A DNA stretch of 64,000 bases, from positions 1 through 64,000 of the forward strand of contig NZET01000028.1 of assembly GCA_002690455.1 (NCBI GenBank). Direction: 5' to 3'. The position numbers and the translations under genes are program-made. The DNA is from Kiloniella sp. (lineage in GTDB: Bacteria > Pseudomonadota > Alphaproteobacteria > UBA7985). This document shows, one piece after another, positions 1 through 64,000 of this stretch. The notes under the pieces were generated by a model that was not told the origin of the DNA, did no database searches, and worked only from the letters and a program-made list of their open reading frames with translations. The number at the start of each line of letters is the position of its first letter. Position 1 is the stretch's first letter.

Positions 1-1
1 T

Positions 2-139
2 CTGGAGGCGCGTGATGCCAATAGCTACCGGCTATTGACCGGCGACAGCTTTGGCAGTGGCTCGTCAGGAGGTAGCAGCAGCTTTGGCAGCGGCAGTTCC
101 GGCGGCGGTGGAGACTTCGACGACGATATCCCGTTCTGA
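2..139 (+). CDS. ssb: single-stranded DNA-binding protein SSB, C-terminal part (5' end outside window)
   Basis: The first 45 codons of the window read into a Gly/Ser-rich, low-complexity linker and finish with the acidic tip DFDDDIPF just before a TGA stop. That tip is the conserved SSB C-terminus that docks DNA repair and replication partners. The OB-fold domain lies outside the window, so only the tail is seen. The gene is followed by gyrA on the same strand. The identification rests on the tail alone, but the linker plus DDDIPF ending is very characteristic. Confidence 0.9.
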   Translation: MEARDANSYRLLTGDSFGSGSSGGSSSFGSGSSGGGGDFDDDIPF

Positions 140-155
140 TCCGAACGGGGGTCTA

Positions 156-192
156 AAAACCAGCGCTAAACGGCTTGATTTATCGCGGTTTT
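156..192 (+). terminator. possible weak terminator after ssb
   Basis: AAAACC-A-GCG (156-165) can pair with CGC-GGTTTT (184-192), giving a nine-pair stem with one bulge and a loop of about 18 bases. The T-run is inside the stem rather than after it, so this may be only a weak or bidirectional element. A CATAAT box at 208-213 could be a -10 element for gyrA, but no good -35 box is visible. Confidence 0.3.
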
Positions 193-325
193 CCTTGCCA
201 GTAGACGCATAATTTTCTAAGTTGCACCGAGCCTTTTTCGGGCTGTCTGCAGCGGCTTGTCCGCTGTCCGACAGCCCTGCGATCCGGACCCCAAAAACGG
301 ACGGATTCCTGCCCCGGAGTAAAGT

Positions 326-3196
326 GTGTCCGACAGTGAAGATGATCTTCCCCCCGAAACCGAAGCTGGCTTCGATGGTGATGGGGACCGCGACGATGGG
401 GGTGATGGCGATGGCGCAGCCCTCGACGCGCTGCCTGATGATATTGCGCCCGTCTCGCTGGTCTCAGAAATGCGCAAGTCCTATCTGGACTATGCCATGT
501 CGGTCATCGTCTCACGGGCCCTGCCCGATGTCCGCGATGGCTTAAAACCCGTTCACCGCCGCATCCTATACACCGCCAAGACCGGCGGGTATGAATGGAA
601 CCGCGCCTACCGAAAATCGGCCAACCTCGTTGGTGAAGTTATGGGTGGCTACCACCCTCACGGTGACGGCGCGATCTACGACGCCATGGTAAGGATGGCG
701 CAGCCGTTCTCTTTGCGCGCCATGCTGATCGACGGCCAGGGTAACTTCGGCTCTATGGACGGTGATCCGCCCGCCGCCTATCGCTATACCGAAGCACGGC
801 TGTCCAAGCTTGGCTCAGGCCTGCTGGACGACATCGACAAGAATACGGTCGACTTCCAACCGAACTACGACGAAAGCCGCCAGGAACCGCAGGTTCTGCC
901 TGCGCCTTATCCCAACTTGTTGGTCAATGGTGCGGGTGGCATTGCCGTGGGCATGGCAACCAATATTCCGCCGCACAACCTGAACGAAGTCATCAACGCC
1001 TGTGCCGCCTACATCGACAATCCCGGGCTGACCATCGACGACTTAATGGCGCACATCCCCGGTCCTGACTTTCCGACCGGCGCCATGATCCTGGGCCGCC
1101 GCGGCATCCATGACGCCTACCATACGGGACGCGGTTCAGTGGTGATCCGGGCCAAAACCCATATTGAGGAAAACCGCAAGGACCGCGAGACCATCGTGGT
1201 CACTGAGCTACCGTATCAGGTGAACAAGGCACGCTTGGTCGAACGCATCGTCCAGCTCGCCAAGGATAAAGTCGTTGAAGGCGTTGCCAGCTCCAATGAT
1301 GAATCTGACCGCCACGGCATGCGTGTGGTGATCGAGGTTAAGCGTGACCATCAAGCCGACGTGGTGCTGAACCAGCTTTACCGGCACACGCCGCTGCAGT
1401 CCTCCTTTGGCTGCAACATTCTCGCGATCAACGGCGGTCGGCCTGAGATGCTGAACCTGAAGCAGATCATTTCCGCCTTTGTCGATTTCCGCGAAGAAGT
1501 CGTTACCCGGCGAATGGCCTTTGAGTTGGGTAAGGCACGTGAGAGGGCTCACGTGCTTGTCGGTCTCGCAGTTGCGGTGGCCAATATCGACGACGTCATT
1601 AACCTGATCCGCAGGGCTGTCGATCCGGCCCAGGCGCGGGCTCAGCTCATGGAACGACCATGGCCTGCCGAAGACATTCGACCGCTGATTGAGCTTCTGG
1701 ACGAACCGGGCCGTGGGGTGAGTGGCAGCGGAACCTACCGCCTGTCTGAAGAGCAGGCGCGTGGCATCCTTGCACTGCAACTCTCGCGCCTGACCGGTCT
1801 AGAACGCGACAAGATCGCTAAAGAGCTCGAAGAACTCGCAGGCAAGATCAAAGAATATCTCGAAATCCTGTCCAACCGCGATATGCGCATGAGACTGGTG
1901 CGCGAAGAAATGCTGGCTGTTGCCGAGGAGTTTGGCGACGAACGCAGGACTTCGATCGAGGAACACGAAGCCGACTACGACATCGAGGATCTGATCCCGC
2001 GTGAAGAGATGGTGGTAACCGTTTCCCACGGGGGCTATGTCAAGCGCGTGGCGCTGGATACCTATCGCGCTCAGCGGCGCGGTGGCAAGGGTCGCTCAGG
2101 CATGTCGACACGAGACGAGGATTTCGTCGCCCAAGTCATGGTTTGTAACACCCACACGCCGGTGCTGTTCTTCTCGTCACGTGGCATGGTCTACAAGCTC
2201 AAGGTCTATCGCCTGCCCGAGGGCACCCCACAGGCTCGCGGGAAGGCTATGGTCAATATTCTTCCGCTTGAACCCGGTGAAACTATCACCGCATTCCTGC
2301 CCTTGCCCGAGAACGAGGATCAGGCCGAAGACCAGTTCGTCATGTTCTCCACCGCCAGCGGCGGGGTCCGGCGCAACCGGCTTAGCGATTTTGTTTCCGT
2401 CAAATCCAACGGCAAGATTGCCATGAAACTCGACGACGGCGACAGCCTCGTCAATGTCGCCATCTGCACTGAGCATCAAGACGTTCTCCTTGCGGGGCAG
2501 CGCGGCAAGAGCATCCGTTTCCCGGTTACGGACGTGCGCGTCTTCGCGGGGCGGGACTCCACCGGCGTGCGCGGTATGCGGCTGGAGAGTGGAGATCGGG
2601 TGATTTCCATGGCGATCCTGAACCACGTGGACGCAACGGCTGAAGAACGAGACGCCTACGTGCGCCACGCCAACGCCATGCGCAGGGCGGAAGAAGAAGG
2701 CGCCAGCGGCACCGATGTCGGTGGCGGCGGGCTGCTCTCTGAAGAACGACTGGCGCAGCTGGCTGCAGCCGAGCAGTTCATCCTGACGCTGAGCAAAGAC
2801 GGGCTGGGTAAGCGGACCAGTGCCTACGAATTCCGCGCGATGGGCCGTGGCAATCAGGGCGTTGCCGCAATCGACGTCAGCCGCGCGGGCGGGGCGAGCG
2901 CGCAACTGGCCGCCAGTTTTGCGGTTCAGGACGGGGACCAACTGATGCTGGTGACCGATGGCGGTACGTTGATCCGGACCTCGGTCGATGAAATCAGGAT
3001 TGCGGGACGAACCACGCGCGGCGTTTTCGTTTTCCGGGTTGCGGAGGGCGAGCAAATCGTATCTGTCGCGCGGCTGGACGACCCAGGCTCCGATGAAACA
3101 GATGAGTTAGATGCCTCGGATGAGGGCGATAACACCCAAGACGGGGGGGACGCCCCACCAACAGCTGGCGAAGGGCCGGCACCGACTGAGGACTAG
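326..3196 (+). CDS. gyrA: DNA gyrase subunit A
   Basis: This 956-residue protein is the DNA-breaking subunit of gyrase (GyrA2GyrB2), which introduces negative supercoils. The start is GTG, preceded by GGAG seven bases upstream. The winged-helix/tower region begins near residue 52 ([21 protein letters not shown]). The catalytic tyrosine is Tyr154 in AYRYTE, and the GyrA box QRRGGKG appears in the C-terminal beta-pinwheel, which separates it from ParC. The first 40 residues form an unusual Asp/Gly-rich acidic extension and the last 35 are also acidic. In the quinolone-resistance region the motif reads [10 protein letters not shown]: Gly115 stands where E. coli has Ser83, while the Asp87 equivalent is kept. 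The gene is longer than the usual 870-920 residues because of these tails. coaD follows after 17 bases, probably co-transcribed. Confidence 0.97.
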
Positions 3197-3213
3197 AAGA
3201 GGAAAACAGCGGC

Positions 3214-3708
3214 ATGCGGCGCACAGGTCTGTACCCCGGCACCTTTGATCCCGTAACCAACGGGCACCTCGACATTATGATGCGAGCTGCCGGCGTGGTT
3301 GATCATCTCATTGTTGCAGTGGCCAACAGCCCGGGCAAGAACCCAGCGTTTACCCCGCCCGAACGCGTGCAATTGATCCGTGACTTAGTTGATACCCACG
3401 ACTTTGGAGACTGCGAGGTTGAAGTGCGCGCCTTTGGTTCGCTCCTGATGCACTTTGCTGATCAAGTCGGCGCCTCGCTGATCATTCGGGGCCTGCGCGC
3501 AGTGTCAGACTTTGAATACGAATTTCAGCTCGCCACAATGAACAAGCATATGAACCCTAAGGTTGATACGGTGTTCTTGACGGCGGCGGAAAACCATCAG
3601 TTCATCGCGTCGTCACTGGTCAAGGAAATCGCGTCCTTGGGGGGGGACGTCACCGACTTTGTCCCAGAGGTGGTTCTGAAGGCGCTCAAGATCCGATACC
3701 CTGTCTAA
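3214..3708 (+). CDS. coaD: pantetheine-phosphate adenylyltransferase
   Basis: CoaD transfers AMP from ATP to 4'-phosphopantetheine, giving dephospho-CoA, the penultimate step of coenzyme A synthesis in the cytosol. The 164-residue length is normal. The nucleotidyltransferase signature TGLYPGTFDPVTNGHLD lies at residues 4-20, with the T/HxGH nucleotide-binding motif. The ending ASSLVKEIASLGGDVTDFVP includes the second family motif. The ATG follows GAAGAGGAAA, a good ribosome-binding site. It lies 17 bases after gyrA, an arrangement common in alphaproteobacteria. The following 299 bases up to uvrA hold no gene and no terminator that I can support. Confidence 0.96.
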   Translation: MRRTGLYPGTFDPVTNGHLDIMMRAAGVVDHLIVAVANSPGKNPAFTPPERVQLIRDLVDTHDFGDCEVEVRAFGSLLMHFADQVGASLIIRGLRAVSDFEYEFQLATMNKHMNPKVDTVFLTAAENHQFIASSLVKEIASLGGDVTDFVPEVVLKALKIRYPV

Positions 3709-4007
3709 GTCCCCTCTTTGATTTTATGCTGCTCTGGCCCCTCTGAACCGTGTTGTCTGGTCATTATTAGGGGCATGAGCTGACGGACTCTGCGGCGTTT
3801 TAGTTTGCCTTGTACCTGCCCCCGAGGGCGGGGCGATAGGGTTGCCATATTGACGCGGTGTTCCCCCTGAAGCGTTACCAATCGGGCATTGAAGCGCCGC
3901 AGCGGGCGATTAATCCGAGAAATGCGCCGGACCGGTCTGGTGCTGCGGGGGAAAAGCCTTAATCTTTTGGGTCAATTCAACAGTTCCTGAACCCGATCGG
4001 CCACCTT

Positions 4008-6866
4008 ATGCCTTCGAAGAAGACTGGCTTCGCCGCAAACGAAAGCCCCTATATCTCCGTGCGCGGCGCCCGCGAACATAACCTACGCGGCGTCGACATT
4101 GACCTGCCGCGCAACCAACTCGTGGTGATTACCGGCCTGTCCGGTTCAGGTAAGTCGTCGCTGGCGTTTGATACTATTTATGCAGAGGGGCAGCGACGGT
4201 ATGTCGAAAGCCTTTCGGCCTACGCTAGGCAGTTCCTTGAAATGATGGAAAAGCCCGACGTGGATAGCATCGAAGGGCTGTCACCCGCGATTTCGATAGA
4301 ACAGAAGACAACGTCCAAGAACCCGCGTTCGACTGTCGGCACAGTGACGGAGATCTACGATTATCTGCGTCTGCTCTACGCTCGGGTCGGCATCCCCTAC
4401 TCCCCTGCAACGGGCCTACCAATCGAGAGCCAGACGATCAGCCAGATGGTCGACCGCACCATCGAAAAGGGTGAAGGCGCGCGACTTTACCTGCTCGCGC
4501 CGATCGTTCGAGGCCGAAAGGGTGAATACCGGAAAGAACTGGCTGAGTTGCAAAAGCGGGGCTTTCAGCGGGTCAAGATCGATGAGGTCATGTACTTGAT
4601 CGAAGAAGCACCGGCGCTGGACAAGAAATTCAAGCACACGATCGAGGTCGTGGTCGACCGGGTGGTTCTTAAAGAAGGGATGGAGCAACGGCTCGCAGAC
4701 AGCTTCGAGACCGCATTGGAGTTGGCCGATGGTCTGGCCATAATCGAAGATGCCAAAACTGCCGAGCGGACGACCTTCTCGGCTAAATTTGCTTGCCCGG
4801 TCAGTGGCTTTACGATCGACGAGATTGAGCCGCGGCTGTTTTCGTTCAACAACCCGTTCGGCGCGTGTCCGTCCTGTGATGGATTGGGGCATCAGTTGTT
4901 CTTTGACCCGGACCTGGTAGTGCCGGTCCAAGGGCTGAGCCTCCGTGAAGGCGCGCTTGCCCCCTGGGCCAACAGCTCATCCAAGTACTACATGCAAACG
5001 CTGGACGCGATTAGTGCACACTTTGGCTTTGACCTGGACACGCCCTTCGATGAGTTGAAGGACAGTGACCGGAAGATCCTGCTTTACGGCTCAGGCGATG
5101 AGACCGTGACCATGATCTACGACGATGGTACCCGTGCCTACCGCACGACCCGCCCTTTCGAGGGACTGATCAACAACATGGACCGTCGCTACCGAGAGAC
5201 CGACAGCGAGTGGGTGCGAGAGGAACTGGGTAAGTATCAGAATCGCCGAGCCTGTGACAGTTGCGGGGGCTACCGGCTCAAGGAAGAGGCGCTGGTGGTT
5301 AAAATCGACGATCTTCACATCGGCCGGGTCAGCGAGATGTCGATTGGCGAGGCCGATGCCTGGTTCCGTGCTCTTCCTGATCTTTTGAGCACCAAGCAAG
5401 GCGAGATTGCCGAACGGATCCTGAAGGAGATCCAAGAGCGGCTTGGTTTTTTGAACAACGTCGGACTTTCCTATCTGACTTTATCAAGGGGGTCCGCGAC
5501 CCTCTCGGGCGGTGAGAGCCAGCGCATTCGCCTGGCTTCCCAGATCGGCTCGGGGTTGACGGGGGTACTTTACGTACTCGACGAGCCATCGATCGGCCTG
5601 CACCAGCGTGACAACGACCGCCTGCTGGAAACGCTGACCCGCCTGCGCGATCTGGGAAATACGGTCTTGGTGGTCGAGCACGACGAAGATGCAATCCGCG
5701 CTGCTGATTATCTGGTCGACATGGGGCCAGGTGCGGGCGTCCACGGCGGGACCGTGGTGGCTGAAGGCACCCCGGCCAAGGTTGAAAAAGTTAAGGCCTC
5801 CATCACGGGTCAGTATCTAAGCGGGGTTAGAAAAATCCCTGTGCCAGCCCAACGTCGGCCGCGAAAAGCGGGCCGGACACTCCGGATCGAAGGCGCCAGG
5901 GCGAACAACCTGGACAATCTGACCGTCGAGTTTCCGATGGGTATCCTGACGTGCGTGACCGGCGTGTCGGGTTCAGGCAAGTCAACTCTGACGCTGGAGA
6001 CCCTGCATAAGGCGCTAGCCCGACATCTGCACGGCTCCCGCGATACGCCTGGGGCCCACGATGCCATCCTCGGTATGGACCAAGTAGACAAGATCATCGT
6101 CATCGACCAATCCCCCATCGGTCGGACGCCGCGCTCTAACCCGGCAACATACACCGGTGCCTTTGGCCCGATCCGTGATTGGTTTGCTGGACTGCCAGAA
6201 TCAAAGGCTCGTGGGTACAAGCCCGGACGCTTTTCCTTTAACGTTAAAGGAGGGCGATGCGAGGCATGCCAGGGCGACGGCCTGATCAAAATAGAAATGC
6301 ACTTCCTGCCCGACATCTACGTTCAGTGCGATGTCTGTAAAGGCCGCCGCTACAACCGCGAGACGCTGGAGGTGCGCTTTAAAGACAAATCGATTGCAGA
6401 CATACTCGACATGACCGTTGAAGACGCCGTTGACTTTTTCAAAGCCGTGCCGTCGATCCGCACAAAGATGGAAATGCTGGCCGAAGTCGGCCTAACGTAT
6501 ATCAAGGTCGGCCAATCCGCGACGACCCTATCCGGTGGTGAGGCACAGCGGGTAAAGCTATCGAAGGAGCTATCAAAACGATCCACTGGGAAGACAGTCT
6601 ATATTCTAGATGAACCCACAACAGGCCTGCATTTTCACGACGTCGCCAAGCTCCTCGAAGTGCTGCACCGTCTAACTGACCAAGGCAACACTGTCATCGT
6701 GATTGAACACAACTTGGAAGTGATCAAAACCGCGGACTGGATCATCGACATCGGCCCGGAAGGTGGATCAGGCGGGGGTCGCGTGATGGCTGAAGGTACA
6801 CCCGAAGACGTCGCCCAAACAACAAACGGTCACACCAGCCGTTACCTCCGAGACCAGTTGGGTTAG
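4008..6866 (+). CDS. uvrA: excinuclease ABC subunit A
   Basis: UvrA (952 residues) finds bulky DNA lesions and loads UvrB in nucleotide excision repair. It has two ABC ATPase modules. The first Walker A is GLSGSGKSS (residues 44-52) and its signature is LSGGESQR; the second Walker A is GVSGSGKST with a second signature LSGGEAQR. Zinc-binding cysteines are seen in [22 protein letters not shown] and CDVCKGRR. The first zinc finger of the E. coli protein is replaced by a short stretch reading [13 protein letters not shown] with no cysteines, which is a known alphaproteobacterial state. No convincing LexA box is visible upstream: a GTTCCTGAAC palindrome lies shortly before the ATG but does not fit the GTTC-N7-GTTC rule. 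Confidence 0.97.
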
Positions 6867-6893
6867 CCCTCTGAGCATGTTCGTGGCGCGCTC

Positions 6894-6923
6894 GGGCTGA
6901 GGGCGCTTCGCGCCCCTCAGCCC
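6894..6923 (+). terminator. strong hairpin downstream of uvrA
   Basis: GGGCTGAGGGCGC pairs with GCGCCCCTCAGCCC around a three-base loop, giving 13 pairs with one bulged C. It starts 28 bases after the uvrA stop and is the likely 3' end structure of that mRNA. There is no T-run behind it, so it may stabilise or pause rather than terminate by itself. Confidence 0.5.
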
Positions 6924-7012
6924 TCCCACGCACAACTTTCGACCGCCCAACACTCGCGTCAAACCTTGGCCTATCCACTCACGCAAAGACACTCATCACG
7001 CAAGGGAACAAA

Positions 7013-7238
7013 GGGGCTCCGCCCCTCGAGGCTGCAAGGTCGCTGACGCGCGGCCTACGGCCGTGGTGCTGCGCACCAACCCTGCCAGCCTCAAACCCCG
7101 CGTTCGCCACGTGGCAGGGGTTCAGACAGGCTGAACCCCGCCTATCAGGCGACCTTTCGTGCAACAGCCGCTGAGCACTTCAAAATCATGGACCCTTTGA
7201 GATTGGAGGGCAGAGCCCGACCGGCGACAGGGTCGCCG
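7013..7238. repeat. non-coding region with a cluster of short inverted repeats
   Basis: The 519 bases between uvrA (ends 6866) and the methyltransferase gene (ends 7386) hold no credible gene. Besides the 6894 hairpin, I see these inverted repeats: GGGGC/GCCCC with a 3-base loop (about 7014-7026), GGCC/GGCC and GGTGC/GCACC side by side near 7060-7077, GGGGTTCAG/CTGAACCCC (7117-7125 with 7131-7139), CCCTGCCA/TGGCAGGG (7080-7087 with 7112-7119) and CGGCGAC/GTCGCCG (7222-7228 with 7232-7238). The stretch looks like dense secondary structure in RNA or degenerate REP-like elements. No promoter or RNA family is recognised. Confidence 0.4.
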
Positions 7239-7385
7239 ATCTGGTTCGCGGGGGCGTTACGACGGGTGCGAAGCGCCCGAGGAACGCGCACGCCACCGCG
7301 AGGCCAATTCGATCACTCGGAAGCCCTCGAGAGCTCAGGGGTACAGGCAGCCTTCATTAGATGGCCTTCAATCGGCGGGTAGACG

Positions 7386-8114
7386 TTAGCGGACCAAGTA
7401 GGAGACCTGACTCTCAAAATTGAAACGGCGGAGATCGAGAGCGTCCGCGCCGATCACTTCGAGCACAGCCCGAGTCTCACCCGGAAACTCCGGGAACGCC
7501 AGTTGGTCAAATGCCATCACCGATCCCTTGGGCATCAACGGCCACAGCGCCTGCAATGCAGCCGTTGTGGGCCGATACAAGCACAGGTCGACGTAAACCA
7601 AGGCAACCAGTAACTGCGGGTTAGCCTGAATGAAGGCCGGCAGCGTCTGCTCGACGTCCCCAGCGACCAGTTCAACGCGTGGAACCTGCCCCAAGAAGCG
7701 ATCTTGATCATGATCCTTGATTGCCTGCTTCAGCCGAGCCAGATTGCTCTTGAGACGTCCCGGTCGAGCGTTGCGCCCTCCAGAAGCCTTATCGACGCCA
7801 TCAACAGCCGGAAAACCTTCGAAGGTATCAAAACCATAGATCCGACGGGCCACGTGGTTCGGCTCCACGTTAGAGACAATGTGGGCAAACGACATCAAAC
7901 CCTGACCATGCTGCACGCCCAGTTCAATGATCACACCGGGTCGATCAGCAATGAGCTTGAAGAGCTCGTAACGGGTGATGAAAGCAAGCATGTCCCGACG
8001 TTTCGCCGTCAGTGCGAAGGGAGGCGGCATCGCAGTTGTCGGTGCCGAGCCGCCGTCTGCGGGCGAGACCAGGTGCGAATCTCGGGTAAAATTTCGGTTG
8101 GACTCTTGCGTCAC
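7386..8114 (-). CDS. TylF-like class I SAM-dependent methyltransferase
   Basis: This 242-residue protein resembles the macrocin O-methyltransferase (TylF) group of Rossmann-fold methyltransferases. The SAM-binding glycine motif is ELGVQHGQG (about residues 64-72), followed by YGFDTFEGFP and GDVEQTLPAF, and then YVDLCLYRPT. In TylF relatives the last motif is usually VDLDLY, a metal/catalytic site, so a Cys in place of the second Asp is notable. I chose the GTG at 8114 because GGGAGA lies about 10 bases upstream and because the longer reading frame would overlap tRNA-His; an ATG at 8030 is an alternative that keeps the whole domain. The gene begins 23 bases after the tRNA gene on the same strand. 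The substrate is unknown. Confidence 0.65.
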   Translation of the reverse strand: MTQESNRNFTRDSHLVSPADGGSAPTTAMPPPFALTAKRRDMLAFITRYELFKLIADRPGVIIELGVQHGQGLMSFAHIVSNVEPNHVARRIYGFDTFEGFPAVDGVDKASGGRNARPGRLKSNLARLKQAIKDHDQDRFLGQVPRVELVAGDVEQTLPAFIQANPQLLVALVYVDLCLYRPTTAALQALWPLMPKGSVMAFDQLAFPEFPGETRAVLEVIGADALDLRRFNFESQVSYLVR

Positions 8115-8137
8115 GGGCCGGGTTTCTCCCGGAAAAG

Positions 8138-8215
8138 TGGGGCGACTGATGGGGCTCGAACCCACGACCCCCGGTACCACAAACCGGTGCTCTAACCAGC
8201 TGAGCTACAGTCGCC
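8138..8215 (-). tRNA. tRNA-His (GTG anticodon)
   Basis: The minus strand folds as a full cloverleaf. The D arm is GCTC...GAGC, the anticodon stem is CCGGT/ACCGG around loop TTGTGGT (anticodon GTG, decoding His), and the T arm is GTGGG-TTCGAGC-CCCAT. The acceptor stem has eight pairs because G-1 is encoded and pairs with C73, the histidine identity element. CCA is encoded (8138-8140). Some alphaproteobacteria have lost the G-1:C73 pair; here it is kept. Confidence 0.95.
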
Positions 8216-8363
8216 ATCAAGACCGCTTCGATACGCCAGACCGGCAGAGGGGTCAAGCGAACCGGGGCCAGGTGTCTTCCGGGGGCTCCCATGCGGAAAT
8301 CGGTGGTGATCTAGCGATTCGAATTGTCTCTAAAACACACCTGTGTCTGATTTTTACGCTTCT

Positions 8364-8386
8364 GCCTATAATTTAGGCGGTTTTTT
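8364..8386 (+). terminator. orphan rho-independent terminator-like hairpin upstream of glnB
   Basis: GCCTA-TAATT-TAGGC is followed by GG and six T. It points rightward, yet no plus-strand gene lies between uvrA (ends 6866) and glnB (starts 8555). The stem is only five pairs. The same bases contain a perfect TATAAT (8367-8372), so this may instead be the -10 box of the glnB promoter with GTGTCT as a poor -35 box 17 bases before it. The 339 bases between tRNA-His and glnB hold nothing else I can support. Confidence 0.35.
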
Positions 8387-8476
8387 CATCATTATTTGGG
8401 TATTGAGCGGACGCAACCGGCCAAAAATGCCCTTTTTCGCAGCAAAGCCTTCTCAGGACGGGTTTGGTAGCGGTAA

Positions 8477-8893
<417 letters not shown>

Positions 8894-9008
8894 CAAAGGC
8901 CATAGGCGCCACCCACCGACGCCAGCCAAAGGGGTCGTTCAGGCCCCGCACCCGCATTCCTGAACATGATCCACAAAGTGAACCAGTACGACCAAGAAAG
9001 GATAGGGC

Positions 9009-10418
9009 ATGACCTCCTATGCTGATATCAGAAAAATGATCGAAGAAAACGATGTCGAGTACATCGACGTCCGCTTCACCGATCCCCGCGGAAAGCTGCA
9101 GCATCTCGCCATGTGCGCCCACGCCATGGACGAAGACGCCTTTAATGAAGGTATTTTGTTCGACGGCTCATCGATTGCAGGCTGGAAGGCCATCAACGAG
9201 TCTGACATGCTACTGGTTCCAGATATGGAAACAGCGGTTATGGACCCCTTCACCGCTCAGCCACAGCTGATCATCTTCTGTGACGTGAAGGACCCGATCA
9301 CTGGTGAGTTCTACTCCCGCGATCCACGTGGCACGGCCAAGAAAGCCGAGCAGTTCGTCAAAGACAGCGGTGTCGGTACAGACGTTTTCTTCGGCCCTGA
9401 GGCTGAATTCTTCATGTTCGACGATGTTCGTTTCTCGGTCGAAATGAACCGGTCTTTCTTTGAGTTTTATTCCGAAGAGGGCCCTTACGCCTCCGGCGAT
9501 GAAATGGAGGGCGGCAACATGGGCCACCGTCCTGGGATCAAGGGCGGTTACTTCCCGGTCAACCCGATCGACCAGTCTGGTGATATCCGTGCCGAAATGA
9601 CCTCCACCCTGATTGCTATGGGCGTCGACATGGACAAGCACCACCATGAAGTTGCGCCATCCCAGCATGAACTGGGGATGACCTTTGACCATCTGACCCG
9701 GGTTGCGGACAAGCTGCAACTGTACAAGTACGTCGTGCACAACGTCGCCGCTTCTTACGGCAAGTCGGCGACCTTCATGCCGAAGCCTGTCCAAGGCGAC
9801 AACGGCACCGGTATGCACTGTCACCAGTCAATCTGGAAAGACGGACAGCCGCTGTTCGCCGGCGATAAGTACGCAGGCCTGTCTCAGGAAGCCCTGTGGT
9901 ACATCGGCGGTGTTCTGAAGCACGCTAAAGCGCTGAACGCCTTCACCAACCCTTCGACCAACTCCTACAAGCGTTTGGTCCCAGGCTTTGAGGCACCGGT
10001 TCTGCTCGCCTACTCGGCGCGCAACCGTTCGGCATCGTGCCGGATCCCGTTTGGTTCGTCACCAAAGGCCAAGCGCATGGAAATCCGCTTCCCGGATCCG
10101 ACGGCTAACCCGTATCTGTGTTTCTCGGCCATGCTGATGGCCGGCCTTGACGGCATCAAGAACAAGATCGATCCGGGCGATCCGAGGGACGAAGATCTGT
10201 ACGAGCTGTCCGATGAAGAGTTGAAGGACATTCCAACCGTCTGTGGCTCGCTGCGTGAAGCACTGGACTCGCTCAAGACGGACCATGACTTCCTGCTCGA
10301 AGGTGGCGTATTCACCAAGGATCAGATCGAAGCCTACATCGACCTGAAGATGGAAGAAGTTGTCGAATTCGAATTCGCACCACACCCGGTCGAGTTCAAG
10401 ATGTACTACTCGGTGTAG
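9009..10418 (+). CDS. glnA: glutamine synthetase, type I
   Basis: GlnA (469 residues) makes glutamine from glutamate, ammonia and ATP and forms dodecamers in the cytosol. The beta-grasp domain and the early motif FDGSSIAGWKAINESDMLL are present. Catalytic-domain signatures include FGPEAEFFMFD, KPVQGDNGTGMHCHQS (the ATP site) and NRSASCRIP. The tyrosine used for adenylylation control lies in DLYELSDEELKDIP, close to residue 397 of the enteric enzyme, which points to the GSI-beta subtype regulated by GlnE. AAGGATAGGGC precedes the ATG. It is the second gene after glnB and ends in a strong terminator. Confidence 0.97.
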   Translation: MTSYADIRKMIEENDVEYIDVRFTDPRGKLQHLAMCAHAMDEDAFNEGILFDGSSIAGWKAINESDMLLVPDMETAVMDPFTAQPQLIIFCDVKDPITGEFYSRDPRGTAKKAEQFVKDSGVGTDVFFGPEAEFFMFDDVRFSVEMNRSFFEFYSEEGPYASGDEMEGGNMGHRPGIKGGYFPVNPIDQSGDIRAEMTSTLIAMGVDMDKHHHEVAPSQHELGMTFDHLTRVADKLQLYKYVVHNVAASYGKSATFMPKPVQGDNGTGMHCHQSIWKDGQPLFAGDKYAGLSQEALWYIGGVLKHAKALNAFTNPSTNSYKRLVPGFEAPVLLAYSARNRSASCRIPFGSSPKAKRMEIRFPDPTANPYLCFSAMLMAGLDGIKNKIDPGDPRDEDLYELSDEELKDIPTVCGSLREALDSLKTDHDFLLEGGVFTKDQIEAYIDLKMEEVVEFEFAPHPVEFKMYYSV

Positions 10419-10492
10419 TCTGAAAGCGTGAACCGCCCGATAGGGTTGGGGCCAACCGCCCCCCCCATTTATCGGATTCTCGTAAGACAGAT

Positions 10493-10518
10493 AAAGGGTC
10501 GCTTCGGCGACCCTTTTT
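10493..10518 (+). terminator. rho-independent terminator of glnBA
   Basis: AAAGGGTCGC and GCGACCCTTT form a ten-pair stem around a TTCG tetraloop and run into TTTTT. It lies 75 bases after the glnA stop. The remaining bases to 10697 hold only a GAGCCGCGGCTC palindrome near 10612 and no gene. Confidence 0.9.
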
Positions 10519-10697
10519 CTTGGGCGCACCGGAAGTCTCAGAGGCCATTTGGGGGCGTTCTTTGCCTCCTCGAATTTCGCCAAAATCCAACGTCCGACGC
10601 GCGTTTAGCCGCGAGCCGCGGCTCTACCGCGGCATCCAGGGCCGGGACTGTGGCGTTGGGAGCCGAGCGTTCTCTGCCGGGATGGCGGTATGCCGCC

Positions 10698-11264
10698 TCA
10701 GCGGGTCGATGCCACCGCCGCTTCGATCCGGCGCTTGATTGGGACCAGCGGTTGCAGATCGCTGTCGTTCAGGCCAATCAGCACTGAGCGACCATCGGCA
10801 AGCACTCGGAAATGACCGTAGCGCGCATCCTCGTAAACCTCGGCCTGGCCCTCCTCGAACAGAAAACTGTCAGGCTTGACGGACAGACGCCAACCGGCCT
10901 TCCCGACGCGGAGGATGACTTCGTCGACGCTGAGGCCAGCCTGTGCGTCACCACGACCCAGTTCACTGCTGTTCCCTTCGCCGAGCCAGCGGCTGGCGGT
11001 CGCGATGCCCCGATCATCGAGGCTAAAGACAGCCCGTACATCGGCGATGCCGAGGTCATCTCTGTGCGGCAGGTCGACCTGCATATTCAGCGCCATGTAG
11101 TAGCCTTGGACCAACGAGAGCGGGTCGACTGGGCGCAACTCGACGAAGACGTCACGGCCATTGGCGATGGTCTGCTCGTTGCGCAGGACCGTCCAGGCCA
11201 CGAATAAGAGGGTCAGAGCCACAGACAGGCCGATCAGCACCGGTCGCATTCGAGTGAGGCTCAT
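10698..11264 (-). CDS. GDYXXLXY domain-containing protein
   Basis: This 188-residue protein starts with a single N-terminal membrane anchor (about residues 8-27, RPVLIGLSVALTLLFVAWTV) and continues with an extracytoplasmic domain. The family is named for the motif GDYxxLxY; here the matching segment is GYYMALNM (residues 54-61), so the Asp and the last Tyr are both replaced. Identification rests mostly on the neighbours, since the gene overlaps the DUF4401 gene by four bases in the usual triad with DUF2157. Function is unknown for the family. Confidence 0.75.
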   Translation of the reverse strand: MSLTRMRPVLIGLSVALTLLFVAWTVLRNEQTIANGRDVFVELRPVDPLSLVQGYYMALNMQVDLPHRDDLGIADVRAVFSLDDRGIATASRWLGEGNSSELGRGDAQAGLSVDEVILRVGKAGWRLSVKPDSFLFEEGQAEVYEDARYGHFRVLADGRSVLIGLNDSDLQPLVPIKRRIEAAVASTR

Positions 11265-12268
11265 GAGCGGCCGGCCTCCCGCTGCGAACCGGCGACGCGG
11301 CGACCAACGAACATCGCCCCTCCGGCGAGCCCGACAGCCAGCAACGCGAACAGCCCGGCCTTGATGACGAAGGACACCTCAGCCTGACGGTAAGCGGCAA
11401 TCAGGATCGTGATAAAGGCAATGATGGCAAGGACCTGCAGCGCCTTCCCCCGCCACAGCCGAGCAAGCACGTAGACCCCGGCGGGTACCAGCAGTTGGCA
11501 CCAGGGCAACCAACCCATCCCGCCGACGCCAACACAGGCGGCGACCAGAAGGAAGAGGGCGGTACCATCGCGCAGCGTCCATGCCCGCGACCAGCGCCGC
11601 TCCAGTAGCATCAAGCCAACGAGCACCAACAGCGCCGCGATCACGGCCCACTGCAAGTGCACGTGCAGATCTAAGGTGAAAAGATCAACGTAGCCAACGT
11701 CCGCATCGGCGAACAGCATGCTGGCCTGTGCGAGCGCACACCAGAGAACGACAAAGCCGCCAACCGGGGCCATCACCCCCGCAATCAGTCGCCAGAGCGG
11801 TTGCAAAAAGCCAAACTGCGAACCAACGCCGATCCCAATCAGAGCAGCACCTGACAGAAGTGGAAAGGCGTAGGAATCATTAAAGGGGTAGAGAGCAACG
11901 GCTATATGAAGCGTAGATACCATCCCTAACAAGGGCACCAGCAGAAACCCTGCAGACGTCAGAAACAGCGGCTGGCTCTCTTGTTTGGCAGGATTTTGCA
12001 GGAGCCGGTCAGCTGAAGACGCCAACACCAGAAATATCAAACCGGGGACAATTAGCAAAACTACACTCGTTTCAAACAGGCCCAGGTAGAGAAAGGTAAG
12101 CGGAATGGCGAGGGTGCTGATCACGAACAGCATCGCTGGCACAAACAAACCTCGCGCGACCCAGGTTCCTTTACGATGCTCCCGCTGACGCGCTAGTGCG
12201 TCGACAACGTTGGGCCGATCAAGCTCTGCGATCCAACCGTCGAGATCAGCCATCGTCTCGGCCCCCAT
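11261..12268 (-). CDS. DUF4401 domain-containing multi-spanning membrane protein
   Basis: The 335-residue product is almost entirely membrane helices (about ten) after a 40-residue cytoplasmic start reading DLDGWIAELDRPNVVDAL, then small Arg-rich cytoplasmic tails. This fits DUF4401, which is always found with DUF2157 and GDYXXLXY genes. Its start overlaps the DUF2157 stop by 23 bases and its stop overlaps the next start by four, so the three are translationally coupled. An internal ATG at 12253 is an alternative start. No function is known; the composition gives no active-site residues. Confidence 0.75.
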   Translation of the reverse strand: MGAETMADLDGWIAELDRPNVVDALARQREHRKGTWVARGLFVPAMLFVISTLAIPLTFLYLGLFETSVVLLIVPGLIFLVLASSADRLLQNPAKQESQPLFLTSAGFLLVPLLGMVSTLHIAVALYPFNDSYAFPLLSGAALIGIGVGSQFGFLQPLWRLIAGVMAPVGGFVVLWCALAQASMLFADADVGYVDLFTLDLHVHLQWAVIAALLVLVGLMLLERRWSRAWTLRDGTALFLLVAACVGVGGMGWLPWCQLLVPAGVYVLARLWRGKALQVLAIIAFITILIAAYRQAEVSFVIKAGLFALLAVGLAGGAMFVGRRVAGSQREAGRS

Positions 12269-13283
12269 TTAAGGATCCGTCCTGGTTTTTCGGGGGAGCC
12301 TTTCCTTGGCGGAGGCGCAAGTAGAGAGCAATCGCCCCCCCGAACCAGACCAGCAGCACCAGACTCAGCAACAAACTTCCCGTGAGGAAATTGTCACCGA
12401 TTAAATTGAACCCGCTGTAGCGGAGGAAGAGAAGTGCAACGAGGGATACAGTCAGGATATACGACAGGCCGCCCAGGAAAGTCGGCAAACCGCAGCCCCG
12501 GATGATCAGCCCAAAAGCCGTCAGACTCGCCACAAGCGCCAAGAGGGCTATGCCCGTAGGGCCGAAAACAGCAGTGGTTGCGATTTGCCCTAAAGCCAGC
12601 AGATTGATCGCAGGATACCAACTCCCCCTTACCCAATCTGGCCCCGAACGACCCATGAAGGCCCAAAGCCCAAGCGCGGTGAGCGGCACCGCAGACTGGA
12701 TCAACGGACTCAATCCAGGGACCTCGCCAAATTGAAAAAGGACAAACAGATAAGCGAGGGCCTGAATGAAGACCCAGGCGACCTTGGTTCGGGCGGCTAC
12801 CGCTAATGGCAGGGCAAGCAGGCCCCAGATCAGGAACAGCCCACTGGCGTTAGCCCCTATCTGATAAATCTGACCAGTGGCGATCACCGGCAGCGCGACT
12901 AGTGCCATGGTCAGCACCAGCAGGGTCTGTTGCACCCATGAACTGGGCTCACGCGCGGCGAGGCCCGCGAACAGCAGCAGCGGCAGGCTCGCGAACGTCA
13001 CATGGATCAGACTGCTCCAGCGCAGGACATCGAACCAACGCCGGGTCAACCAATCGAGTTGCGCTTCAAAAAACTGCAGGATCAACGTCAGGTTCAGCGC
13101 GGCAACCGAAAACAGGGTCAGCGCCAGACACAGGGCCGACAGCACCCACAGTAAGCGACTATCCCACACCGTTAAGCCGACCGGAAAGAGACTGTGCCAG
13201 GCAGCAGTACGTTCCGCCGAAGTGACGTGACCGTCGCGGTAGAGGCCATCGAGGGCACTTAATTGCGCTGCACTAGATCGCAC
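12246..13283 (-). CDS. DUF2157 domain-containing membrane protein
   Basis: First gene of the triad, 345 residues. The N-terminal 40 residues are soluble (LSALDGLYRDGHVTSAE), as in DUF2157, and about ten membrane helices follow. The family-typical segment ATGQIYQIGANASGLFLIWG is present. The start is GTG with AGGGA about 11 bases upstream. The gene is divergent from parE, 150 bases away, so a promoter region is shared. The role is unknown; the triad is found in many proteobacteria as a complete set, suggesting a membrane complex. Confidence 0.75.
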   Translation of the reverse strand: MRSSAAQLSALDGLYRDGHVTSAERTAAWHSLFPVGLTVWDSRLLWVLSALCLALTLFSVAALNLTLILQFFEAQLDWLTRRWFDVLRWSSLIHVTFASLPLLLFAGLAAREPSSWVQQTLLVLTMALVALPVIATGQIYQIGANASGLFLIWGLLALPLAVAARTKVAWVFIQALAYLFVLFQFGEVPGLSPLIQSAVPLTALGLWAFMGRSGPDWVRGSWYPAINLLALGQIATTAVFGPTGIALLALVASLTAFGLIIRGCGLPTFLGGLSYILTVSLVALLFLRYSGFNLIGDNFLTGSLLLSLVLLVWFGGAIALYLRLRQGKAPPKNQDGSLNGGRDDG

Positions 13284-13433
13284 AAAAATAGATTTCCCTA
13301 TCGTGAATGTCTTGTCAATTCATCCATTGTTTCGCCTCTCTGGAGTTAGGAAGCAGCTTGCGTTTGCGGCGCATAAGAGTGATAAATCAGAACAGATACT
13401 GAACACGCATTTCATCGTGAAGGATTGTCTGGC

Positions 13434-15443
13434 ATGGCTGAAGACGCCGATCTTTTCTCCGTTTCGGAAGAACAAACCAAAAAAGCCAGCGGTTACACCG
13501 CCCAAGATATTGAGGTTCTTGAGGGCTTGGAGCCGGTGCGGAAACGCCCAGGTATGTACATCGGCGGGACGGACGAGCGCGCATTTCACCACCTTATGGC
13601 CGAAATTCTCGACAACTCCGTTGACGAAGCGGTAGCCGGTCACGCCACCCGGATTTCAGTCGAGATGATCGCCGACGGCTCGGTGCGGGTCACCGACAAT
13701 GGCCGGGGTATCCCAGTCGACCCACACCCCAAATTCAAAGACAAATCAGCGCTCGAAGTCATTCTCACCACCTTGCACTCGGGCGGCAAATTCAACGGCA
13801 ATAACTACGCAACCTCGGGCGGTTTGCACGGGGTCGGAATTTCAGTGGTCAACGCACTATCGGAGAGCCTGATCGTCGAGGTTGCACGCGACAAAGTGCT
13901 GTGGACTCAATCGTTTTCACGCGGCCTGTCTACGGGCAAGTTGACGAAGGTTGGCGCTGCCCCGAACCGGCGCGGGACTTCGGTACAATTCCGGCCTGAT
14001 GCGGAGATATTTGGCCCCAAGCTTGCGTTTCGTCCGGGAACTTTGTTCCGGATGGCGCGTTCGAAAGCCTACCTCGAACGCGGGGTTGAGATCCGCTGGG
14101 CCTGTGACCCGGCACTGCTGGTCGACGGCGACAAGACACCGGCAGAGGCTGTGTTTCACTTCCCGGGTGGGCTGGCGGACTTTCTGCGGGAGCAATTGGG
14201 AGGGCAGTCCCTGATCGGTGATGCCCTGTTTGAAGGACGCGCGGACCTCAGTGGTACCGTTGGAAAGGTTGAGTGGGCGCTGGCCTGGCCCGATGATGAG
14301 GGTACGGGTGAAGCCAGCCTGTCCTCATACTGCAACACCATACCCACGCCCCAGGGAGGTACGCACGAAAACGGTCTTCGCACCGGGTTGACGCGGGCGC
14401 TGCGAGCTTTTGGCGAGATGGCAGGCAACAAGAAGGCGGCGACCATCACCGCAGATGACGTGCTTAGCGGGGCGCAGGCCGTGCTATCGTGCTTCATCCC
14501 TGAGCCTCAGTTTCAGGGACAGACCAAGGAACGACTTGGGAGCCCCGAGGCCTCCCGACTGGTGGATCAAGCGCTCAAAGAACACTTTGAACACTGGCTG
14601 GCCGGGAATGGCCGGGCAGCCCGGGCGCTGCTCGACAGCATCATTCTACGCATGGAAGAGCGCCTGCGGAAAAAGGCAGACAAAGACACGGCCCGCAAGT
14701 CGGTCACAAAACGCCTGCGCTTGCCCGGCAAACTGACAGACTGCTCTCGCAACAACCCCGAAGGCACGGAGCTGTTTCTGGTAGAAGGCGACTCAGCTGG
14801 CGGTTCAGCCAAGCAGGCGCGCGACCGGGAAACGCAAGCGATCCTGCCCTTGCGCGGCAAGATCCTGAACGTCGCATCGGCAAGCGCTGACAAACTTCGC
14901 GGCAATCAGGAACTCGCAGATCTGGCACAGGCCCTCGGATTTGATGGCAAATTGGCCGACGTGGATAATCTGCGTTACGAGCGCGTGGTGATCATGACCG
15001 ATGCCGACGTTGACGGCGCGCACATTGCTTCGCTGCTGATGACATTTTTCTACCGCACCTACCCACAGATCATTGAAGCCGGGAGACTGTTCCTCGCCGT
15101 CCCCCCTTTGTTTCGCCTCAGCCACGGAGGCAAGTCGTTCTATGCCCGCGACGACCGGCACAAGGATGAGATCCTGAAACGGGAATTCCGCTCCAATGCC
15201 AATGTGGAGATCAGTCGGTTCAAAGGGTTGGGTGAGATGATGCCAAAGCAGCTGCGCGAGACCACCATGGATCCCAAAACCCGACAACTTGAGCGGGTTA
15301 CGCTGGCCGATGCGGCAGCGGGACTTGCAGCAGGGCGGTCGATTAAAGACTTGGTTGAGGACCTGATGGGCAAGAAAGCGGAGAAGCGCTTCGAGTTCAT
15401 TCAGGAAAACGCAGCCTACGTAGCAGAAGAAATTGACGTATAA
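13434..15443 (+). CDS. parE: DNA topoisomerase IV subunit B
   Basis: ParE is the ATPase subunit of topoisomerase IV, which with ParC decatenates daughter chromosomes. I use the ATG at 13434 (669 residues) because AAGGA lies nine bases upstream; a TTG nine bases earlier would sit on that site. The GHKL ATPase motifs are seen: EILDNSVDEA, DNGRGIPVD, and TSGGLHGVGISVVNALS. The Toprim domain has EGDSAGGSAKQARDR and DADVDGAHI (the metal site). The C-terminus reads FKGLGEMMPKQLRETTMDP. The sequence after TSGGLHGVG and the short overall length fit ParE rather than GyrB. Confidence 0.93.
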   Translation: MAEDADLFSVSEEQTKKASGYTAQDIEVLEGLEPVRKRPGMYIGGTDERAFHHLMAEILDNSVDEAVAGHATRISVEMIADGSVRVTDNGRGIPVDPHPKFKDKSALEVILTTLHSGGKFNGNNYATSGGLHGVGISVVNALSESLIVEVARDKVLWTQSFSRGLSTGKLTKVGAAPNRRGTSVQFRPDAEIFGPKLAFRPGTLFRMARSKAYLERGVEIRWACDPALLVDGDKTPAEAVFHFPGGLADFLREQLGGQSLIGDALFEGRADLSGTVGKVEWALAWPDDEGTGEASLSSYCNTIPTPQGGTHENGLRTGLTRALRAFGEMAGNKKAATITADDVLSGAQAVLSCFIPEPQFQGQTKERLGSPEASRLVDQALKEHFEHWLAGNGRAARALLDSIILRMEERLRKKADKDTARKSVTKRLRLPGKLTDCSRNNPEGTELFLVEGDSAGGSAKQARDRETQAILPLRGKILNVASASADKLRGNQELADLAQALGFDGKLADVDNLRYERVVIMTDADVDGAHIASLLMTFFYRTYPQIIEAGRLFLAVPPLFRLSHGGKSFYARDDRHKDEILKREFRSNANVEISRFKGLGEMMPKQLRETTMDPKTRQLERVTLADAAAGLAAGRSIKDLVEDLMGKKAEKRFEFIQENAAYVAEEIDV

Positions 15444-15576
15444 AGTCCCAGCGTTTGGCTTAGACTTGTGGTCAATTTTGTCAGCCGTGCTGATCCTGAA
15501 GAATTTTTTGGTCGCCCTGGGTCGATCGAAACCGCTGGCCTGACCAGACAATGCTCACAACAGAGGCCGCAGCAAC

Positions 15577-16281
15577 TTAGCGTTCAAACCACTCGCCTAA
15601 GGCAGCGTTGACCGCTTGCGGGCGCTCCATGGTACTCAGATGCCCACAATCCTCGATTACTTGCAGGTCGCCTCTTGGCGCAAGCGCTGCCATCTCCTCG
15701 CTCAGGTGAAGAGGGGTTACTTGATCCTGCCGACCACAAAGTACCAGCACCGGCCCCTGATAAGCAGCAAGTGTTGATCGATGGTCCTCGCGGTGGAGGA
15801 TAGCTGTTTGCTGACGACGAAACACATCGGCTCCCATCCGTTCCGCCATGTCAGCAACCGAACGGGTCAGCGACGCATCGTTGAGGCGACTTGCGTGCAG
15901 ATAAAGTGGCATTAGTCGCGGCGCGATACCCAGGAAGCGACCTCGGTCCGCTAGGTGCAGCAGATCCCGACGTCGAGCAGCGGCGGCGGCATCGTCTGCC
16001 CGAGCATTGGTATCCAGCAAGGCGACACGTTCAACGCGCTCTGGGGAAAGTGATAGAATTTTTAGCGCGACGTATCCGCCCATGGACAATGCGATCAGCG
16101 AGAACCGCTCTGGCATGTCCCGGAGCACGGTTGCTGCCATTGCGGCCATACTGTCTTGATCCGGGCCGGAAAAGTCAGCGACGACGGGTTCGTGGCCCAT
16201 CTTCCGGACGGCAGATACCTGCGAAGTGAACAGATTGGCGTCGCAGAGAAGACCAGGAAGAAACGCGACCCTGTGTGTCAT
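15577..16281 (-). CDS. alpha/beta hydrolase
   Basis: A 234-residue alpha/beta-hydrolase fold protein, compact with little lid. The nucleophile elbow is ALSMGG (Ser within residues 65-72), the acid is probably Asp in LCGRQDQVTP and the histidine is in EDCGHLSTMERP. The early segment VAFLPGLLCD carries the oxyanion-hole region. No signal peptide is visible, so it is probably cytosolic. It stands alone between parE and a divergent DEAD-box helicase gene. The substrate cannot be told from sequence; esterase or carboxylester hydrolase are reasonable options. Confidence 0.85.
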   Translation of the reverse strand: MTHRVAFLPGLLCDANLFTSQVSAVRKMGHEPVVADFSGPDQDSMAAMAATVLRDMPERFSLIALSMGGYVALKILSLSPERVERVALLDTNARADDAAAAARRRDLLHLADRGRFLGIAPRLMPLYLHASRLNDASLTRSVADMAERMGADVFRRQQTAILHREDHRSTLAAYQGPVLVLCGRQDQVTPLHLSEEMAALAPRGDLQVIEDCGHLSTMERPQAVNAALGEWFER

Positions 16282-16432
16282 AGCCGATAACCTTGCCGAG
16301 AACGGGAAAAAACCATATATGTGAGATCAGAAGACTGGGACATGATTTCAAAGATCCGTATGTCCCGGCGGCGTCTCTTATTTGTGCAGACGGATCAATC
16401 ACGGTTTAGGGCCTTTCGGCAAGCCTCCCTTC

Positions 16433-17692
16433 ATGAATGAATTTGCAGATTTAGGCCTCTCAGAGGGCCTACAGGCCGCTGTGGCTTCCATGGGGTATGA
16501 GACCCCTACGCCTATCCAGAAGGCGGCGATACCAGCCGTGCTGATGGGACGGGATATGCTTGGTGTTGCCCAAACTGGCACTGGCAAGACGGCGGGCTTT
16601 ACCCTGCCAATGATCGACATTCTGGCCGAGGGCCAAGCGCGTGCTCGAATGCCACGTTCACTGATCCTTTCGCCAACGCGGGAACTGGCCGCTCAGATAT
16701 CTGAAAACTTTGAGATGTATGGCGTCAACCACCAGCTCTCAATGGCGCTCCTTATTGGCGGCGAATCGATGAAGGAGCAGGAGGCCGTGCTGACGCGGGG
16801 CGTGGATGTGCTCATCGCCACTCCCGGACGCCTCCTCGATTTGATCGATCGAGGATCAGTCATGCCAATGGACGTGAGTATTCTGGTCATCGATGAGGCT
16901 GACAGAATGCTGGACATGGGCTTTATCCCGGACATTGAAACCATTGTCGGTCGCCTGCCTGCCAAGCGGCAGACGTTGATGTTTTCGGCGACTATGGCTC
17001 CACCGATCCGAAAGCTAGCCGACAAATTTCTCAGCAATCCGAAAGAGGTGGAGGTAGCACGGGCTGCGACAACAGCTGCGACGGTTACAACCTTCATCGT
17101 TGCAGCCAAGGATCGTGACAAGCAATCCACTCTACGGGCACTTGTTCAAGCTGAGCAGCCCAAGTCGTCCATCGTATTTTGCAATCGCAAGCGCGATATT
17201 GCGGCGGTCGTGGAAACGCTACGGCGGGCAGGCGTGTCAGCCGCGCCGATGCACGGCGACCTCAGCCAACCCAAGCGAATGGAGACCCTCGAGGCCTTCC
17301 GCACCGAGACAATAAACCTGTTGGTATGCTCGGACGTTGCAGCCCGAGGCATCGACATCGACCACATCACCCACGTGTTCAATTATGACGTCCCCTTCAA
17401 TGCCGAAGACTATGTCCACCGCATTGGGCGAACAGGGCGCGCAGGACGCAAAGGGCGCGCGTTCATGCTGGCCACACCAAAGGACCAGAAACTGGTCGAA
17501 GCCATTGAAGAGCTGACGAAACAGAAGATCGACGCGTTTGACTTGGGTACCGCGGCAAAGTCCAATGAAGAAGATTCCCTCGCTGCGACCATAGAGGCTG
17601 CTAAGGCGCAAGGCGTCGACGCTAAAACGATAAAAGCGGCCCAAAAGAGCTTTGAACAGCATATTCCCGCGTTCATCCTCCGGGCGGCTTGA
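16433..17692 (+). CDS. DEAD/DEAH box RNA helicase, RhlE-like
   Basis: This 419-residue ATP-dependent RNA helicase shows every core motif: Q motif YETPTPIQKAAIP, motif I AQTGTGKTAGF, Ia PTRELAAQ, Ib TPGRLLDL, II DEADRMLDMGF, III SAT, V SDVAARGIDID and VI HRIGRTGRAGRKG. The C-terminal extension after the core is short (about 60 residues) and not basic, so it lacks the RNA-binding tail of CsdA/DbpA types; RhlE is the best fit. The ATG at 16433 gives MNEFADLGLSEGL, the usual start; an upstream TTG at 16382 is not supported. Typical roles are ribosome assembly or RNA turnover in the cold. Confidence 0.93.
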   Translation: MNEFADLGLSEGLQAAVASMGYETPTPIQKAAIPAVLMGRDMLGVAQTGTGKTAGFTLPMIDILAEGQARARMPRSLILSPTRELAAQISENFEMYGVNHQLSMALLIGGESMKEQEAVLTRGVDVLIATPGRLLDLIDRGSVMPMDVSILVIDEADRMLDMGFIPDIETIVGRLPAKRQTLMFSATMAPPIRKLADKFLSNPKEVEVARAATTAATVTTFIVAAKDRDKQSTLRALVQAEQPKSSIVFCNRKRDIAAVVETLRRAGVSAAPMHGDLSQPKRMETLEAFRTETINLLVCSDVAARGIDIDHITHVFNYDVPFNAEDYVHRIGRTGRAGRKGRAFMLATPKDQKLVEAIEELTKQKIDAFDLGTAAKSNEEDSLAATIEAAKAQGVDAKTIKAAQKSFEQHIPAFILRAA

Positions 17693-17775
17693 CACAAAAA
17701 TTTAAAGATATCGGTGGCAGGCTCGATTTGACGCCGCTTCGCGGCTTACAAATCTCCCCTGCGCATTAAAACAGA

Positions 17776-17798
17776 CACGCCGCGCTCTGCTCGGCGTG
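17776..17798. repeat. inverted repeat in the helicase-maoC intergenic region
   Basis: CACGCCG (17776-17782) and CGGCGTG (17792-17798) are inverted repeats spaced by nine bases. The surrounding 319 bases (17693-18011) hold no gene. They also contain GCCGC-TTC-GCGGC near 17730, GGTCGC-GAA-GCGACC (17904-17918) and one half of a long inverted repeat described separately. The first could be a 3' structure of the helicase mRNA, but no T-run follows. Confidence 0.35.
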
Positions 17799-17982
17799 GC
17801 ACGTTATGGTGTTCAGTGGTGCAACACGTGGTCCCGCCACTCAGACCGCAACATGGAATACGTCGGTACAACCAAAATAACAATTCCGCGTGGGAGGGGC
17901 GAAGGTCGCGAAGCGACCGAGGCCTGAGCGCGCCACCGGCCAAATACACCGCTCAGCTGCAGAACCACGGCAGGCTTTTGTT

Positions 17983-18060
17983 CGGTCGACCGATCGTTGC
18001 CACGTGCAGCCTCAGTAGTAAAACAGGCTCAGGCTCTCCGCGACAACGATCGGTCGACCG
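17983..18060 (-). repeat. perfect 17-bp inverted repeat straddling the maoC stop codon
   Basis: CGGTCGACCGATCGTTG (17983-17999) is the exact reverse complement of CAACGATCGGTCGACCG (18044-18060). The second copy is inside the end of maoC and the first is just past its stop, so the maoC transcript can form a 17-pair stem enclosing 44 bases with the stop codon in the loop. The base after the stem on the minus strand is AACAAAAGCC, not a T-run. Each arm also contains the self-palindrome CGGTCGACCG. It may act as a 3' end stabiliser or an attenuating structure. Confidence 0.6.
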
Positions 18061-18503
18061 CCCTCCGCGAGCAATTGGCCCTCGCGTTCCACCCGGCACG
18101 TCAGTGCAACCATCAGACCGCCATCAGACCGCGAATCTACGCGCTCCAACGTCTGGCGACATCGAACCCTTGAGTCTGCAGGTAAGGGCGCTGTGAACCG
18201 CACCCTTTCATAGCCGTAGTTCACACTCATCCGCGGCAGCGGCGCCCAACTCATCTGGCCCGCGAAATATGGCAAGAGGGACAGGCTGAGTAAGCCGTGG
18301 GCAATCGGTCCGCCGAAGGGTCCTTTCTCAGCCCGAACCGGATCGGTGTGGATCCACTGTTGGTCAAGGGTGGCATCGGCAAAGGCCTGAATTCGGTCTT
18401 GGTCCACCATCACCCAGTCGCTGACCTCGACCTCATCACCGATTTTTTCCCGAAGGGCCTTGTGGATCTCCGCTCCGGTGCTGGCTCTCTGTTGCTCTGT
18501 CAT
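18012..18503 (-). CDS. MaoC-like hot-dog fold hydratase
   Basis: This 163-residue protein belongs to the MaoC/NodN hot-dog fold group, mostly (R)-specific enoyl-CoA hydratases. The hydratase motif is FADATLDQQWIHTD (catalytic Asp/His pair by family knowledge), followed by GPFGGPIAHGLLSLSLLP. Its first codons overlap the last four bases of rodA, so it is the last gene of the mreB-rodA operon. A lipid or polyhydroxyalkanoate role is possible; a cell-wall role is only suggested by position. The final codons overlap a 17-bp inverted repeat. Confidence 0.85.
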   Translation of the reverse strand: MTEQQRASTGAEIHKALREKIGDEVEVSDWVMVDQDRIQAFADATLDQQWIHTDPVRAEKGPFGGPIAHGLLSLSLLPYFAGQMSWAPLPRMSVNYGYERVRFTAPLPADSRVRCRQTLERVDSRSDGGLMVALTCRVEREGQLLAEGGRPIVVAESLSLFYY

Positions 18504-19678
18504 TGTCGCAGCTTTCCTTCTGATCCAACGGGTACATCATAGTGGATCCAGATTGACGTCAAGAGAGCCACAGACCCCATCACCGCAAGTAACGCCGAGC
18601 CCCCGTAGGAAAGGAAAGGGAGTGGCATGCCCACCACCGGGAGCAAGCCCATGTTCATGGCTATATTCACCACCACGTAAAAGAAGAGGTTGGCCGTTAG
18701 CGTCGCTGCCAGCAGTCGCCCAAACTGGCTCCTCGCCCGCAAGGCCGTCACCACCCCGTAAAGTAATAACAGTGTGAAGAGAAACAGCACCACCATGCAT
18801 CCGATAAAGCCGAACTCTTCGGCCAACAAGGCCCAGACAAAGTCCGTGTTATTCTCTGGGGTAAAGCCCAGTTGATTGTGCTGCCCTTGACCAAAGCCTT
18901 GCCCGCGCAGGCCTCCCGAGCCAATGGCAATCTTGGCCTGATGGATGTGATAACCCGCACCGCTCAGGTCGAGTTGCGGGTCGAAGAGAACCAGCACGCG
19001 TCGACATTGATACCCCGCTGCGTCGATCCCCAGTTGCAGGCAACGGTCGATAAACCAGTATGCGCCGGCGATACCGCCCCCCAGTCCGATGAGCACGAGC
19101 CACCATCGCAGGCCCGCAAGAAAGAGGATGACACTCAGACAGGCCATCAGCTTTAGTGAGGTTCCCAAGTCTGGCTGGTTCATAATCAGGTAGATTGGTA
19201 GCACCGCCAATAACACCGGAAAAATCAGATCTAGCGGCCGCCCCATCTCTTCCCAACTGGCCCCGTGTAGATAACGGGCCAAAGCCATAATGAACCCTAC
19301 CTGGATCAGCTCAGAGGGCTGAAGCCGTGTCACCTGCAAATCAATCCAGCGCTTGGCCCCGTTGTATTCCTCCCCCAGAAATGGGACCGCGAGGAGCATA
19401 AGCAGCGTCGCCCCAAAGACGAAATAAGACACCCGGAACCAAAGCCGGATGTCGACCAGACCGGCGATCAAGGCTAGCGAGAAAAATAACGCTGTCCGGA
19501 TCAGATGGTCACCGGCATAGGTCTCCCAGTTCAAACCTCCCGCGGAATACTGCATGGCAACGCCGACCACACAGAGGATTACAACCAGCATCAGCATGGG
19601 CCAGGGGACATTCGATACCCGGTCCAGAAACGATAGCTGTACCCGGCTTGTCGGACTCGTCTCAGCGGTATACGCCAT
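18500..19678 (-). CDS. rodA: rod-shape peptidoglycan polymerase RodA
   Basis: RodA (SEDS family, 392 residues, about ten membrane helices) is the glycosyltransferase of the elongasome and polymerises lipid II with PBP2. The large conserved loop IAIGSGGLRGQGFGQGQHNQ followed by TPENNTDFVWALLAEEFG carries the essential Asp of the SEDS family. The C-terminal motif GMPLPFLSYGGSALL is typical. Its ATG is only three bases after mrdA, and its end overlaps maoC by four bases. The gene order mreB-mreC-mreD-mrdA-rodA identifies it as RodA rather than FtsW. Confidence 0.96.
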   Translation of the reverse strand: MAYTAETSPTSRVQLSFLDRVSNVPWPMLMLVVILCVVGVAMQYSAGGLNWETYAGDHLIRTALFFSLALIAGLVDIRLWFRVSYFVFGATLLMLLAVPFLGEEYNGAKRWIDLQVTRLQPSELIQVGFIMALARYLHGASWEEMGRPLDLIFPVLLAVLPIYLIMNQPDLGTSLKLMACLSVILFLAGLRWWLVLIGLGGGIAGAYWFIDRCLQLGIDAAGYQCRRVLVLFDPQLDLSGAGYHIHQAKIAIGSGGLRGQGFGQGQHNQLGFTPENNTDFVWALLAEEFGFIGCMVVLFLFTLLLLYGVVTALRARSQFGRLLAATLTANLFFYVVVNIAMNMGLLPVVGMPLPFLSYGGSALLAVMGSVALLTSIWIHYDVPVGSEGKLRQ

Positions 19679-19681
19679 AGC

Positions 19682-21865
19682 TTAGCCCCTCCGCTGCCGG
19701 CCGCGTGCAACCAGCGCATCCGGGTCGCGGGTCCTGTCGGGATCATCGCCTGAACCAGTAACTATCGCCGTCTGGAGCAGGTCGCGCACGACCGGCGCTG
19801 CAGACAGGCTGCCACTGTTGCCATGCTCCACAACCGCCGCGCAGGCGTAGCGTGGATTATCGATAGGGCCAAAGCCCACGAACAAGCCATGGTTTCGACG
19901 CTCATAGTCCAAGTTCTCAACATCATCGAGCATCCGTAAGCGCTCTGAGGCACTGAGCCGGGCGACCTGCGCCGTTCCGGTTTTGCCGGCAATCTGCAGG
20001 AGAGGACTCTCGCCATCAAACGTGGTGGCATAAGCGGTGCCCCGCTCATCATTAGAAACCCGGTACATCGCGCGACGGACCAGCGCCAGATGCTCCGGAT
20101 CAAACCCCAGATCTGCCGCAGGATAGGGCAACTCAGGCAAGATCAAGTGCGGCCGGACCGCCCGTCCGCCATTGGCAATCCTGGCTGTCATCGTGGCCAT
20201 TTGCAGCGGTGTAGCGAGCACGTAACCCTGCCCGATGCTTGTCTGCACCGTATCACCGTCAAACCAGCCCTCATTGCGTTCGGATTTCTTCCAGGCCTCC
20301 GAAGGCACAACCCCTCGAATTTCGCCGGCAACGTCAATCATGAGGTATTGGCCAAAGCCCAGTCGATCTGCCACTTCGCCCATCTTTTCTGGTCCGATCC
20401 TTTGGCTCATTTCGTAGTACCAGCTATCGCAGGACTGAACCAAAGCCTCGCCCATATCCATGGCGCCATGACCCTCGCGCTTCCAGCAGTAAAAGGTCTG
20501 CGGTCCGACCTCGGTCCGGCCCGTGCAATTTACGGCCTCTGCGGGATCAATGCCGACCTCTAGCGCCGCGAGCATGGTAACCATCTTGTAGGTTGACCCG
20601 GGTGGATAGTGCTCCGCCGAACACTTATTGACCAGCGGTCTTCGCTCGTCACGGATCAGCTCATCCCAGTCTTCATTACTGATACGGGAAGAGAAAATCG
20701 ACTGATCGAAACCCGGATGCGAGGCCATAGCCAGCACTTCACCCGTATCGACTTTGAGCACCACCGCTGCGCCCGCCCGAGCGCGCTCTGATGCGGAAAT
20801 TTCCTGCTCCGCAAGCCGCTGCTCAGCATAGATCTGTAGCCCCAGATCCAGTGTTGTCATGATCCGGCGACCTGGAACCGGTGGCTTACGCGAAATAACC
20901 CGCTGCTCCTGACCCAGAGCATTGATCTCCATCAATCGCTCACCAGCTTGACCGCGCAGTGACTTTTCCATAGTTCGCTCGATACCCTTGCGTCCAATTC
21001 GGGCATCGGGACGCCGCAGAAGGCGGTCATCATCACCGATCAGATCATCGGGCTGCACTTGCGAAACGTAGCCCAACGCGTGTGCCGCCGTACCAGGGAA
21101 GGTGTAACTGCGTCGTTCGGAAACGTCGATTTCAGTGTGGGGCAGATCGAGGGCGCGGGCCTTCAGGCGCGCAACCTGCTCCCAGCTGAGATCTTCGGCC
21201 AGGACGACACCGCCAATCGTGTTGATCTGCTTGGCCTCGACAATGCGGCGGCTGATCTGGCGTTGGTCCGCATCGTTGAGGTCCAGCAGCCGGATGATCC
21301 GCTCTAGGGCGTCAGCCTCTTCCTGAGCGACCCCAGAGACGACCTTGTAGTTCAGACCGTAGTTACCAAGTCTCTCCTGCACACCGAAGCCGGGCCAGTC
21401 TTTGATGCCGCTGTCCAGCAATAGGTCATACTGGTCCCGGCTGAGCACCAACAGGAGCCGGATCTGGCCACGCACCACGTCCACACCAATGTCCAACTGG
21501 TCGACCATTCGATCAGTCAACGCGGGGCTAGCACCAATCAAGCTCGCCGCCCGCAGCACCACAGCGGTTCGGTTGAGATTGATCTCCTCATCCTCAGCCT
21601 TGGGGTAATACATCAGGTTATAGCTCTGCTCATTCCCGGCCAGCGGTTGGCCAAACCGGTCCACGATCGACCCCCGCGTGGGCGCATCAAACCGGGTCAC
21701 GGTTCGCGTTTTTAGGCTATCGGCGAGAAAGTCATCCTGCCGTGGCACTTGTAGCGAATAGAGACGGAACCCCAATGCTGCGAGTGCCGACCCCTGTAGC
21801 GTGGTTGCCAGAACGAGCCGGCGGGTGAAGCCGGCATCCCGACGCTTGCCGTCACGCGCCGTCAT
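19682..21865 (-). CDS. mrdA: penicillin-binding protein 2 (elongasome transpeptidase)
   Basis: PBP2 (727 residues from the ATG at 21865) is the class B transpeptidase that cross-links the side wall. An N-terminal anchor (LATTLQGSALAALGFRLYSL) is followed by the pedestal domain starting FDAPTRGSIVDRFGQPLAGN. The transpeptidase motifs are PPGSTYKM (SxxK), SCD in QSCDSWYYEM (SxN-type position) and KTGTAQV (KTG). A longer reading frame starts at 21916 but would extend deep into mreD; the chosen start overlaps the mreD end by 14 bases. The partner RodA gene begins three bases after the stop. The last 20 residues are Arg/Asp-rich and not conserved. Confidence 0.96.
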   Translation of the reverse strand: MTARDGKRRDAGFTRRLVLATTLQGSALAALGFRLYSLQVPRQDDFLADSLKTRTVTRFDAPTRGSIVDRFGQPLAGNEQSYNLMYYPKAEDEEINLNRTAVVLRAASLIGASPALTDRMVDQLDIGVDVVRGQIRLLLVLSRDQYDLLLDSGIKDWPGFGVQERLGNYGLNYKVVSGVAQEEADALERIIRLLDLNDADQRQISRRIVEAKQINTIGGVVLAEDLSWEQVARLKARALDLPHTEIDVSERRSYTFPGTAAHALGYVSQVQPDDLIGDDDRLLRRPDARIGRKGIERTMEKSLRGQAGERLMEINALGQEQRVISRKPPVPGRRIMTTLDLGLQIYAEQRLAEQEISASERARAGAAVVLKVDTGEVLAMASHPGFDQSIFSSRISNEDWDELIRDERRPLVNKCSAEHYPPGSTYKMVTMLAALEVGIDPAEAVNCTGRTEVGPQTFYCWKREGHGAMDMGEALVQSCDSWYYEMSQRIGPEKMGEVADRLGFGQYLMIDVAGEIRGVVPSEAWKKSERNEGWFDGDTVQTSIGQGYVLATPLQMATMTARIANGGRAVRPHLILPELPYPAADLGFDPEHLALVRRAMYRVSNDERGTAYATTFDGESPLLQIAGKTGTAQVARLSASERLRMLDDVENLDYERRNHGLFVGFGPIDNPRYACAAVVEHGNSGSLSAAPVVRDLLQTAIVTGSGDDPDRTRDPDALVARGRQRRG

Positions 21866-22418
21866 AGATCGGGTCCTCCAGCTGTGGTCCCCTGCCCCAC
21901 AAGAACGCAAACACAAGGTGGTTCACGCCGTAAACCAGGGGGAATGTCAAAGCGGTCATCCCGGCCCGGGTCATACTCTGCAGTGGCGGCGCAAGCTCCA
22001 GCACGAAGGCCGAATAAAACGCCCATTGGCAGCCGAAGTAAGCGAGGATCGAAAGGGTCGCGACACCCCAGCGCCCCATGAATCCCAGCGCGCTGATTTC
22101 CGGTCGCAGGTTGGAAACGATGTAAAAAACCGTGAGATAAGCGATGATAGACAGCCCCATGGGCGCCCCCATGAGCGCGTCGGTCCAGAAACCAATCACG
22201 AACACCACAGGCACGGGCATCAGGGCGGGATGACGGATCAACCAGAACAGGATGGTTGCGAAGGCAAAATCTGGAAGGAATGCGAGCCTACGCCCCAGCC
22301 CCAAAGCCGAGGCATCGAAGCCCAGCAGCATCACAAACAGCGCCAACGGCACTAGCGTCCTCACCCTGCGCAGCACGCCACCGATAAGGAAGTCGAGCAG
22401 GAACAGAATGGTCCGCAC
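21852..22418 (-). CDS. mreD: rod shape-determining protein MreD
   Basis: MreD is a small polytopic membrane protein (188 residues, five or six helices) of the MreBCD rod-shape complex. The N-terminal charged stretch leads into LVPLALFVMLLGFDASALG, and FWTDALMGAPMGLSIIAYL is the typical MreD central motif, where GLS/GxxGL spacing recurs. It starts two bases after the mreC stop and overlaps mrdA by 14 bases. Identification rests on the motif, topology and fixed operon position. Confidence 0.92.
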   Translation of the reverse strand: MRTILFLLDFLIGGVLRRVRTLVPLALFVMLLGFDASALGLGRRLAFLPDFAFATILFWLIRHPALMPVPVVFVIGFWTDALMGAPMGLSIIAYLTVFYIVSNLRPEISALGFMGRWGVATLSILAYFGCQWAFYSAFVLELAPPLQSMTRAGMTALTFPLVYGVNHLVFAFLWGRGPQLEDPIYDGA

Positions 22419-22420
22419 GC

Positions 22421-23419
22421 TCAGTCCTCCCCGATTCCTGCCTGAAAGCCGACCGCCCCCACCGCGATCAGATCTGCATTGATATCAACGCCGGGATAGT
22501 CGACCACCAGCACGTCAGAGAGTTGGTCAAAATTGACTGAAGGCCGAACCTGTGCCTCTGCATCCGTCACCTGTGAGACATAGCCAATCAGCAGACCCGG
22601 CGGAAACACCCCATCGGCTCCGCTGGTAATGACTCGGTCCCCGACTTCGATCGCCAACAAATCCTGTGGCAGCAGGAAGGCCTGTTCAACCCTCAGAAAG
22701 TCTTGCGCACTGCGGGTTTCCGGGTCGAAAGTCGATCCACGCGTACCACGGACAAAAGCATTGAGGCCCGGGCGTTCAATGATCACCGGAATTTGCGAAT
22801 TCGGATCAGTGATCAGTAGCACCCGCGCTGAAGAGGCACCAACTTCCCGCACCCGGCCCACCAGTCCCTGATCATTTACAACTGCGAGACCCTGCCGCAC
22901 GGACTCATTGCGCCCGAGATTAATCAGCACTGAACGCACGTAGCGTCGGGAATGGTCGGCCACGACAAAGGCCATCATCCGCTTGGTTTCACCGACACTG
23001 CGTCCGCTTTCCAGCGCCCGGGCCCAGTTCCACTGCTCATCTGCCGCTGTTTGATAGCGAACGGGCAGGATCCGACGCAGACGCTCGTTCTCGGCGAGCA
23101 GTTGCTCAACGGTTTGAGCCTTTGCATTGAGCACGCGGACTTCCGCACGCAGCTGCTGGTTTTCGGACGCCAGTTCTTCGTAAGTACGGAACCGCTCGGT
23201 TACTTGCGTCACGGACGCGCTCGACTGGCTGAACACCCCGAGAAATGGCGACATCATATCGGCGACCAGCATGCGGGCATTAGAGCCAAAGCGCGAATCC
23301 ATGCGGTTCCAAACCAGCATGCCCACGGCTACCAGGATCAGCAAAAATACAGCAAATCGCTGGAGCCAGGCCATCAACGGGCTTACCGCGACTGTGATAT
23401 TGCGCCGGCGACGTGCCAT
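22421..23419 (-). CDS. mreC: rod shape-determining protein MreC
   Basis: MreC links the cytoplasmic MreB filament to periplasmic wall enzymes. The start at 23419 gives MARRRRNIT, a short basic cytoplasmic tail, with GAGGAG 12 bases upstream; a longer frame to 23509 looks spurious. A membrane helix (LQRFAVFLLILVAVGMLVW) is followed by a coiled coil rich in Glu/Leu (EELASENQQLRAEVRVLNAK) and two beta-barrel domains with NLGRNESVRQGLAVVNDQGL and ADGVFPPGLLIGYVS. About 332 residues, a normal length. The C-terminal tail after VVDYPGVDINADLIAVG is short. Confidence 0.94.
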   Translation of the reverse strand: MARRRRNITVAVSPLMAWLQRFAVFLLILVAVGMLVWNRMDSRFGSNARMLVADMMSPFLGVFSQSSASVTQVTERFRTYEELASENQQLRAEVRVLNAKAQTVEQLLAENERLRRILPVRYQTAADEQWNWARALESGRSVGETKRMMAFVVADHSRRYVRSVLINLGRNESVRQGLAVVNDQGLVGRVREVGASSARVLLITDPNSQIPVIIERPGLNAFVRGTRGSTFDPETRSAQDFLRVEQAFLLPQDLLAIEVGDRVITSGADGVFPPGLLIGYVSQVTDAEAQVRPSVNFDQLSDVLVVDYPGVDINADLIAVGAVGFQAGIGED

Positions 23420-23586
23420 TTCCGCGATCTGCTCCTCAATTGCCCTTGCGCTTAACCCAAAAGACAGACTGGGCCGTGAACATCCGTTCCGCAACTCAAC
23501 AAGCCCCACCCTAGGGCAACTCTATGGGCAGAGTACGGCAAGGACAAACATTATACGACCCGCATGGTTCTGATTTGTGTATGGAA

Positions 23587-23605
23587 ATTGACCGCAGCGG
23601 TCAAT
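23587..23605. repeat. 19-bp palindrome between mreB and mreC
   Basis: ATTGACCGCAGCGGTCAAT is a perfect palindrome of nine-base arms around a central A, 12 bases downstream of the mreB stop on the minus strand. As RNA it can form an eight-pair hairpin with a three-base loop, but no T-run follows. It could be a processing signal or a protein-binding site. The remainder of the 198-base mreB-mreC gap shows nothing else. Confidence 0.5.
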
Positions 23606-23617
23606 AAACCCGCCGTC

Positions 23618-24706
<1,089 letters not shown>

Positions 24707-24719
24707 TTACGGGATGCAG

Positions 24720-24748
24720 GTTATACGTTCTTGTCTTCAGGACATAAA
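24720..24748 (-). promoter_or_regulatory. possible mreB promoter
   Basis: Reading the minus strand, TTTATG (24748-24743) and TATAAC (24725-24720) are 17 bases apart, which fits a weak sigma-70 promoter starting about 24712 with a leader of about 54 bases. The -35 box matches the consensus poorly. The rest of 24659-24883 has a CCCC-ATTGT-CGGGG hairpin at about 24780-24795 that could end the upstream DUF1638 transcript. Confidence 0.35.
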
Positions 24749-24883
24749 CCTCGGCCCAGTCGATTGCAAGGACGGCCATCCCCGACAATGGGGCAATGCC
24801 GCCACCTTTGCCGCCTTTGCCGACATACGATCAGGAGCAGACTGTCGATCTGGTTCCGTTCTTCATCAGGGTGTGCTGGCAGT

Positions 24884-25516
24884 TTACGGCCGCACGCTTT
24901 CGATAAAGTCGCCCAACTCGCCATAGCCCGTAAAAATCCGCTCGAAGCGCAGCGCCAGCCGTTCGGCTGCCGCTTGGGCCTGAACCGTCAATTCGGCATT
25001 TTCAGTCTGAGCCAAATATACCAGCCGGGAATAGCTGCCGAACATGGCATCGCGCATCTCGGGGTTGGTGGACAGGCCCATGCCCTCCCAAATGAGTGGC
25101 TCAAAATGGCGCGCCAGATAATCGGTCAGATAAAATGTCCCGAGTTCGGCTTCGGCAAGCGCATCGAACCGCGCCTCACCAGCGAAAAAGCTATAGCAGT
25201 GTGGTCCGGCAATCCGGTGTAGATCCATTCGCTGACAGACCGCATCGAGCAAGCCACCCGTGCCGCAATCCGCGTAACCAACAAAAATGGGGCGGTCTGC
25301 CCGGTCCTTGCGCGCCTGCATGGCTTTAGCTTCTACGCCTTCAGGGATACGCTCGGGAAAGTTATGCCAAATCGCTGGTAGCGCAGTGATTTCCACTGCA
25401 TCGCTCAGCCCTGAGGCTGCCAGCACGGCTTGTGTTTCGGATGCAATCGCGCCGCACAGGATCAACAGCGGTTTGTCTGGATGACGAAAGCCGGCCGCGC
25501 CCTCCCGGGCTTCCAC
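24884..25516 (-). CDS. DUF1638 domain-containing protein
   Basis: DUF1638 proteins are of unknown function and are usually found next to corrinoid-protein or methyltransferase genes, as here. The 210-residue conserved part starts near KPLLILCGAIASETQAVL, then contains IFVGYADCGTGGLLDAVCQ with a Cys and HCYSFFAGEARFDALAEAE. The true start is unclear: I used GTG at 25516 with only a poor ribosome-binding site, because the first 41 codons of the longer frame (TTG at 25639) are Gly/Arg-rich and unlike the family. The longer version would overlap the corrinoid protein gene by 23 bases. It may work with the corrinoid protein just upstream. Confidence 0.75.
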   Translation of the reverse strand: MEAREGAAGFRHPDKPLLILCGAIASETQAVLAASGLSDAVEITALPAIWHNFPERIPEGVEAKAMQARKDRADRPIFVGYADCGTGGLLDAVCQRMDLHRIAGPHCYSFFAGEARFDALAEAELGTFYLTDYLARHFEPLIWEGMGLSTNPEMRDAMFGSYSRLVYLAQTENAELTVQAQAAAERLALRFERIFTGYGELGDFIESVRP

Positions 25517-25616
25517 GGTCGGAACTGGCCTGCGCTCTTTATCAATAGGGGGGGATCGGCGACCCGCACGGCCGCCGTTGCGTCGGCTCCGCCCAGATGG
25601 GAGGAGCCCGTCGTCC

Positions 25617-26324
25617 TCAGGCGTTTGCCCGGGCACCAATCATATTGTGGCGGCGTGCCACGAACTCCTTGGCGGTTTCAACCGCAACCGCCGCATCACG
25701 GCAGTAGCCATCAGCACCGATGCTTTCGGCAAAGGCTTCGTTCAGCGGCGCACCACCCACGAGCACGATGTAGTCATCACGGATGCCCTTCTCGACCAAT
25801 GTCTCGATCACGACTTTCATATATGGCATTGTGGTAGTCAGCAGCGCCGACATACCTAGGATGTCGGGCTTATGTTCTTCAATCGCTTCTAGATAGTTTT
25901 CGACGGGGTTGTTGATGCCGATGTCGACCACCTCGAACCCGGCACCTTCCATCATCATGGAAACTAAGTTTTTGCCGATGTCATGGATATCACCTTTGAC
26001 CGTACCAATAACCATCGAGCCAATCCGTGGCGCACCGGTCTCAGCCAGCAGCGGCTTGAGGATAAACATACCGGCTTTCATGGCGTTAGCGGCCATTAGA
26101 ACCTCGGGCACGTAAAGGATACCATCACGGAAATCCTCACCCACGATGGTCATACCAGCGACCAATGACTTGGTCAGAACGTCATACGGGGTCCAACCCC
26201 GGTCCAGAAGAATTCGCGTAGCTTCTTCGATTTCCTCTTTGAGCCCATCGTAGAGGTCGTCACCCATCTGCTCGACCAACTCGTCGTCGCTCAGCGTGTT
26301 CAGATCCAAATCTTCGTCAGACAT
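25617..26324 (-). CDS. cobalamin (corrinoid)-binding protein, MtbC-like
   Basis: This 235-residue protein is a methyl-carrier corrinoid protein like those that work with methylamine or betaine methyltransferases. An N-terminal four-helix cap domain (about residues 20-100, with AMKAGMFILKPLL) is followed by a Rossmann B12 domain. The cobalamin signature is GDIHDIGKN, with the lower-axial His, and then GADGYCRDA. The start at 26324 follows GGGAGA nine bases upstream; an upstream frame to 26366 is not needed. No methyltransferase or reductive-activase gene is seen in the window. The neighbouring DUF1638 gene is likely in the same transcript. Confidence 0.85.
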   Translation of the reverse strand: MSDEDLDLNTLSDDELVEQMGDDLYDGLKEEIEEATRILLDRGWTPYDVLTKSLVAGMTIVGEDFRDGILYVPEVLMAANAMKAGMFILKPLLAETGAPRIGSMVIGTVKGDIHDIGKNLVSMMMEGAGFEVVDIGINNPVENYLEAIEEHKPDILGMSALLTTTMPYMKVVIETLVEKGIRDDYIVLVGGAPLNEAFAESIGADGYCRDAAVAVETAKEFVARRHNMIGARANA

Positions 26325-26532
26325 GCTCGTCTCCCGGCAAAAGTGGACCGCCTCGTTGGGCGACACACTTATATTAACTACTAGCTCGTTTAAGTCATTG
26401 CCCGCCCGGCCCCTGCCGCATCGCCGACTTTCGCATGTCTGAAAACGACTGGTGCCAGATTGTCGGGGCTTTGGAGCCTCGTCATAGTGCGGTACGAGCC
26501 AATCAGGCCGCGTAACCTGAGGAATTTAGCGA

Positions 26533-27567
26533 ATGCTTGAGTTGGTGGGTATCGTTGCCCCGTTTTTCATGGTGATCATGCTGGGCTTTCTGGCCGGGCA
26601 ACTCGGCGTGTTTAAACTCGATTCGGCCCGGGTTTTTAACAACTACCTACTGTATTTCGCCCTGCCGGCCATGTTCCTCTCAAAGCTTTTGGAACAGGAT
26701 GTTCTCAGCGGATTCGACATCAGGGTGATGGTGGTATTCATGCTCGCCAACACCACGATTCTGGTTCTATCGTGGATCATCCACGGCGGGCTTTACCGGC
26801 TGTCGTTGGGGGATACGGCGGCGCTGGGAACTACATCGGCCTGGGGCAATTCGGGTTACATGGGCATACCGTTGGCGCTGGAACTGCTCGGTGGGCCGGG
26901 GATCTTTGTCGCCTTCTCCCTACTGGCTGCCGATATCATCATCATCTCGATTGCCGGCTTTGCGCTGCATGAAATTGACAAGGACCGCATTGAAAACAGC
27001 CGGAGCACCGATGGCGTCAGCGGCAGGGTGCATGCCCGTTTGCGGGTGATTTCTATGGTGCGCGCACTGCGCAAGACCCTGCGCAGCATTCTCACCAACC
27101 CGTTTCTGCTTCCTTTTGCCATTGGTTTCGCGCTCAGTGCTGTTCGACCAGGCTGGCCCGACGCGCTGACAGCAACAGTGGATTTCATCTTTCCGGCGCT
27201 GGAAATGCTGTCGGCAACCGCCTTTGGCGTGGCGCTATTCTCCATTGGCGTCGGCATGGCCCTGCGACCGATCTCTAACATCGCCGAAGCCGCGCCCATG
27301 CTGGCCTCGACCGGCATCCTGAAGCTGGTGGTCCATCCGGTGAGCACGGCGTTGATTGCTGCCCTCCTGTTCAATCTGGAACCTGCCGTATTCGCAACCT
27401 GCGTTATCCTCGCCGCCACCCCAACGGCGACCAATGCCTTCATCATGGCCACCGCGTACGGCAAGCGCGCGAGTGAGGCCTCGGCCGCCATTCTGGTCTC
27501 GACCAGTATCGCGTTTTTCACGCTTACCGCACTGCTGCTATATTTTCGTGCAGATTTAGGACTTTAG
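26533..27567 (+). CDS. AEC family (auxin efflux carrier-like) transporter
   Basis: The 344-residue product has about ten membrane helices in two bundles, as in AEC/bile-acid-sodium symporter-like carriers. The N-terminal helix pair LELVGIVAPFFMVIMLGFLAG and the segment TSAWGNSGYMGIPLAL (crossover Asn/Gly motif) are typical, as is CVILAATPTATNAFIMA in the second half. The central loop (about residues 155-185) is hydrophilic and Arg-rich. The substrate is probably a carboxylate such as malate, by family knowledge. It is convergent with the FAD-linked oxidase gene, 44 bases away, and stands alone. Confidence 0.88.
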   Translation: MLELVGIVAPFFMVIMLGFLAGQLGVFKLDSARVFNNYLLYFALPAMFLSKLLEQDVLSGFDIRVMVVFMLANTTILVLSWIIHGGLYRLSLGDTAALGTTSAWGNSGYMGIPLALELLGGPGIFVAFSLLAADIIIISIAGFALHEIDKDRIENSRSTDGVSGRVHARLRVISMVRALRKTLRSILTNPFLLPFAIGFALSAVRPGWPDALTATVDFIFPALEMLSATAFGVALFSIGVGMALRPISNIAEAAPMLASTGILKLVVHPVSTALIAALLFNLEPAVFATCVILAATPTATNAFIMATAYGKRASEASAAILVSTSIAFFTLTALLLYFRADLGL

Positions 27568-27611
27568 CGCCGCTAGGTTGCGCCTCGGGCCTCTCCTCCG
27601 CTCTCCCTCGC

Positions 27612-28988
27612 CTAGTTGATCGACAGGATCTTGCCTGGGTTCATGATGTTCTCCGGGTCCAGCGCCCGCTTGATCGACGCCATCACCGCGAGCGACGGTG
27701 CACCGTGTTCGCGCTCCAAATACTTTATTTTGCCGTGGCCAACCCCGTGCTCGCCCGTGCAGGTCCCCCCCATTTCGATGGCGCGTTCAATCATGCGACC
27801 ATTGACCCAGCGCGCCTGCGCAAGCTCCTCTTCGTTGTCAGGGTCGATCAGATACTGAAGGTGAAAGTTACCGTCCCCGACGTGCCCGACCAGCGGTGCA
27901 AGCAGGCTGGTCTGGCTGAGATCTTCGAGCGTTTGATTGATGCAATCTGCCAGCCGGGAAATTGGCACACAGACGTCCGTCGGCCAACCAACTGAGCCAG
28001 GCCTCATCCGCTGAACCGAGTAGAACATATTGTGCCGCGCGTTCCACAGTCGACTGCGGTCCTCCGGTCGGGTTGACCACTCGAAGTCTTCCCCACCCAG
28101 CTCCGCCGCGATTTCCTGTGTCAGCTCCGCCTGCTCCGCGACCCATGCTTTGGTGCCGTGAAACTCGAAAAAGATATGTGGTTTCTCCACCATGCCCAGT
28201 TGGTCGGCCTCGTTAATGGCACGGATGCTAGCGCCGTCGACAAGCTCCATGCGGGCGACCGGAACTCCCAGCTGCTTGACCATGATCGCAGTCTTGGCCG
28301 CCGCATCAATATCGGGGAACAGGCAGACAGCCGCTGACACAGCTTCAGGCTGGCCATAAAGCCTGAGCTGAATTTCCGTAATTACGCCCAGCGTCCCTTC
28401 TGAACCGACCATCAGGCGGGTGAGGTCATATCCCGCCGAAGACTTCGGCGCGCGCCCGCCAGTTCGCACTACGTCGCCATTGGCCATGACCACGGTCAGG
28501 CCCAGCACGTTATCCTTCATGGTGCCGTAGCGGACCGCATTGGTGCCCGAAGCGCGGGTCGCCGTCATGCCACCCAGCGAGGCATCCGCACCGGGATCAA
28601 TGGGAAACATCAGCCCCGTTGCACGCAGGTGCTCGTTCAGCGCCTTGCGAGTCACTCCTGCCTGAACCCGGCAGTCGAGGTCTTCTTCGTTAACCTCTAG
28701 CACCTCAGTCATCAGGCTCAGGTCGAGGGAAATACCGCCGCGAACAGCGTTGATATGCCCCTCCAACGACGTGCCAGTGCCAAAGGGGATCAGTGGCGCC
28801 TTGTGGGTTCGGCAAAGGTTAACGACGTCGACCACATCCTCGGTCGACGTTGCGAACACCACCGCCTCAGGCGGCACACCGGCGTGATAGGCCTCGTCTT
28901 TGCCGTGGCGCTCCAGAACCGCAGTAGCGGTAGAATAGCGCTCGCTAAAGCGATGTTGTAAGGCGTCGTGCAGGGCTGCGGGTGTCAT
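27612..28988 (-). CDS. FAD-linked oxidase (D-lactate/glycolate dehydrogenase type)
   Basis: This 458-residue flavoprotein resembles GlcD and the D-lactate dehydrogenase (cytochrome) group that oxidise 2-hydroxyacids and pass electrons to the respiratory chain. The PCMH FAD-binding domain shows PLIPFGTGTSLEGHINAVRG and MGGMTATRASGTNAVRYGT. The C-terminal domain has GHVGDGNFHLQYLIDP and the ending GTCTGEHGVGHGKIKYL, a hallmark of the FAD-oxidase C family. No separate iron-sulfur subunit gene lies next to it. It follows serB on the same strand with a 54-base gap, so may be co-transcribed. D-lactate, glycolate or 2-hydroxyglutarate are all possible substrates. Confidence 0.87.
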   Translation of the reverse strand: MTPAALHDALQHRFSERYSTATAVLERHGKDEAYHAGVPPEAVVFATSTEDVVDVVNLCRTHKAPLIPFGTGTSLEGHINAVRGGISLDLSLMTEVLEVNEEDLDCRVQAGVTRKALNEHLRATGLMFPIDPGADASLGGMTATRASGTNAVRYGTMKDNVLGLTVVMANGDVVRTGGRAPKSSAGYDLTRLMVGSEGTLGVITEIQLRLYGQPEAVSAAVCLFPDIDAAAKTAIMVKQLGVPVARMELVDGASIRAINEADQLGMVEKPHIFFEFHGTKAWVAEQAELTQEIAAELGGEDFEWSTRPEDRSRLWNARHNMFYSVQRMRPGSVGWPTDVCVPISRLADCINQTLEDLSQTSLLAPLVGHVGDGNFHLQYLIDPDNEEELAQARWVNGRMIERAIEMGGTCTGEHGVGHGKIKYLEREHGAPSLAVMASIKRALDPENIMNPGKILSIN

Positions 28989-29042
28989 GGGCTGTTCTCT
29001 CCTCCATCCTGACCAGCAGCATGGACGCCGGAGAGCGACAAA

Positions 29043-29690
29043 TCAATGCGACGCGGGTTGCAGGTGTGGGATCAGGTCACTCAGGTCGTCGATACACACA
29101 TCCGCCGCCGCCCTGGTTATCGGCTTGCCCCGGTAGGCCACCCCTAAGCCAGCCGCGCGGATCATCTCGATATCGTTGGCTCCGTCACCCAGCGCAACCG
29201 CCGCCGCTGCATCCGTTCCCAGCCGCGCACACTCTTCGCGCAACACGGCCAGTTTAGTTTCTGCTGTTATAATCGGATCTAACACTCGGCCGGTCAGACG
29301 CCCGTCCTCGAACGCCAGCCGGTTCGCGACCACTCGATCAAAGCCAAGCGCCGCACCGACCACATCGGCAATCAGATCAAAGCCACCGCTGACAAGCACA
29401 GTCCGCATCCCCGCGCTGCGACAGGTTTCGAGCAAGCCTTCCGCACCCGACGACAGTCGCACGTCCCGGGCGATGGCTTTGATCTGCGTCAGTTCTAGCC
29501 CCCGCAACAGCATCACCCGTTCATCCAGCGCAACGCGAAAGTCCAATTCTCCCCGCATTGATCGCTCGGTGATCTCAGCGATGGTGTCTGCGATCCCGAG
29601 CGCCTCGGCCATGTCTACGATGGTCTCGGTCTCGGCCACGGTTGAATCCATGTCCGAGACCAACAGACGGTAAGGCGTCGCTAGGCTCAT
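29043..29690 (-). CDS. serB: phosphoserine phosphatase
   Basis: SerB (215 residues, HAD superfamily) removes phosphate from phosphoserine in the last step of serine synthesis. The nucleophile motif is DMDST (Asp13, Asp15) rather than the more common DxDGT, which is normal for SerB. Motif II lies around TVLVSGGFD and motif III in GDGANDIEM. The upstream regulatory ACT extension of E. coli SerB is missing. The ATG overlaps the serA stop in an ATGA sequence. It is the last gene of serC-serA-serB. Confidence 0.93.
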   Translation of the reverse strand: MSLATPYRLLVSDMDSTVAETETIVDMAEALGIADTIAEITERSMRGELDFRVALDERVMLLRGLELTQIKAIARDVRLSSGAEGLLETCRSAGMRTVLVSGGFDLIADVVGAALGFDRVVANRLAFEDGRLTGRVLDPIITAETKLAVLREECARLGTDAAAAVALGDGANDIEMIRAAGLGVAYRGKPITRAAADVCIDDLSDLIPHLQPASH

Positions 29691-31288
29691 GCTTCCCCCA
29701 GTTCAGGGAATTCAAGAAAGCGACACCGGTCAATCTGTGGTAGCCCTCTGAGTGTGCTTAAGTCCTCGTCGCTGACCGCGCTGTCAATCTCCAAAAAGGC
29801 GATCGCGTCGCCGCCGGCGGCCAAACGGCCCAGGTGGAAGTTGGCAATGTTGATGCCGCTTTCCGCCATCCTTGAGCCAACGGCCCCAATCAGTCCCGGC
29901 GTATCCTTGTTCGTGATATAGAGCATGTAGCGGCCCAGGGTGGATTCCAGCTGGATGCCCTTGATCTCAGTGATCCGAGGTCGGCCGGCCATCATTGTGC
30001 CCGCGATAGAGCGGCTGTAGTCGGGGGTCGTTACAAAGATGCGGACAACCGCTTGATAGTCACCTGCGCTGTCCGTGCGTGTTTCCTTGACGTTTATGCC
30101 GCGCTGACTGGCCATATCGCGCACGTTGACCAGATTAACCGACGCGAACTTGGTGCCAAGAATGGCCGCTAGCGCCGCATTGGTGATTGGTTCGTGCTTG
30201 AGTCCAGAGGCATCACCACAGTACTCAATCTGCATGTCGATGATTTCCTCGTCAGTCAGCTGCCCGATCATGGAGCCGAGCTGCTTGGCCAAGTCGATCC
30301 ACGGTCCGAGCTTTCGCGCGTCTTCGGCTGACAGCGACGGTGTGTTGAGCGCGTTTTGCACAGCTCCGTCTACGAGGTAATTCGCCATCTGCTCGGCCAC
30401 CTGTACGGCAACCTTCTCCTGCGCTTCCTGTGTTGAGGCACCCAGATGAGGTGTACAGATAACACTCGAATGGCCAAACAGTGGGTTTTCCTTAGCCGGC
30501 TCAACCGCGAAAACGTCCAGCGCCGCGCCCCGCACGTGACCGGTTTCTAGCGCCGCCAGCAGAGCCAGCTCATCGACCAGCCCGCCGCGAGCACAGTTTA
30601 CGAGCATTACTCCCTTCTTCATCTTGTTCAGTGCCGTGGCGTCGATCATGTTCTCTGTTTGAGGCGTCTTGGGCACGTGCAGCGTGATTACGTCAGCCTT
30701 AGCCAGCAAATCATCCAACTCAACCTTGGTAACACCCAGATCCTTAGCGCGCTCTTCGGACAGGAATGGATCAAAGGCCAGAACCTTGAACCCAATACCG
30801 ATGGCCTTTCGCGCGACGATCGAACCAATGTTGCCTGCGCCTATCAGACCCAGCGTTTTGCCCGTGAGCTCGGTCCCCATAAAGCGAGACTTCTCCCACT
30901 TGCCTTCATGGGTCGAAGCATTGGCCTGTGGGATATGCCGTGCCAGTGCGAACATCATGGCTATGGCGTGCTCAGCGGTTGTGATGGCGTTGCCAAATGG
31001 CGTGTTCATCACCACCACCCCATTTCGCGTACAGGCGTTTACATCAATGTTGTCAACACCGATTCCCGCCCGGCCGACTACCTTTAGGTTTGTGGCCTGC
31101 CCCAGCAATTCAGGCGTCACCTTGGTCGCCGATCGCACGGCAAGCCCATCAAAATCCGGGATCATGTGGGCCAGTTCTGCAGGGGTGAGCTTGCCCGAAA
31201 CCGTAACCTCGCAGCCGAGGTCCTCGAAGGTCTGAACGGCTTGGGAAGAAAGAGAGTCAGAAATCAGGACTTTGGGTTTCGCGCTCAT
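29687..31288 (-). CDS. serA: D-3-phosphoglycerate dehydrogenase
   Basis: SerA oxidises 3-phosphoglycerate to 3-phosphohydroxypyruvate with NAD, the committed step of serine synthesis. The 533-residue form has the substrate domain, the NAD-binding Rossmann fold with [16 protein letters not shown], and the catalytic His in [13 protein letters not shown]. The C-terminus carries an ASB domain and an ACT domain ([18 protein letters not shown]), the site of serine feedback by family knowledge. It starts four bases inside the serC stop and ends four bases inside serB. Confidence 0.96.
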
Positions 31289-32598
31289 GCTGCGAGTTCC
31301 TCTTGTTTGGTGGTTTCATCAGTTTGCCGGGCATAGGACCATGCCAGCCAGGGCAGCAGAGCCTCGATATTGGTTGTCTCGACCGTGCTACCGCCCCAGA
31401 TACGCAGACCGGCCGGAGCCGAGCGGTAGCCGTTAAAGTCGTACCCTGCGCCCTCAGCCTCGATCCGGGCCACCAACGCCTTGCAGAAAGCAGCCTGCGC
31501 CGCGTCGTCCAGCGCTAAAAATGCGGGATCTACAATCTTCAGGCACATGGATGTCGTGGACCGGGTCGCTGGATCATGGGCTAGCCAGTCGATCCAGTCA
31601 GTGGCCTGCACCCAAGCATCGAGCGCTGCAAAATTGGCATTGGCACGAGCGATCAGGGCGCCGCCGCCGCCGATGCCTTCTGCCCAGTCCAGAGCAGCGA
31701 GCATATCCTCGACCGCAAGCATAGAGGGAGTGTTGATGGTTGCGCCCTCGAAGATGCTGACGTTGAGCTTGCCACCCTTGGTCAACCGGAAGAGCTTTGG
31801 CATGGGCCGGTCTGGCTGGTGGCTTTCCAACCGCTCGACCGCACGAGGAGACAAAGCCAGCATGCCATGCGCGGCTTCTGAGCCAAGGACTTTCTGCCAA
31901 GACCAGGTCACGACATCGAGCTTGCGAAAGTCCATTTCCATGGCAAAGGCAGCCGAGGTGGCGTCACAGATCGCCAGTCCCTCGCGCGTGTCTGCAATCC
32001 AGTCGAGGTTCGGCACCCGTACGCCAGAGGTGGTGCCATTGAAGGCAAAGACCACATCGTGCGCAGGAGGAACAGAGGCGAGGTCCGGCAGCTTCCCGTA
32101 GTCCGCACTCATCACATGCGCGTCGTCCAGTCCCAATTGCCCGACGACGTCGGTAGCCCAGTCCTTCGAAAAACTCTCCCACTCCAGCACCGTTACCGGG
32201 CGTGGACCGAGCAGCGACCACAGCGCAATTTCAACCGCGCCGGTGTCCGAACCGGGAACGATGCCAACGACCCAGTCGTCAGGCAGACCGAGCAGGGCTT
32301 TCGAGCGGTCGATTACCGACTTCAGCTTTGCCTTGGGTTGTTTAGCGCGGTGGGAACGGCCGAGTGCGGCATCAGCAAGGTGATCGAGCGACCAGCCAGG
32401 AAACTTGGTGCACGGGCCGGATGAAAAATTAGGATCGGTGGGCTTTGTCGTCGGAGGGCGATGGTCAAACGCCTCAGCGGGCGGATGATTCGGGTGCCTG
32501 TCCTTTGGGGCCGTCATAGGCGCAAATGTTGCGCTCGACGGCGTGTCCGCAGCCACACGCAAGGGTGCAGCGAGCGAACGCACGGGGTACGTCGTCAT
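31285..32598 (-). CDS. serC: phosphoserine aminotransferase
   Basis: SerC (PLP-dependent, class V-like) transfers an amino group from glutamate to 3-phosphohydroxypyruvate. The 437-residue frame is longer than E. coli SerC because of a 50-residue N-terminal extension; the core begins [16 protein letters not shown]. The PLP lysine is in [13 protein letters not shown]. The ATG at 32598 is best because AGAGG lies eight bases upstream; an ATG at 32517 has none. The long alphaproteobacterial subtype is implied by GPCTK rather than the E. coli version. It heads an operon with serA and serB. Confidence 0.93.
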
Positions 32599-32618
32599 TG
32601 TTCAAACCTCTGGTCTGG

Positions 32619-32636
32619 TGGCGGTTTGCTCCGCCA
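32619..32636 (-). promoter_or_regulatory. hairpin in the serC leader
   Basis: TGGCGG (32619-32624) and CCGCCA (32631-32636) form a six-pair hairpin about 20 bases upstream of the serC start and just before its AGAGG site. A conserved serC leader RNA motif is known from alphaproteobacteria; I cannot confirm that this is it. The leader from 32599 to 32772 holds no gene. Confidence 0.35.
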
Positions 32637-32772
32637 AGCCAGAACAGAAAACCGGACTCCGATGACAAAATCAAGACAGCAGCGCTTTATGGGCTGTCGG
32701 GCAACCATGCTCAGAATGCACAGCCTCGAGAAACATGGCCCCGAAAAGGGCTCTGCACCCGCCCTGCTCGGA

Positions 32773-33084
32773 TCAGGCGGGGGCCAGTTCCACCCGCAGC
32801 CCGTCAAGGGCGTCGCTCATTTCCAGCTGGCATGACAGGCGACTATTATCCTGTACGTCCATGGCGAGGTCGAGCATGTCGGCCTCTTCCTCATCAGCGG
32901 CACTGAGCTTTGCGAACCAAGCAGTATCGACGTAGACGTGACAGGTTGCACAGGCGCAACAACCCCCGCAAGCTGCTTCAATATCCAGCCCTGCGTCACG
33001 GATAATTTCCATCACCTTGTGACCGCTTTTGGCCTCGATGGTGTGTTCACCGCCGTCCCGATCGGTCACAAAAATCGATGGCAT
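32773..33084 (-). CDS. 2Fe-2S ferredoxin, adrenodoxin type
   Basis: A 103-residue electron carrier of the adrenodoxin/ISC ferredoxin type. The cluster ligands fit C-x5-C-x2-C (ACGGCCACATC) plus a distant Cys in LSCQLEM. The N-terminus is beta-grasp (IFVTDRDGGEHTIEAKSG). It lies alone between the serC leader and leuA, with its own likely promoter. It may serve cytochrome P450 or iron-sulfur assembly; no partner gene is in view. Confidence 0.92.
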   Translation of the reverse strand: MPSIFVTDRDGGEHTIEAKSGHKVMEIIRDAGLDIEAACGGCCACATCHVYVDTAWFAKLSAADEEEADMLDLAMDVQDNSRLSCQLEMSDALDGLRVELAPA

Positions 33085-33165
33085 AGAGTCGCCTCCACTG
33101 AAAGTCCGTTACATCTCTGCGCTATGTAGGGCGATCGAGACAAAATTTAAATGGGAAAAGTTCAC

Positions 33166-33202
33166 CGAAAAGACCCGCAGGATGCCGAGCAGGCCTGCGG
33201 GT
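33166..33202 (-). terminator. rho-independent terminator of leuA
   Basis: On the minus strand ACCCGCAGG and CCTGCGGGT form a nine-pair stem with a 12-base loop, followed by CTTTTCGG. It lies 37 bases past the leuA stop. Confidence 0.8.
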
Positions 33203-33238
33203 TACGACGGGGCTTTGCCAAGGAATTGCGAAGAGCCG

Positions 33239-34825
33239 TCAGGCCGCTTCGCCACCGCTCTCGGCACTGTCGTGATGAGCGTGAACCCGGCGTTCAGACG
33301 CCTGCAACTTGTTCAAAGCGTGGATGTAGGCTCGCGCCGATGCAAACAGCGTGTCGTAGTCTGCACCTGTCCCGGACACCGATCGTCCGTCCTGACTGAG
33401 CCGGACGGTGACTTTAGCCTGTGCATCCGTACCACCGGTGACGGCGTGAACCTGATAAAGATCGAGCTTCTGCCCGTCCTGCCCCGTCGCTTGCTTAATG
33501 CCCTTGAAGATCGCATCGACTGCACCGTTACCCTCGGTGGTCACCGTGTGCACCTCGCTACGAGCCGCAACCGACACATCGACCCGAGCCACACCATGCA
33601 CAATTGAGTGAATCTTCAGGTCTTCAAGGGTATAGGCCGCTTCCTGGTCGCCCGCGCTGTCGTCAACCAACGCAATGATGTCCTCGTCGGTCACGTCCTT
33701 CTTGTGGTCCGCCAGATCCTTGAAGCGGACAAAGGCGTCCTGGAAAGCGTTTTCACCAATATCGCCGTAGCCCAGTTGCTCCAGCTTATTGCGGAAAGCC
33801 GCACGACCGGAATGTTTGCCGAGCACGAGGTTAGTCTTCTGCCAACCCACACTCTCTGGCGTCATGATCTCATAAGTCTGGGCATTTTTGAGCATGCCGT
33901 CCTGGTGGATTCCAGATTCATGCGCAAAGGCGTTGGCACCAACGATGGCCTTGTTGGGTTGCACGGAGAAACCGGTGATCGACTGCAGCATCTGCGAGGC
34001 CCGCACCAATTTGGTGCCGTCTATTCTTGTCCAGTACGGAAGCCGATCACCACGCACTTGCAGCGCCATAGCAACTTCTTCGAGTGAGGCATTGCCGGCC
34101 CGCTCACCGATGCCGTTGATGGTGCACTCGATTTGCCGAGCGCCGGCTGCGACACCGCCCAGTGAATTGGCAACGGCCACCCCAAGATCATTATGGCAGT
34201 GCGTCGAGATGGTACACTTTTCCAGCCCCGGAACGTTGTTCAGCAGCATCTTGATCAGCTCGGCGTATTCATCCGCGACCAGATAGCCGACGGTATCTGG
34301 TACGTTGATGGTTGTTGCGCCAGCCTCTACCGCCGTCTTCACCACATCAACGAGGAAATCAGGGTCTGTTCGGGTGCCGTCTTCGGGAGACCACTCAACA
34401 TCACTCGTCAGGCTGGCTGCGTGAGATACCGACTTGTGAATAGCCTCGAGAACCGCCTCTGGCTCCATGCGCAGCTTGTATTTCATGTGCACAGGCGAGG
34501 TGGAAATGAACGTATGGATGCGCGCATGCGGCGCATACTGCAGTGCTTCCCATGCGCGGTTGATATCGTTCACTGAAGCCCGGCACAAACCAGCGATAAC
34601 AACGTCATCTGAGGCTTGCTTTGCAATGGCTCGCACGGACTCAAAATCACCCTGAGACGCGATGGGAAAACCCGCTTCTATGATGTCCACGCCGAGTTCT
34701 TCCAGCATGGCGGCCATCCGCAGTTTTTCATCGTGATTCATGGAAAAGCCAGGTGACTGCTCGCCGTCACGCAGCGTGGTGTCGAAAATCTTGACGCGGT
34801 TATCGTCGGTCTTTTGCATGCTCAT
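33239..34825 (-). CDS. leuA: 2-isopropylmalate synthase
   Basis: LeuA condenses 2-oxoisovalerate with acetyl-CoA in the first step specific to leucine. The 528-residue protein begins at the ATG at 34825, with AGGA 12 bases upstream; the longer frame to 34951 reads into the leader. The catalytic TIM barrel has FDTTLRDGEQSPG and the metal-binding HCHNDLGVA; ECTINGIGERAGN is the family signature 2. The C-terminal regulatory domain (about residues 385-515) holds the leucine feedback site by family knowledge. A leucine-rich leader peptide lies upstream. Confidence 0.96.
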   Translation of the reverse strand: MSMQKTDDNRVKIFDTTLRDGEQSPGFSMNHDEKLRMAAMLEELGVDIIEAGFPIASQGDFESVRAIAKQASDDVVIAGLCRASVNDINRAWEALQYAPHARIHTFISTSPVHMKYKLRMEPEAVLEAIHKSVSHAASLTSDVEWSPEDGTRTDPDFLVDVVKTAVEAGATTINVPDTVGYLVADEYAELIKMLLNNVPGLEKCTISTHCHNDLGVAVANSLGGVAAGARQIECTINGIGERAGNASLEEVAMALQVRGDRLPYWTRIDGTKLVRASQMLQSITGFSVQPNKAIVGANAFAHESGIHQDGMLKNAQTYEIMTPESVGWQKTNLVLGKHSGRAAFRNKLEQLGYGDIGENAFQDAFVRFKDLADHKKDVTDEDIIALVDDSAGDQEAAYTLEDLKIHSIVHGVARVDVSVAARSEVHTVTTEGNGAVDAIFKGIKQATGQDGQKLDLYQVHAVTGGTDAQAKVTVRLSQDGRSVSGTGADYDTLFASARAYIHALNKLQASERRVHAHHDSAESGGEAA

Positions 34826-34928
34826 TTCTTCTGGTCCTGCTCTCGGCACCGGGCTCACCCATGATTCAACAATGGTTTTTCGAGCGTTGGGTCGCCGTGT
34901 TTTCGCTTTTGAAGGAAAAGATTTCAAG

Positions 34929-34973
34929 CCCCTGATCGCATGCCGGTTCACTGCCCGGCTGAGACGTCAGGGG
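34929..34973 (-). promoter_or_regulatory. hairpin of a putative leuA attenuator
   Basis: On the minus strand CCCCTGA (34973-34967) can pair with TCAGGGG (34935-34929), with GCCGG/CCGGC pairing inside the loop. Downstream is CTTGAAATCTTTTCC, a weak T-run. The 5' arm includes the stop codon of the leader peptide, so a translating ribosome would hide it. This is the expected geometry for ribosome-controlled attenuation. The strength of the terminator is in doubt because the T-run is interrupted. Confidence 0.4.
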
Positions 34974-35002
34974 CGAAATAGAAGCAGAGCAGTAAGGACC
35001 AT
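34967..35002 (-). CDS. putative leucine leader peptide LeuL
   Basis: The minus strand encodes MVLTALLLFRP followed by TGA, with four leucine codons (CTT, CTG, CTT, CTA) in 11 residues, three of them in a row. An in-frame ATG 12 bases earlier (35014) would add MNSG. It lies 142 bases upstream of leuA and ends inside the arm of a hairpin. The composition and position match leu operon leader peptides, but the ribosome-binding site is poor. It is too short for routine gene calls. Confidence 0.5.
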   Translation of the reverse strand: MVLTALLLFRP

Positions 35003-35050
35003 GCCGGAATTCATGGAATGATCGAAACATGGCTTGGCCGATTTGGCAAA

Positions 35051-35090
35051 GAAAAAAACAAAGGGGCGGAGACCCTGTGGCCCCGCCCCT
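35051..35090 (-). terminator. rho-independent terminator of ilvBNC
   Basis: On the minus strand AGGGGCGG pairs with CCGCCCCT around a 13-base loop, followed by TTGTTTTTTTC. It ends the ilvC transcript 57 bases past the stop, so leuA needs its own promoter, in the bases near 35000-35050. Confidence 0.88.
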
Positions 35091-35146
35091 GCATATAATG
35101 TTGTATCGCCCCCGGAGGGATCGGCCATTATTCCGGCCTGCGAGAC

Positions 35147-36289
<1,143 letters not shown>

Positions 36290-36314
36290 TTAATGAAGGG
36301 CCACACGCGGACGG

Positions 36315-36830
36315 CTACAGCGCCTGGTCCCCGCGTGAAACTGCGATCACGCCCGAGCGGCAGATTTCGGTCAGTCCCAGCGGCATCATCAACGTGATGA
36401 AGCGGTCGATCTGCGATTTGCGGCCTTTGATCTCAAACACAAAGTGTCCCAGCCCGGTGTCAACCACCTCGGCTTTGAAGATGTCGGCAATGCGCAGGGC
36501 TTCAACCCGCTTATCGCCCGCGCCCACAACCTTCACCAGCGCCAGCTCTCGCTGCACCGGGGGCTCCATATTGCGTCCTTCCGCTGCGGCGGTCAGATCT
36601 TCGACCCGATGAACGGGAACCAACCGCTCCAGCAGATTTCGGATCTGCGCGAGAACCTGCGTCGTTCCATCAGTGACAATGGTTATGCGAGAGAGGTTGG
36701 CGTCGTCGTCGACCTCAGTCACCGTAAGGGATTCAATATTATAGCCGCGACCAGAGAACAGCCCGATCACTCGAGCAAGAACACCCGGTTCATTGTCAAC
36801 GAGAACGGCAAAAGTACGGGTTTCAGACAT
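36315..36830 (-). CDS. ilvN: acetolactate synthase regulatory subunit
   Basis: This 171-residue small subunit confers valine feedback on acetolactate synthase and stabilises the catalytic subunit. The ACT domain begins TFAVLVDNEPGVLARVIGLF with SGRGYNIESLTV as its ligand loop. The C-terminal domain has LALVKVVGAG and FEIKGRKSQIDRFI. It begins 41 bases after the ilvB stop, on the same strand. Length and motifs match the IlvH/IlvN family. Confidence 0.96.
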   Translation of the reverse strand: MSETRTFAVLVDNEPGVLARVIGLFSGRGYNIESLTVTEVDDDANLSRITIVTDGTTQVLAQIRNLLERLVPVHRVEDLTAAAEGRNMEPPVQRELALVKVVGAGDKRVEALRIADIFKAEVVDTGLGHFVFEIKGRKSQIDRFITLMMPLGLTEICRSGVIAVSRGDQAL

Positions 36831-36871
36831 GGGTGTTCAAATCCGGCAGGGATTAGAGAGTTGTCTCATCA

Positions 36872-38671
36872 TCAGACCAGCGCAAGGCCTTCGCCCTGAA
36901 TCGCGGCGGCAACCTTTTCCTGGCTCGCGCCGGGGAGCAGCATGTCGTAGTGCGGCTTGCCCGATGGAATCATGGGGAAGCAGTTCTCGTCCTTGGTCAC
37001 GCAACAGTCAAAGATTGTCATCACATCACTGTCCAGCATCTCTTGGATCGCGGAATCCAGCTCGCTTTCCTTGGTCGCACGGATCCCTTTGGCGCCGAAA
37101 CTTTCGGCCAGCTTGACGAAGTCCGGCAGGCTGTCGGTGTAGGATTCAGCATAGCGACCGCCATGCAGAAGCTCCTGCCACTGGCGCACCATACCCATCC
37201 ACTGGTTGTTGATAATCATAATCTTGACCGGTAGCCGGTACTGAACGGCCGTCGACAGCTCCTGGATATTCATCAGGATCGAAGCCTCACCCGCAACGTC
37301 AATGCAGCAGGCGCCAGGGTTGCCAATCTGCATGCCAATGGCCGCAGGGAAGCCATAGCCCATGGTCCCAAGCCCACCAGAGGTCATCCAACGGTTTGGT
37401 TTTTCGAAACCAATATACTGCGCGGCCCACATCTGATGCTGACCGACCTCTGTAGAAATAAGGACATCATCCCGATGCTTGGTCAGCTCATGCAGGCGCT
37501 TAAGCGCGTGCTGAGGGCGAATTTCCACCTCGCCCTTAGCCTGGGAGAAGCCCAGGCAGTCGACCCCACGCCATTGCTCAATCTGCTCCCACCAGCCCTT
37601 CAGCGCGCCCGCGTCAAGGTTCAGCGCCTTGGAGCGCCAAAGGCGTATCATGTCTTCGAGAACGTGAGCCGCATCACCCACAATTGGAAGGTCGACCAAT
37701 ACGTTCTTGTTGATTGACGAGGGATCGATATCCACGTGAATCTTGGTCGAGTTCGGCGAGAACTCATCGATCTTCCCCGTGATGCGGTCGTCGAAACGAG
37801 CGCCGATGTTCAGCATGACATCACAGTTGTACATGGCCAGATTGGCCTCGTAGGTGCCGTGCATGCCCAGCATCCCGACAAATTGCCTGTCAGACGCAGG
37901 ATAAGCCCCCAGTCCCATCAGCGTGTTGGTGATCGGCACGCCAGTCATCCGCGTGAACTCAACCAACAACTGCGATGCCGCTGGCCCGGCATTGATCACC
38001 CCGCCGCCGGCATAGATGATTGGCCGCTTTGCCTGCGAGAGCGCTTCAACCGCTTTCTCGATCTGCGCCAGATCGCCCTTCATCCGCGGCTTATAAGAGG
38101 GGCGGCGGACATCTGACTTCTTCTTGTAGACGTCGGTTTTGTTCATCAGCACGTCTTTTGGCAGATCGATCACAACAGGGCCGGGGCGTCCGGTGGCTGC
38201 CACCAGAAAGGCCTCGTGGACCACGCCTGAAACGTCATTTACCTGCTTAACCAGATAGTTGTGTTTGGTACATGCACGGGTGATGCCGGTGGTGTCTGCC
38301 TCCTGAAAAGCGTCCTGGCCGATCAGATGGGTTGGCACCTGCCCGGTCAGGCAGACTATAGGGATAGAGTCCATCAGTGCATCGGTCAGCCCTGTGACGG
38401 CATTGGTCGCGCCGGGGCCAGAGGTCACCAGCACACATCCAACTTTGCCGGTTGAGCGCGCATAGCCTTCGGCAGCATGCACAGCAGCCTGCTCATGCCG
38501 GACAAGAATGTGTCGGATGGAATTCTGTTGAAATAGCGCGTCGTAAATCGGCAGCACTGCCCCGCCGGGGTAGCCGAATATGACCTCAACCCCCTGCTCA
38601 ACCAGAGCGGTGATCAGGGTTTCTGCACCAGTTTTTATATCGCTCATTTTAGGTTCCGCATGTACCGTCAT
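36872..38671 (-). CDS. ilvB: acetolactate synthase catalytic subunit
   Basis: This ThDP enzyme (599 residues) joins pyruvate units to acetolactate. The catalytic glutamate lies in RHEQAAVHAAEGYAR. The FAD-binding and central domains are present. The ThDP/Mg motif usually reads GDGS or GDAS; here it is GEAS (codon GAG at 37288-37286), so Glu replaces the Asp metal ligand, followed by the usual NNQW. An in-frame ATG at 38647 (MSDIKTG) has a GGAA box and is an alternative start. ilvN follows. Upstream lies miaA, 82 bases away. Confidence 0.95.
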   Translation of the reverse strand: MTVHAEPKMSDIKTGAETLITALVEQGVEVIFGYPGGAVLPIYDALFQQNSIRHILVRHEQAAVHAAEGYARSTGKVGCVLVTSGPGATNAVTGLTDALMDSIPIVCLTGQVPTHLIGQDAFQEADTTGITRACTKHNYLVKQVNDVSGVVHEAFLVAATGRPGPVVIDLPKDVLMNKTDVYKKKSDVRRPSYKPRMKGDLAQIEKAVEALSQAKRPIIYAGGGVINAGPAASQLLVEFTRMTGVPITNTLMGLGAYPASDRQFVGMLGMHGTYEANLAMYNCDVMLNIGARFDDRITGKIDEFSPNSTKIHVDIDPSSINKNVLVDLPIVGDAAHVLEDMIRLWRSKALNLDAGALKGWWEQIEQWRGVDCLGFSQAKGEVEIRPQHALKRLHELTKHRDDVLISTEVGQHQMWAAQYIGFEKPNRWMTSGGLGTMGYGFPAAIGMQIGNPGACCIDVAGEASILMNIQELSTAVQYRLPVKIMIINNQWMGMVRQWQELLHGGRYAESYTDSLPDFVKLAESFGAKGIRATKESELDSAIQEMLDSDVMTIFDCCVTKDENCFPMIPSGKPHYDMLLPGASQEKVAAAIQGEGLALV

Positions 38672-38753
38672 TGCCCGAATGGTCTGCGCGCCAGACGCTG
38701 GGGCCCGACCTCTCCTTCAGGCTATACAGACTGCACAAACAGGGTCAACCGGC

Positions 38754-39665
38754 CTAGCCAATAACTGACAAGATATCAGCCTTGATGTTTTCTATATATG
38801 ACTTTTCAATGGGGTAATTTTGAAATTTTGTTGCGTATTGCATTTGATTTCGCCCCCACGTCAGCTGCCGTTTCGCATATTGTCGGGAAGCGGCACAGGC
38901 CCGCTCGGTTGCCTCTGCCACGTCTAGCCTACCTTTTAGCACAGAAAGTAGTTCGGGCACTCCCACGGCGCGCATGATAGGCAGGGCTGACGACAACCCC
39001 TGCCCAGCCAGTGCCCTCACCTCATCCAGCGCACCGTCGGCGAGCATTTGTTCAAAGCGTTGGTTGATGCGTTCATGCAGGTGCCCGCGCGCCGGCGCCA
39101 GATCAAAGACTGGAAACGGGCCCAGCCCGCCCACTCGCTCACCCTGCCATTGCGAAAGCGCCCGACCCGTGGCTTCAGTAACCGACCAACTGCGTACCAA
39201 ACGCTGTGGATCCACCACCGTTGGCGGCGTACCGGGGTCGCGGCTTAGAACCTCGGCGCGAAAGGCGTCCAGTCCCAGCGCCTCCAGCCGCGCTTCGGCT
39301 GTGCGACGTATCTCAGCGGAGGGTTCGGGAATATCGGACAAACCTTCATAGAGGGCCTTCAGGTACAAACCTGTGCCGCCCACGAGGATTACAGGGCGTG
39401 GCGCCAGCTCAGCAAGCTCCGCCCGTACCAGCGCCACCCAGCGTGCGACCGAGCATGGATCCCGTCCGACCAGCACTCCGTAAAGCCGGTGCTCTGCCGC
39501 CGCTTCTTCTGCCACACTGGGTCGTGCCGTGACGATGCGCAGATCGGCATAGACCTGCATGGAGTCCGCGTTAAGGATGGCTGCGCCCGTCGCCCCCGCC
39601 AACTCGATAGCGAGCGCGGTCTTCCCCGACGCGGTGGGGCCGTAAATGGCGCAAAGGGCAGTCAT
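38754..39665 (-). CDS. miaA: tRNA dimethylallyltransferase
   Basis: MiaA adds a dimethylallyl group to A37 of tRNAs reading U-starting codons. The 303-residue protein has the P-loop YGPTASGKTALA, the DSMQVYADL loop with the catalytic Asp and VGGTGLYLKALYEG. The C-terminal helix region reads RQYAKRQLTWGRNQ, typical of MiaA. The last 28 codons are AT-rich (KFQNYPIEKSYIENIKADIL), unlike the rest of the gene, and look like a late addition or diverged tail. It is followed by ilvB. Confidence 0.94.
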   Translation of the reverse strand: MTALCAIYGPTASGKTALAIELAGATGAAILNADSMQVYADLRIVTARPSVAEEAAAEHRLYGVLVGRDPCSVARWVALVRAELAELAPRPVILVGGTGLYLKALYEGLSDIPEPSAEIRRTAEARLEALGLDAFRAEVLSRDPGTPPTVVDPQRLVRSWSVTEATGRALSQWQGERVGGLGPFPVFDLAPARGHLHERINQRFEQMLADGALDEVRALAGQGLSSALPIMRAVGVPELLSVLKGRLDVAEATERACAASRQYAKRQLTWGRNQMQYATKFQNYPIEKSYIENIKADILSVIG

Positions 39666-39700
39666 GTTCCCTTCAATGCCAAGGGACCATCGCCTTGACT

Positions 39701-39738
39701 ACAAAAATAAGGGTCGCCCCGACGAGAAGGGCGACCCT
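39701..39738 (-). terminator. rho-independent terminator of the Do protease gene
   Basis: On the minus strand GGGCGACCC pairing (39711-39719 with 39729-39737) gives a nine-pair stem and a nine-base loop followed by TTATTTTTG. It sits 27 bases after the protease stop and before the miaA start at 39665, so miaA probably has its own promoter or depends on read-through. Confidence 0.85.
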
Positions 39739-39764
39739 GAAACCGGCAATACTCCAGTCGTTTA

Positions 39765-41267
39765 TCAACGAGTGCGGAGCACCAGCCAGATGCGTTGACC
39801 TTCGCGGACGATGACGACAGCCATAATCCCTGCCCCTTCTTCATCGGCCGCACGGATCGCCTCGGCCACATCGGTAGCCGACGTTGCTTGAACGTTGTCG
39901 ATCTCAAGGATGACATCGCCTACGACAAGACCCTGGTCGGAAAAGGGGCTTTCCGCGACCAATTCAGTCACCATGACACCAACGTCATAGTCACCCAGGT
40001 CGAGTTCAGCCAGCTCAGCCGCGCTAAGCGGATCGACCTCTAACCCGTAGGAGCGGAGTTGCTCGACGCCCGGATCGACCTGTGGTGTCTGTGAACCGCC
40101 GTCGCGACTGTCGCTACCCGAACCGCTTCCGGTATCAACACCGGTCTCGGCCATCAACAGACCAAGCGTCAGAGACACGCTCTGTTCTCTGCCGTCGCGC
40201 CAGATGACAACCTCAACAGCCTTTCCTACAGGCGTCTGCGCCACCATCAGCGGCAGAGACCGGGCGCTTTCAACGCTCTTACCGTCAAAGCGCAGGATCA
40301 CATCCCCGGGTTCGATCCCGGCGTCCTTCGCCGGGCCAGTTTCGATCAGTGAGCGCACGAGTGCACCGCGCGGCTCGTCTAGGCCCAGCAGCTCTGCGAT
40401 CTCAATTGTTACCGGCTTGATCCGGGTCCCCAGGAAGCCGCGCCGTACTTCACCGCGGGTGGCAAGTTGGTCGACCACTTGGCTGGCGATGTTGGAGGGT
40501 ATGGCAAAACCAATACCGACGGACCCGCCGGAGGGGGAGAAAATGGCCGTGTTCACACCCACAACCTGACCTTCGAGCGAGAACGACGGCCCGCCGGAAT
40601 TGCCCCGGTTGATGGATGCATCAGTCTGGATGAAGTTGTCGTAGGGGCCAGAATTGATGTTTCGGGCCTTGGCAGAAATGATCCCCGCCGTCACCGTCGA
40701 ACCGAGACCGAAGGGATTACCGATTGCCACGATCCAGTCACCGACGCGCGCCGCATCGCTGTCCGCCCATGAGGTCGCCTTGAGCACCTTGTCACCCGGG
40801 TCGATCTTGACAACGGCGAGATCAGTCCGCTCATCCGTGCCCAGCAGTGTGCCCTCGAACTGGGTATCATCGTGCAGGGTGATCGTAATGGTATCTGCGC
40901 CCTCAATGACGTGATTGTTGGTCACGACAATGCCGCTGGGATCAATGATGAAGCCCGAGCCAAGCGATTGCGCCCGACGATCATTCTGATCGGGCAAAGG
41001 CATGGGCCGGCCGAAGCGTTCCATGAATTCACGGAACTGCTGGAATTCTTCCGCATCCAGCGGGTTCTGGGTGGCGACAGACGTGGTGGATACGTTCACC
41101 ACCGTTGGCAGCAGTTCTTCAACGATATCGGCAAAGCTTTCCGGCGCAGGCCGGGCCATGGCTGAGGGGGACAGTGCCACTGTCGCGATGACCAGCAGGC
41201 CAGCGCCTAGGCCAGTGCGCAGACCAGTGCGCAGGCCATGGAGGCTCTGCTTACCCAAGTGTTTCAT
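39765..41267 (-). CDS. Do family periplasmic serine endoprotease, DegP-like
   Basis: A 500-residue trypsin-like protease of the HtrA family. The ATG at 41267 follows GGGAGACACGGGA; an ATG at 41294 has no site. A Sec signal peptide (LLVIATVALSPSAMA) is seen, preceded by an unusual repeat RTGLRTGLGAG encoded by two near-identical 12-base units. The catalytic triad is His in VVTNNHVIEGA, Asp in TDLAVVKI and Ser in GNSGGPSF. Two PDZ domains follow (about 280-370 and 400-490). It may work with HflK/HflC, encoded just upstream. Confidence 0.93.
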   Translation of the reverse strand: MKHLGKQSLHGLRTGLRTGLGAGLLVIATVALSPSAMARPAPESFADIVEELLPTVVNVSTTSVATQNPLDAEEFQQFREFMERFGRPMPLPDQNDRRAQSLGSGFIIDPSGIVVTNNHVIEGADTITITLHDDTQFEGTLLGTDERTDLAVVKIDPGDKVLKATSWADSDAARVGDWIVAIGNPFGLGSTVTAGIISAKARNINSGPYDNFIQTDASINRGNSGGPSFSLEGQVVGVNTAIFSPSGGSVGIGFAIPSNIASQVVDQLATRGEVRRGFLGTRIKPVTIEIAELLGLDEPRGALVRSLIETGPAKDAGIEPGDVILRFDGKSVESARSLPLMVAQTPVGKAVEVVIWRDGREQSVSLTLGLLMAETGVDTGSGSGSDSRDGGSQTPQVDPGVEQLRSYGLEVDPLSAAELAELDLGDYDVGVMVTELVAESPFSDQGLVVGDVILEIDNVQATSATDVAEAIRAADEEGAGIMAVVIVREGQRIWLVLRTR

Positions 41268-41485
41268 TCCCGTGTCTCCCGAAAGAAATTTCATGTTTAG
41301 TTAGTTTGAGCGTGCAGCGTGGCCGGTGTCAGCCACTTGCTCGCTTACCCGCCGACATTGGAGTCAAATGTGTCTCAACCTAGGCGGAGAGGCGGTACAA
41401 ACCCGACTTTCACAGAAGCGTGAGCAGGCGTGAACTCAGGCTGCATCCGATTTGACTTCGGTAAGCTGTCCACAATAACCGTGCT

Positions 41486-41548
41486 GTCGTTTTGCGAAGG
41501 CGGCCTTCTCGCACCCTTACAGAGTGTGCGACAGGCCGCCTTCTTTTA
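41486..41548 (+). ncRNA. candidate small RNA ending at an orphan terminator
   Basis: A TTGACT box (41452-41457) and AATAAC (41474-41479) spaced by 16 form a fair sigma-70 promoter, starting about 41486. About 60 bases later a long hairpin runs into TTTTATC. No plus-strand gene is nearby: both neighbours, hflC and the Do protease gene, are on the minus strand. The RNA would be mostly the terminator hairpin itself. It does not resemble a known family to me. The bases 41268-41450 hold nothing else I can support. Confidence 0.35.
41496..41547 (+). terminator. rightward rho-independent terminator between hflC and the Do protease gene
   Basis: GAAGGCGGCC (41496-41505) pairs with GGCCGCCTTC (41534-41543), with TCGCAC/GTGCGA pairing inside, followed by TTTTATC. 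On the minus strand the stem is followed by GCAAAACG, so it points rightward only. It could also block antisense reading into hflC. Confidence 0.65.
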
Positions 41549-41570
41549 TCTTGAGCTAAGGCGCAGGCTG

Positions 41571-42437
41571 CTATTGCAGCAGGCTGGGGCTCTCAAGGGA
41601 CTTCAGGAAGTCGTTTTCGGTAGACAGGATTATAGAATTTTCTTCCTGAGCCACCGCTTCACGGTAAGCCTGCATTGACTGCCAGAAGGTATAGAATTCA
41701 AGATCCCGACCGTGGGCTGCGTTCAGCAATCGGGCCGCCTCGGCTTCGGCCTCACCACGCATGATCGCCGCGGTAGCCCGTGCGGTTGCAACCTTGGTCC
41801 GGGCTTCCTGATTTGCCGTTGCTCGCAGACGCTCGCCTTCTGCCGAACCGTTAGAAAGCTCGGATTTATAAGTATCAAGCAGGTCCGCCGACATTTCATT
41901 GAAAGCAAAGGGTAGGTTTTCCGCCACAAAGTCTGCGCGGCCGATACGGATATCGACGACGTCGATGCCCAGCTCACCCATCTTGGCCGAAATTTCCGAC
42001 CGGACGTCGAGCAGCAACTGATCCCGCTGATCGGACAGGACGGTCGACAGACCCACCGAACGCAAGGCCTCAGAGAGGCTGTCTTTAGACGCCTGCTCAA
42101 CCTGCTGAACGCTTAGCAGGTCGCTGGTGTTCCGCACGTAAGTGATGGGGTCAGTGATCCGGTATCGCACGTAGTAGTCCACGTCCAAACGCGTATCGTC
42201 GGATAGAATGAACTGTTCGATCTCGGGGTCGGTGGCCAGCACTCGCCGTTCGATGAAGTCCACCGAGCCAAAGGGGGCAGGCAGCTTGAAACTGATACCC
42301 GCATCTGTTTCGGCGCGCTGAATGGCGTTGAAAGAGCGAACCACGGCCTGCTGGTCTTCGCGAACAATGACCACAGCTGACCAGGCCCAGAAGAGTGCGA
42401 CTGCAACAATCGCGATGGGGATAAGAATTCGGTTCAT
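41571..42437 (-). CDS. hflC: protease modulator HflC
   Basis: HflC (288 residues) is an SPFH/prohibitin-family membrane protein that with HflK forms a cage around FtsH and modulates its protein turnover. One N-terminal membrane helix (LIPIAIVAVALFWAWSAVVI) is followed by the SPFH domain with VVIVREDQQAVVRSFN and YYVRYRITDPITYV. A coiled-coil rich in Ala/Glu follows (TVATARATAAIMRGEAEAEA). It starts 22 bases after hflK. Confidence 0.95.
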   Translation of the reverse strand: MNRILIPIAIVAVALFWAWSAVVIVREDQQAVVRSFNAIQRAETDAGISFKLPAPFGSVDFIERRVLATDPEIEQFILSDDTRLDVDYYVRYRITDPITYVRNTSDLLSVQQVEQASKDSLSEALRSVGLSTVLSDQRDQLLLDVRSEISAKMGELGIDVVDIRIGRADFVAENLPFAFNEMSADLLDTYKSELSNGSAEGERLRATANQEARTKVATARATAAIMRGEAEAEAARLLNAAHGRDLEFYTFWQSMQAYREAVAQEENSIILSTENDFLKSLESPSLLQ

Positions 42438-42459
42438 GATTTCTGGTCTCCGTTCACGA

Positions 42460-43845
42460 TTACTGATTCAGCGGGCTGAGCGGCAGCAGCGGCAGGGTAT
42501 CCCCGCCGAGATCACCGTCAATGATGGTCATGTCTGCTTTCAACAACACCTCCCGCATGGTGTCGAGGTAAAGACGCTGGACCGTAACATCGGGGGCTTC
42601 GGCGTAGGCATCCAGCACTTCATTGAAGCGTTGGGCTTCACCGCGGGCTGCGGCAACAGTCTCGTTTTTGAAGGCTGTTGCTTCCTGAAGAACCATGTCC
42701 ACTGTACCCTGTGCTTCGTTGATCACCCGGGTGGCTTCCGCCTGCGCCTTGTTGATGATCTCGTTCTTCGTCTTTTCAGCGTTCTTTACCGCGTTGTAAG
42801 ACGGCAGCACGGCCAGCGGTGGCTGGGCATAGGGTACGTCGACACGAACCACGTTGATGCCGGCACCGTACTCGTCGAGTAGCGCCTGTAGCTGAATTTC
42901 GATGTCCCGTGCCAAACCAGTACGGTCAACCACCTCATCCAGTGTCCGGGTCGCCACCGCTGAGCGAAGCGCGGCTTCCGCTGCGAGCCGAATAGTGTCG
43001 GACGGATCGGTGGAGTTCAGGCCGCCAAAACCCTCGGATGGGTCTTTCACGTTGAAGAGAAATTCCTGCGCATTGGCCACGTTCCAGAATACGTTCACGT
43101 CCACGTCGGCAATCTTGCCTTCGTTGGTCAGCATCAGGTTTTGGTTGAGGCGCCCGCGTGTTTCATTCTGCAATTCCTGCAGAACCACGTTCGGTTCAAC
43201 GAAATCCTCTTCGGTCAAAGTCTCCGTTGTTGAACTCGCACGTGGGCTAGACTGCGCGAGCCGCTGGTTTCGGCGTTCGATGATGGCAGAAACATCAACG
43301 CGTTCGCCGTTGGCGCCCACAAGGGTCTCGCGCTGCTGCAGCACGTTGATAACATAGCTACGCTGGAGTGGAGAAAGCCACTGGATTTGCAGACCTTCGC
43401 CTTTGGTCGCCTGATATTTTCCAAGGAAGGTGACAACCAGTTCCTGGGACGGGCTGACGAGGCGGACCCCACCAGCGTTCCACCACACAATGCCGAAAGC
43501 CCCCAACAAGCCAAGAATGATCAACGGCAAGGGCAGATTGCGCGGCAAACCACCGGGCGACTGACGACGTCCACCGCCGCCTCCACCACCACCGCTACCG
43601 ACATTGCGGCGCGCACGGTTGAACAGGCTTTCAACGTTGATTCCGCCTTTATCGTCCTGGCTACCATTGTTGTCGCTGTTGCCACCCCAGGGGCCCTGCC
43701 CGCCGGAACCGCGGCTGCCGTCGCCTTTGCCGGCACCACCCCAAGGGCCCTGCCCGCCGCCATTACTGCGGTTTCCTCCGCCCCAAGGGCCGGAGCCGTT
43801 GGAGTTCTGCGGCACGTTGGTTTCGCCGTCGTGTTTCTCTGACAT
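42460..43845 (-). CDS. hflK: FtsH protease regulatory subunit HflK
   Basis: HflK (461 residues) partners HflC. The ATG at 43845 has AGGGA eight bases upstream. The N-terminal 90 residues are a Gly/Asn-rich cytoplasmic tail with three GPWGG repeats (SGPWGGG, QGPWGGA, QGPWGGN) and an eight-Gly run. The membrane helix is LPLIILGLLGAFGIVWW, followed by the SPFH domain (SPSQELVVTFLGKY). The tail after the domain has a long helical region and a C-terminal low-complexity end. It follows CPBP after 62 bases. Confidence 0.95.
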   Translation of the reverse strand: MSEKHDGETNVPQNSNGSGPWGGGNRSNGGGQGPWGGAGKGDGSRGSGGQGPWGGNSDNNGSQDDKGGINVESLFNRARRNVGSGGGGGGGGRRQSPGGLPRNLPLPLIILGLLGAFGIVWWNAGGVRLVSPSQELVVTFLGKYQATKGEGLQIQWLSPLQRSYVINVLQQRETLVGANGERVDVSAIIERRNQRLAQSSPRASSTTETLTEEDFVEPNVVLQELQNETRGRLNQNLMLTNEGKIADVDVNVFWNVANAQEFLFNVKDPSEGFGGLNSTDPSDTIRLAAEAALRSAVATRTLDEVVDRTGLARDIEIQLQALLDEYGAGINVVRVDVPYAQPPLAVLPSYNAVKNAEKTKNEIINKAQAEATRVINEAQGTVDMVLQEATAFKNETVAAARGEAQRFNEVLDAYAEAPDVTVQRLYLDTMREVLLKADMTIIDGDLGGDTLPLLPLSPLNQ

Positions 43846-43907
43846 GAAGATTTCCCTGAATCGTCCGGTGTTGTCTGAAGCAAAGGTTGGGGCCGCATCG
43901 TCTGATT

Positions 43908-44687
43908 TCAAGCAGTAGGCTGGTCGATCAGTAGCGGCAAAACCGCCTGAACGTTGAATAGTGCGTGCAGAGCCGTTGGCGCGATCAGCGAACCGGTCCG
44001 CTCAAATAAAAGTGCGGACAGAAAACCAAGGGTGAAAATCATCGCCATCGCCCGCAGTCCCCAGAACGGCCCTAGATTGTCGACGTATCCGCTGTGGAAG
44101 GCGGCGAAGACCAGCGCGCTGAAGAGTGCAGCCTCCATAAACCCGAGCCGCTGTCGTGCCCAGCCAAAGATCACGCCCCGGAAAGCGACTTCCTCGAACA
44201 ACGGGGTCAGAATTACCAGTGACAGCACCACCAAAAGCTCGAAAAATAGAACGTCCCCGGGGTGATAGGCGGCGAAGAACCCCTCGCGGAGCCGGGTCGC
44301 CTCCTCCGACCCAGGGTCAAAACCGAACAAAAACAGCGGCTGCAGCAAAAAAGACAGCAGGAAGATCGCCGCCACGAATACAAAGTCAGTACCCGAGGGT
44401 ATCCAAAATCCAAACCGCTCCCAGTTGTAACGACGACTGACCCCGATGAGCAGCACCGCAACCAACAGCAGCAGCGACAGAATCACGTCAGCAAGAATGA
44501 TCCGGTGGCTGTCTAGCACCGGCTTCCATCCCCCCGAAAGCAGACCACTTACCAGACTAAACATCGGTGCGAGAAGCAGGAGCAGCGCAAGGATTAGGCC
44601 GACATGCCCAGCCGGGATCATGAGCTCGTTGTCCGCGGGACCAAAGGCCCGGGTACGGTGAGGATTAGGGTGCTGGGGGTCTGGCAT
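43908..44687 (-). CDS. CPBP family intramembrane metalloprotease
   Basis: The 259-residue protein has about seven membrane helices. The CPBP/Abi signature is present as EEVAFRGVIFG (motif EExxxR) and FAAFHSGYVDN (FxxxH), with ALHALFNVQA as the third His motif. Related proteins act like CAAX prenyl endopeptidases or bacteriocin-immunity proteins. It lies directly upstream of hflK-hflC, suggesting an envelope role. The 5' neighbour thyX is 31 bases away on the same strand. Confidence 0.87.
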   Translation of the reverse strand: MPDPQHPNPHRTRAFGPADNELMIPAGHVGLILALLLLLAPMFSLVSGLLSGGWKPVLDSHRIILADVILSLLLLVAVLLIGVSRRYNWERFGFWIPSGTDFVFVAAIFLLSFLLQPLFLFGFDPGSEEATRLREGFFAAYHPGDVLFFELLVVLSLVILTPLFEEVAFRGVIFGWARQRLGFMEAALFSALVFAAFHSGYVDNLGPFWGLRAMAMIFTLGFLSALLFERTGSLIAPTALHALFNVQAVLPLLIDQPTA

Positions 44688-44718
44688 CAGTGCGGACAGT
44701 CGCTTAAGTCGGCGATAT

Positions 44719-45669
44719 TCAATCGCTCAAGCCAAGCGCTGCCTGCAACTCTCGCCACTCACGGCCTGACAAGCCCGAACTCTCAGCATCGACTTTCTCA
44801 CCCCGAACGATGCGGCGCACGGCGGCCAGCATGGGTCCAGAGAGATCAAAGCTGTTGACGCGGTAATCTTCGAAAGCCTTGGCGGTCAGCGGCACCCAAT
44901 CGCGCACAATATCGTACATGACCTCGGCAAAGGCGCGGATCTCATACTGCGCGTGCGGGTCCATGCGCAGGCTCAGGAAATGATTGAGGTTATGCAGGTC
45001 AACCTTCCAATACCATTGGGTATAGGCCGAAAGTGGCAAGGTCATGCGCGCTAATTCGCGGGCCAGCCCCTGCTTGTCCTCGTTGATAATGCGGCCATTC
45101 TGGCGTTCGTTGAGCAGGGTCTCATAGCGGTCGTAGGAGCGCACGGCATCGGCCTTGAGCATCTCCAGCACCTCAGCCGCTTCTTCATCCCGGAGAACGT
45201 CACCCCGGCCCTGATTGTTAATGTCGCTCTGTGCGGCCAGATGCTCCGGTGCGGGGATGTAGAATTCGCGATCGAGCATCGAATAGCGGGCGGAGTATTC
45301 ATTAACGTTCGCCGTCCGGTGGCGGATCCACTGCCGAGCCACAAAAATCGGCAGCTTGATGTGGAACTTGATCTCACACATCTCAAAGGGCGTGGAGTGT
45401 CGGTGACGCATGAGGTAGCGAATCAGGCCCTCATCATTGCGGACCGACTTTGTGCCCTTGCCATAAGATACGCGGGCTGCCTGTACGATCGAAGTATCAT
45501 CGCCCATGTAATCGATCACGCGGACAAAGCCGTGATCAAGCACAGGAAGAATCTTGTAGAGTCGATCTTCGAGCGCGGACGATGTCACGCGCGCCGTCGG
45601 GCGGGTGAAGGCGCGGAGTTCTTCGATCTCTAAATCGATCTGGCGGGTCTGGTCAGGGCTGTCACTCAT
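44719..45669 (-). CDS. thyX: flavin-dependent thymidylate synthase
   Basis: ThyX makes dTMP using FAD, NADPH and methylene-THF, in place of the classical ThyA. The signature is [15 protein letters not shown] (RHR...S pattern) near residue 115. The 316-residue version from ATG 45669 (MSDSPDQTR) is slightly long. An ATG at 45696 is possible but has no ribosome-binding site and would overlap the ssrA promoter. The gene reads away from ssrA, so the two are divergent. Confidence 0.94.
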
Positions 45670-45690
45670 GATGAGATCATCACTACCCAA

Positions 45691-45718
45691 TTGCATGGCC
45701 GGTGAAAACGCTTATATT
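45691..45718 (+). promoter_or_regulatory. ssrA promoter
   Basis: TTGCAT (45691-45696) and TATATT (45713-45718) are 16 bases apart, giving a start near 45725, just before the acceptor half of the tmRNA. The box overlaps the divergent thyX start region. Confidence 0.55.
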
Positions 45719-45724
45719 AACAGG

Positions 45725-46036
45725 TGAGCTTCGCTCTATGGCGATAAACCAAGCAGGTAATAGATGTTGCGGACCCGGGGGCGGTACCCGGCGCCTCCAC
45801 CAATGAGCCAATCAAATGCCGGTTGGCTGATTGCTGGGGGCGAAATAGGATCGACGTGCATTGAAAGCTGTTTGTTTTGCCCGTGATGATTCCGGCGTAA
45901 CCGGGTCGTTAAACACAGTTGCAAACAACTATGTTGCTCCGCGTGCTGCTCTCGCTGCGTAAGCAGCTGAGCCCGCGAAACTGAATCCCTGTACATTAGC
46001 ATGTGCAGGTGGGGTCTTGGGCACCTAGCAACAGAA
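45725..46036 (+). ncRNA. ssrA: two-piece (circularly permuted) tmRNA
   Basis: This is an alphaproteobacterial permuted tmRNA gene. The acceptor half comes first and ends ...CGCCTCCACCA (45792-45802), with the T arm GACCCGG...CCCGG before it. After a 33-base spacer, the coding half starts GGGGGCGAAATAGGATCGAC (45836). Its GGGGGCG pairs with CGCCTCC, restoring the acceptor stem, and CTGTTTG (in the coding half) pairs with CAAGCAG (in the acceptor half) as helix P2. The tag frame runs 45921-45962 and encodes ANNYVAPRAALAA, the degradation tag added to stalled proteins. A CCTGTACAT-TAGC-ATGTGCAGG hairpin follows. The exact ends are estimates; the mature RNA needs spacer removal. sspB lies downstream. 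Confidence 0.9.
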
Positions 46037-46073
46037 CGCCCAATTCTCTCCCTCATACATGAATCGCGCATAT

Positions 46074-46100
46074 CCCGGCTTGCTTTGCACCGGGGTCTTT
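46074..46100 (+). terminator. probable ssrA terminator
   Basis: CCCGG (46074-46078) and CCGGG (46090-46094) form a five-pair stem with an 11-base loop, followed by GTCTTTGCTTCTT. It lies between ssrA and the sspB start at 46142. Confidence 0.5.
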
Positions 46101-46141
46101 GCTTCTTAGGGAACAGAAGCCGTGAGTAAGGACCCGTTCGT

Positions 46142-46699
46142 ATGAGCCAAGCCGTGATCAAATCCCTCTTCGCGCAGCGGAGCCGTGATTTTCTCAAAGA
46201 CGTGCTGAGCCGCTACACCGACGGTGGGCCGAAAGCACCCGACATCCTGCTCGTGGTCAAGACCACTCACCCGGATGCAGTCCTCCCAGACTATCTAAAG
46301 GAAGAGTACCCTGAAGCCATTCATCTGGTTTTTGGCGGCTATAGTGAAAACCTGTTACTCGGTGACGAAGGCTTTGACGTTACGTTGTCCTTCGGGGATG
46401 GGTATGAAGATCTCAGCATTCCTTTTGATGCGATTGAAGGACTGGTGTGCCAGGATGAGAGCTTTGCCCTGCAGTTACCGTCAATGAGCGATCAGAGTAA
46501 TCAGGTTGCTTCCGATGAGGAGGAGTCATCGGGCCGCGGATCATCCATGGTGTCCGACACTGGGACCACTGAAGGCGATGACGACAAGAATCATGATCGC
46601 GAGGGCAATGGCGAGATCGACAGCACAGAGGACAAGTCAGACACAGCCTCAGCCGCTGGTGACAACGTCGTCACGCTGGACGCCTTTCGCCGTAAGTGA
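46142..46699 (+). CDS. sspB: ClpXP adaptor protein SspB (alpha type)
   Basis: SspB binds ssrA-tagged proteins and tethers them to ClpXP. The N-terminal fold (residues 1-112) reads ILLVVKTTHPDAVLPDYLKE and FDVTLSFGDGYEDLSIPFDA, matching the alpha-type SspB family. A 65-residue acidic, Ser/Asp-rich flexible linker follows. The last residues are VVTLDAFRRK, the short C-terminal motif used by alpha SspB to dock ClpX. The gene lies about 100 bases downstream of ssrA, whose tags it delivers. Its 3' end overlaps the opposite gene by 51 bases. Confidence 0.9.
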   Translation: MSQAVIKSLFAQRSRDFLKDVLSRYTDGGPKAPDILLVVKTTHPDAVLPDYLKEEYPEAIHLVFGGYSENLLLGDEGFDVTLSFGDGYEDLSIPFDAIEGLVCQDESFALQLPSMSDQSNQVASDEEESSGRGSSMVSDTGTTEGDDDKNHDREGNGEIDSTEDKSDTASAAGDNVVTLDAFRRK

Positions 46700-47584
46700 G
46701 CCGGCGTTACTTAAGGGTGATGGCACCCCGAGAACCCAACCTTCTTCCCGCAACACCGCTGCGGGATAGGGATCCGTCAGCCAGCGTGCCAGCGCGGTCT
46801 GGTTCCCGCGCCAACCGGCTGTCATTGCGCTAACCTGATCAGCATCCTTGCAAGGGCCGCCCATCGCCGGAATCGGCCACAGTGACAGATACAGCTCGGT
46901 AAAAATCTGTGTCGCCCCTTGGGACGGGACCGGTTCAAAGGGCCAGACGCCCACCCCATGACGCTGGCGCAGGCGCTGGAGTACCGGAATGCCCATCAGC
47001 CCTTGGGAGCCAACCGAACCGACATAGGCAAGCTTCCAGCCGGGCTGGGACTTGGGTACAGGCACTTCGCACATACGACGCTCAGAAAGGATGTGCTTCG
47101 CGGGCCGGAACGGCGATAGATCAGGGCCGGCATGATGGCGCGGACAGCCCCAAAATGGCCCTTCGCCAAATCCAAGCCAGCGATTCAGTTCCGCACCGAC
47201 GGCAAAGCGGTTGTTGGCGTTTCGGGCATCGTCCTCGATCAGCGCGGAAAACACCCGCCAGATCACACACCAAAGATTCCGCTCATCACCCAGATCGAGC
47301 CCTCGCGCCTTTGCCTGGTCGGCCAGTCGCTCCGCAAAGCCCTCAGGATAGCCAAAGGGAAAATCAAAACCCATGAGCAGGCGAGTACCCTCAACCTGAC
47401 TGCGCCTGATCTCGCGCGAGAGAAAGCGTTCAGCTTCGAGTCTCGTGGAAAAGTTGGTCAGCCGGTTTCGCCCCTGATCGCCAGGGCGGGCGCTTCGGCG
47501 GCTGATCCAAATCGAATTCGCCCCCTTGACCGGGACCGAAGCGGCAGACCAGTCTACGGCAATCAACGTGTCGAAAGGCTGCAT
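46649..47584 (-). CDS. DUF429-like protein, RNase H-like fold (often labelled CbiG-related)
   Basis: A 311-residue protein of unknown function. The start MQPFDTLIAVDWSAASVP is typical of a family with an RNase H-like first strand (AVDWSA). A conserved FDFPFGYPEGFAERL and a Trp/Pro-rich centre follow. Its name in databases as a cobalamin-biosynthesis homologue is not supported by any catalytic motif I see. The upstream frame to 47698 is a shadow. It is transcribed divergently from the RHH gene with only five bases between the start codons, and its tail overlaps sspB by 51 bases. Confidence 0.6.
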   Translation of the reverse strand: MQPFDTLIAVDWSAASVPVKGANSIWISRRSARPGDQGRNRLTNFSTRLEAERFLSREIRRSQVEGTRLLMGFDFPFGYPEGFAERLADQAKARGLDLGDERNLWCVIWRVFSALIEDDARNANNRFAVGAELNRWLGFGEGPFWGCPRHHAGPDLSPFRPAKHILSERRMCEVPVPKSQPGWKLAYVGSVGSQGLMGIPVLQRLRQRHGVGVWPFEPVPSQGATQIFTELYLSLWPIPAMGGPCKDADQVSAMTAGWRGNQTALARWLTDPYPAAVLREEGWVLGVPSPLSNAGSLTAKGVQRDDVVTSG

Positions 47585-47589
47585 GATCG

Positions 47590-47919
47590 GTGGCTGATCC
47601 CTTATCCTTTGAAGACTGGCTGGAAACGGCAGCGCTCGCGCCCGTCCTAGACCGACGGCCCATAAAGCGCTCGGTGACAATCGCCGGGCACGCCACATCG
47701 ATTTCGCTCGAACCGATGTTTTGGCAAGGCCTGCAGGCGCTGGCCCAGGAACAGGGCCGGTCGCTGGCTTCGCTGGTTGCTGCTATCGACCGGATCCGCG
47801 GGGACAACGGCCTGCCAAGCGCAATCCGCCAAGTGCTCTATGCCAGGGCGTCCGAGCGTTCGGAAAAACGGTTTAGCGCTCTATCGCCAATTGAGCCGGG
47901 TTCGCCACCGGACCACTGA
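47590..47919 (+). CDS. RHH_4 family ribbon-helix-helix protein
   Basis: This 109-residue protein starts with GTG. The conserved part reads KRSVTIAGHATSISLEPMFW then LASLVAAIDRIRGDN, as in the RHH_4 group, a short beta-strand followed by two helices. The ribbon-helix-helix fold suggests DNA binding, and a role in controlling its divergent neighbour is possible. Its 3' end overlaps the AsmA-like gene by 47 bases, tail to tail. Confidence 0.75.
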   Translation: MADPLSFEDWLETAALAPVLDRRPIKRSVTIAGHATSISLEPMFWQGLQALAQEQGRSLASLVAAIDRIRGDNGLPSAIRQVLYARASERSEKRFSALSPIEPGSPPDH

Positions 47920-50900
47920 TCAGCAGCACCTGCTCTACCAGTTCGGTGTCATCTGCGCTGTACAGTTCAATGCGCGTCGGCCCATCACCATCAAGCGCGA
48001 TTGCCGCCCAATCTGCAGGAGACTGACCTGTAAGTGCCAAACCGGCCTTTGCCAGCAGCGTACCCCGCCGCCCGGCGAGCGTCAGCGTGCTGGTGGTCAT
48101 CACGCCTTGATCTAGGTGAACCAGACCTGTCAGGGCCGCCTTGCCGTCAAAGAACAGCGTCCGCAAATCCTCGTACGCGGCAATGCCCTGCGGCCCAGTG
48201 AGGAAGCGCTCCCAAGGCCCGGTAAGCAACTCCTCTGCCGCGTTAATTGCTGTCAATGCCAGCTCTAACCGAGCAACGCCCTGCACTTCGAAGCTCGCAG
48301 ACCCGGCCTGCAACAGGCCCGCGAAATCAGGCGCGCGGGCCTGAAAGCTCTCCGCTAAGAAGCTGATCGCTTCAAAGGCCAGCGCCGTATTCAAAGCCGG
48401 CTGGAAAACGGGGCGCGCGTCGGTGACGGAAATGGCCAGATCGGTAAAGACATCCTGCCCCACCAGCACTTCTCCGCTGAGGTCTAACTGTCCATCGCGC
48501 CAGGGGCCATCGGTGATCTGGCCGCTCAACCTGTCAACCACGAAGCGGCCCGGCGTGAATGACACCGCGAGGTCCGCATCGGCCACTTGTCCCAGCCCAC
48601 CGGCATCGAGCGCAGCGATACCAAGCCCGACGTCTCCCGATAACCCCACCAGCAGAGGCCAGAGCCGGTTTGCTTCAGCGCCCGAGGACAAAGCGGCCAG
48701 CCAGTGCGCGGCGGCAATCTGCTCCACCTGCCCCACGAAAGACAGACTACGGGTATCAGCATGGTATGATCCCCGGCCCTGTGCCGCGTTATCATCGCCG
48801 AGTTTCAGCTCCAGTTCAAAGCTGGTCGCGGCGACAGTGTCGGCGGCCATGGGGACGTCAAACCTGAGGTCAAGCTGCAGTCCCTCACCCACAGGCACCT
48901 GCAGATCAGCAAGCCCAACTCTGCCGAGAAATTCACTGCCTTCTGGGTGATCAACGGTTAGTTGCAAACGGCGTGCTGAGGCGTGCGGCGCATCTCCATC
49001 GGGAGGAAGCTGGGTCAGACTCAGGTTGGCCCCCAACACGGTTCCGATGCCGACCAGCTCATCGGTGGAGAAGCGTCCGCTGATCATAGTGCCGCCAGCG
49101 TCTTCGGCCGTCCTGCCAGCAGAGGCATCCCGTAGCAGCGTTTCAGGCAAGCCGAGAATGGCAAGCAGATCCGCGGCCCCAACTGAAGTAAACGACCATG
49201 TCTGATTGCCCTCTGCGTCGGGAAGCGTCGCCGACAGGTCTGTGTCCGGGCTGATCAGGCTCAGCTCCCACGGTCGGTCGGCGGTCGGACGCAGCAGCCT
49301 CAGACGCTCCAGCGGCAACACGTCCACCGCACGAGCGAGCAGTTCATTGCTTAGCGCAGGGCCGGCAAATCGCTCAAGCGCCCGCTCAGCAGAACGTGGT
49401 CGGTCGCTCAGGGTGATGTCAATCTGCCCTGATTGCAGCACGGCACCACTATTATCAAAGCGGGTGATGGCATGGACGTAGTTGCCGTCTTCGTCGAGAA
49501 AGCCGACATCGAGCACTTGGCTGCGATCACCCAGCGTCTCGACCTCGGCTTCAAAATCGCGAAAGCTTCGTGGCCCCAGTGTCGCCGTACCCGCCCGGAT
49601 GGAGAGTGTTCCCGCGCCCAGTGCACGCATCCGTTCGGTGAGCACCCGGCCCTGCTCCGCGAGGGTGGGCAGGGCACTCACGTCGAGATCCGGAGCCCAA
49701 GAGCCGAGATCGAGGGTCTCCACGTCCACTGACAGCCGCGCCGCGCCCAGCCCCGAAACAGCGTCCAGGAGGAACGGGGCACCATCAACGCTGAAGCCAC
49801 CCTGACTGGTCTCGACCCGTCCCTCGGTCACAGCCAGAGCGCCATCGACCAGCGCCACCTCGCCCTGAAAGCTCAAACGGCCAAGGCTTGCCGCAAGCTG
49901 CGCGCGTTCAGGTTCGGCAATCAAACGCGCAGGGCTGTCTGCGGTCACGCGGCCGCGGAAGACCAACTCATCGGGCCCGGCGACCTGGAGATGGTCAAGA
50001 TCAAAGGAAACGGCGTCTTCCGTCTTGACCCGCAGCGCCGTCACGCGCAGGCCCTCGTCAGCGGTCAACGCGCCCGTTGCGGTCAGCCGCTCGACTTGCG
50101 TGCCGTTCGGCAGTCTCATATCCTGCATCCCGATATCAAAGCGGAGGCCGAGCCCACCAAGGTCGGCAGCAGCGCCGGGCAGCAGCGCTGTCCAATCCCG
50201 TACCGACAGATCGGACGCGGCGGTTGATAGCGCGATACCGGAACCTGACAGAACCAGGTCGAGGAAACTCTGACCGCGCGATGGGCTCAACCGCGCTTTC
50301 CCGCGCATTTGCTGACCCTCTGGCAGACTCAGGGTCAGGCCGGGAAAATCATAGCCTTCCTGGTCGCTCAACACCCGTGATTCAACGCGAACCCCCTGCC
50401 CCTCATCAAGGCCAATTCGGGCCAGCAAAGGGTGGCGAAAACCATCTGCACGCAGTTTCCAGCCCAGATCCTCCCGCACAATCAGAGACGAGGAAAACTT
50501 GTCATCGATCTCCCCGCTCAGGGCGAAGCTGCGCCCGTCCCGTCCTTGAACGTCGATGTCGAAACCCCGCTCGCCCCGCTCGCTGGCCACGGGGACAAAG
50601 GCGACGTCGATGTCAAAGGGAGCCTGTCCGGCCGTGACTTTACCCCGCGCCTGAAAGGCATAGCCCTCGACCTGCTCAACCTGCAGCGTGTCGATGCCCA
50701 AACGCAGGGACTGCCCCAGTGGCACGTCAGTATAGAGCAACTCACCCCGAGAAAGGCTGAGCAACGACAGTGACGCCGGAGCGTCTCGCCGACCGGACAA
50801 GCCAGAAAACAGTGGCGCAGCACCGAAGGTGACAGACCCGTCTTCGGCGCGAGTAAGGAAGATCACTGGACGGTCCAGTTCAACCGCTTCCACCACGAGC

Positions 50901-51199
50901 TTTCCTGTCACCAACGCACTGGCGCGAAGGTCGAAGGTGGCGGTATCGGCGGCGAGCAGAATATCGCCGGTGCGCTCTCCATCACCCAGTACGCGAATGT
51001 CCGTTAGCTGCAAGCGTGGTCGGGGTAGCAGCCGGATCGCCGCGTCTTGTCCTGCCTCGACGGGCTGCCCCAAAGCGCTGCTTAGCCCCATGAGAGCAGG
51101 GGCGCGATAGTCGGCAGGGGTCAGCAGTCGTGGTGTGAGACTCAGTGCCGCGATGAATACGCCAATCAGTGCCGCGATGAAGATGCTCAGACGAAGCAT
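47873..51199 (-). CDS. large AsmA-like membrane-anchored protein
   Basis: This 1108-residue protein has one N-terminal anchor (LSIFIAALIGVFIAALSLTP) followed by a long beta-rich periplasmic region, as in AsmA/TamB-like and DUF3971 bridge proteins. The N-terminal part matches the AsmA pattern (LLTPADYRAPALMGLSSALG and LLPRPRLQLTDIRVLG). The remainder is strand-rich with repeated LxLxxG-type segments and an AsmA-like C-terminus. Such proteins help lipid transport to the outer membrane by family knowledge. It is one of the longest proteins here. No operon partner is evident; pccB lies upstream on the same strand, 86 bases away. Confidence 0.75.
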   Translation of the reverse strand: MLRLSIFIAALIGVFIAALSLTPRLLTPADYRAPALMGLSSALGQPVEAGQDAAIRLLPRPRLQLTDIRVLGDGERTGDILLAADTATFDLRASALVTGKLVVEAVELDRPVIFLTRAEDGSVTFGAAPLFSGLSGRRDAPASLSLLSLSRGELLYTDVPLGQSLRLGIDTLQVEQVEGYAFQARGKVTAGQAPFDIDVAFVPVASERGERGFDIDVQGRDGRSFALSGEIDDKFSSSLIVREDLGWKLRADGFRHPLLARIGLDEGQGVRVESRVLSDQEGYDFPGLTLSLPEGQQMRGKARLSPSRGQSFLDLVLSGSGIALSTAASDLSVRDWTALLPGAAADLGGLGLRFDIGMQDMRLPNGTQVERLTATGALTADEGLRVTALRVKTEDAVSFDLDHLQVAGPDELVFRGRVTADSPARLIAEPERAQLAASLGRLSFQGEVALVDGALAVTEGRVETSQGGFSVDGAPFLLDAVSGLGAARLSVDVETLDLGSWAPDLDVSALPTLAEQGRVLTERMRALGAGTLSIRAGTATLGPRSFRDFEAEVETLGDRSQVLDVGFLDEDGNYVHAITRFDNSGAVLQSGQIDITLSDRPRSAERALERFAGPALSNELLARAVDVLPLERLRLLRPTADRPWELSLISPDTDLSATLPDAEGNQTWSFTSVGAADLLAILGLPETLLRDASAGRTAEDAGGTMISGRFSTDELVGIGTVLGANLSLTQLPPDGDAPHASARRLQLTVDHPEGSEFLGRVGLADLQVPVGEGLQLDLRFDVPMAADTVAATSFELELKLGDDNAAQGRGSYHADTRSLSFVGQVEQIAAAHWLAALSSGAEANRLWPLLVGLSGDVGLGIAALDAGGLGQVADADLAVSFTPGRFVVDRLSGQITDGPWRDGQLDLSGEVLVGQDVFTDLAISVTDARPVFQPALNTALAFEAISFLAESFQARAPDFAGLLQAGSASFEVQGVARLELALTAINAAEELLTGPWERFLTGPQGIAAYEDLRTLFFDGKAALTGLVHLDQGVMTTSTLTLAGRRGTLLAKAGLALTGQSPADWAAIALDGDGPTRIELYSADDTELVEQVLLISGPVANPAQLAIER

Positions 51200-51285
51200 G
51201 AAGATCCCTTTGGATGCGGTGCGCAGTCGCGCCGTTCGTTATAGCCGGGTCGCCACAGGGCGAAAACCCGCCGCCATTTTGCTGC

Positions 51286-52818
51286 CTATAGCGGTATGTT
51301 GCCGTGCTTGCGCCAGGGGTTTTCCAGTTTTTTGGTTTTTAACATTTCCAGCGACTGGATGATTCGGCGACGTGTGCCATGAGGCATGATTACGTCGTCG
51401 ATGTAGCCTCGCTTCGCGGCGACAAAGGGATTGGCAAAGGCTTCCTGATATTCATCTGTCCGGCGCTGGAGTTGTGCGGGGTCGTCAGCCTCTCTACGGA
51501 AGATGATTTCCACCGCACCCTTGGCCCCCATTACGGCAATTTCTGCAGTGGGCCAGGCAAAATTAGCATCCCCGCGCAGGTGCTTGGAGGCCATGACATC
51601 GTAGGCGCCACCATAGGCCTTGCGCGTGATTACTGTAACCTTTGGTACGGTGCACTCGGCGTAGGCGTAGAGCAGCTTAGCACCATGGCGGATGATGCCA
51701 TTGTGCTCCTGATCTTTGCCCGGCAGAAAACCTGGCACGTCCACCAGCGTCACCACTGGAATGTTAAAGGCATCACAGAAGCGAATGAAACGCGCAGCTT
51801 TTCGGCTGGCGTCGATATCAAGACAACCTGCCTGCTCCATTGGCTGATTGGCAACGACACCCACAGTAGAACCGTCCATCCGTGCCATTCCCGTGATGAT
51901 GTTGGCAGCGAAATCGGGTTGCAGTTCAAAGAACTCCCGTTCGTCAACAATCCTGTCGATGACTTCCTTCATGTCATAGGGCTTGCTCGGGTCTTCGGGC
52001 ACCAAACGATCGAGCGCATGGATATCGCGGCGGGGGTCGTCAATCGTTGCCCGCATCGGGGCGCTCGCTCGATTGTTCAGCGGTAGGAAATCGAAAAACC
52101 GGCGCAGGTTCAGCAAGGCGTCGATATCGTTGTCAAACGCTGCGTCAGCCACACCGCTAACTCGGGTGTGGGTTGAGGCACCGCCGAGTGCTTCCTGCGT
52201 GATGTCTTCGTGTGTCACGGTTTTTACCACGTCGGGCCCGGTGACAAACATGTAGGAGGTATCGCGCACCATGAAAATGAAATCGGTAATGGCGGGGGAA
52301 TAGACCGCCCCGCCCGCACAGGGGCCCATGATCATAGAAATCTGCGGCACGACACCGCTGGCGAGCACGTTCTGCTGGAACACGTCCGCGTAACCGCCAA
52401 GGCTGGCTACGCCGTCCTGAATGCGTGCACCCCCACTATCCGCCAGTCCAATTACCGGGGCGCCAACGCGCATCGCCTGCTCCATGACCTTGCAGATTTT
52501 CTCCGCATGAGCCTCCGAGAGTGAGCCGCCGAATACGGTGAAATCCTGACTGTATACGAAGGTCCTACGGCCATTGATCAGCCCGGTACCGGTCACTACG
52601 CCATCACCGGGAATGCGTTGGTCCTGCATGCCAAAGTCAGTTGCGCGGTGCTCGACGAACATATCGAATTCTTCAAAGGTATCGGGGTCGAGTAACACCT
52701 CCAACCGTTCCCGCGCCGTCAGCTTTCCGCGGTTATGCTGAGCATCGATACGGTCCTGACCACCGCCCAGTCGGGCGCGTTCGCGACGACGTGCCAGTTC
52801 GGCGACGTGGTTGGGCAT
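51286..52818 (-). CDS. pccB: propionyl-CoA carboxylase beta subunit (carboxyltransferase)
   Basis: PccB (510 residues) transfers carboxyl from biotin to propionyl-CoA. The start at 52818 follows GGGAGAAAAAGG; an upstream ATG at 52848 adds ten residues without support. The family signatures are [47 protein letters not shown]-like [10 protein letters not shown], and the CoA-binding [11 protein letters not shown]. The C-terminal domain carries [19 protein letters not shown]. The alpha subunit (accC/pccA) is not in the window. A CCGGC/GCCGG hairpin (52842-52860) lies in its leader. ATP12 is 85 bases upstream. Confidence 0.94.
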
Positions 52819-52903
52819 GGCCTTTTTCTCCCTGCTCCTCTCCGGCATTTATATCGCCGGGTGTTGGTTCGGTGCGACTGCGTTTTGCACCACACGGCGG
52901 ATC

Positions 52904-53647
52904 TCAGTCGCTGCGGCTAAGGCTGCTCAGTATCACGCCGGCGGCTTCCGCGTCCTCCAGCTTTCCCATAAGCGTAGCCTCGAGCTCCTCATCCGACCCC
53001 CAGGTCTCGATCTGGAAGCACTCCTCCACCGTGGCAAGCTCTACAGCTTGCTTTGGCGACAAACGACCGAAGTAGACTGCCAGCGCAAGGACCAGACTGC
53101 CGGTCGCGCCGACCAGAGTCCGCAGGGCCGTGATATGAAGCACGTCCAGTCGCGCCAGCGGTCGACGCAGGGCAGCCACGGACTGCCGCGGCTGAGTCAC
53201 AGCCATGATCCCCCGCGTAACGGTGAGCGGTGCGTCCAGTTGCTTCGCCGCCCAGTCCAGCAGCGGCTGCCACTGCTCGTCCTGGATCGCGGCAAGCGCC
53301 CGGGGTTCGGTCACACGGTAGCACAACAGGTCAGTCTCACCGTAGTGCGCGGTTTCATCGCGGATCTCGTCGAGCACGTCGGCAAAATTGTCCAACCCGG
53401 TGAACACCAACTGCGTCACCGGCATGGTCTGGGGCAGGATGTCGCGCTCCTGCGCGTTCCACTCGTGCGCTACCGCCATTGCCAGAGACCGCGACGGCAG
53501 GTGAAGATCGCGCTTGGCCGTAGTCTTGAGCTCGTTCGCATCGAGCATCACACGCCAGCCTACACCGGCTTCACCTCGCGCCTCGACGCTGACTTGCTTG
53601 TAAAACTTGCGGATCTTTCCCGCTTCGCCGCTCCCGCCGGTCTTCAT
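52904..53647 (-). CDS. ATP12 family F1-ATPase assembly chaperone
   Basis: ATP12 binds the F1 alpha subunit during assembly; it is widespread in alphaproteobacteria and mitochondria. The 247-residue protein starts FYKQVSVEARGEAGVGWRV, then LDANELKTTAKRDLHLP, SLAMAVAHEWNAQ (family signature) and GETDLLCYRVTEP. It shares one base with the HAD gene stop (TGATG). It is not next to the atp operon, as is usual for this family. Confidence 0.92.
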   Translation of the reverse strand: MKTGGSGEAGKIRKFYKQVSVEARGEAGVGWRVMLDANELKTTAKRDLHLPSRSLAMAVAHEWNAQERDILPQTMPVTQLVFTGLDNFADVLDEIRDETAHYGETDLLCYRVTEPRALAAIQDEQWQPLLDWAAKQLDAPLTVTRGIMAVTQPRQSVAALRRPLARLDVLHITALRTLVGATGSLVLALAVYFGRLSPKQAVELATVEECFQIETWGSDEELEATLMGKLEDAEAAGVILSSLSRSD

Positions 53648-54420
53648 CAGGGTGCCCCCGCCTCGCTCAGCTCCGCCAGTGCACGGGGCAGCTCAGCGAA
53701 AGAATGGATCAGCACGTGAGCGCCAGATCGGCGCAGCACATTTGGTTCATGGTTGCCATAAGTCACACCAACGGCAAAGGCACCCGCGTTGCGGGCCATT
53801 TCCATATCAAAGCTGGTATCGCCAATAACGACAGTATCGCGCGGGTCAGTCGCAGTCTCCCGGTTGGCTGTCCAAACCATATCTGGCGCAGGCTTGCTGG
53901 GATTGTTGTCAGGCGTTTGTAGAGAGTGAAAGAAGTGGCCGAAATCATGATGAGCAAGAACGCTGTCCAGACCACGGCGATCCTTGCCCGTCACCACAGC
54001 CATGAAGGTTTCATCTGCTTTCAAAGCGGCAAGCGTGGACGCCACGCCTTCATAAGGTTGCTCACTAATTTCGCCCCGCTCTCGTTGTCCGCGGAAGGCA
54101 CGGCGGTAGGCCTCAGCCAACGCCAACACCTGCTGATGGCTGGCCTGCGGGGCCCAGTGCTCAACACACATTTCCAGCGGCAGCCCCACAACTTGCCGTA
54201 CCTGCTCTGCACTTGGGGTCGGATAGGGCGAATCGGCAAAGGCCTCCACGCTCGCATCCACGATCGCCGCAAGACTATCGATCAGCGTTCCGTCCATATC
54301 AAAGGCCAGAAGCTTGAAGCGGTGCGGCCACACACCTTTACGGTTTGAAGCACCTAAAGCGCCTGAAGCGGATGCTGCCGTTGCAGTGGCACGGGATATC
54401 GATCTGGGGTTCTGGGTCAC
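53647..54420 (-). CDS. HAD-IA family phosphatase, phosphoglycolate-like
   Basis: A 257-residue HAD hydrolase with the nucleophile motif AFDMDGTLIDS (Asp at about 40), motif II around VVTGKDRRG, and motif III/IV in VIGDTSFDMEMARNAGA. The alpha-helical cap sits after the first motif (HWAPQASHQQVLALAE). The substrate may be phosphoglycolate or a nucleotide; family names vary. The N-terminal 30 residues are low-complexity and may not be translated. Upstream and downstream genes abut it in the RluC-HAD-ATP12 run. Confidence 0.88.
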   Translation of the reverse strand: MTQNPRSISRATATAASASGALGASNRKGVWPHRFKLLAFDMDGTLIDSLAAIVDASVEAFADSPYPTPSAEQVRQVVGLPLEMCVEHWAPQASHQQVLALAEAYRRAFRGQRERGEISEQPYEGVASTLAALKADETFMAVVTGKDRRGLDSVLAHHDFGHFFHSLQTPDNNPSKPAPDMVWTANRETATDPRDTVVIGDTSFDMEMARNAGAFAVGVTYGNHEPNVLRRSGAHVLIHSFAELPRALAELSEAGAP

Positions 54421-54492
54421 CGGAAACTCTGGACTAAGGAAAATGACCGGACGCGCCGGGCTGGGTTTGGTGTAACGCTGCTACAGGGCGGG

Positions 54493-55437
54493 TCAAGCGT
54501 CCAACGCCTCAGAAAAAGCAGATGGCAGAGGTGCATCTAGCTTCAGAAGACCACCGTCAGGATGTTCAATTTCCAGCCGGGCCGCATGCAGATATAGCCG
54601 TCGCGGCGCCCGCCAGTTGGAAGACAGACTCTGCCCGTACTTACCATCCCCCAAGATTGCCCCACCTGCGTGTGCCAGATGAACCCGCAGCTGGTGCGTG
54701 CGACCTGTGCGAGGCTCCAGCGACAGCAACACCCGTCCGTCCGCCCCTCGGCGTTCAACATGAAACAGGGTTTCAGCTGTCTGAGCGTCCGCATGGCCTT
54801 CAGAATCGACGAAGACGCGCTCTTCACCACCCACTCGACCCTTGCGCAGCGGCGCATCGATGACGCCAGCTTCCAGCCCTTCTGGCCAGCCCGCTACCAG
54901 CGCGAAGTAGGTTTTGCGAGCCTCCCGTGCGGCAAACGCACGGGTCAGTGCCGCCGCTGCCGCACGACCCCGGCCGGTGACCAGCACGCCGGACGTATCC
55001 CGGTCCAACCGATGAACGAGCCGCGGAATCTCTCCACCCTCACCGGCAAACGCAGGCAAGGCGCCGTCGACATGTCGAGTGGTCCGACTTCCTCCCTGAA
55101 CGGCTAATCCCGCGGGCTTGTCAAAGGCCAGCACCGGGCCGTGATCCAGCAGGATGACCGAACGCAAGCTTTCGACCAATCGGGGATCAGCTGACGTTTG
55201 CGCGTCTGCAGCATCGCGGCTTACGATTGGATCACCGGCAGCCTGCGGGGGCAGGCGCAGCAGATCGCCAACCGCGACCCGCTCAGCGCCTTTGACCCGC
55301 TTGCCGTTGAGGCGTACCTGCCCGGTCCTGAACCACTTCTGGAGTGCGCCAAAACCGGTCTGAGGTGCCAGTGTCTTCACGAGACGATCGAGCCGCTGGC
55401 CAGCCTGATCCGCTTCAATGATGATTTCAACGGCCAA
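54493..55437 (-). CDS. RluC/RluD-like 23S rRNA pseudouridine synthase
   Basis: A 314-residue enzyme that converts uridine to pseudouridine in rRNA. It has an S4 domain (residues 8-65) and the catalytic core with Asp in RLDRDTSGVLVTGRG (RLDxxTSG motif). EPRTGRTHQLRVHLAH is motif III. The start is uncertain: both possible starts are TTG (55437 and 55473). I use 55437, where conservation begins; either overlaps the end of crcB. It resembles RluC more than RluA by S4 and length. Confidence 0.88.
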   Translation of the reverse strand: MAVEIIIEADQAGQRLDRLVKTLAPQTGFGALQKWFRTGQVRLNGKRVKGAERVAVGDLLRLPPQAAGDPIVSRDAADAQTSADPRLVESLRSVILLDHGPVLAFDKPAGLAVQGGSRTTRHVDGALPAFAGEGGEIPRLVHRLDRDTSGVLVTGRGRAAAAALTRAFAAREARKTYFALVAGWPEGLEAGVIDAPLRKGRVGGEERVFVDSEGHADAQTAETLFHVERRGADGRVLLSLEPRTGRTHQLRVHLAHAGGAILGDGKYGQSLSSNWRAPRRLYLHAARLEIEHPDGGLLKLDAPLPSAFSEALDA

Positions 55438-55822
55438 GGGAAGATCCCATCGCCTGCCCCAGTAGAAAACCAACCCAGCAGCCCACCAGCGTAATCAACA
55501 CTGTCCCCGAGACATAGATCATCGCCAACCCGACCCGGCCAGACCGCACGGCATCCACTGCCTCAAGAGCAAAGGTCGAAAAGGTCGTTAACGCGCCCAG
55601 CACCCCAACCAATAGAAACAACCGCAGCGGGCTGTCCCAATCAAAGGTACCCGCCGACTCCCCTCGGAACAGCGCAGCGAGAAACCCCAGCGCCAGCGAC
55701 CCACCTGCATTGGCTAAAAAGGTTGCAAGCGGAAATCCGCTGACGGTTCCGATTGACAGGAATAGGGCATAGCGCAAGCAGGCCCCAAGCGCACCGCCCA
55801 TCGCGACGGACAGCCAGATCAT
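55427..55822 (-). CDS. crcB: fluoride ion channel CrcB/Fluc
   Basis: This 131-residue four-helix protein exports fluoride. The family motif GGALGACLRY appears near the N-terminus; TFLANAGGSLALGFLAALF carries the conserved Asn of the pore; TTFSTFALEA holds the phenylalanine box. Four predicted membrane helices match the dual-topology dimer. Its ATG overlaps the rarA stop (ATGA). No fluoride riboswitch is expected because it is coupled to rarA. Confidence 0.94.
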   Translation of the reverse strand: MIWLSVAMGGALGACLRYALFLSIGTVSGFPLATFLANAGGSLALGFLAALFRGESAGTFDWDSPLRLFLLVGVLGALTTFSTFALEAVDAVRSGRVGLAMIYVSGTVLITLVGCWVGFLLGQAMGSSLGR

Positions 55823-57153
55823 GATGAAGCCTCCCCTTCGGTCCCGTCTTCGGTCTGAGTACGGCGCTCACGCAGACGCGCCCAGTATTCCAGTCGCTTG
55901 CGGATATCACGCTCAAAGCCGCGTTCCACGGGACGATAAAACTGTTCCCGATTCATGCCCTCAGGGAAATAGTCCTGCCCCGAAAAGCCGTCTTCGGCGT
56001 CGTGATCGTAGCTGTAGTCTGCACCGTAGCCCAAGGTCTTCATCATCGCAGTCGGGGCGTTGAGAATGGTTTTCGGGGGGGGAAGGGATCCGGTGTCGCG
56101 CGCGGCGGCCAGTCCGGCCTTGTGCGCGACATAGGCGGCGTTGGATTTTGGCGCGGTCGCCAGATACAGCACGGAATTGGCCAGCGCCAAATCACCCTCT
56201 GGGCTGCCGAGACGCTCGTAGACCTGCCAAGCATTGAGGGTGTGAGCCATGGCCTGCGGATCGGCAAGGCCAATGTCTTCAACGGCGAAGCGGGCCAGCC
56301 TTCGGGCGATATAGTTGGGGTCTTCCCCACCAGCGAGCATCCGCTCAAACCAGTAGAGCGCAGCATCCGCATCGGAGCCGCGCAAGGATTTGTGAAGCGC
56401 GGAAATAAGATTGTAGTGGCTATCTTGTCCCTTGTCATAAACCGGTCGCCTGCGCTGGACGACCTTGAGTAATCCGGCTTCATCGAGCCTAGTCCCCGGA
56501 CTGGTCGAGGCCCAGATCTGCTCGGCCAGATTGAGCAAATAGCGCCCATCTCCGTCGGCCAGCGCACACAGCGTCGCCCGCGCTTCGGGCTCCACGGGCA
56601 GGGTTCGATCTTCGCTGGTTTCCGCCCGGATCAGCAGTTCATCGAGGTCTGACGCCTCTAGCCGCTCCAACACCAGTACCTGACAGCGTGAGAGCAACGC
56701 GGCGTTCAGCTCGAACGATGGATTTTCAGTGGTGGCGCCGAGCAGAATGATGGTGCCGTCTTCCACCACAGGCAAAAAGCTGTCCTGTTGAGATTTGTTA
56801 AATCGATGGATCTCGTCGACGAACAGCAAGGTCTGCCGACCGTCCCGCCGCCGCGCCCGCGCACCCTCAAAGACCTTCTTCAGGTCTGCCACACCGGCAA
56901 AAATTGCTGAAATCTGCTCGAAGTGGAACGCGCCGATCTCCGCCATCAGTCGCGCCAGAGTTGTCTTTCCACAGCCCGGAGGGCCCCAAAGAATTGAAGA
57001 TACCAGTCGATCCTGTTCCACCATACGGCGCAAAGGCGCGTCAGGCGCAAGCAACCCACGCTGGCCCACCACGTCGTCGAAACGAGTCGGGCGCAGGCGG
57101 TCGGCAAGCGGTCGCTGATCCGGGATGCCGTGGCTGAAAAGGCTTTGGGTCAT
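55819..57153 (-). CDS. rarA: replication-associated recombination protein A (MgsA/RarA)
   Basis: RarA (444 residues, AAA+ clamp-loader-like) acts at stalled replication forks. The Walker A is WGPPGCGKTTLARL, Walker B is LFVDEIHRFNKSQQD and sensor 1 is GATTENPSFELN. The C-terminus has the tetramerisation domain with PPKTILNAPTAMMKTLGYG. The N-terminal PLADRLRPTRFDDVVGQ is typical. It overlaps the upstream small membrane protein gene by four bases and crcB by four. Confidence 0.95.
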   Translation of the reverse strand: MTQSLFSHGIPDQRPLADRLRPTRFDDVVGQRGLLAPDAPLRRMVEQDRLVSSILWGPPGCGKTTLARLMAEIGAFHFEQISAIFAGVADLKKVFEGARARRRDGRQTLLFVDEIHRFNKSQQDSFLPVVEDGTIILLGATTENPSFELNAALLSRCQVLVLERLEASDLDELLIRAETSEDRTLPVEPEARATLCALADGDGRYLLNLAEQIWASTSPGTRLDEAGLLKVVQRRRPVYDKGQDSHYNLISALHKSLRGSDADAALYWFERMLAGGEDPNYIARRLARFAVEDIGLADPQAMAHTLNAWQVYERLGSPEGDLALANSVLYLATAPKSNAAYVAHKAGLAAARDTGSLPPPKTILNAPTAMMKTLGYGADYSYDHDAEDGFSGQDYFPEGMNREQFYRPVERGFERDIRKRLEYWARLRERRTQTEDGTEGEASS

Positions 57154-57464
57154 GCCATGGCTTTGCGCAGTCTCGGTAGATTAAGCAAGAGCCAAAGGCC
57201 GAAAACGGGGCTGCCGATGAAATTGATGGCAACGATCCAGGGCAGCGCGGTCCACTTCCGTGGGCTGAAGACAAACATCACCACGCTCATTAGCCAGAAC
57301 GAGATGTAAAGGTCCGCGAGGGTCACTTGATTCCATGCTTCGCTGGCAAGGTCAGCGAGGAAGCTGTCGAGATTGCCTGCGGCAAACCCATAGCCAACGA
57401 TACCGAGCATCACGACTGAGAGCACCAGGACGATCAGGCGGGCGGGGTCTTGAAAGAGAGTCAT
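57150..57464 (-). CDS. small hypothetical membrane protein
   Basis: This 104-residue protein has three predicted membrane helices (PARLIVLVLSVVMLGIVGY, ISFWLMSVVMFVFS, WIVAINFIGSPVFGLWLLL) with a basic tail (PRLRKAMA). I do not recognise a family with confidence. Its stop overlaps rarA by four bases, so it heads that operon. The 234 bases to the Do protease start contain the divergent promoters. Confidence 0.6.
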   Translation of the reverse strand: MTLFQDPARLIVLVLSVVMLGIVGYGFAAGNLDSFLADLASEAWNQVTLADLYISFWLMSVVMFVFSPRKWTALPWIVAINFIGSPVFGLWLLLNLPRLRKAMA

Positions 57465-57698
57465 GGCCAGTTTTCCCTATTTATCAGTGTTTCCTGAAAC
57501 TTGGCGAAAAAGGGGAATAGGGAAAGGGCGAGACGGCTTCAGATGTGTCAAATCGCGTATTTCTGAACAAACCGCGCCAATTCTGCCATATTTCAACCTT
57601 TCCAGCGTGCGACCCCGGTGCCAAATCACTCAGGGAAGCGGGTCTTGGTCTTGATGCTGACCCCAGCCTTGTCGCCAAATATCCCAAAGGAGATTGCT

Positions 57699-59144
57699 TT
57701 GAAACTCAGGCTCGTTGTTGCCACCCTGATCACCGCTCTGGGTCTGGTGACGCTTCAGCCCGCTGCGCTAGCTCAGACCAGCCAACAGTCAGCGGGCTCG
57801 GTGGCTGCGGGGCGGACCGTCCCGGATTCGGCCGTACAGATCCAGTTGTCTTTTGCACCGCTGGTCAGGGCGACCGCCCCTGCGGTGGTTAATATCTTCA
57901 CCCGTGCTGAAATCGCGCGGTCCCCCATGGCTCTGTTCGGTGATGAGTTCTTTAACGCGCCATTTGGTGGCGGTCAGACTGAAAAGATCGAGACCGCCTT
58001 AGGCTCGGGTGTGATCCTGTCAAGCGAGGGACTGGTGGTAACCAACTACCACGTGATCCGCGACGGTACGGAGGTCGAAGTCGAACTGACCGATGGCCGG
58101 GAATTTAACGCGGAAGTTCTGTTCACTGACAGCGCGGCTGATCTGGCCTTGCTGCAGGTTGATCCCGGTGATGGTAGCTTGCCCTTCCTGCGCTTCGGCG
58201 ATTCTGACAGTGTTGAGATCGGCGATCTAGTGCTGGCAATCGGCAACCCCTTCGGCGTCGGTCAGACAACAACCATGGGCATCGTTTCAGCGCTGGCCCG
58301 GACGGGAACCGGCGTCACTGAGGTCGGCAGCTTCATTCAAACCGACGCGGCGATCAATCCGGGGAATTCGGGCGGTGCGCTGATCGACATGAACGGCGAC
58401 GTAATCGGCATCAATACTGCGATTTTCAGCGGTAGCGGCACCTCTGCCGGCGTGGGGTTTGCGATCCCGGCCAACTTCGTTGCCAATACCGTCCGCGCGC
58501 TGGAAGAGGGCGGCGGCACGGTAATTCGCCCGTGGCTTGGGGTGACGGGGGAAACCGTGACCGAACGCATGGCCCGCGTGCTCAAGCTCGATGACCAGGG
58601 CGGCTTTCTGATCGATGATGTTTACGAACCCTCACCCGCTTTCTCTGCCGGATTGCAGACCGGGGACGTCATCCTCGGGCTGGACGGTGAGACAATCAAC
58701 AATTTCGATGAAATGCGCTACGCGATTGCCGCCAGCCGGGTGGGTGAAGTCATGAAAACCCGAATCCTGCGCGATGGTGCTGTGCGGGAAGTGACGCTGC
58801 AGCTCGACGCCCCGCCGGAAGTCCCCCCGCGCAATCCGACCTTGCTCGCGGAGCCCAGCCCGCTGGAAGGCGCGACAGTCGTCAACCTCTCTCCAGCCGC
58901 AGCACAAGACCTCGACATGCCTGGAAACTGGACCGGTGTGGTCATCTCCGAAGCACCGAGAGGCTCGACCGCGAGCCGTCAGGGCTTTGCTGTCGGTGAC
59001 ATCATCCGCACGGTCAATCGCGTTAGCGTCGAGACGGTCGAAGACATCGAGGATGTCCTCGCCTCGGCGAATTCACCGCGCTGGTCGTTCACGATTGAAC
59101 GAGGTGGGCGGGCGATTACAATTCGCATCGTTTTCCGGTCATGA
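57699..59144 (+). CDS. Do family serine endoprotease, DegQ-like
   Basis: A second HtrA-family periplasmic protease (481 residues). I use the TTG at 57699, since AAAGGAG ends five bases upstream and the next residues form a clean signal peptide (LRLVVATLITALGLVTL...ALAQ). A longer frame to 57618 lacks support. The triad is His in VVTNYHVIRDG, Asp in AADLALLQV and Ser in INPGNSGGALID. Two PDZ domains follow, the second shorter. It differs strongly from the 41-kb protease, so it is probably a separate paralogue. It overlaps pdxA by four bases. Confidence 0.92.
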   Translation: MKLRLVVATLITALGLVTLQPAALAQTSQQSAGSVAAGRTVPDSAVQIQLSFAPLVRATAPAVVNIFTRAEIARSPMALFGDEFFNAPFGGGQTEKIETALGSGVILSSEGLVVTNYHVIRDGTEVEVELTDGREFNAEVLFTDSAADLALLQVDPGDGSLPFLRFGDSDSVEIGDLVLAIGNPFGVGQTTTMGIVSALARTGTGVTEVGSFIQTDAAINPGNSGGALIDMNGDVIGINTAIFSGSGTSAGVGFAIPANFVANTVRALEEGGGTVIRPWLGVTGETVTERMARVLKLDDQGGFLIDDVYEPSPAFSAGLQTGDVILGLDGETINNFDEMRYAIAASRVGEVMKTRILRDGAVREVTLQLDAPPEVPPRNPTLLAEPSPLEGATVVNLSPAAAQDLDMPGNWTGVVISEAPRGSTASRQGFAVGDIIRTVNRVSVETVEDIEDVLASANSPRWSFTIERGGRAITIRIVFRS

Positions 59145-60124
59145 CGCAGCCGCTGGGCCTAACCCTCGGCGACCCGGCCGGCATAGGCCCGGAGATCTGC
59201 GCCCGACTGCTGGCGCGGACGGATCTACCGGAACGTCCGCTGGTACTGGGCGACCCACTGGTTCTGGCCCGGGCGGCTGAACAGGCTGGTCTGAGCCTCC
59301 GGATCGACACGCTGGAAACGCCAGCGCAAGCCCCCGAACCCGGTTCCGTCGGCGTGATCGCTGCGGGACCGGAGGCGGCGGCTGTTGCGATCGGACAGGT
59401 CTCCCGCCGCGCCGGCGAAGCCGCCTATGCCGCTATCCACTGCGGGATCGACCTGTGCTTGTCGGGCTGGCTCTCAGGTCTGGTGACAGCCCCGATCCAC
59501 AAGGAGGCCTTCGCCGCCGCACAAGTTCCCTACCTCGGCCACACCGAAATGCTGGCCGACCTCAGCGGCGAAAGCGACGTAGCCATGATGCTGGCCAACC
59601 GCGACATTCGTACCGTGCTGACGTCGATCCACGTGCCTTTGAGTCGAGCGGTCGAGATGGTGACACGCGAAGCGGTGCTGCGCACCATCCGCCATGCGCA
59701 TCGGGGCGCACGAGCGCTGGGCGTTGCAACGCCGCGGGTTGCGGTTGCGGGCCTCAACCCGCACGCTGGCGAAGGTGGGCTGTTCGGCGATGAAGATGCC
59801 CGCGAAATTGCCCCGGCGATTGACGCCGCGCGGCGTGAAGGCATCGACGCCAGTGGCCCCTGGCCCGGTGATACGGTGTTCATGGCTGCACGGACGGGTG
59901 AGTTCGACATTGTCGTCGCCCAGTACCATGATCAGGGACTAATCCCGGTGAAATATCTCGGATTGGCGGACGGGGTGAACGTAACCCTTGGCCTGCCGTT
60001 CATTCGGACATCACCCGATCACGGCACAGCCTTTAACATCGCAGGCAAGGGAATGGCGGACCCGGCAAGCCTGCTCGCAGCCTTTCGGATGGCTCTTCAG
60101 CTGCGAGATCAGGGCGTGGATTGA
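59141..60124 (+). CDS. pdxA: 4-hydroxythreonine-4-phosphate dehydrogenase
   Basis: PdxA oxidises 4-phosphohydroxy-threonine in the DXP-dependent pyridoxal phosphate pathway. The 327-residue enzyme has GDPAGIGPEI at the start, TAPIHKEAF, GHTEMLADLSGE (metal His) and VAQYHDQGLIPVKYLG (metal His). The start overlaps the DegQ-like stop by four bases. SurA and KsgA, its usual companions, are not here. It is convergent with the EamA transporter, 12 bases apart. Confidence 0.96.
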   Translation: MTQPLGLTLGDPAGIGPEICARLLARTDLPERPLVLGDPLVLARAAEQAGLSLRIDTLETPAQAPEPGSVGVIAAGPEAAAVAIGQVSRRAGEAAYAAIHCGIDLCLSGWLSGLVTAPIHKEAFAAAQVPYLGHTEMLADLSGESDVAMMLANRDIRTVLTSIHVPLSRAVEMVTREAVLRTIRHAHRGARALGVATPRVAVAGLNPHAGEGGLFGDEDAREIAPAIDAARREGIDASGPWPGDTVFMAARTGEFDIVVAQYHDQGLIPVKYLGLADGVNVTLGLPFIRTSPDHGTAFNIAGKGMADPASLLAAFRMALQLRDQGVD

Positions 60125-60136
60125 ATGGCGCTGCGT

Positions 60137-61060
60137 CTAGGGCCGCGGTTTAGAAGGCGGCACCGGTTTTTGCCGCGCAGCCGTCATCACCACGACAAGG
60201 ACCGCCAGCGTGACCACCGCACCCCCGGCGATTTCGTGCCCCTCGGGCCGCTGTCCCAAAAGCCCCCAAATCCAAAGCGAGCCGATTACGGTTTCAAGCA
60301 GGAATACAAGGCTGGTTTCGGCCGAAGAAATGAACCTTGGTGCCAGCGTGATCAGGATAAAGCTGAAACCAGAGACGAAAATTATCAAAAACCAGAATTC
60401 CCAGAAAATGCCGCTGGGCACTGTAAGCGACGGCGCGATGAAGGGCATAATTGCCATGGCCATGACCCCGGCAAGGGCATTAGAGGGCCAGATGTTGGGC
60501 TGCTTGAGCTTTCGGGCCAGCGTGAAGCCCAAGCCCAGCAGGGTCGGGACAAAGATCAGGGCCAGTATGCTCAAAGGTCCGGGCAGGTTCGGTTGTTCGC
60601 CCGCGCGCAGCTGGGCAATGGTGCCAGCGCTGTGCATCTCTCCGCCCACAACGACAGCCATTCCAAGGAATGAAAGACCGATGGCAATCCAGACTGACGG
60701 TCGGGGCGGCTCGCGGAGCAGAATGATTGAAAACACCGCACCCGATACCGGGCCTAGCGCCACGAAAATCAGTAGGATGATAGGATTGAGCGTCACCGCC
60801 GAGTAGACAAACGAACAGGTGGAGATGAAAAAAAACAGGGCAATCAGCAGACCCAGCACCCCGGACTCAGTGAAGTAGGACCATAGTCTTCCCCGGTACC
60901 AGAGCACAGACAACGAGGCCGAAACCACAAAAATTCCAAAACCGCGCCAGAACAGCAGCGCAGCCGGATCCATACCCACTTTGCGAATCAATGCAGAGTC
61001 TGGCGAGATGATTGATACGCCAAGCACGGCAAAGCCGTAGCCGAGGAAGCGGGGATTCAT
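60137..61060 (-). CDS. EamA/DMT family transporter
   Basis: The 307-residue protein has ten predicted membrane helices in two EamA repeats. Its second repeat starts near PNIWPSNALAGVMAMAI. The segment SSAETSLVFLLETVIGSLWI in the second repeat is typical of EamA. The substrate is unknown; metabolite or drug export is common. It is divergent from the BMP-type ABC operon, 220 bases apart. Confidence 0.87.
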   Translation of the reverse strand: MNPRFLGYGFAVLGVSIISPDSALIRKVGMDPAALLFWRGFGIFVVSASLSVLWYRGRLWSYFTESGVLGLLIALFFFISTCSFVYSAVTLNPIILLIFVALGPVSGAVFSIILLREPPRPSVWIAIGLSFLGMAVVVGGEMHSAGTIAQLRAGEQPNLPGPLSILALIFVPTLLGLGFTLARKLKQPNIWPSNALAGVMAMAIMPFIAPSLTVPSGIFWEFWFLIIFVSGFSFILITLAPRFISSAETSLVFLLETVIGSLWIWGLLGQRPEGHEIAGGAVVTLAVLVVVMTAARQKPVPPSKPRP

Positions 61061-61280
61061 ACTACTCCTCAGGGTCTATCTCGAAGCGCGGAAAAAAGCG
61101 CCGGACAGATCCGTAACCCGAGACGTGTATTCGATTTTCTGACATTGTGATATCCCCTTTCTTCGTCCGCACGGACGGGGGGAAACCCCCAATAAATCCA
61201 CAGGCAGGCACTCGCATATTGATAATTGCTGGGCTATAGCCTCGGACATACTCAGTTGTCAGAAAAGGCGAAGCTCAGGA

Positions 61281-62795
61281 ATGAAGGGTCTTCTTTCGCT
61301 CGAGCAGATAACCAAGGCCTACCCCGGCGTCCTGGCTAATGACGCCGTGGACTTTGACGTAAAGCCAGGTGAGATCCATGCCCTGTTGGGTGAAAATGGC
61401 GCCGGAAAATCCACGCTAATGAAGGTACTTTCCGGACAAACGAAGCCCGACGCTGGCCGTATCGTGTGGAAAGATCAAGAAACTGCTATCGCGTCGCCGC
61501 AAGCTTCTAAAGCGCTGGGCATTGGTATGGTGCACCAACACTTCGCGGTCTTTGATGGCATGTCGGTGGGCGAGAACGTCGCCCTGGGCCTGGGCCGGGA
61601 TTTCGATGCGAGCCAGCGTGACAGCATCCGCGAGACCTCCGAAAAGTATGGTCTACCGCTCAACCCAGATGCCCTGGTGTTCACGCTGTCTGCCGGCGAA
61701 AAGCAACGGATCGAGATTGTCCGCGCGCTCCTGGGCGAGCCACAGCTACTGATCCTTGATGAGCCCACCTCGGTGCTGACCCCGCGGGAAGCCGAAGCCC
61801 TGTTTGCGACCTTGCGCCTGCTGCGCGACGAAGGCCGCGGCCTGGTGTTCATTTCGCACAAGTTGAATGAGGTCCGGGCACTATGTAACCGCGCGACGAT
61901 CCTGCGTGGGGGCAAAGTTGTTGCAACCTGTGTGCCAGCAGAGAAATCGGCTGAAGAAATCGCTGAAATGATGATCGGCACTCGTCCTGTGCCGACACGG
62001 AAAGCGGCGAAGAGGATTGGCGCGCTGGCACTTTCGGTTGACGGGCTGACCAACGACGAGGTCAGCATCCCGTCCCTGCAGGTCTCCGCTGGAGAGATCG
62101 TCGGAGTGGCCGGGGTTGCCGGAAACGGACAAGAAGCGCTCTATGCTCTTCTCTCCGGCGAGACGCTGGCGGCCGAAGCAAGCAGCATTAGCCTGCACGG
62201 CCAGACTATAGGCCGTAGGGGGCCAGGGGAGCGGCGCGTGATGGGCGCAGCCTTTGTGCCGGAAGAGCGCCTTGGGCACGCGGCAGTTCCGGACTTCAGC
62301 CTGATTGACAACACCTTGCTCACCAACATCCAGACCGAAGGCTTTCAGAGACGGGGCCTGTTGGACTGGACCAGAACCCGCGAACACAGCGAAGAAATCT
62401 GTGCAGGCTACGACGTACGCCACGCCGGGGTGACCGGACGGGCCAGCAGCCTGTCTGGTGGCAATCTGCAGAAGTTCATCGTCGGCCGTGAACTGATCAA
62501 AAGTCCCAGTGTCCTAGTGGTCAATCAGCCGACGTGGGGCGTAGATATGGGTTCAGCGACCAACATCCGCGATCGCCTGAAGGCACTGGCTGAAGCCGGT
62601 TCGGCGGTGCTGGTGATCTCTCAGGATCTGGACGAGCTCTTCGAGCTCGCCGACCGGCTGTGCGTTCTCAATCACGGCGTGCTGTCCCCGACCCGGCCGA
62701 CAGCTGATTGGACGGCGGAGACGCTGGGCGTGGCCATGGCCGGCGATGCAGACCGTTCGGCCGCCGCAACCCTAGTCGAGGAGCGTGCCACATGA
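61281..62795 (+). CDS. BMP-type ABC transporter ATP-binding protein
   Basis: A 504-residue protein with two ABC domains, like the YufO/RbsA group serving nucleoside or sugar importers. Domain 1 has Walker A GENGAGKSTLMK and signature LSAGEKQR, with ILDEPTSVL. Domain 2 is degenerate: GVAGNGQEALYALLSGE lacks the GK of Walker A and QPTWGVDMGSA replaces the canonical Walker B, a pattern known in this subfamily. It overlaps the permease gene by four bases. The substrate-binding protein (BMP) is not in view. Confidence 0.92.
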   Translation: MKGLLSLEQITKAYPGVLANDAVDFDVKPGEIHALLGENGAGKSTLMKVLSGQTKPDAGRIVWKDQETAIASPQASKALGIGMVHQHFAVFDGMSVGENVALGLGRDFDASQRDSIRETSEKYGLPLNPDALVFTLSAGEKQRIEIVRALLGEPQLLILDEPTSVLTPREAEALFATLRLLRDEGRGLVFISHKLNEVRALCNRATILRGGKVVATCVPAEKSAEEIAEMMIGTRPVPTRKAAKRIGALALSVDGLTNDEVSIPSLQVSAGEIVGVAGVAGNGQEALYALLSGETLAAEASSISLHGQTIGRRGPGERRVMGAAFVPEERLGHAAVPDFSLIDNTLLTNIQTEGFQRRGLLDWTRTREHSEEICAGYDVRHAGVTGRASSLSGGNLQKFIVGRELIKSPSVLVVNQPTWGVDMGSATNIRDRLKALAEAGSAVLVISQDLDELFELADRLCVLNHGVLSPTRPTADWTAETLGVAMAGDADRSAAATLVEERAT

Positions 62796-63889
62796 TCCGT
62801 CTCGTCCCCCGGTCGCACTTCGGCGTGTGGTCTACCGTATTTCCGCTACTGATCGCGCTGGGGCTGACCGTGGTTGTGGGTTTCGTCGTATTGCTTGCTA
62901 TGTCGGAACAGCCACTCTCGGATATCTGGACGCTGCTGACCTATCCCTGGCAAGCACGGACAGCATCGGTGCAGTGGGGCTTCGTGCTGCAGAAGACATC
63001 TTACCTCGCTGTGATCGCCGTTGGGCTATCGATCGGCTTCCGCGCCAACGTATGGAACATTGGCGCCGAAGGGCAATTTGCCTTCGGCTCGATTGCAGCC
63101 TTTGCCGGTTACCTGTTATGCGGGATGCCGGATACGGTCTGGTTTTTGCCGGTTATGCTCGCATTTGGCGTTGCAGGCGGTGTGCTGTGGGCACTGATCC
63201 CCGCGGCGCTTCGAGTCATTGCCAACACCAACGAGTTGCTGACCTCGCTCATGCTGGTTTACGTCGCGGCCAACGTACTCAACTACGTCACCACAGGCCC
63301 GTGGAAGGGCGACCCCAAGGCTGGTCAGGCTGAAAGCGACCCGATCCACCAGAGCCTGCAGATTGTTTCCATTATTGAGCGTACAGACCTGCACTGGGGC
63401 GTGGTGATCAGCGGTGGTGCCATTGTCGCATTGGCCCTCGTGGTGCTGTTCACCATCTTCGGCTACAGCCTGCGCGTGGCGCAAAACACCCCGCGCGCGC
63501 AGCGATTTGCCGGCTTCTCACCGAATATGACAATCTGGCTGTCATTTATCATCTCTGGAGCTATGGCAGGCCTTGCCGGTGCGATTTACCTCAGCGCAGA
63601 AACCGGTAAGCTGATCCAGTCAGAGAACTACCTCAATGGCCTCGGCTTTACTGCAATCGTGATCGCCTTCCTCGGTCGACTACATCCATTTGGGATCGTG
63701 GCCGCTGCTTTCCTGATCTCCTACGTCAACGTCGGTGCAACCTACGTTCAGTCGGCCAGCGGTGTCGACGATGCTGTTGCTGATCTGGTGCAGGTAACGG
63801 CCCTGTTCGCCGTACTCGGGACAGCCTTCCTGAGCCGCTATAGGGTTGTTTTCGGCGCACAGGCTATTCTTGGCGAAAGGACCGCTTAA
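62792..63889 (+). CDS. BMP-type ABC transporter permease
   Basis: A 365-residue membrane protein of the BPD_transp_2 family. It starts MIRLVPRSHFGVW from the ATG at 62792, which overlaps the ATP-binding gene stop; a longer frame to 62708 is not used. About ten helices are present with VGLSIGFRANVWNIGAEGQFAFG and GFTAIVIAFLGRLHPFGIV, which are typical. The next permease gene overlaps by one base, as in YufP-YufQ pairs. Confidence 0.92.
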   Translation: MIRLVPRSHFGVWSTVFPLLIALGLTVVVGFVVLLAMSEQPLSDIWTLLTYPWQARTASVQWGFVLQKTSYLAVIAVGLSIGFRANVWNIGAEGQFAFGSIAAFAGYLLCGMPDTVWFLPVMLAFGVAGGVLWALIPAALRVIANTNELLTSLMLVYVAANVLNYVTTGPWKGDPKAGQAESDPIHQSLQIVSIIERTDLHWGVVISGGAIVALALVVLFTIFGYSLRVAQNTPRAQRFAGFSPNMTIWLSFIISGAMAGLAGAIYLSAETGKLIQSENYLNGLGFTAIVIAFLGRLHPFGIVAAAFLISYVNVGATYVQSASGVDDAVADLVQVTALFAVLGTAFLSRYRVVFGAQAILGERTA

Positions 63890-64000
63890 TGAGCCTGTTG
63901 ATTATCCAGATCCTCGCAGCCTCTATGCTGCTGGCCACGCCGCTGCTGCTGGCTGCCATCGGTGAGCTGGTGGTGGAGAAATCCGGAGTCATCAACCTCG
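63889..64000 (+). CDS. second BMP-type ABC permease, N-terminal part (cut by window end)
   Basis: The ATG shares one base with the stop of the previous permease. The 37 codons visible read SLLIIQILAASMLLATPLLL then IGELVVEKSGVINL, the typical start of the second permease of this transporter family (GE...E+SGVINLG). The rest lies outside the window. Confidence 0.88.
   Translation, partial: MSLLIIQILAASMLLATPLLLAAIGELVVEKSGVINL

Follow-up and report, generated by a model that had tools for sequence, protein, structure and literature searches.

A leucine-codon leader before leuA in Alphaproteobacteria, with a probable role in ribosome-mediated control

The textbook role of amino-acid leader peptides is in transcription attenuation, and the leuA gene studied here is preceded by what could be taken for such a leader: a short upstream open reading frame (uORF) with three consecutive Leu codons that runs into a hairpin. 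This raises the question of whether the arrangement is more than chance, whether it answers to leucine and at which step it would act on leuA. The window, by which we mean the whole stretch of 64,000 nucleotides of the Kiloniella sp. contig that was analysed, comes from an alphaproteobacterium, as judged by its alpha-type tmRNA. The gene for this (permuted) tmRNA lies at 45687-46045 and scores 231 bits.

The uORF and its start

The family assignments give the order ilvB, ilvH, ilvC and leuA on the minus strand (the features of the leader are collected in the table). Downstream of ilvC lies a hairpin with a long T-run, which is taken as the ilvC terminator, so that leuA is probably driven from its own promoter. 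The gap between miaA and ilvB (38671-38754) is only ~80 nt long and is without an obvious branched-chain leader peptide, unlike other alphaproteobacterial ilv operons.

Features of the leuA leader and its surroundings in the window
Feature	Position	Strand	Evidence
Hairpin and long T-run 3' of ilvC, taken as the ilvC terminator	35050..35096	-	sequence, by eye
-35-like box of the putative leader promoter, TTGCCA	35044..35049	-	same in all five congeneric loci, by eye
-10-like box, TTCGAT (TTTCAT and TTTGAT in congeners)	35021..35026	-	congener sequences and alignment
uORF (leader peptide) MNSGMVLTALLLFRP*, probably leaderless	34967..35014	-	reading frame; start codon conserved within the genus
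P1, 5' strand: stretch of Leu codons with several predicted pairing registers against the leuA RBS	34982..35000	-	predicted leader fold
Consecutive Leu codons CTG-CTT-CTA (codons -6, -5 and -4 before the stop)	34979..34987	-	sequence
P2, 5' arm CCCCTGA, which holds the uORF stop	34967..34973	-	covariation, 73 distinct arm pairs
P2, 3' arm TCAGGGG	34929..34935	-	covariation, 73 distinct arm pairs
P1, 3' strand: leuA RBS region AGAGCAGGACCAGAAGAA, with SD AGGA at 34838-34835	34826..34843	-	duplex comparison and fold
leuA, 2-isopropylmalate synthase, ATG at 34825	33239..34825	-	NCBIfam equivalogs NF002087 and TIGR00973 above cut-off

The uORF reads ATG AAT TCC GGC ATG GTC CTT ACT GCT CTG CTT CTA TTT CGC CCC TGA, i.e. 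15 codons from the ATG at 35014 to the stop at 34969-34967, with a second, internal ATG in frame at 35002. An earlier note, made from the sequence of the window, had described three consecutive Leu codons in a leader peptide upstream of leuA and a stop inside the 5' arm of the hairpin CCCCTGA/TCAGGGG; both are there. It had started the peptide at 35002 (MVLTALLLFRP), which is probably the internal ATG. The window and four congeners (L001-L005) all have promoter-like boxes with a 17-nt spacer, and in 5/5 of these loci the -10-like box ends 6-7 nt 5' of an ATG that is in frame with the Leu codons and corresponds to 35014. No SD precedes this ATG in any of the five. The position of the boxes together with the lack of an SD makes 35014 the most likely start of the uORF and suggests that transcription begins at or beside this ATG, i.e. 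that the uORF may be leaderless. A transcript start downstream of 34967, which would have told against the leader, is without support.

The TTCGAT box is a weak match to the consensus and was missed by an E. coli-type promoter scan. Boxes at matching spacing are also seen in L006, L007 and L010, and a soft promoter score shows a modest class-wide peak 5-8 nt before in-frame ATGs. Across the class a strict promoter consensus, that of E. coli, is seen for 2/172 in-frame ATGs, and neither this test nor a base profile confirms a leaderless start. A published leaderless leader peptide exists in Alphaproteobacteria, that of Sinorhizobium meliloti trpL, the transcript of which begins at the ATG, as is proposed for the leuA uORF; unlike the leuA leader, trpL has Trp codons and a transcription terminator (PMC7298713).

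Conservation of the leader and its Leu codons

LeuA was used as bait in 61 genomes, and loci with a LeuA identity of at least 53% were regarded as strong. Of the first 28 such loci, 24 have the same combination of uORF and hairpin. These 24 loci were picked by hairpin and position only, disregarding the codons, and were the basis of a covariance model, which matches 53/58 named alphaproteobacterial leuA loci and 0/22 from other classes. A class-wide sample gave matches in 93 of 289 genomes, mostly one per genome and usually beside leuA, and the 26 matches from a phylum-wide draw are all alphaproteobacterial. The genome of the window itself has a single match (E = 1.7e-12; the next best has 0.27). 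Among the distinct full-length matches, 119 have a LeuA motif just downstream and a further 14 have LeuA there according to tblastn; for five weak full-length matches no LeuA was found downstream by motif or by tblastn. The recurrence at leuA throughout the class and the unique match in its own genome show that the arrangement is not due to chance, and the observation of a leader before leuA is thereby confirmed. The family f162, which mostly has genomes of ~6 Mb, lacks the element in those of its genomes listed in the phylum-wide draw, though many other members of the class carry it; this is possibly a family-wide loss.

The Leu codons are conserved with the hairpin, so that the absence of conservation among relatives that the earlier note had named as grounds for dropping its proposal is not what we find. 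Among the 24 loci, which were not chosen by their codons, 23 have Leu at codon -4 and 22 have it at codon -6. Leu makes up 40% of the last 12 uORF codons, and CTT and CTA together account for 57% of the Leu codons in the uORFs compared with 7% in leuA; the model used to find the loci behind these percentages itself contains the codon columns, and the unbiased figure is 23/24. The other two reading frames have no comparable series of Leu codons, except for TTA from a constant CTTA. The Leu codons also stay fixed relative to the hairpin, even where the stop is displaced (see below). When codon -4 occupies the A site, the P2 arm would start 8 nt from the first base of the codon, within the footprint of the ribosome. 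Ribosome-mediated, leucine-specific control of leuA is thus well supported by comparison of the loci, because the Leu codons are fixed with respect to the hairpin, specific to one frame and biased towards CTT and CTA, occur in many families and are nearly always beside leuA.

The P2 hairpin and the question of termination

The two arms of P2 covary. In a set of 73 distinct arm pairs, 667 of 730 cells are paired, compared with 619 ± 5 when the 3' arms are shuffled among the loci, and an earlier, smaller count pointed in the same direction; the compensated variants include CCTCTGA/TCAGAGG, CCCCTAA/TTAGGGG and CCCTTAG/CTAAGGG. The uORF stop falls within the P2 arm in 110/119 loci. The other nine have sense codons there and a stop shifted downstream, eight of them with CCCCTGG and one with another sequence. 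The loci with CCCCTGG in place of CCCCTGA (L047, L048, L055, L063, L066, L131, L132 and L200; also L070 and L079) keep the Leu codons and the hairpin, which rules out the stop codon in the arm as an essential feature. Arrest of the nascent peptide at a Pro-stop is not favoured either, as the last residue can be Leu or Ala (L021 and L024).

The CCCC/GGGG arms are more constant than base pairing alone would need. This would fit a regulator or processing enzyme (a protein or an RNase) that recognizes P2, with translation of the uORF merely keeping the hairpin open, and a protein has been proposed for the actinobacterial LEU element (PMC1262725). On its own, such a factor would account neither for the fixed Leu codons nor for the pairing P1 described below, and we consider it very improbable.

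In a classical attenuator, P2 or some other structure before leuA would act as an intrinsic terminator unless a ribosome stalled on the Leu codons. The leader peptide, the Leu codons and the hairpin that this calls for are all present, and it is the mode of the alphaproteobacterial trpL and ilv leaders (PMC7298713, PMC4117421). The sequence 3' of P2 has little of the character of a terminator. No T-run follows the hairpin in the window, and a terminator scan of the minus strand between P2 and leuA found none there. The mean T count in the 8 nt after P2 is slightly above that of the control (1.9 versus 1.3), and a true T-run is present in L024, a distant locus, but at least five T in these 8 nt are found at only 3.6% of the hairpins. 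Searching the whole leader up to leuA gave terminator-like sites in 5/108 loci, with 2.9 expected, which is near chance, and intrinsic termination by P2 or another stem was rejected as a general mechanism. As termination would also leave the complementarity between the Leu codons and the leuA RBS unexplained, we regard this reading as quite unlikely. The earlier note had proposed ribosome-mediated attenuation while remarking on a weak T-run. Its leucine-specific control by the ribosome is supported by the conserved, frame-specific Leu codons; the hairpin as an intrinsic terminator, lacking a U-run, does not hold.

Termination could instead depend on Rho. Its target would be the untranslated RNA that separates the uORF from leuA, shielded or exposed according to the position of the ribosome, and P1 would contribute by stopping the translation of leuA. 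This would be allowed by the spacer, which lacks a terminator and in most loci measures some 50-110 nt; the same has been proposed for other leader peptides that lack terminators (PMC1262725), and it could work jointly with a translational switch. We found nothing specific to Rho in these leaders and think its involvement unlikely.

Predicted pairing of the Leu codons with the leuA RBS

The aside in the earlier note that an anti-SD or another mechanism might be at work comes nearer to the evidence. It is the Leu-codon segment and not the hairpin that is complementary to the RBS region of leuA. For 108 loci, a 30-nt segment containing the Leu codons was compared with the 46 nt that surround the leuA start, with GC-matched (GC-binned) swaps as the background. 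The mean duplex energy is -18.9 for the native pairs and -16.2 ± 0.29 (sd) for the swaps, the lowest of 2000 permutations being -17.3. The excess disappears (z near 0) when the Leu-codon segment is replaced by windows lying further 5', or the RBS region by other parts of the leader or of leuA; windows that overlap the Leu-codon segment give intermediate values. Perfect runs of at least 8 bp are present in 21/108 loci (3.8 ± 1.8 expected from swaps) and runs of at least 9 bp in 12 (1.0 ± 0.9); examples are TTCTTCTTACGCT with AGCGTAAGAAGGA in L077, TCCTTAGCC with GGCTAAGGA in L065, CTACTAAGC with GCTTAGTAG in L083 and GTCCTTCG with CGAAGGAC in L118. Restricting the comparison to 20 dissimilar loci leaves the excess in place (z = -5.0). 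On the leuA side, the ensemble pairing probability has its maximum at -13 to -10, which is the SD.

P1 has no fixed register. The registers vary even among members of the genus of the window, some loci have the partner 5' of the SD, and in about half of the loci the complementarity is no greater than in the swapped background. The longest perfect run in the window is CTGCTCT::AGAGCAG (7 bp), and the predicted fold places the SD AGGA opposite the Leu codons (fold z = -2.6). The modelled probability of the window RBS being unpaired goes up from 0.34 in the free leader to 0.67 when codon -4 is occupied by a ribosome. The mean modelled gain in RBS accessibility on stalling is +0.038 for native leaders and +0.029 to +0.032 for swapped leaders, a narrow difference that is due to the tendency of any SD to pair with CUU and CUC codons; this calculation therefore lends a translational model no specific support.

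On balance we favour a leucine-responsive leader that would control leuA through ribosome stalling, most likely at the initiation of translation, and consider this reading somewhat probable from the comparison of the loci. Transcription would start at or next to the ATG at 35014, and a ribosome would then translate the short uORF. When leucine is plentiful the ribosome would clear the Leu codons, terminate in the P2 arm and depart; P2 (CCCCUGA::UCAGGGG) could then form and the freed Leu-codon segment could pair with the leuA RBS as P1, so that leuA would be poorly initiated. When leucyl-tRNA is scarce the ribosome would wait on the Leu codons, covering the Leu-codon segment and the first part of the P2 arm with its footprint; this would keep P1 from forming and leave the SD free, so that leuA would be made. 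Comparison of the sequences shows the uORF, its frame-specific Leu codons and their fixed position, the covariation of P2, the excess complementarity of P1 and the association with leuA; we infer the leaderless start, the stalling, the occlusion of the RBS and the direction of control in this scheme.

The closest precedent is the actinobacterial LEU element (Seliverstov et al., 2005; PMC1262725), which shares with the alphaproteobacterial leader a Leu-rich uORF before leuA, Leu codons that are predicted to pair with the leuA SD and the lack of a terminator. In the alphaproteobacterial loci the stem between the Leu codons and the SD region exists as a statistical excess over 108 loci and not in each of them. 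The LEU element has an internal pseudoknot or an alternative hairpin, whereas the hairpin of the alphaproteobacterial leader is simple, with CCCC/GGGG arms, one of which holds the uORF stop. In Streptomyces, the outcome of mutating the Leu codons was reportedly not in keeping with attenuation (PMC1262725). The enterobacterial Leu leader (RF00512) likewise has a run of Leu codons in a leader peptide before leuA but acts through an intrinsic terminator; of these marks of a classical attenuator, the leader studied here has the short Leu-rich peptide and not the terminator before the gene. RF00512 gave no match at its gathering score, nor at E ≤ 10 over 34780-35180, and an Rfam search of the leader returned only sub-threshold chance matches and no such family. 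The alphaproteobacterial ilvB/ilvIH leaders, as far as they are covered by the summary of Vitreschak et al. (2004) in PMC1273637 and by the Caulobacter work (PMC4117421), belong to the same class of bacteria and encode a branched-chain leader peptide, but have a terminator hairpin and precede other genes. In the open literature we found no paper that describes an alphaproteobacterial leuA leader, although Vitreschak et al. (2004) may mention one.

We give about an even chance to the wider proposal that this is a class-wide, as yet unnamed alphaproteobacterial RNA element in which the Leu codons serve as the anti-Shine-Dalgarno strand that sequesters the leuA RBS, tied to leucine synthesis as a function and resembling the LEU element by convergence or ancient descent. 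If true, it would be a simple and testable translational version of an amino-acid leader, in which the sensor codons themselves pair with the RBS of the gene; it would explain the control of leuA in many alphaproteobacteria and would offer a point of comparison for the actinobacterial LEU element. Three of the 14 loci recognized by tblastn (L140, L167 and L197) precede a distant LeuA of the PRK03739 type with 27-32% identity (two were family-checked), as if the gene had been replaced behind a retained leader; this suggests that the leader follows the function and not one gene lineage. In L166 and L082 a short cupin-like gene lies between the element and leuA, and the leuA start is ~400 nt further downstream.
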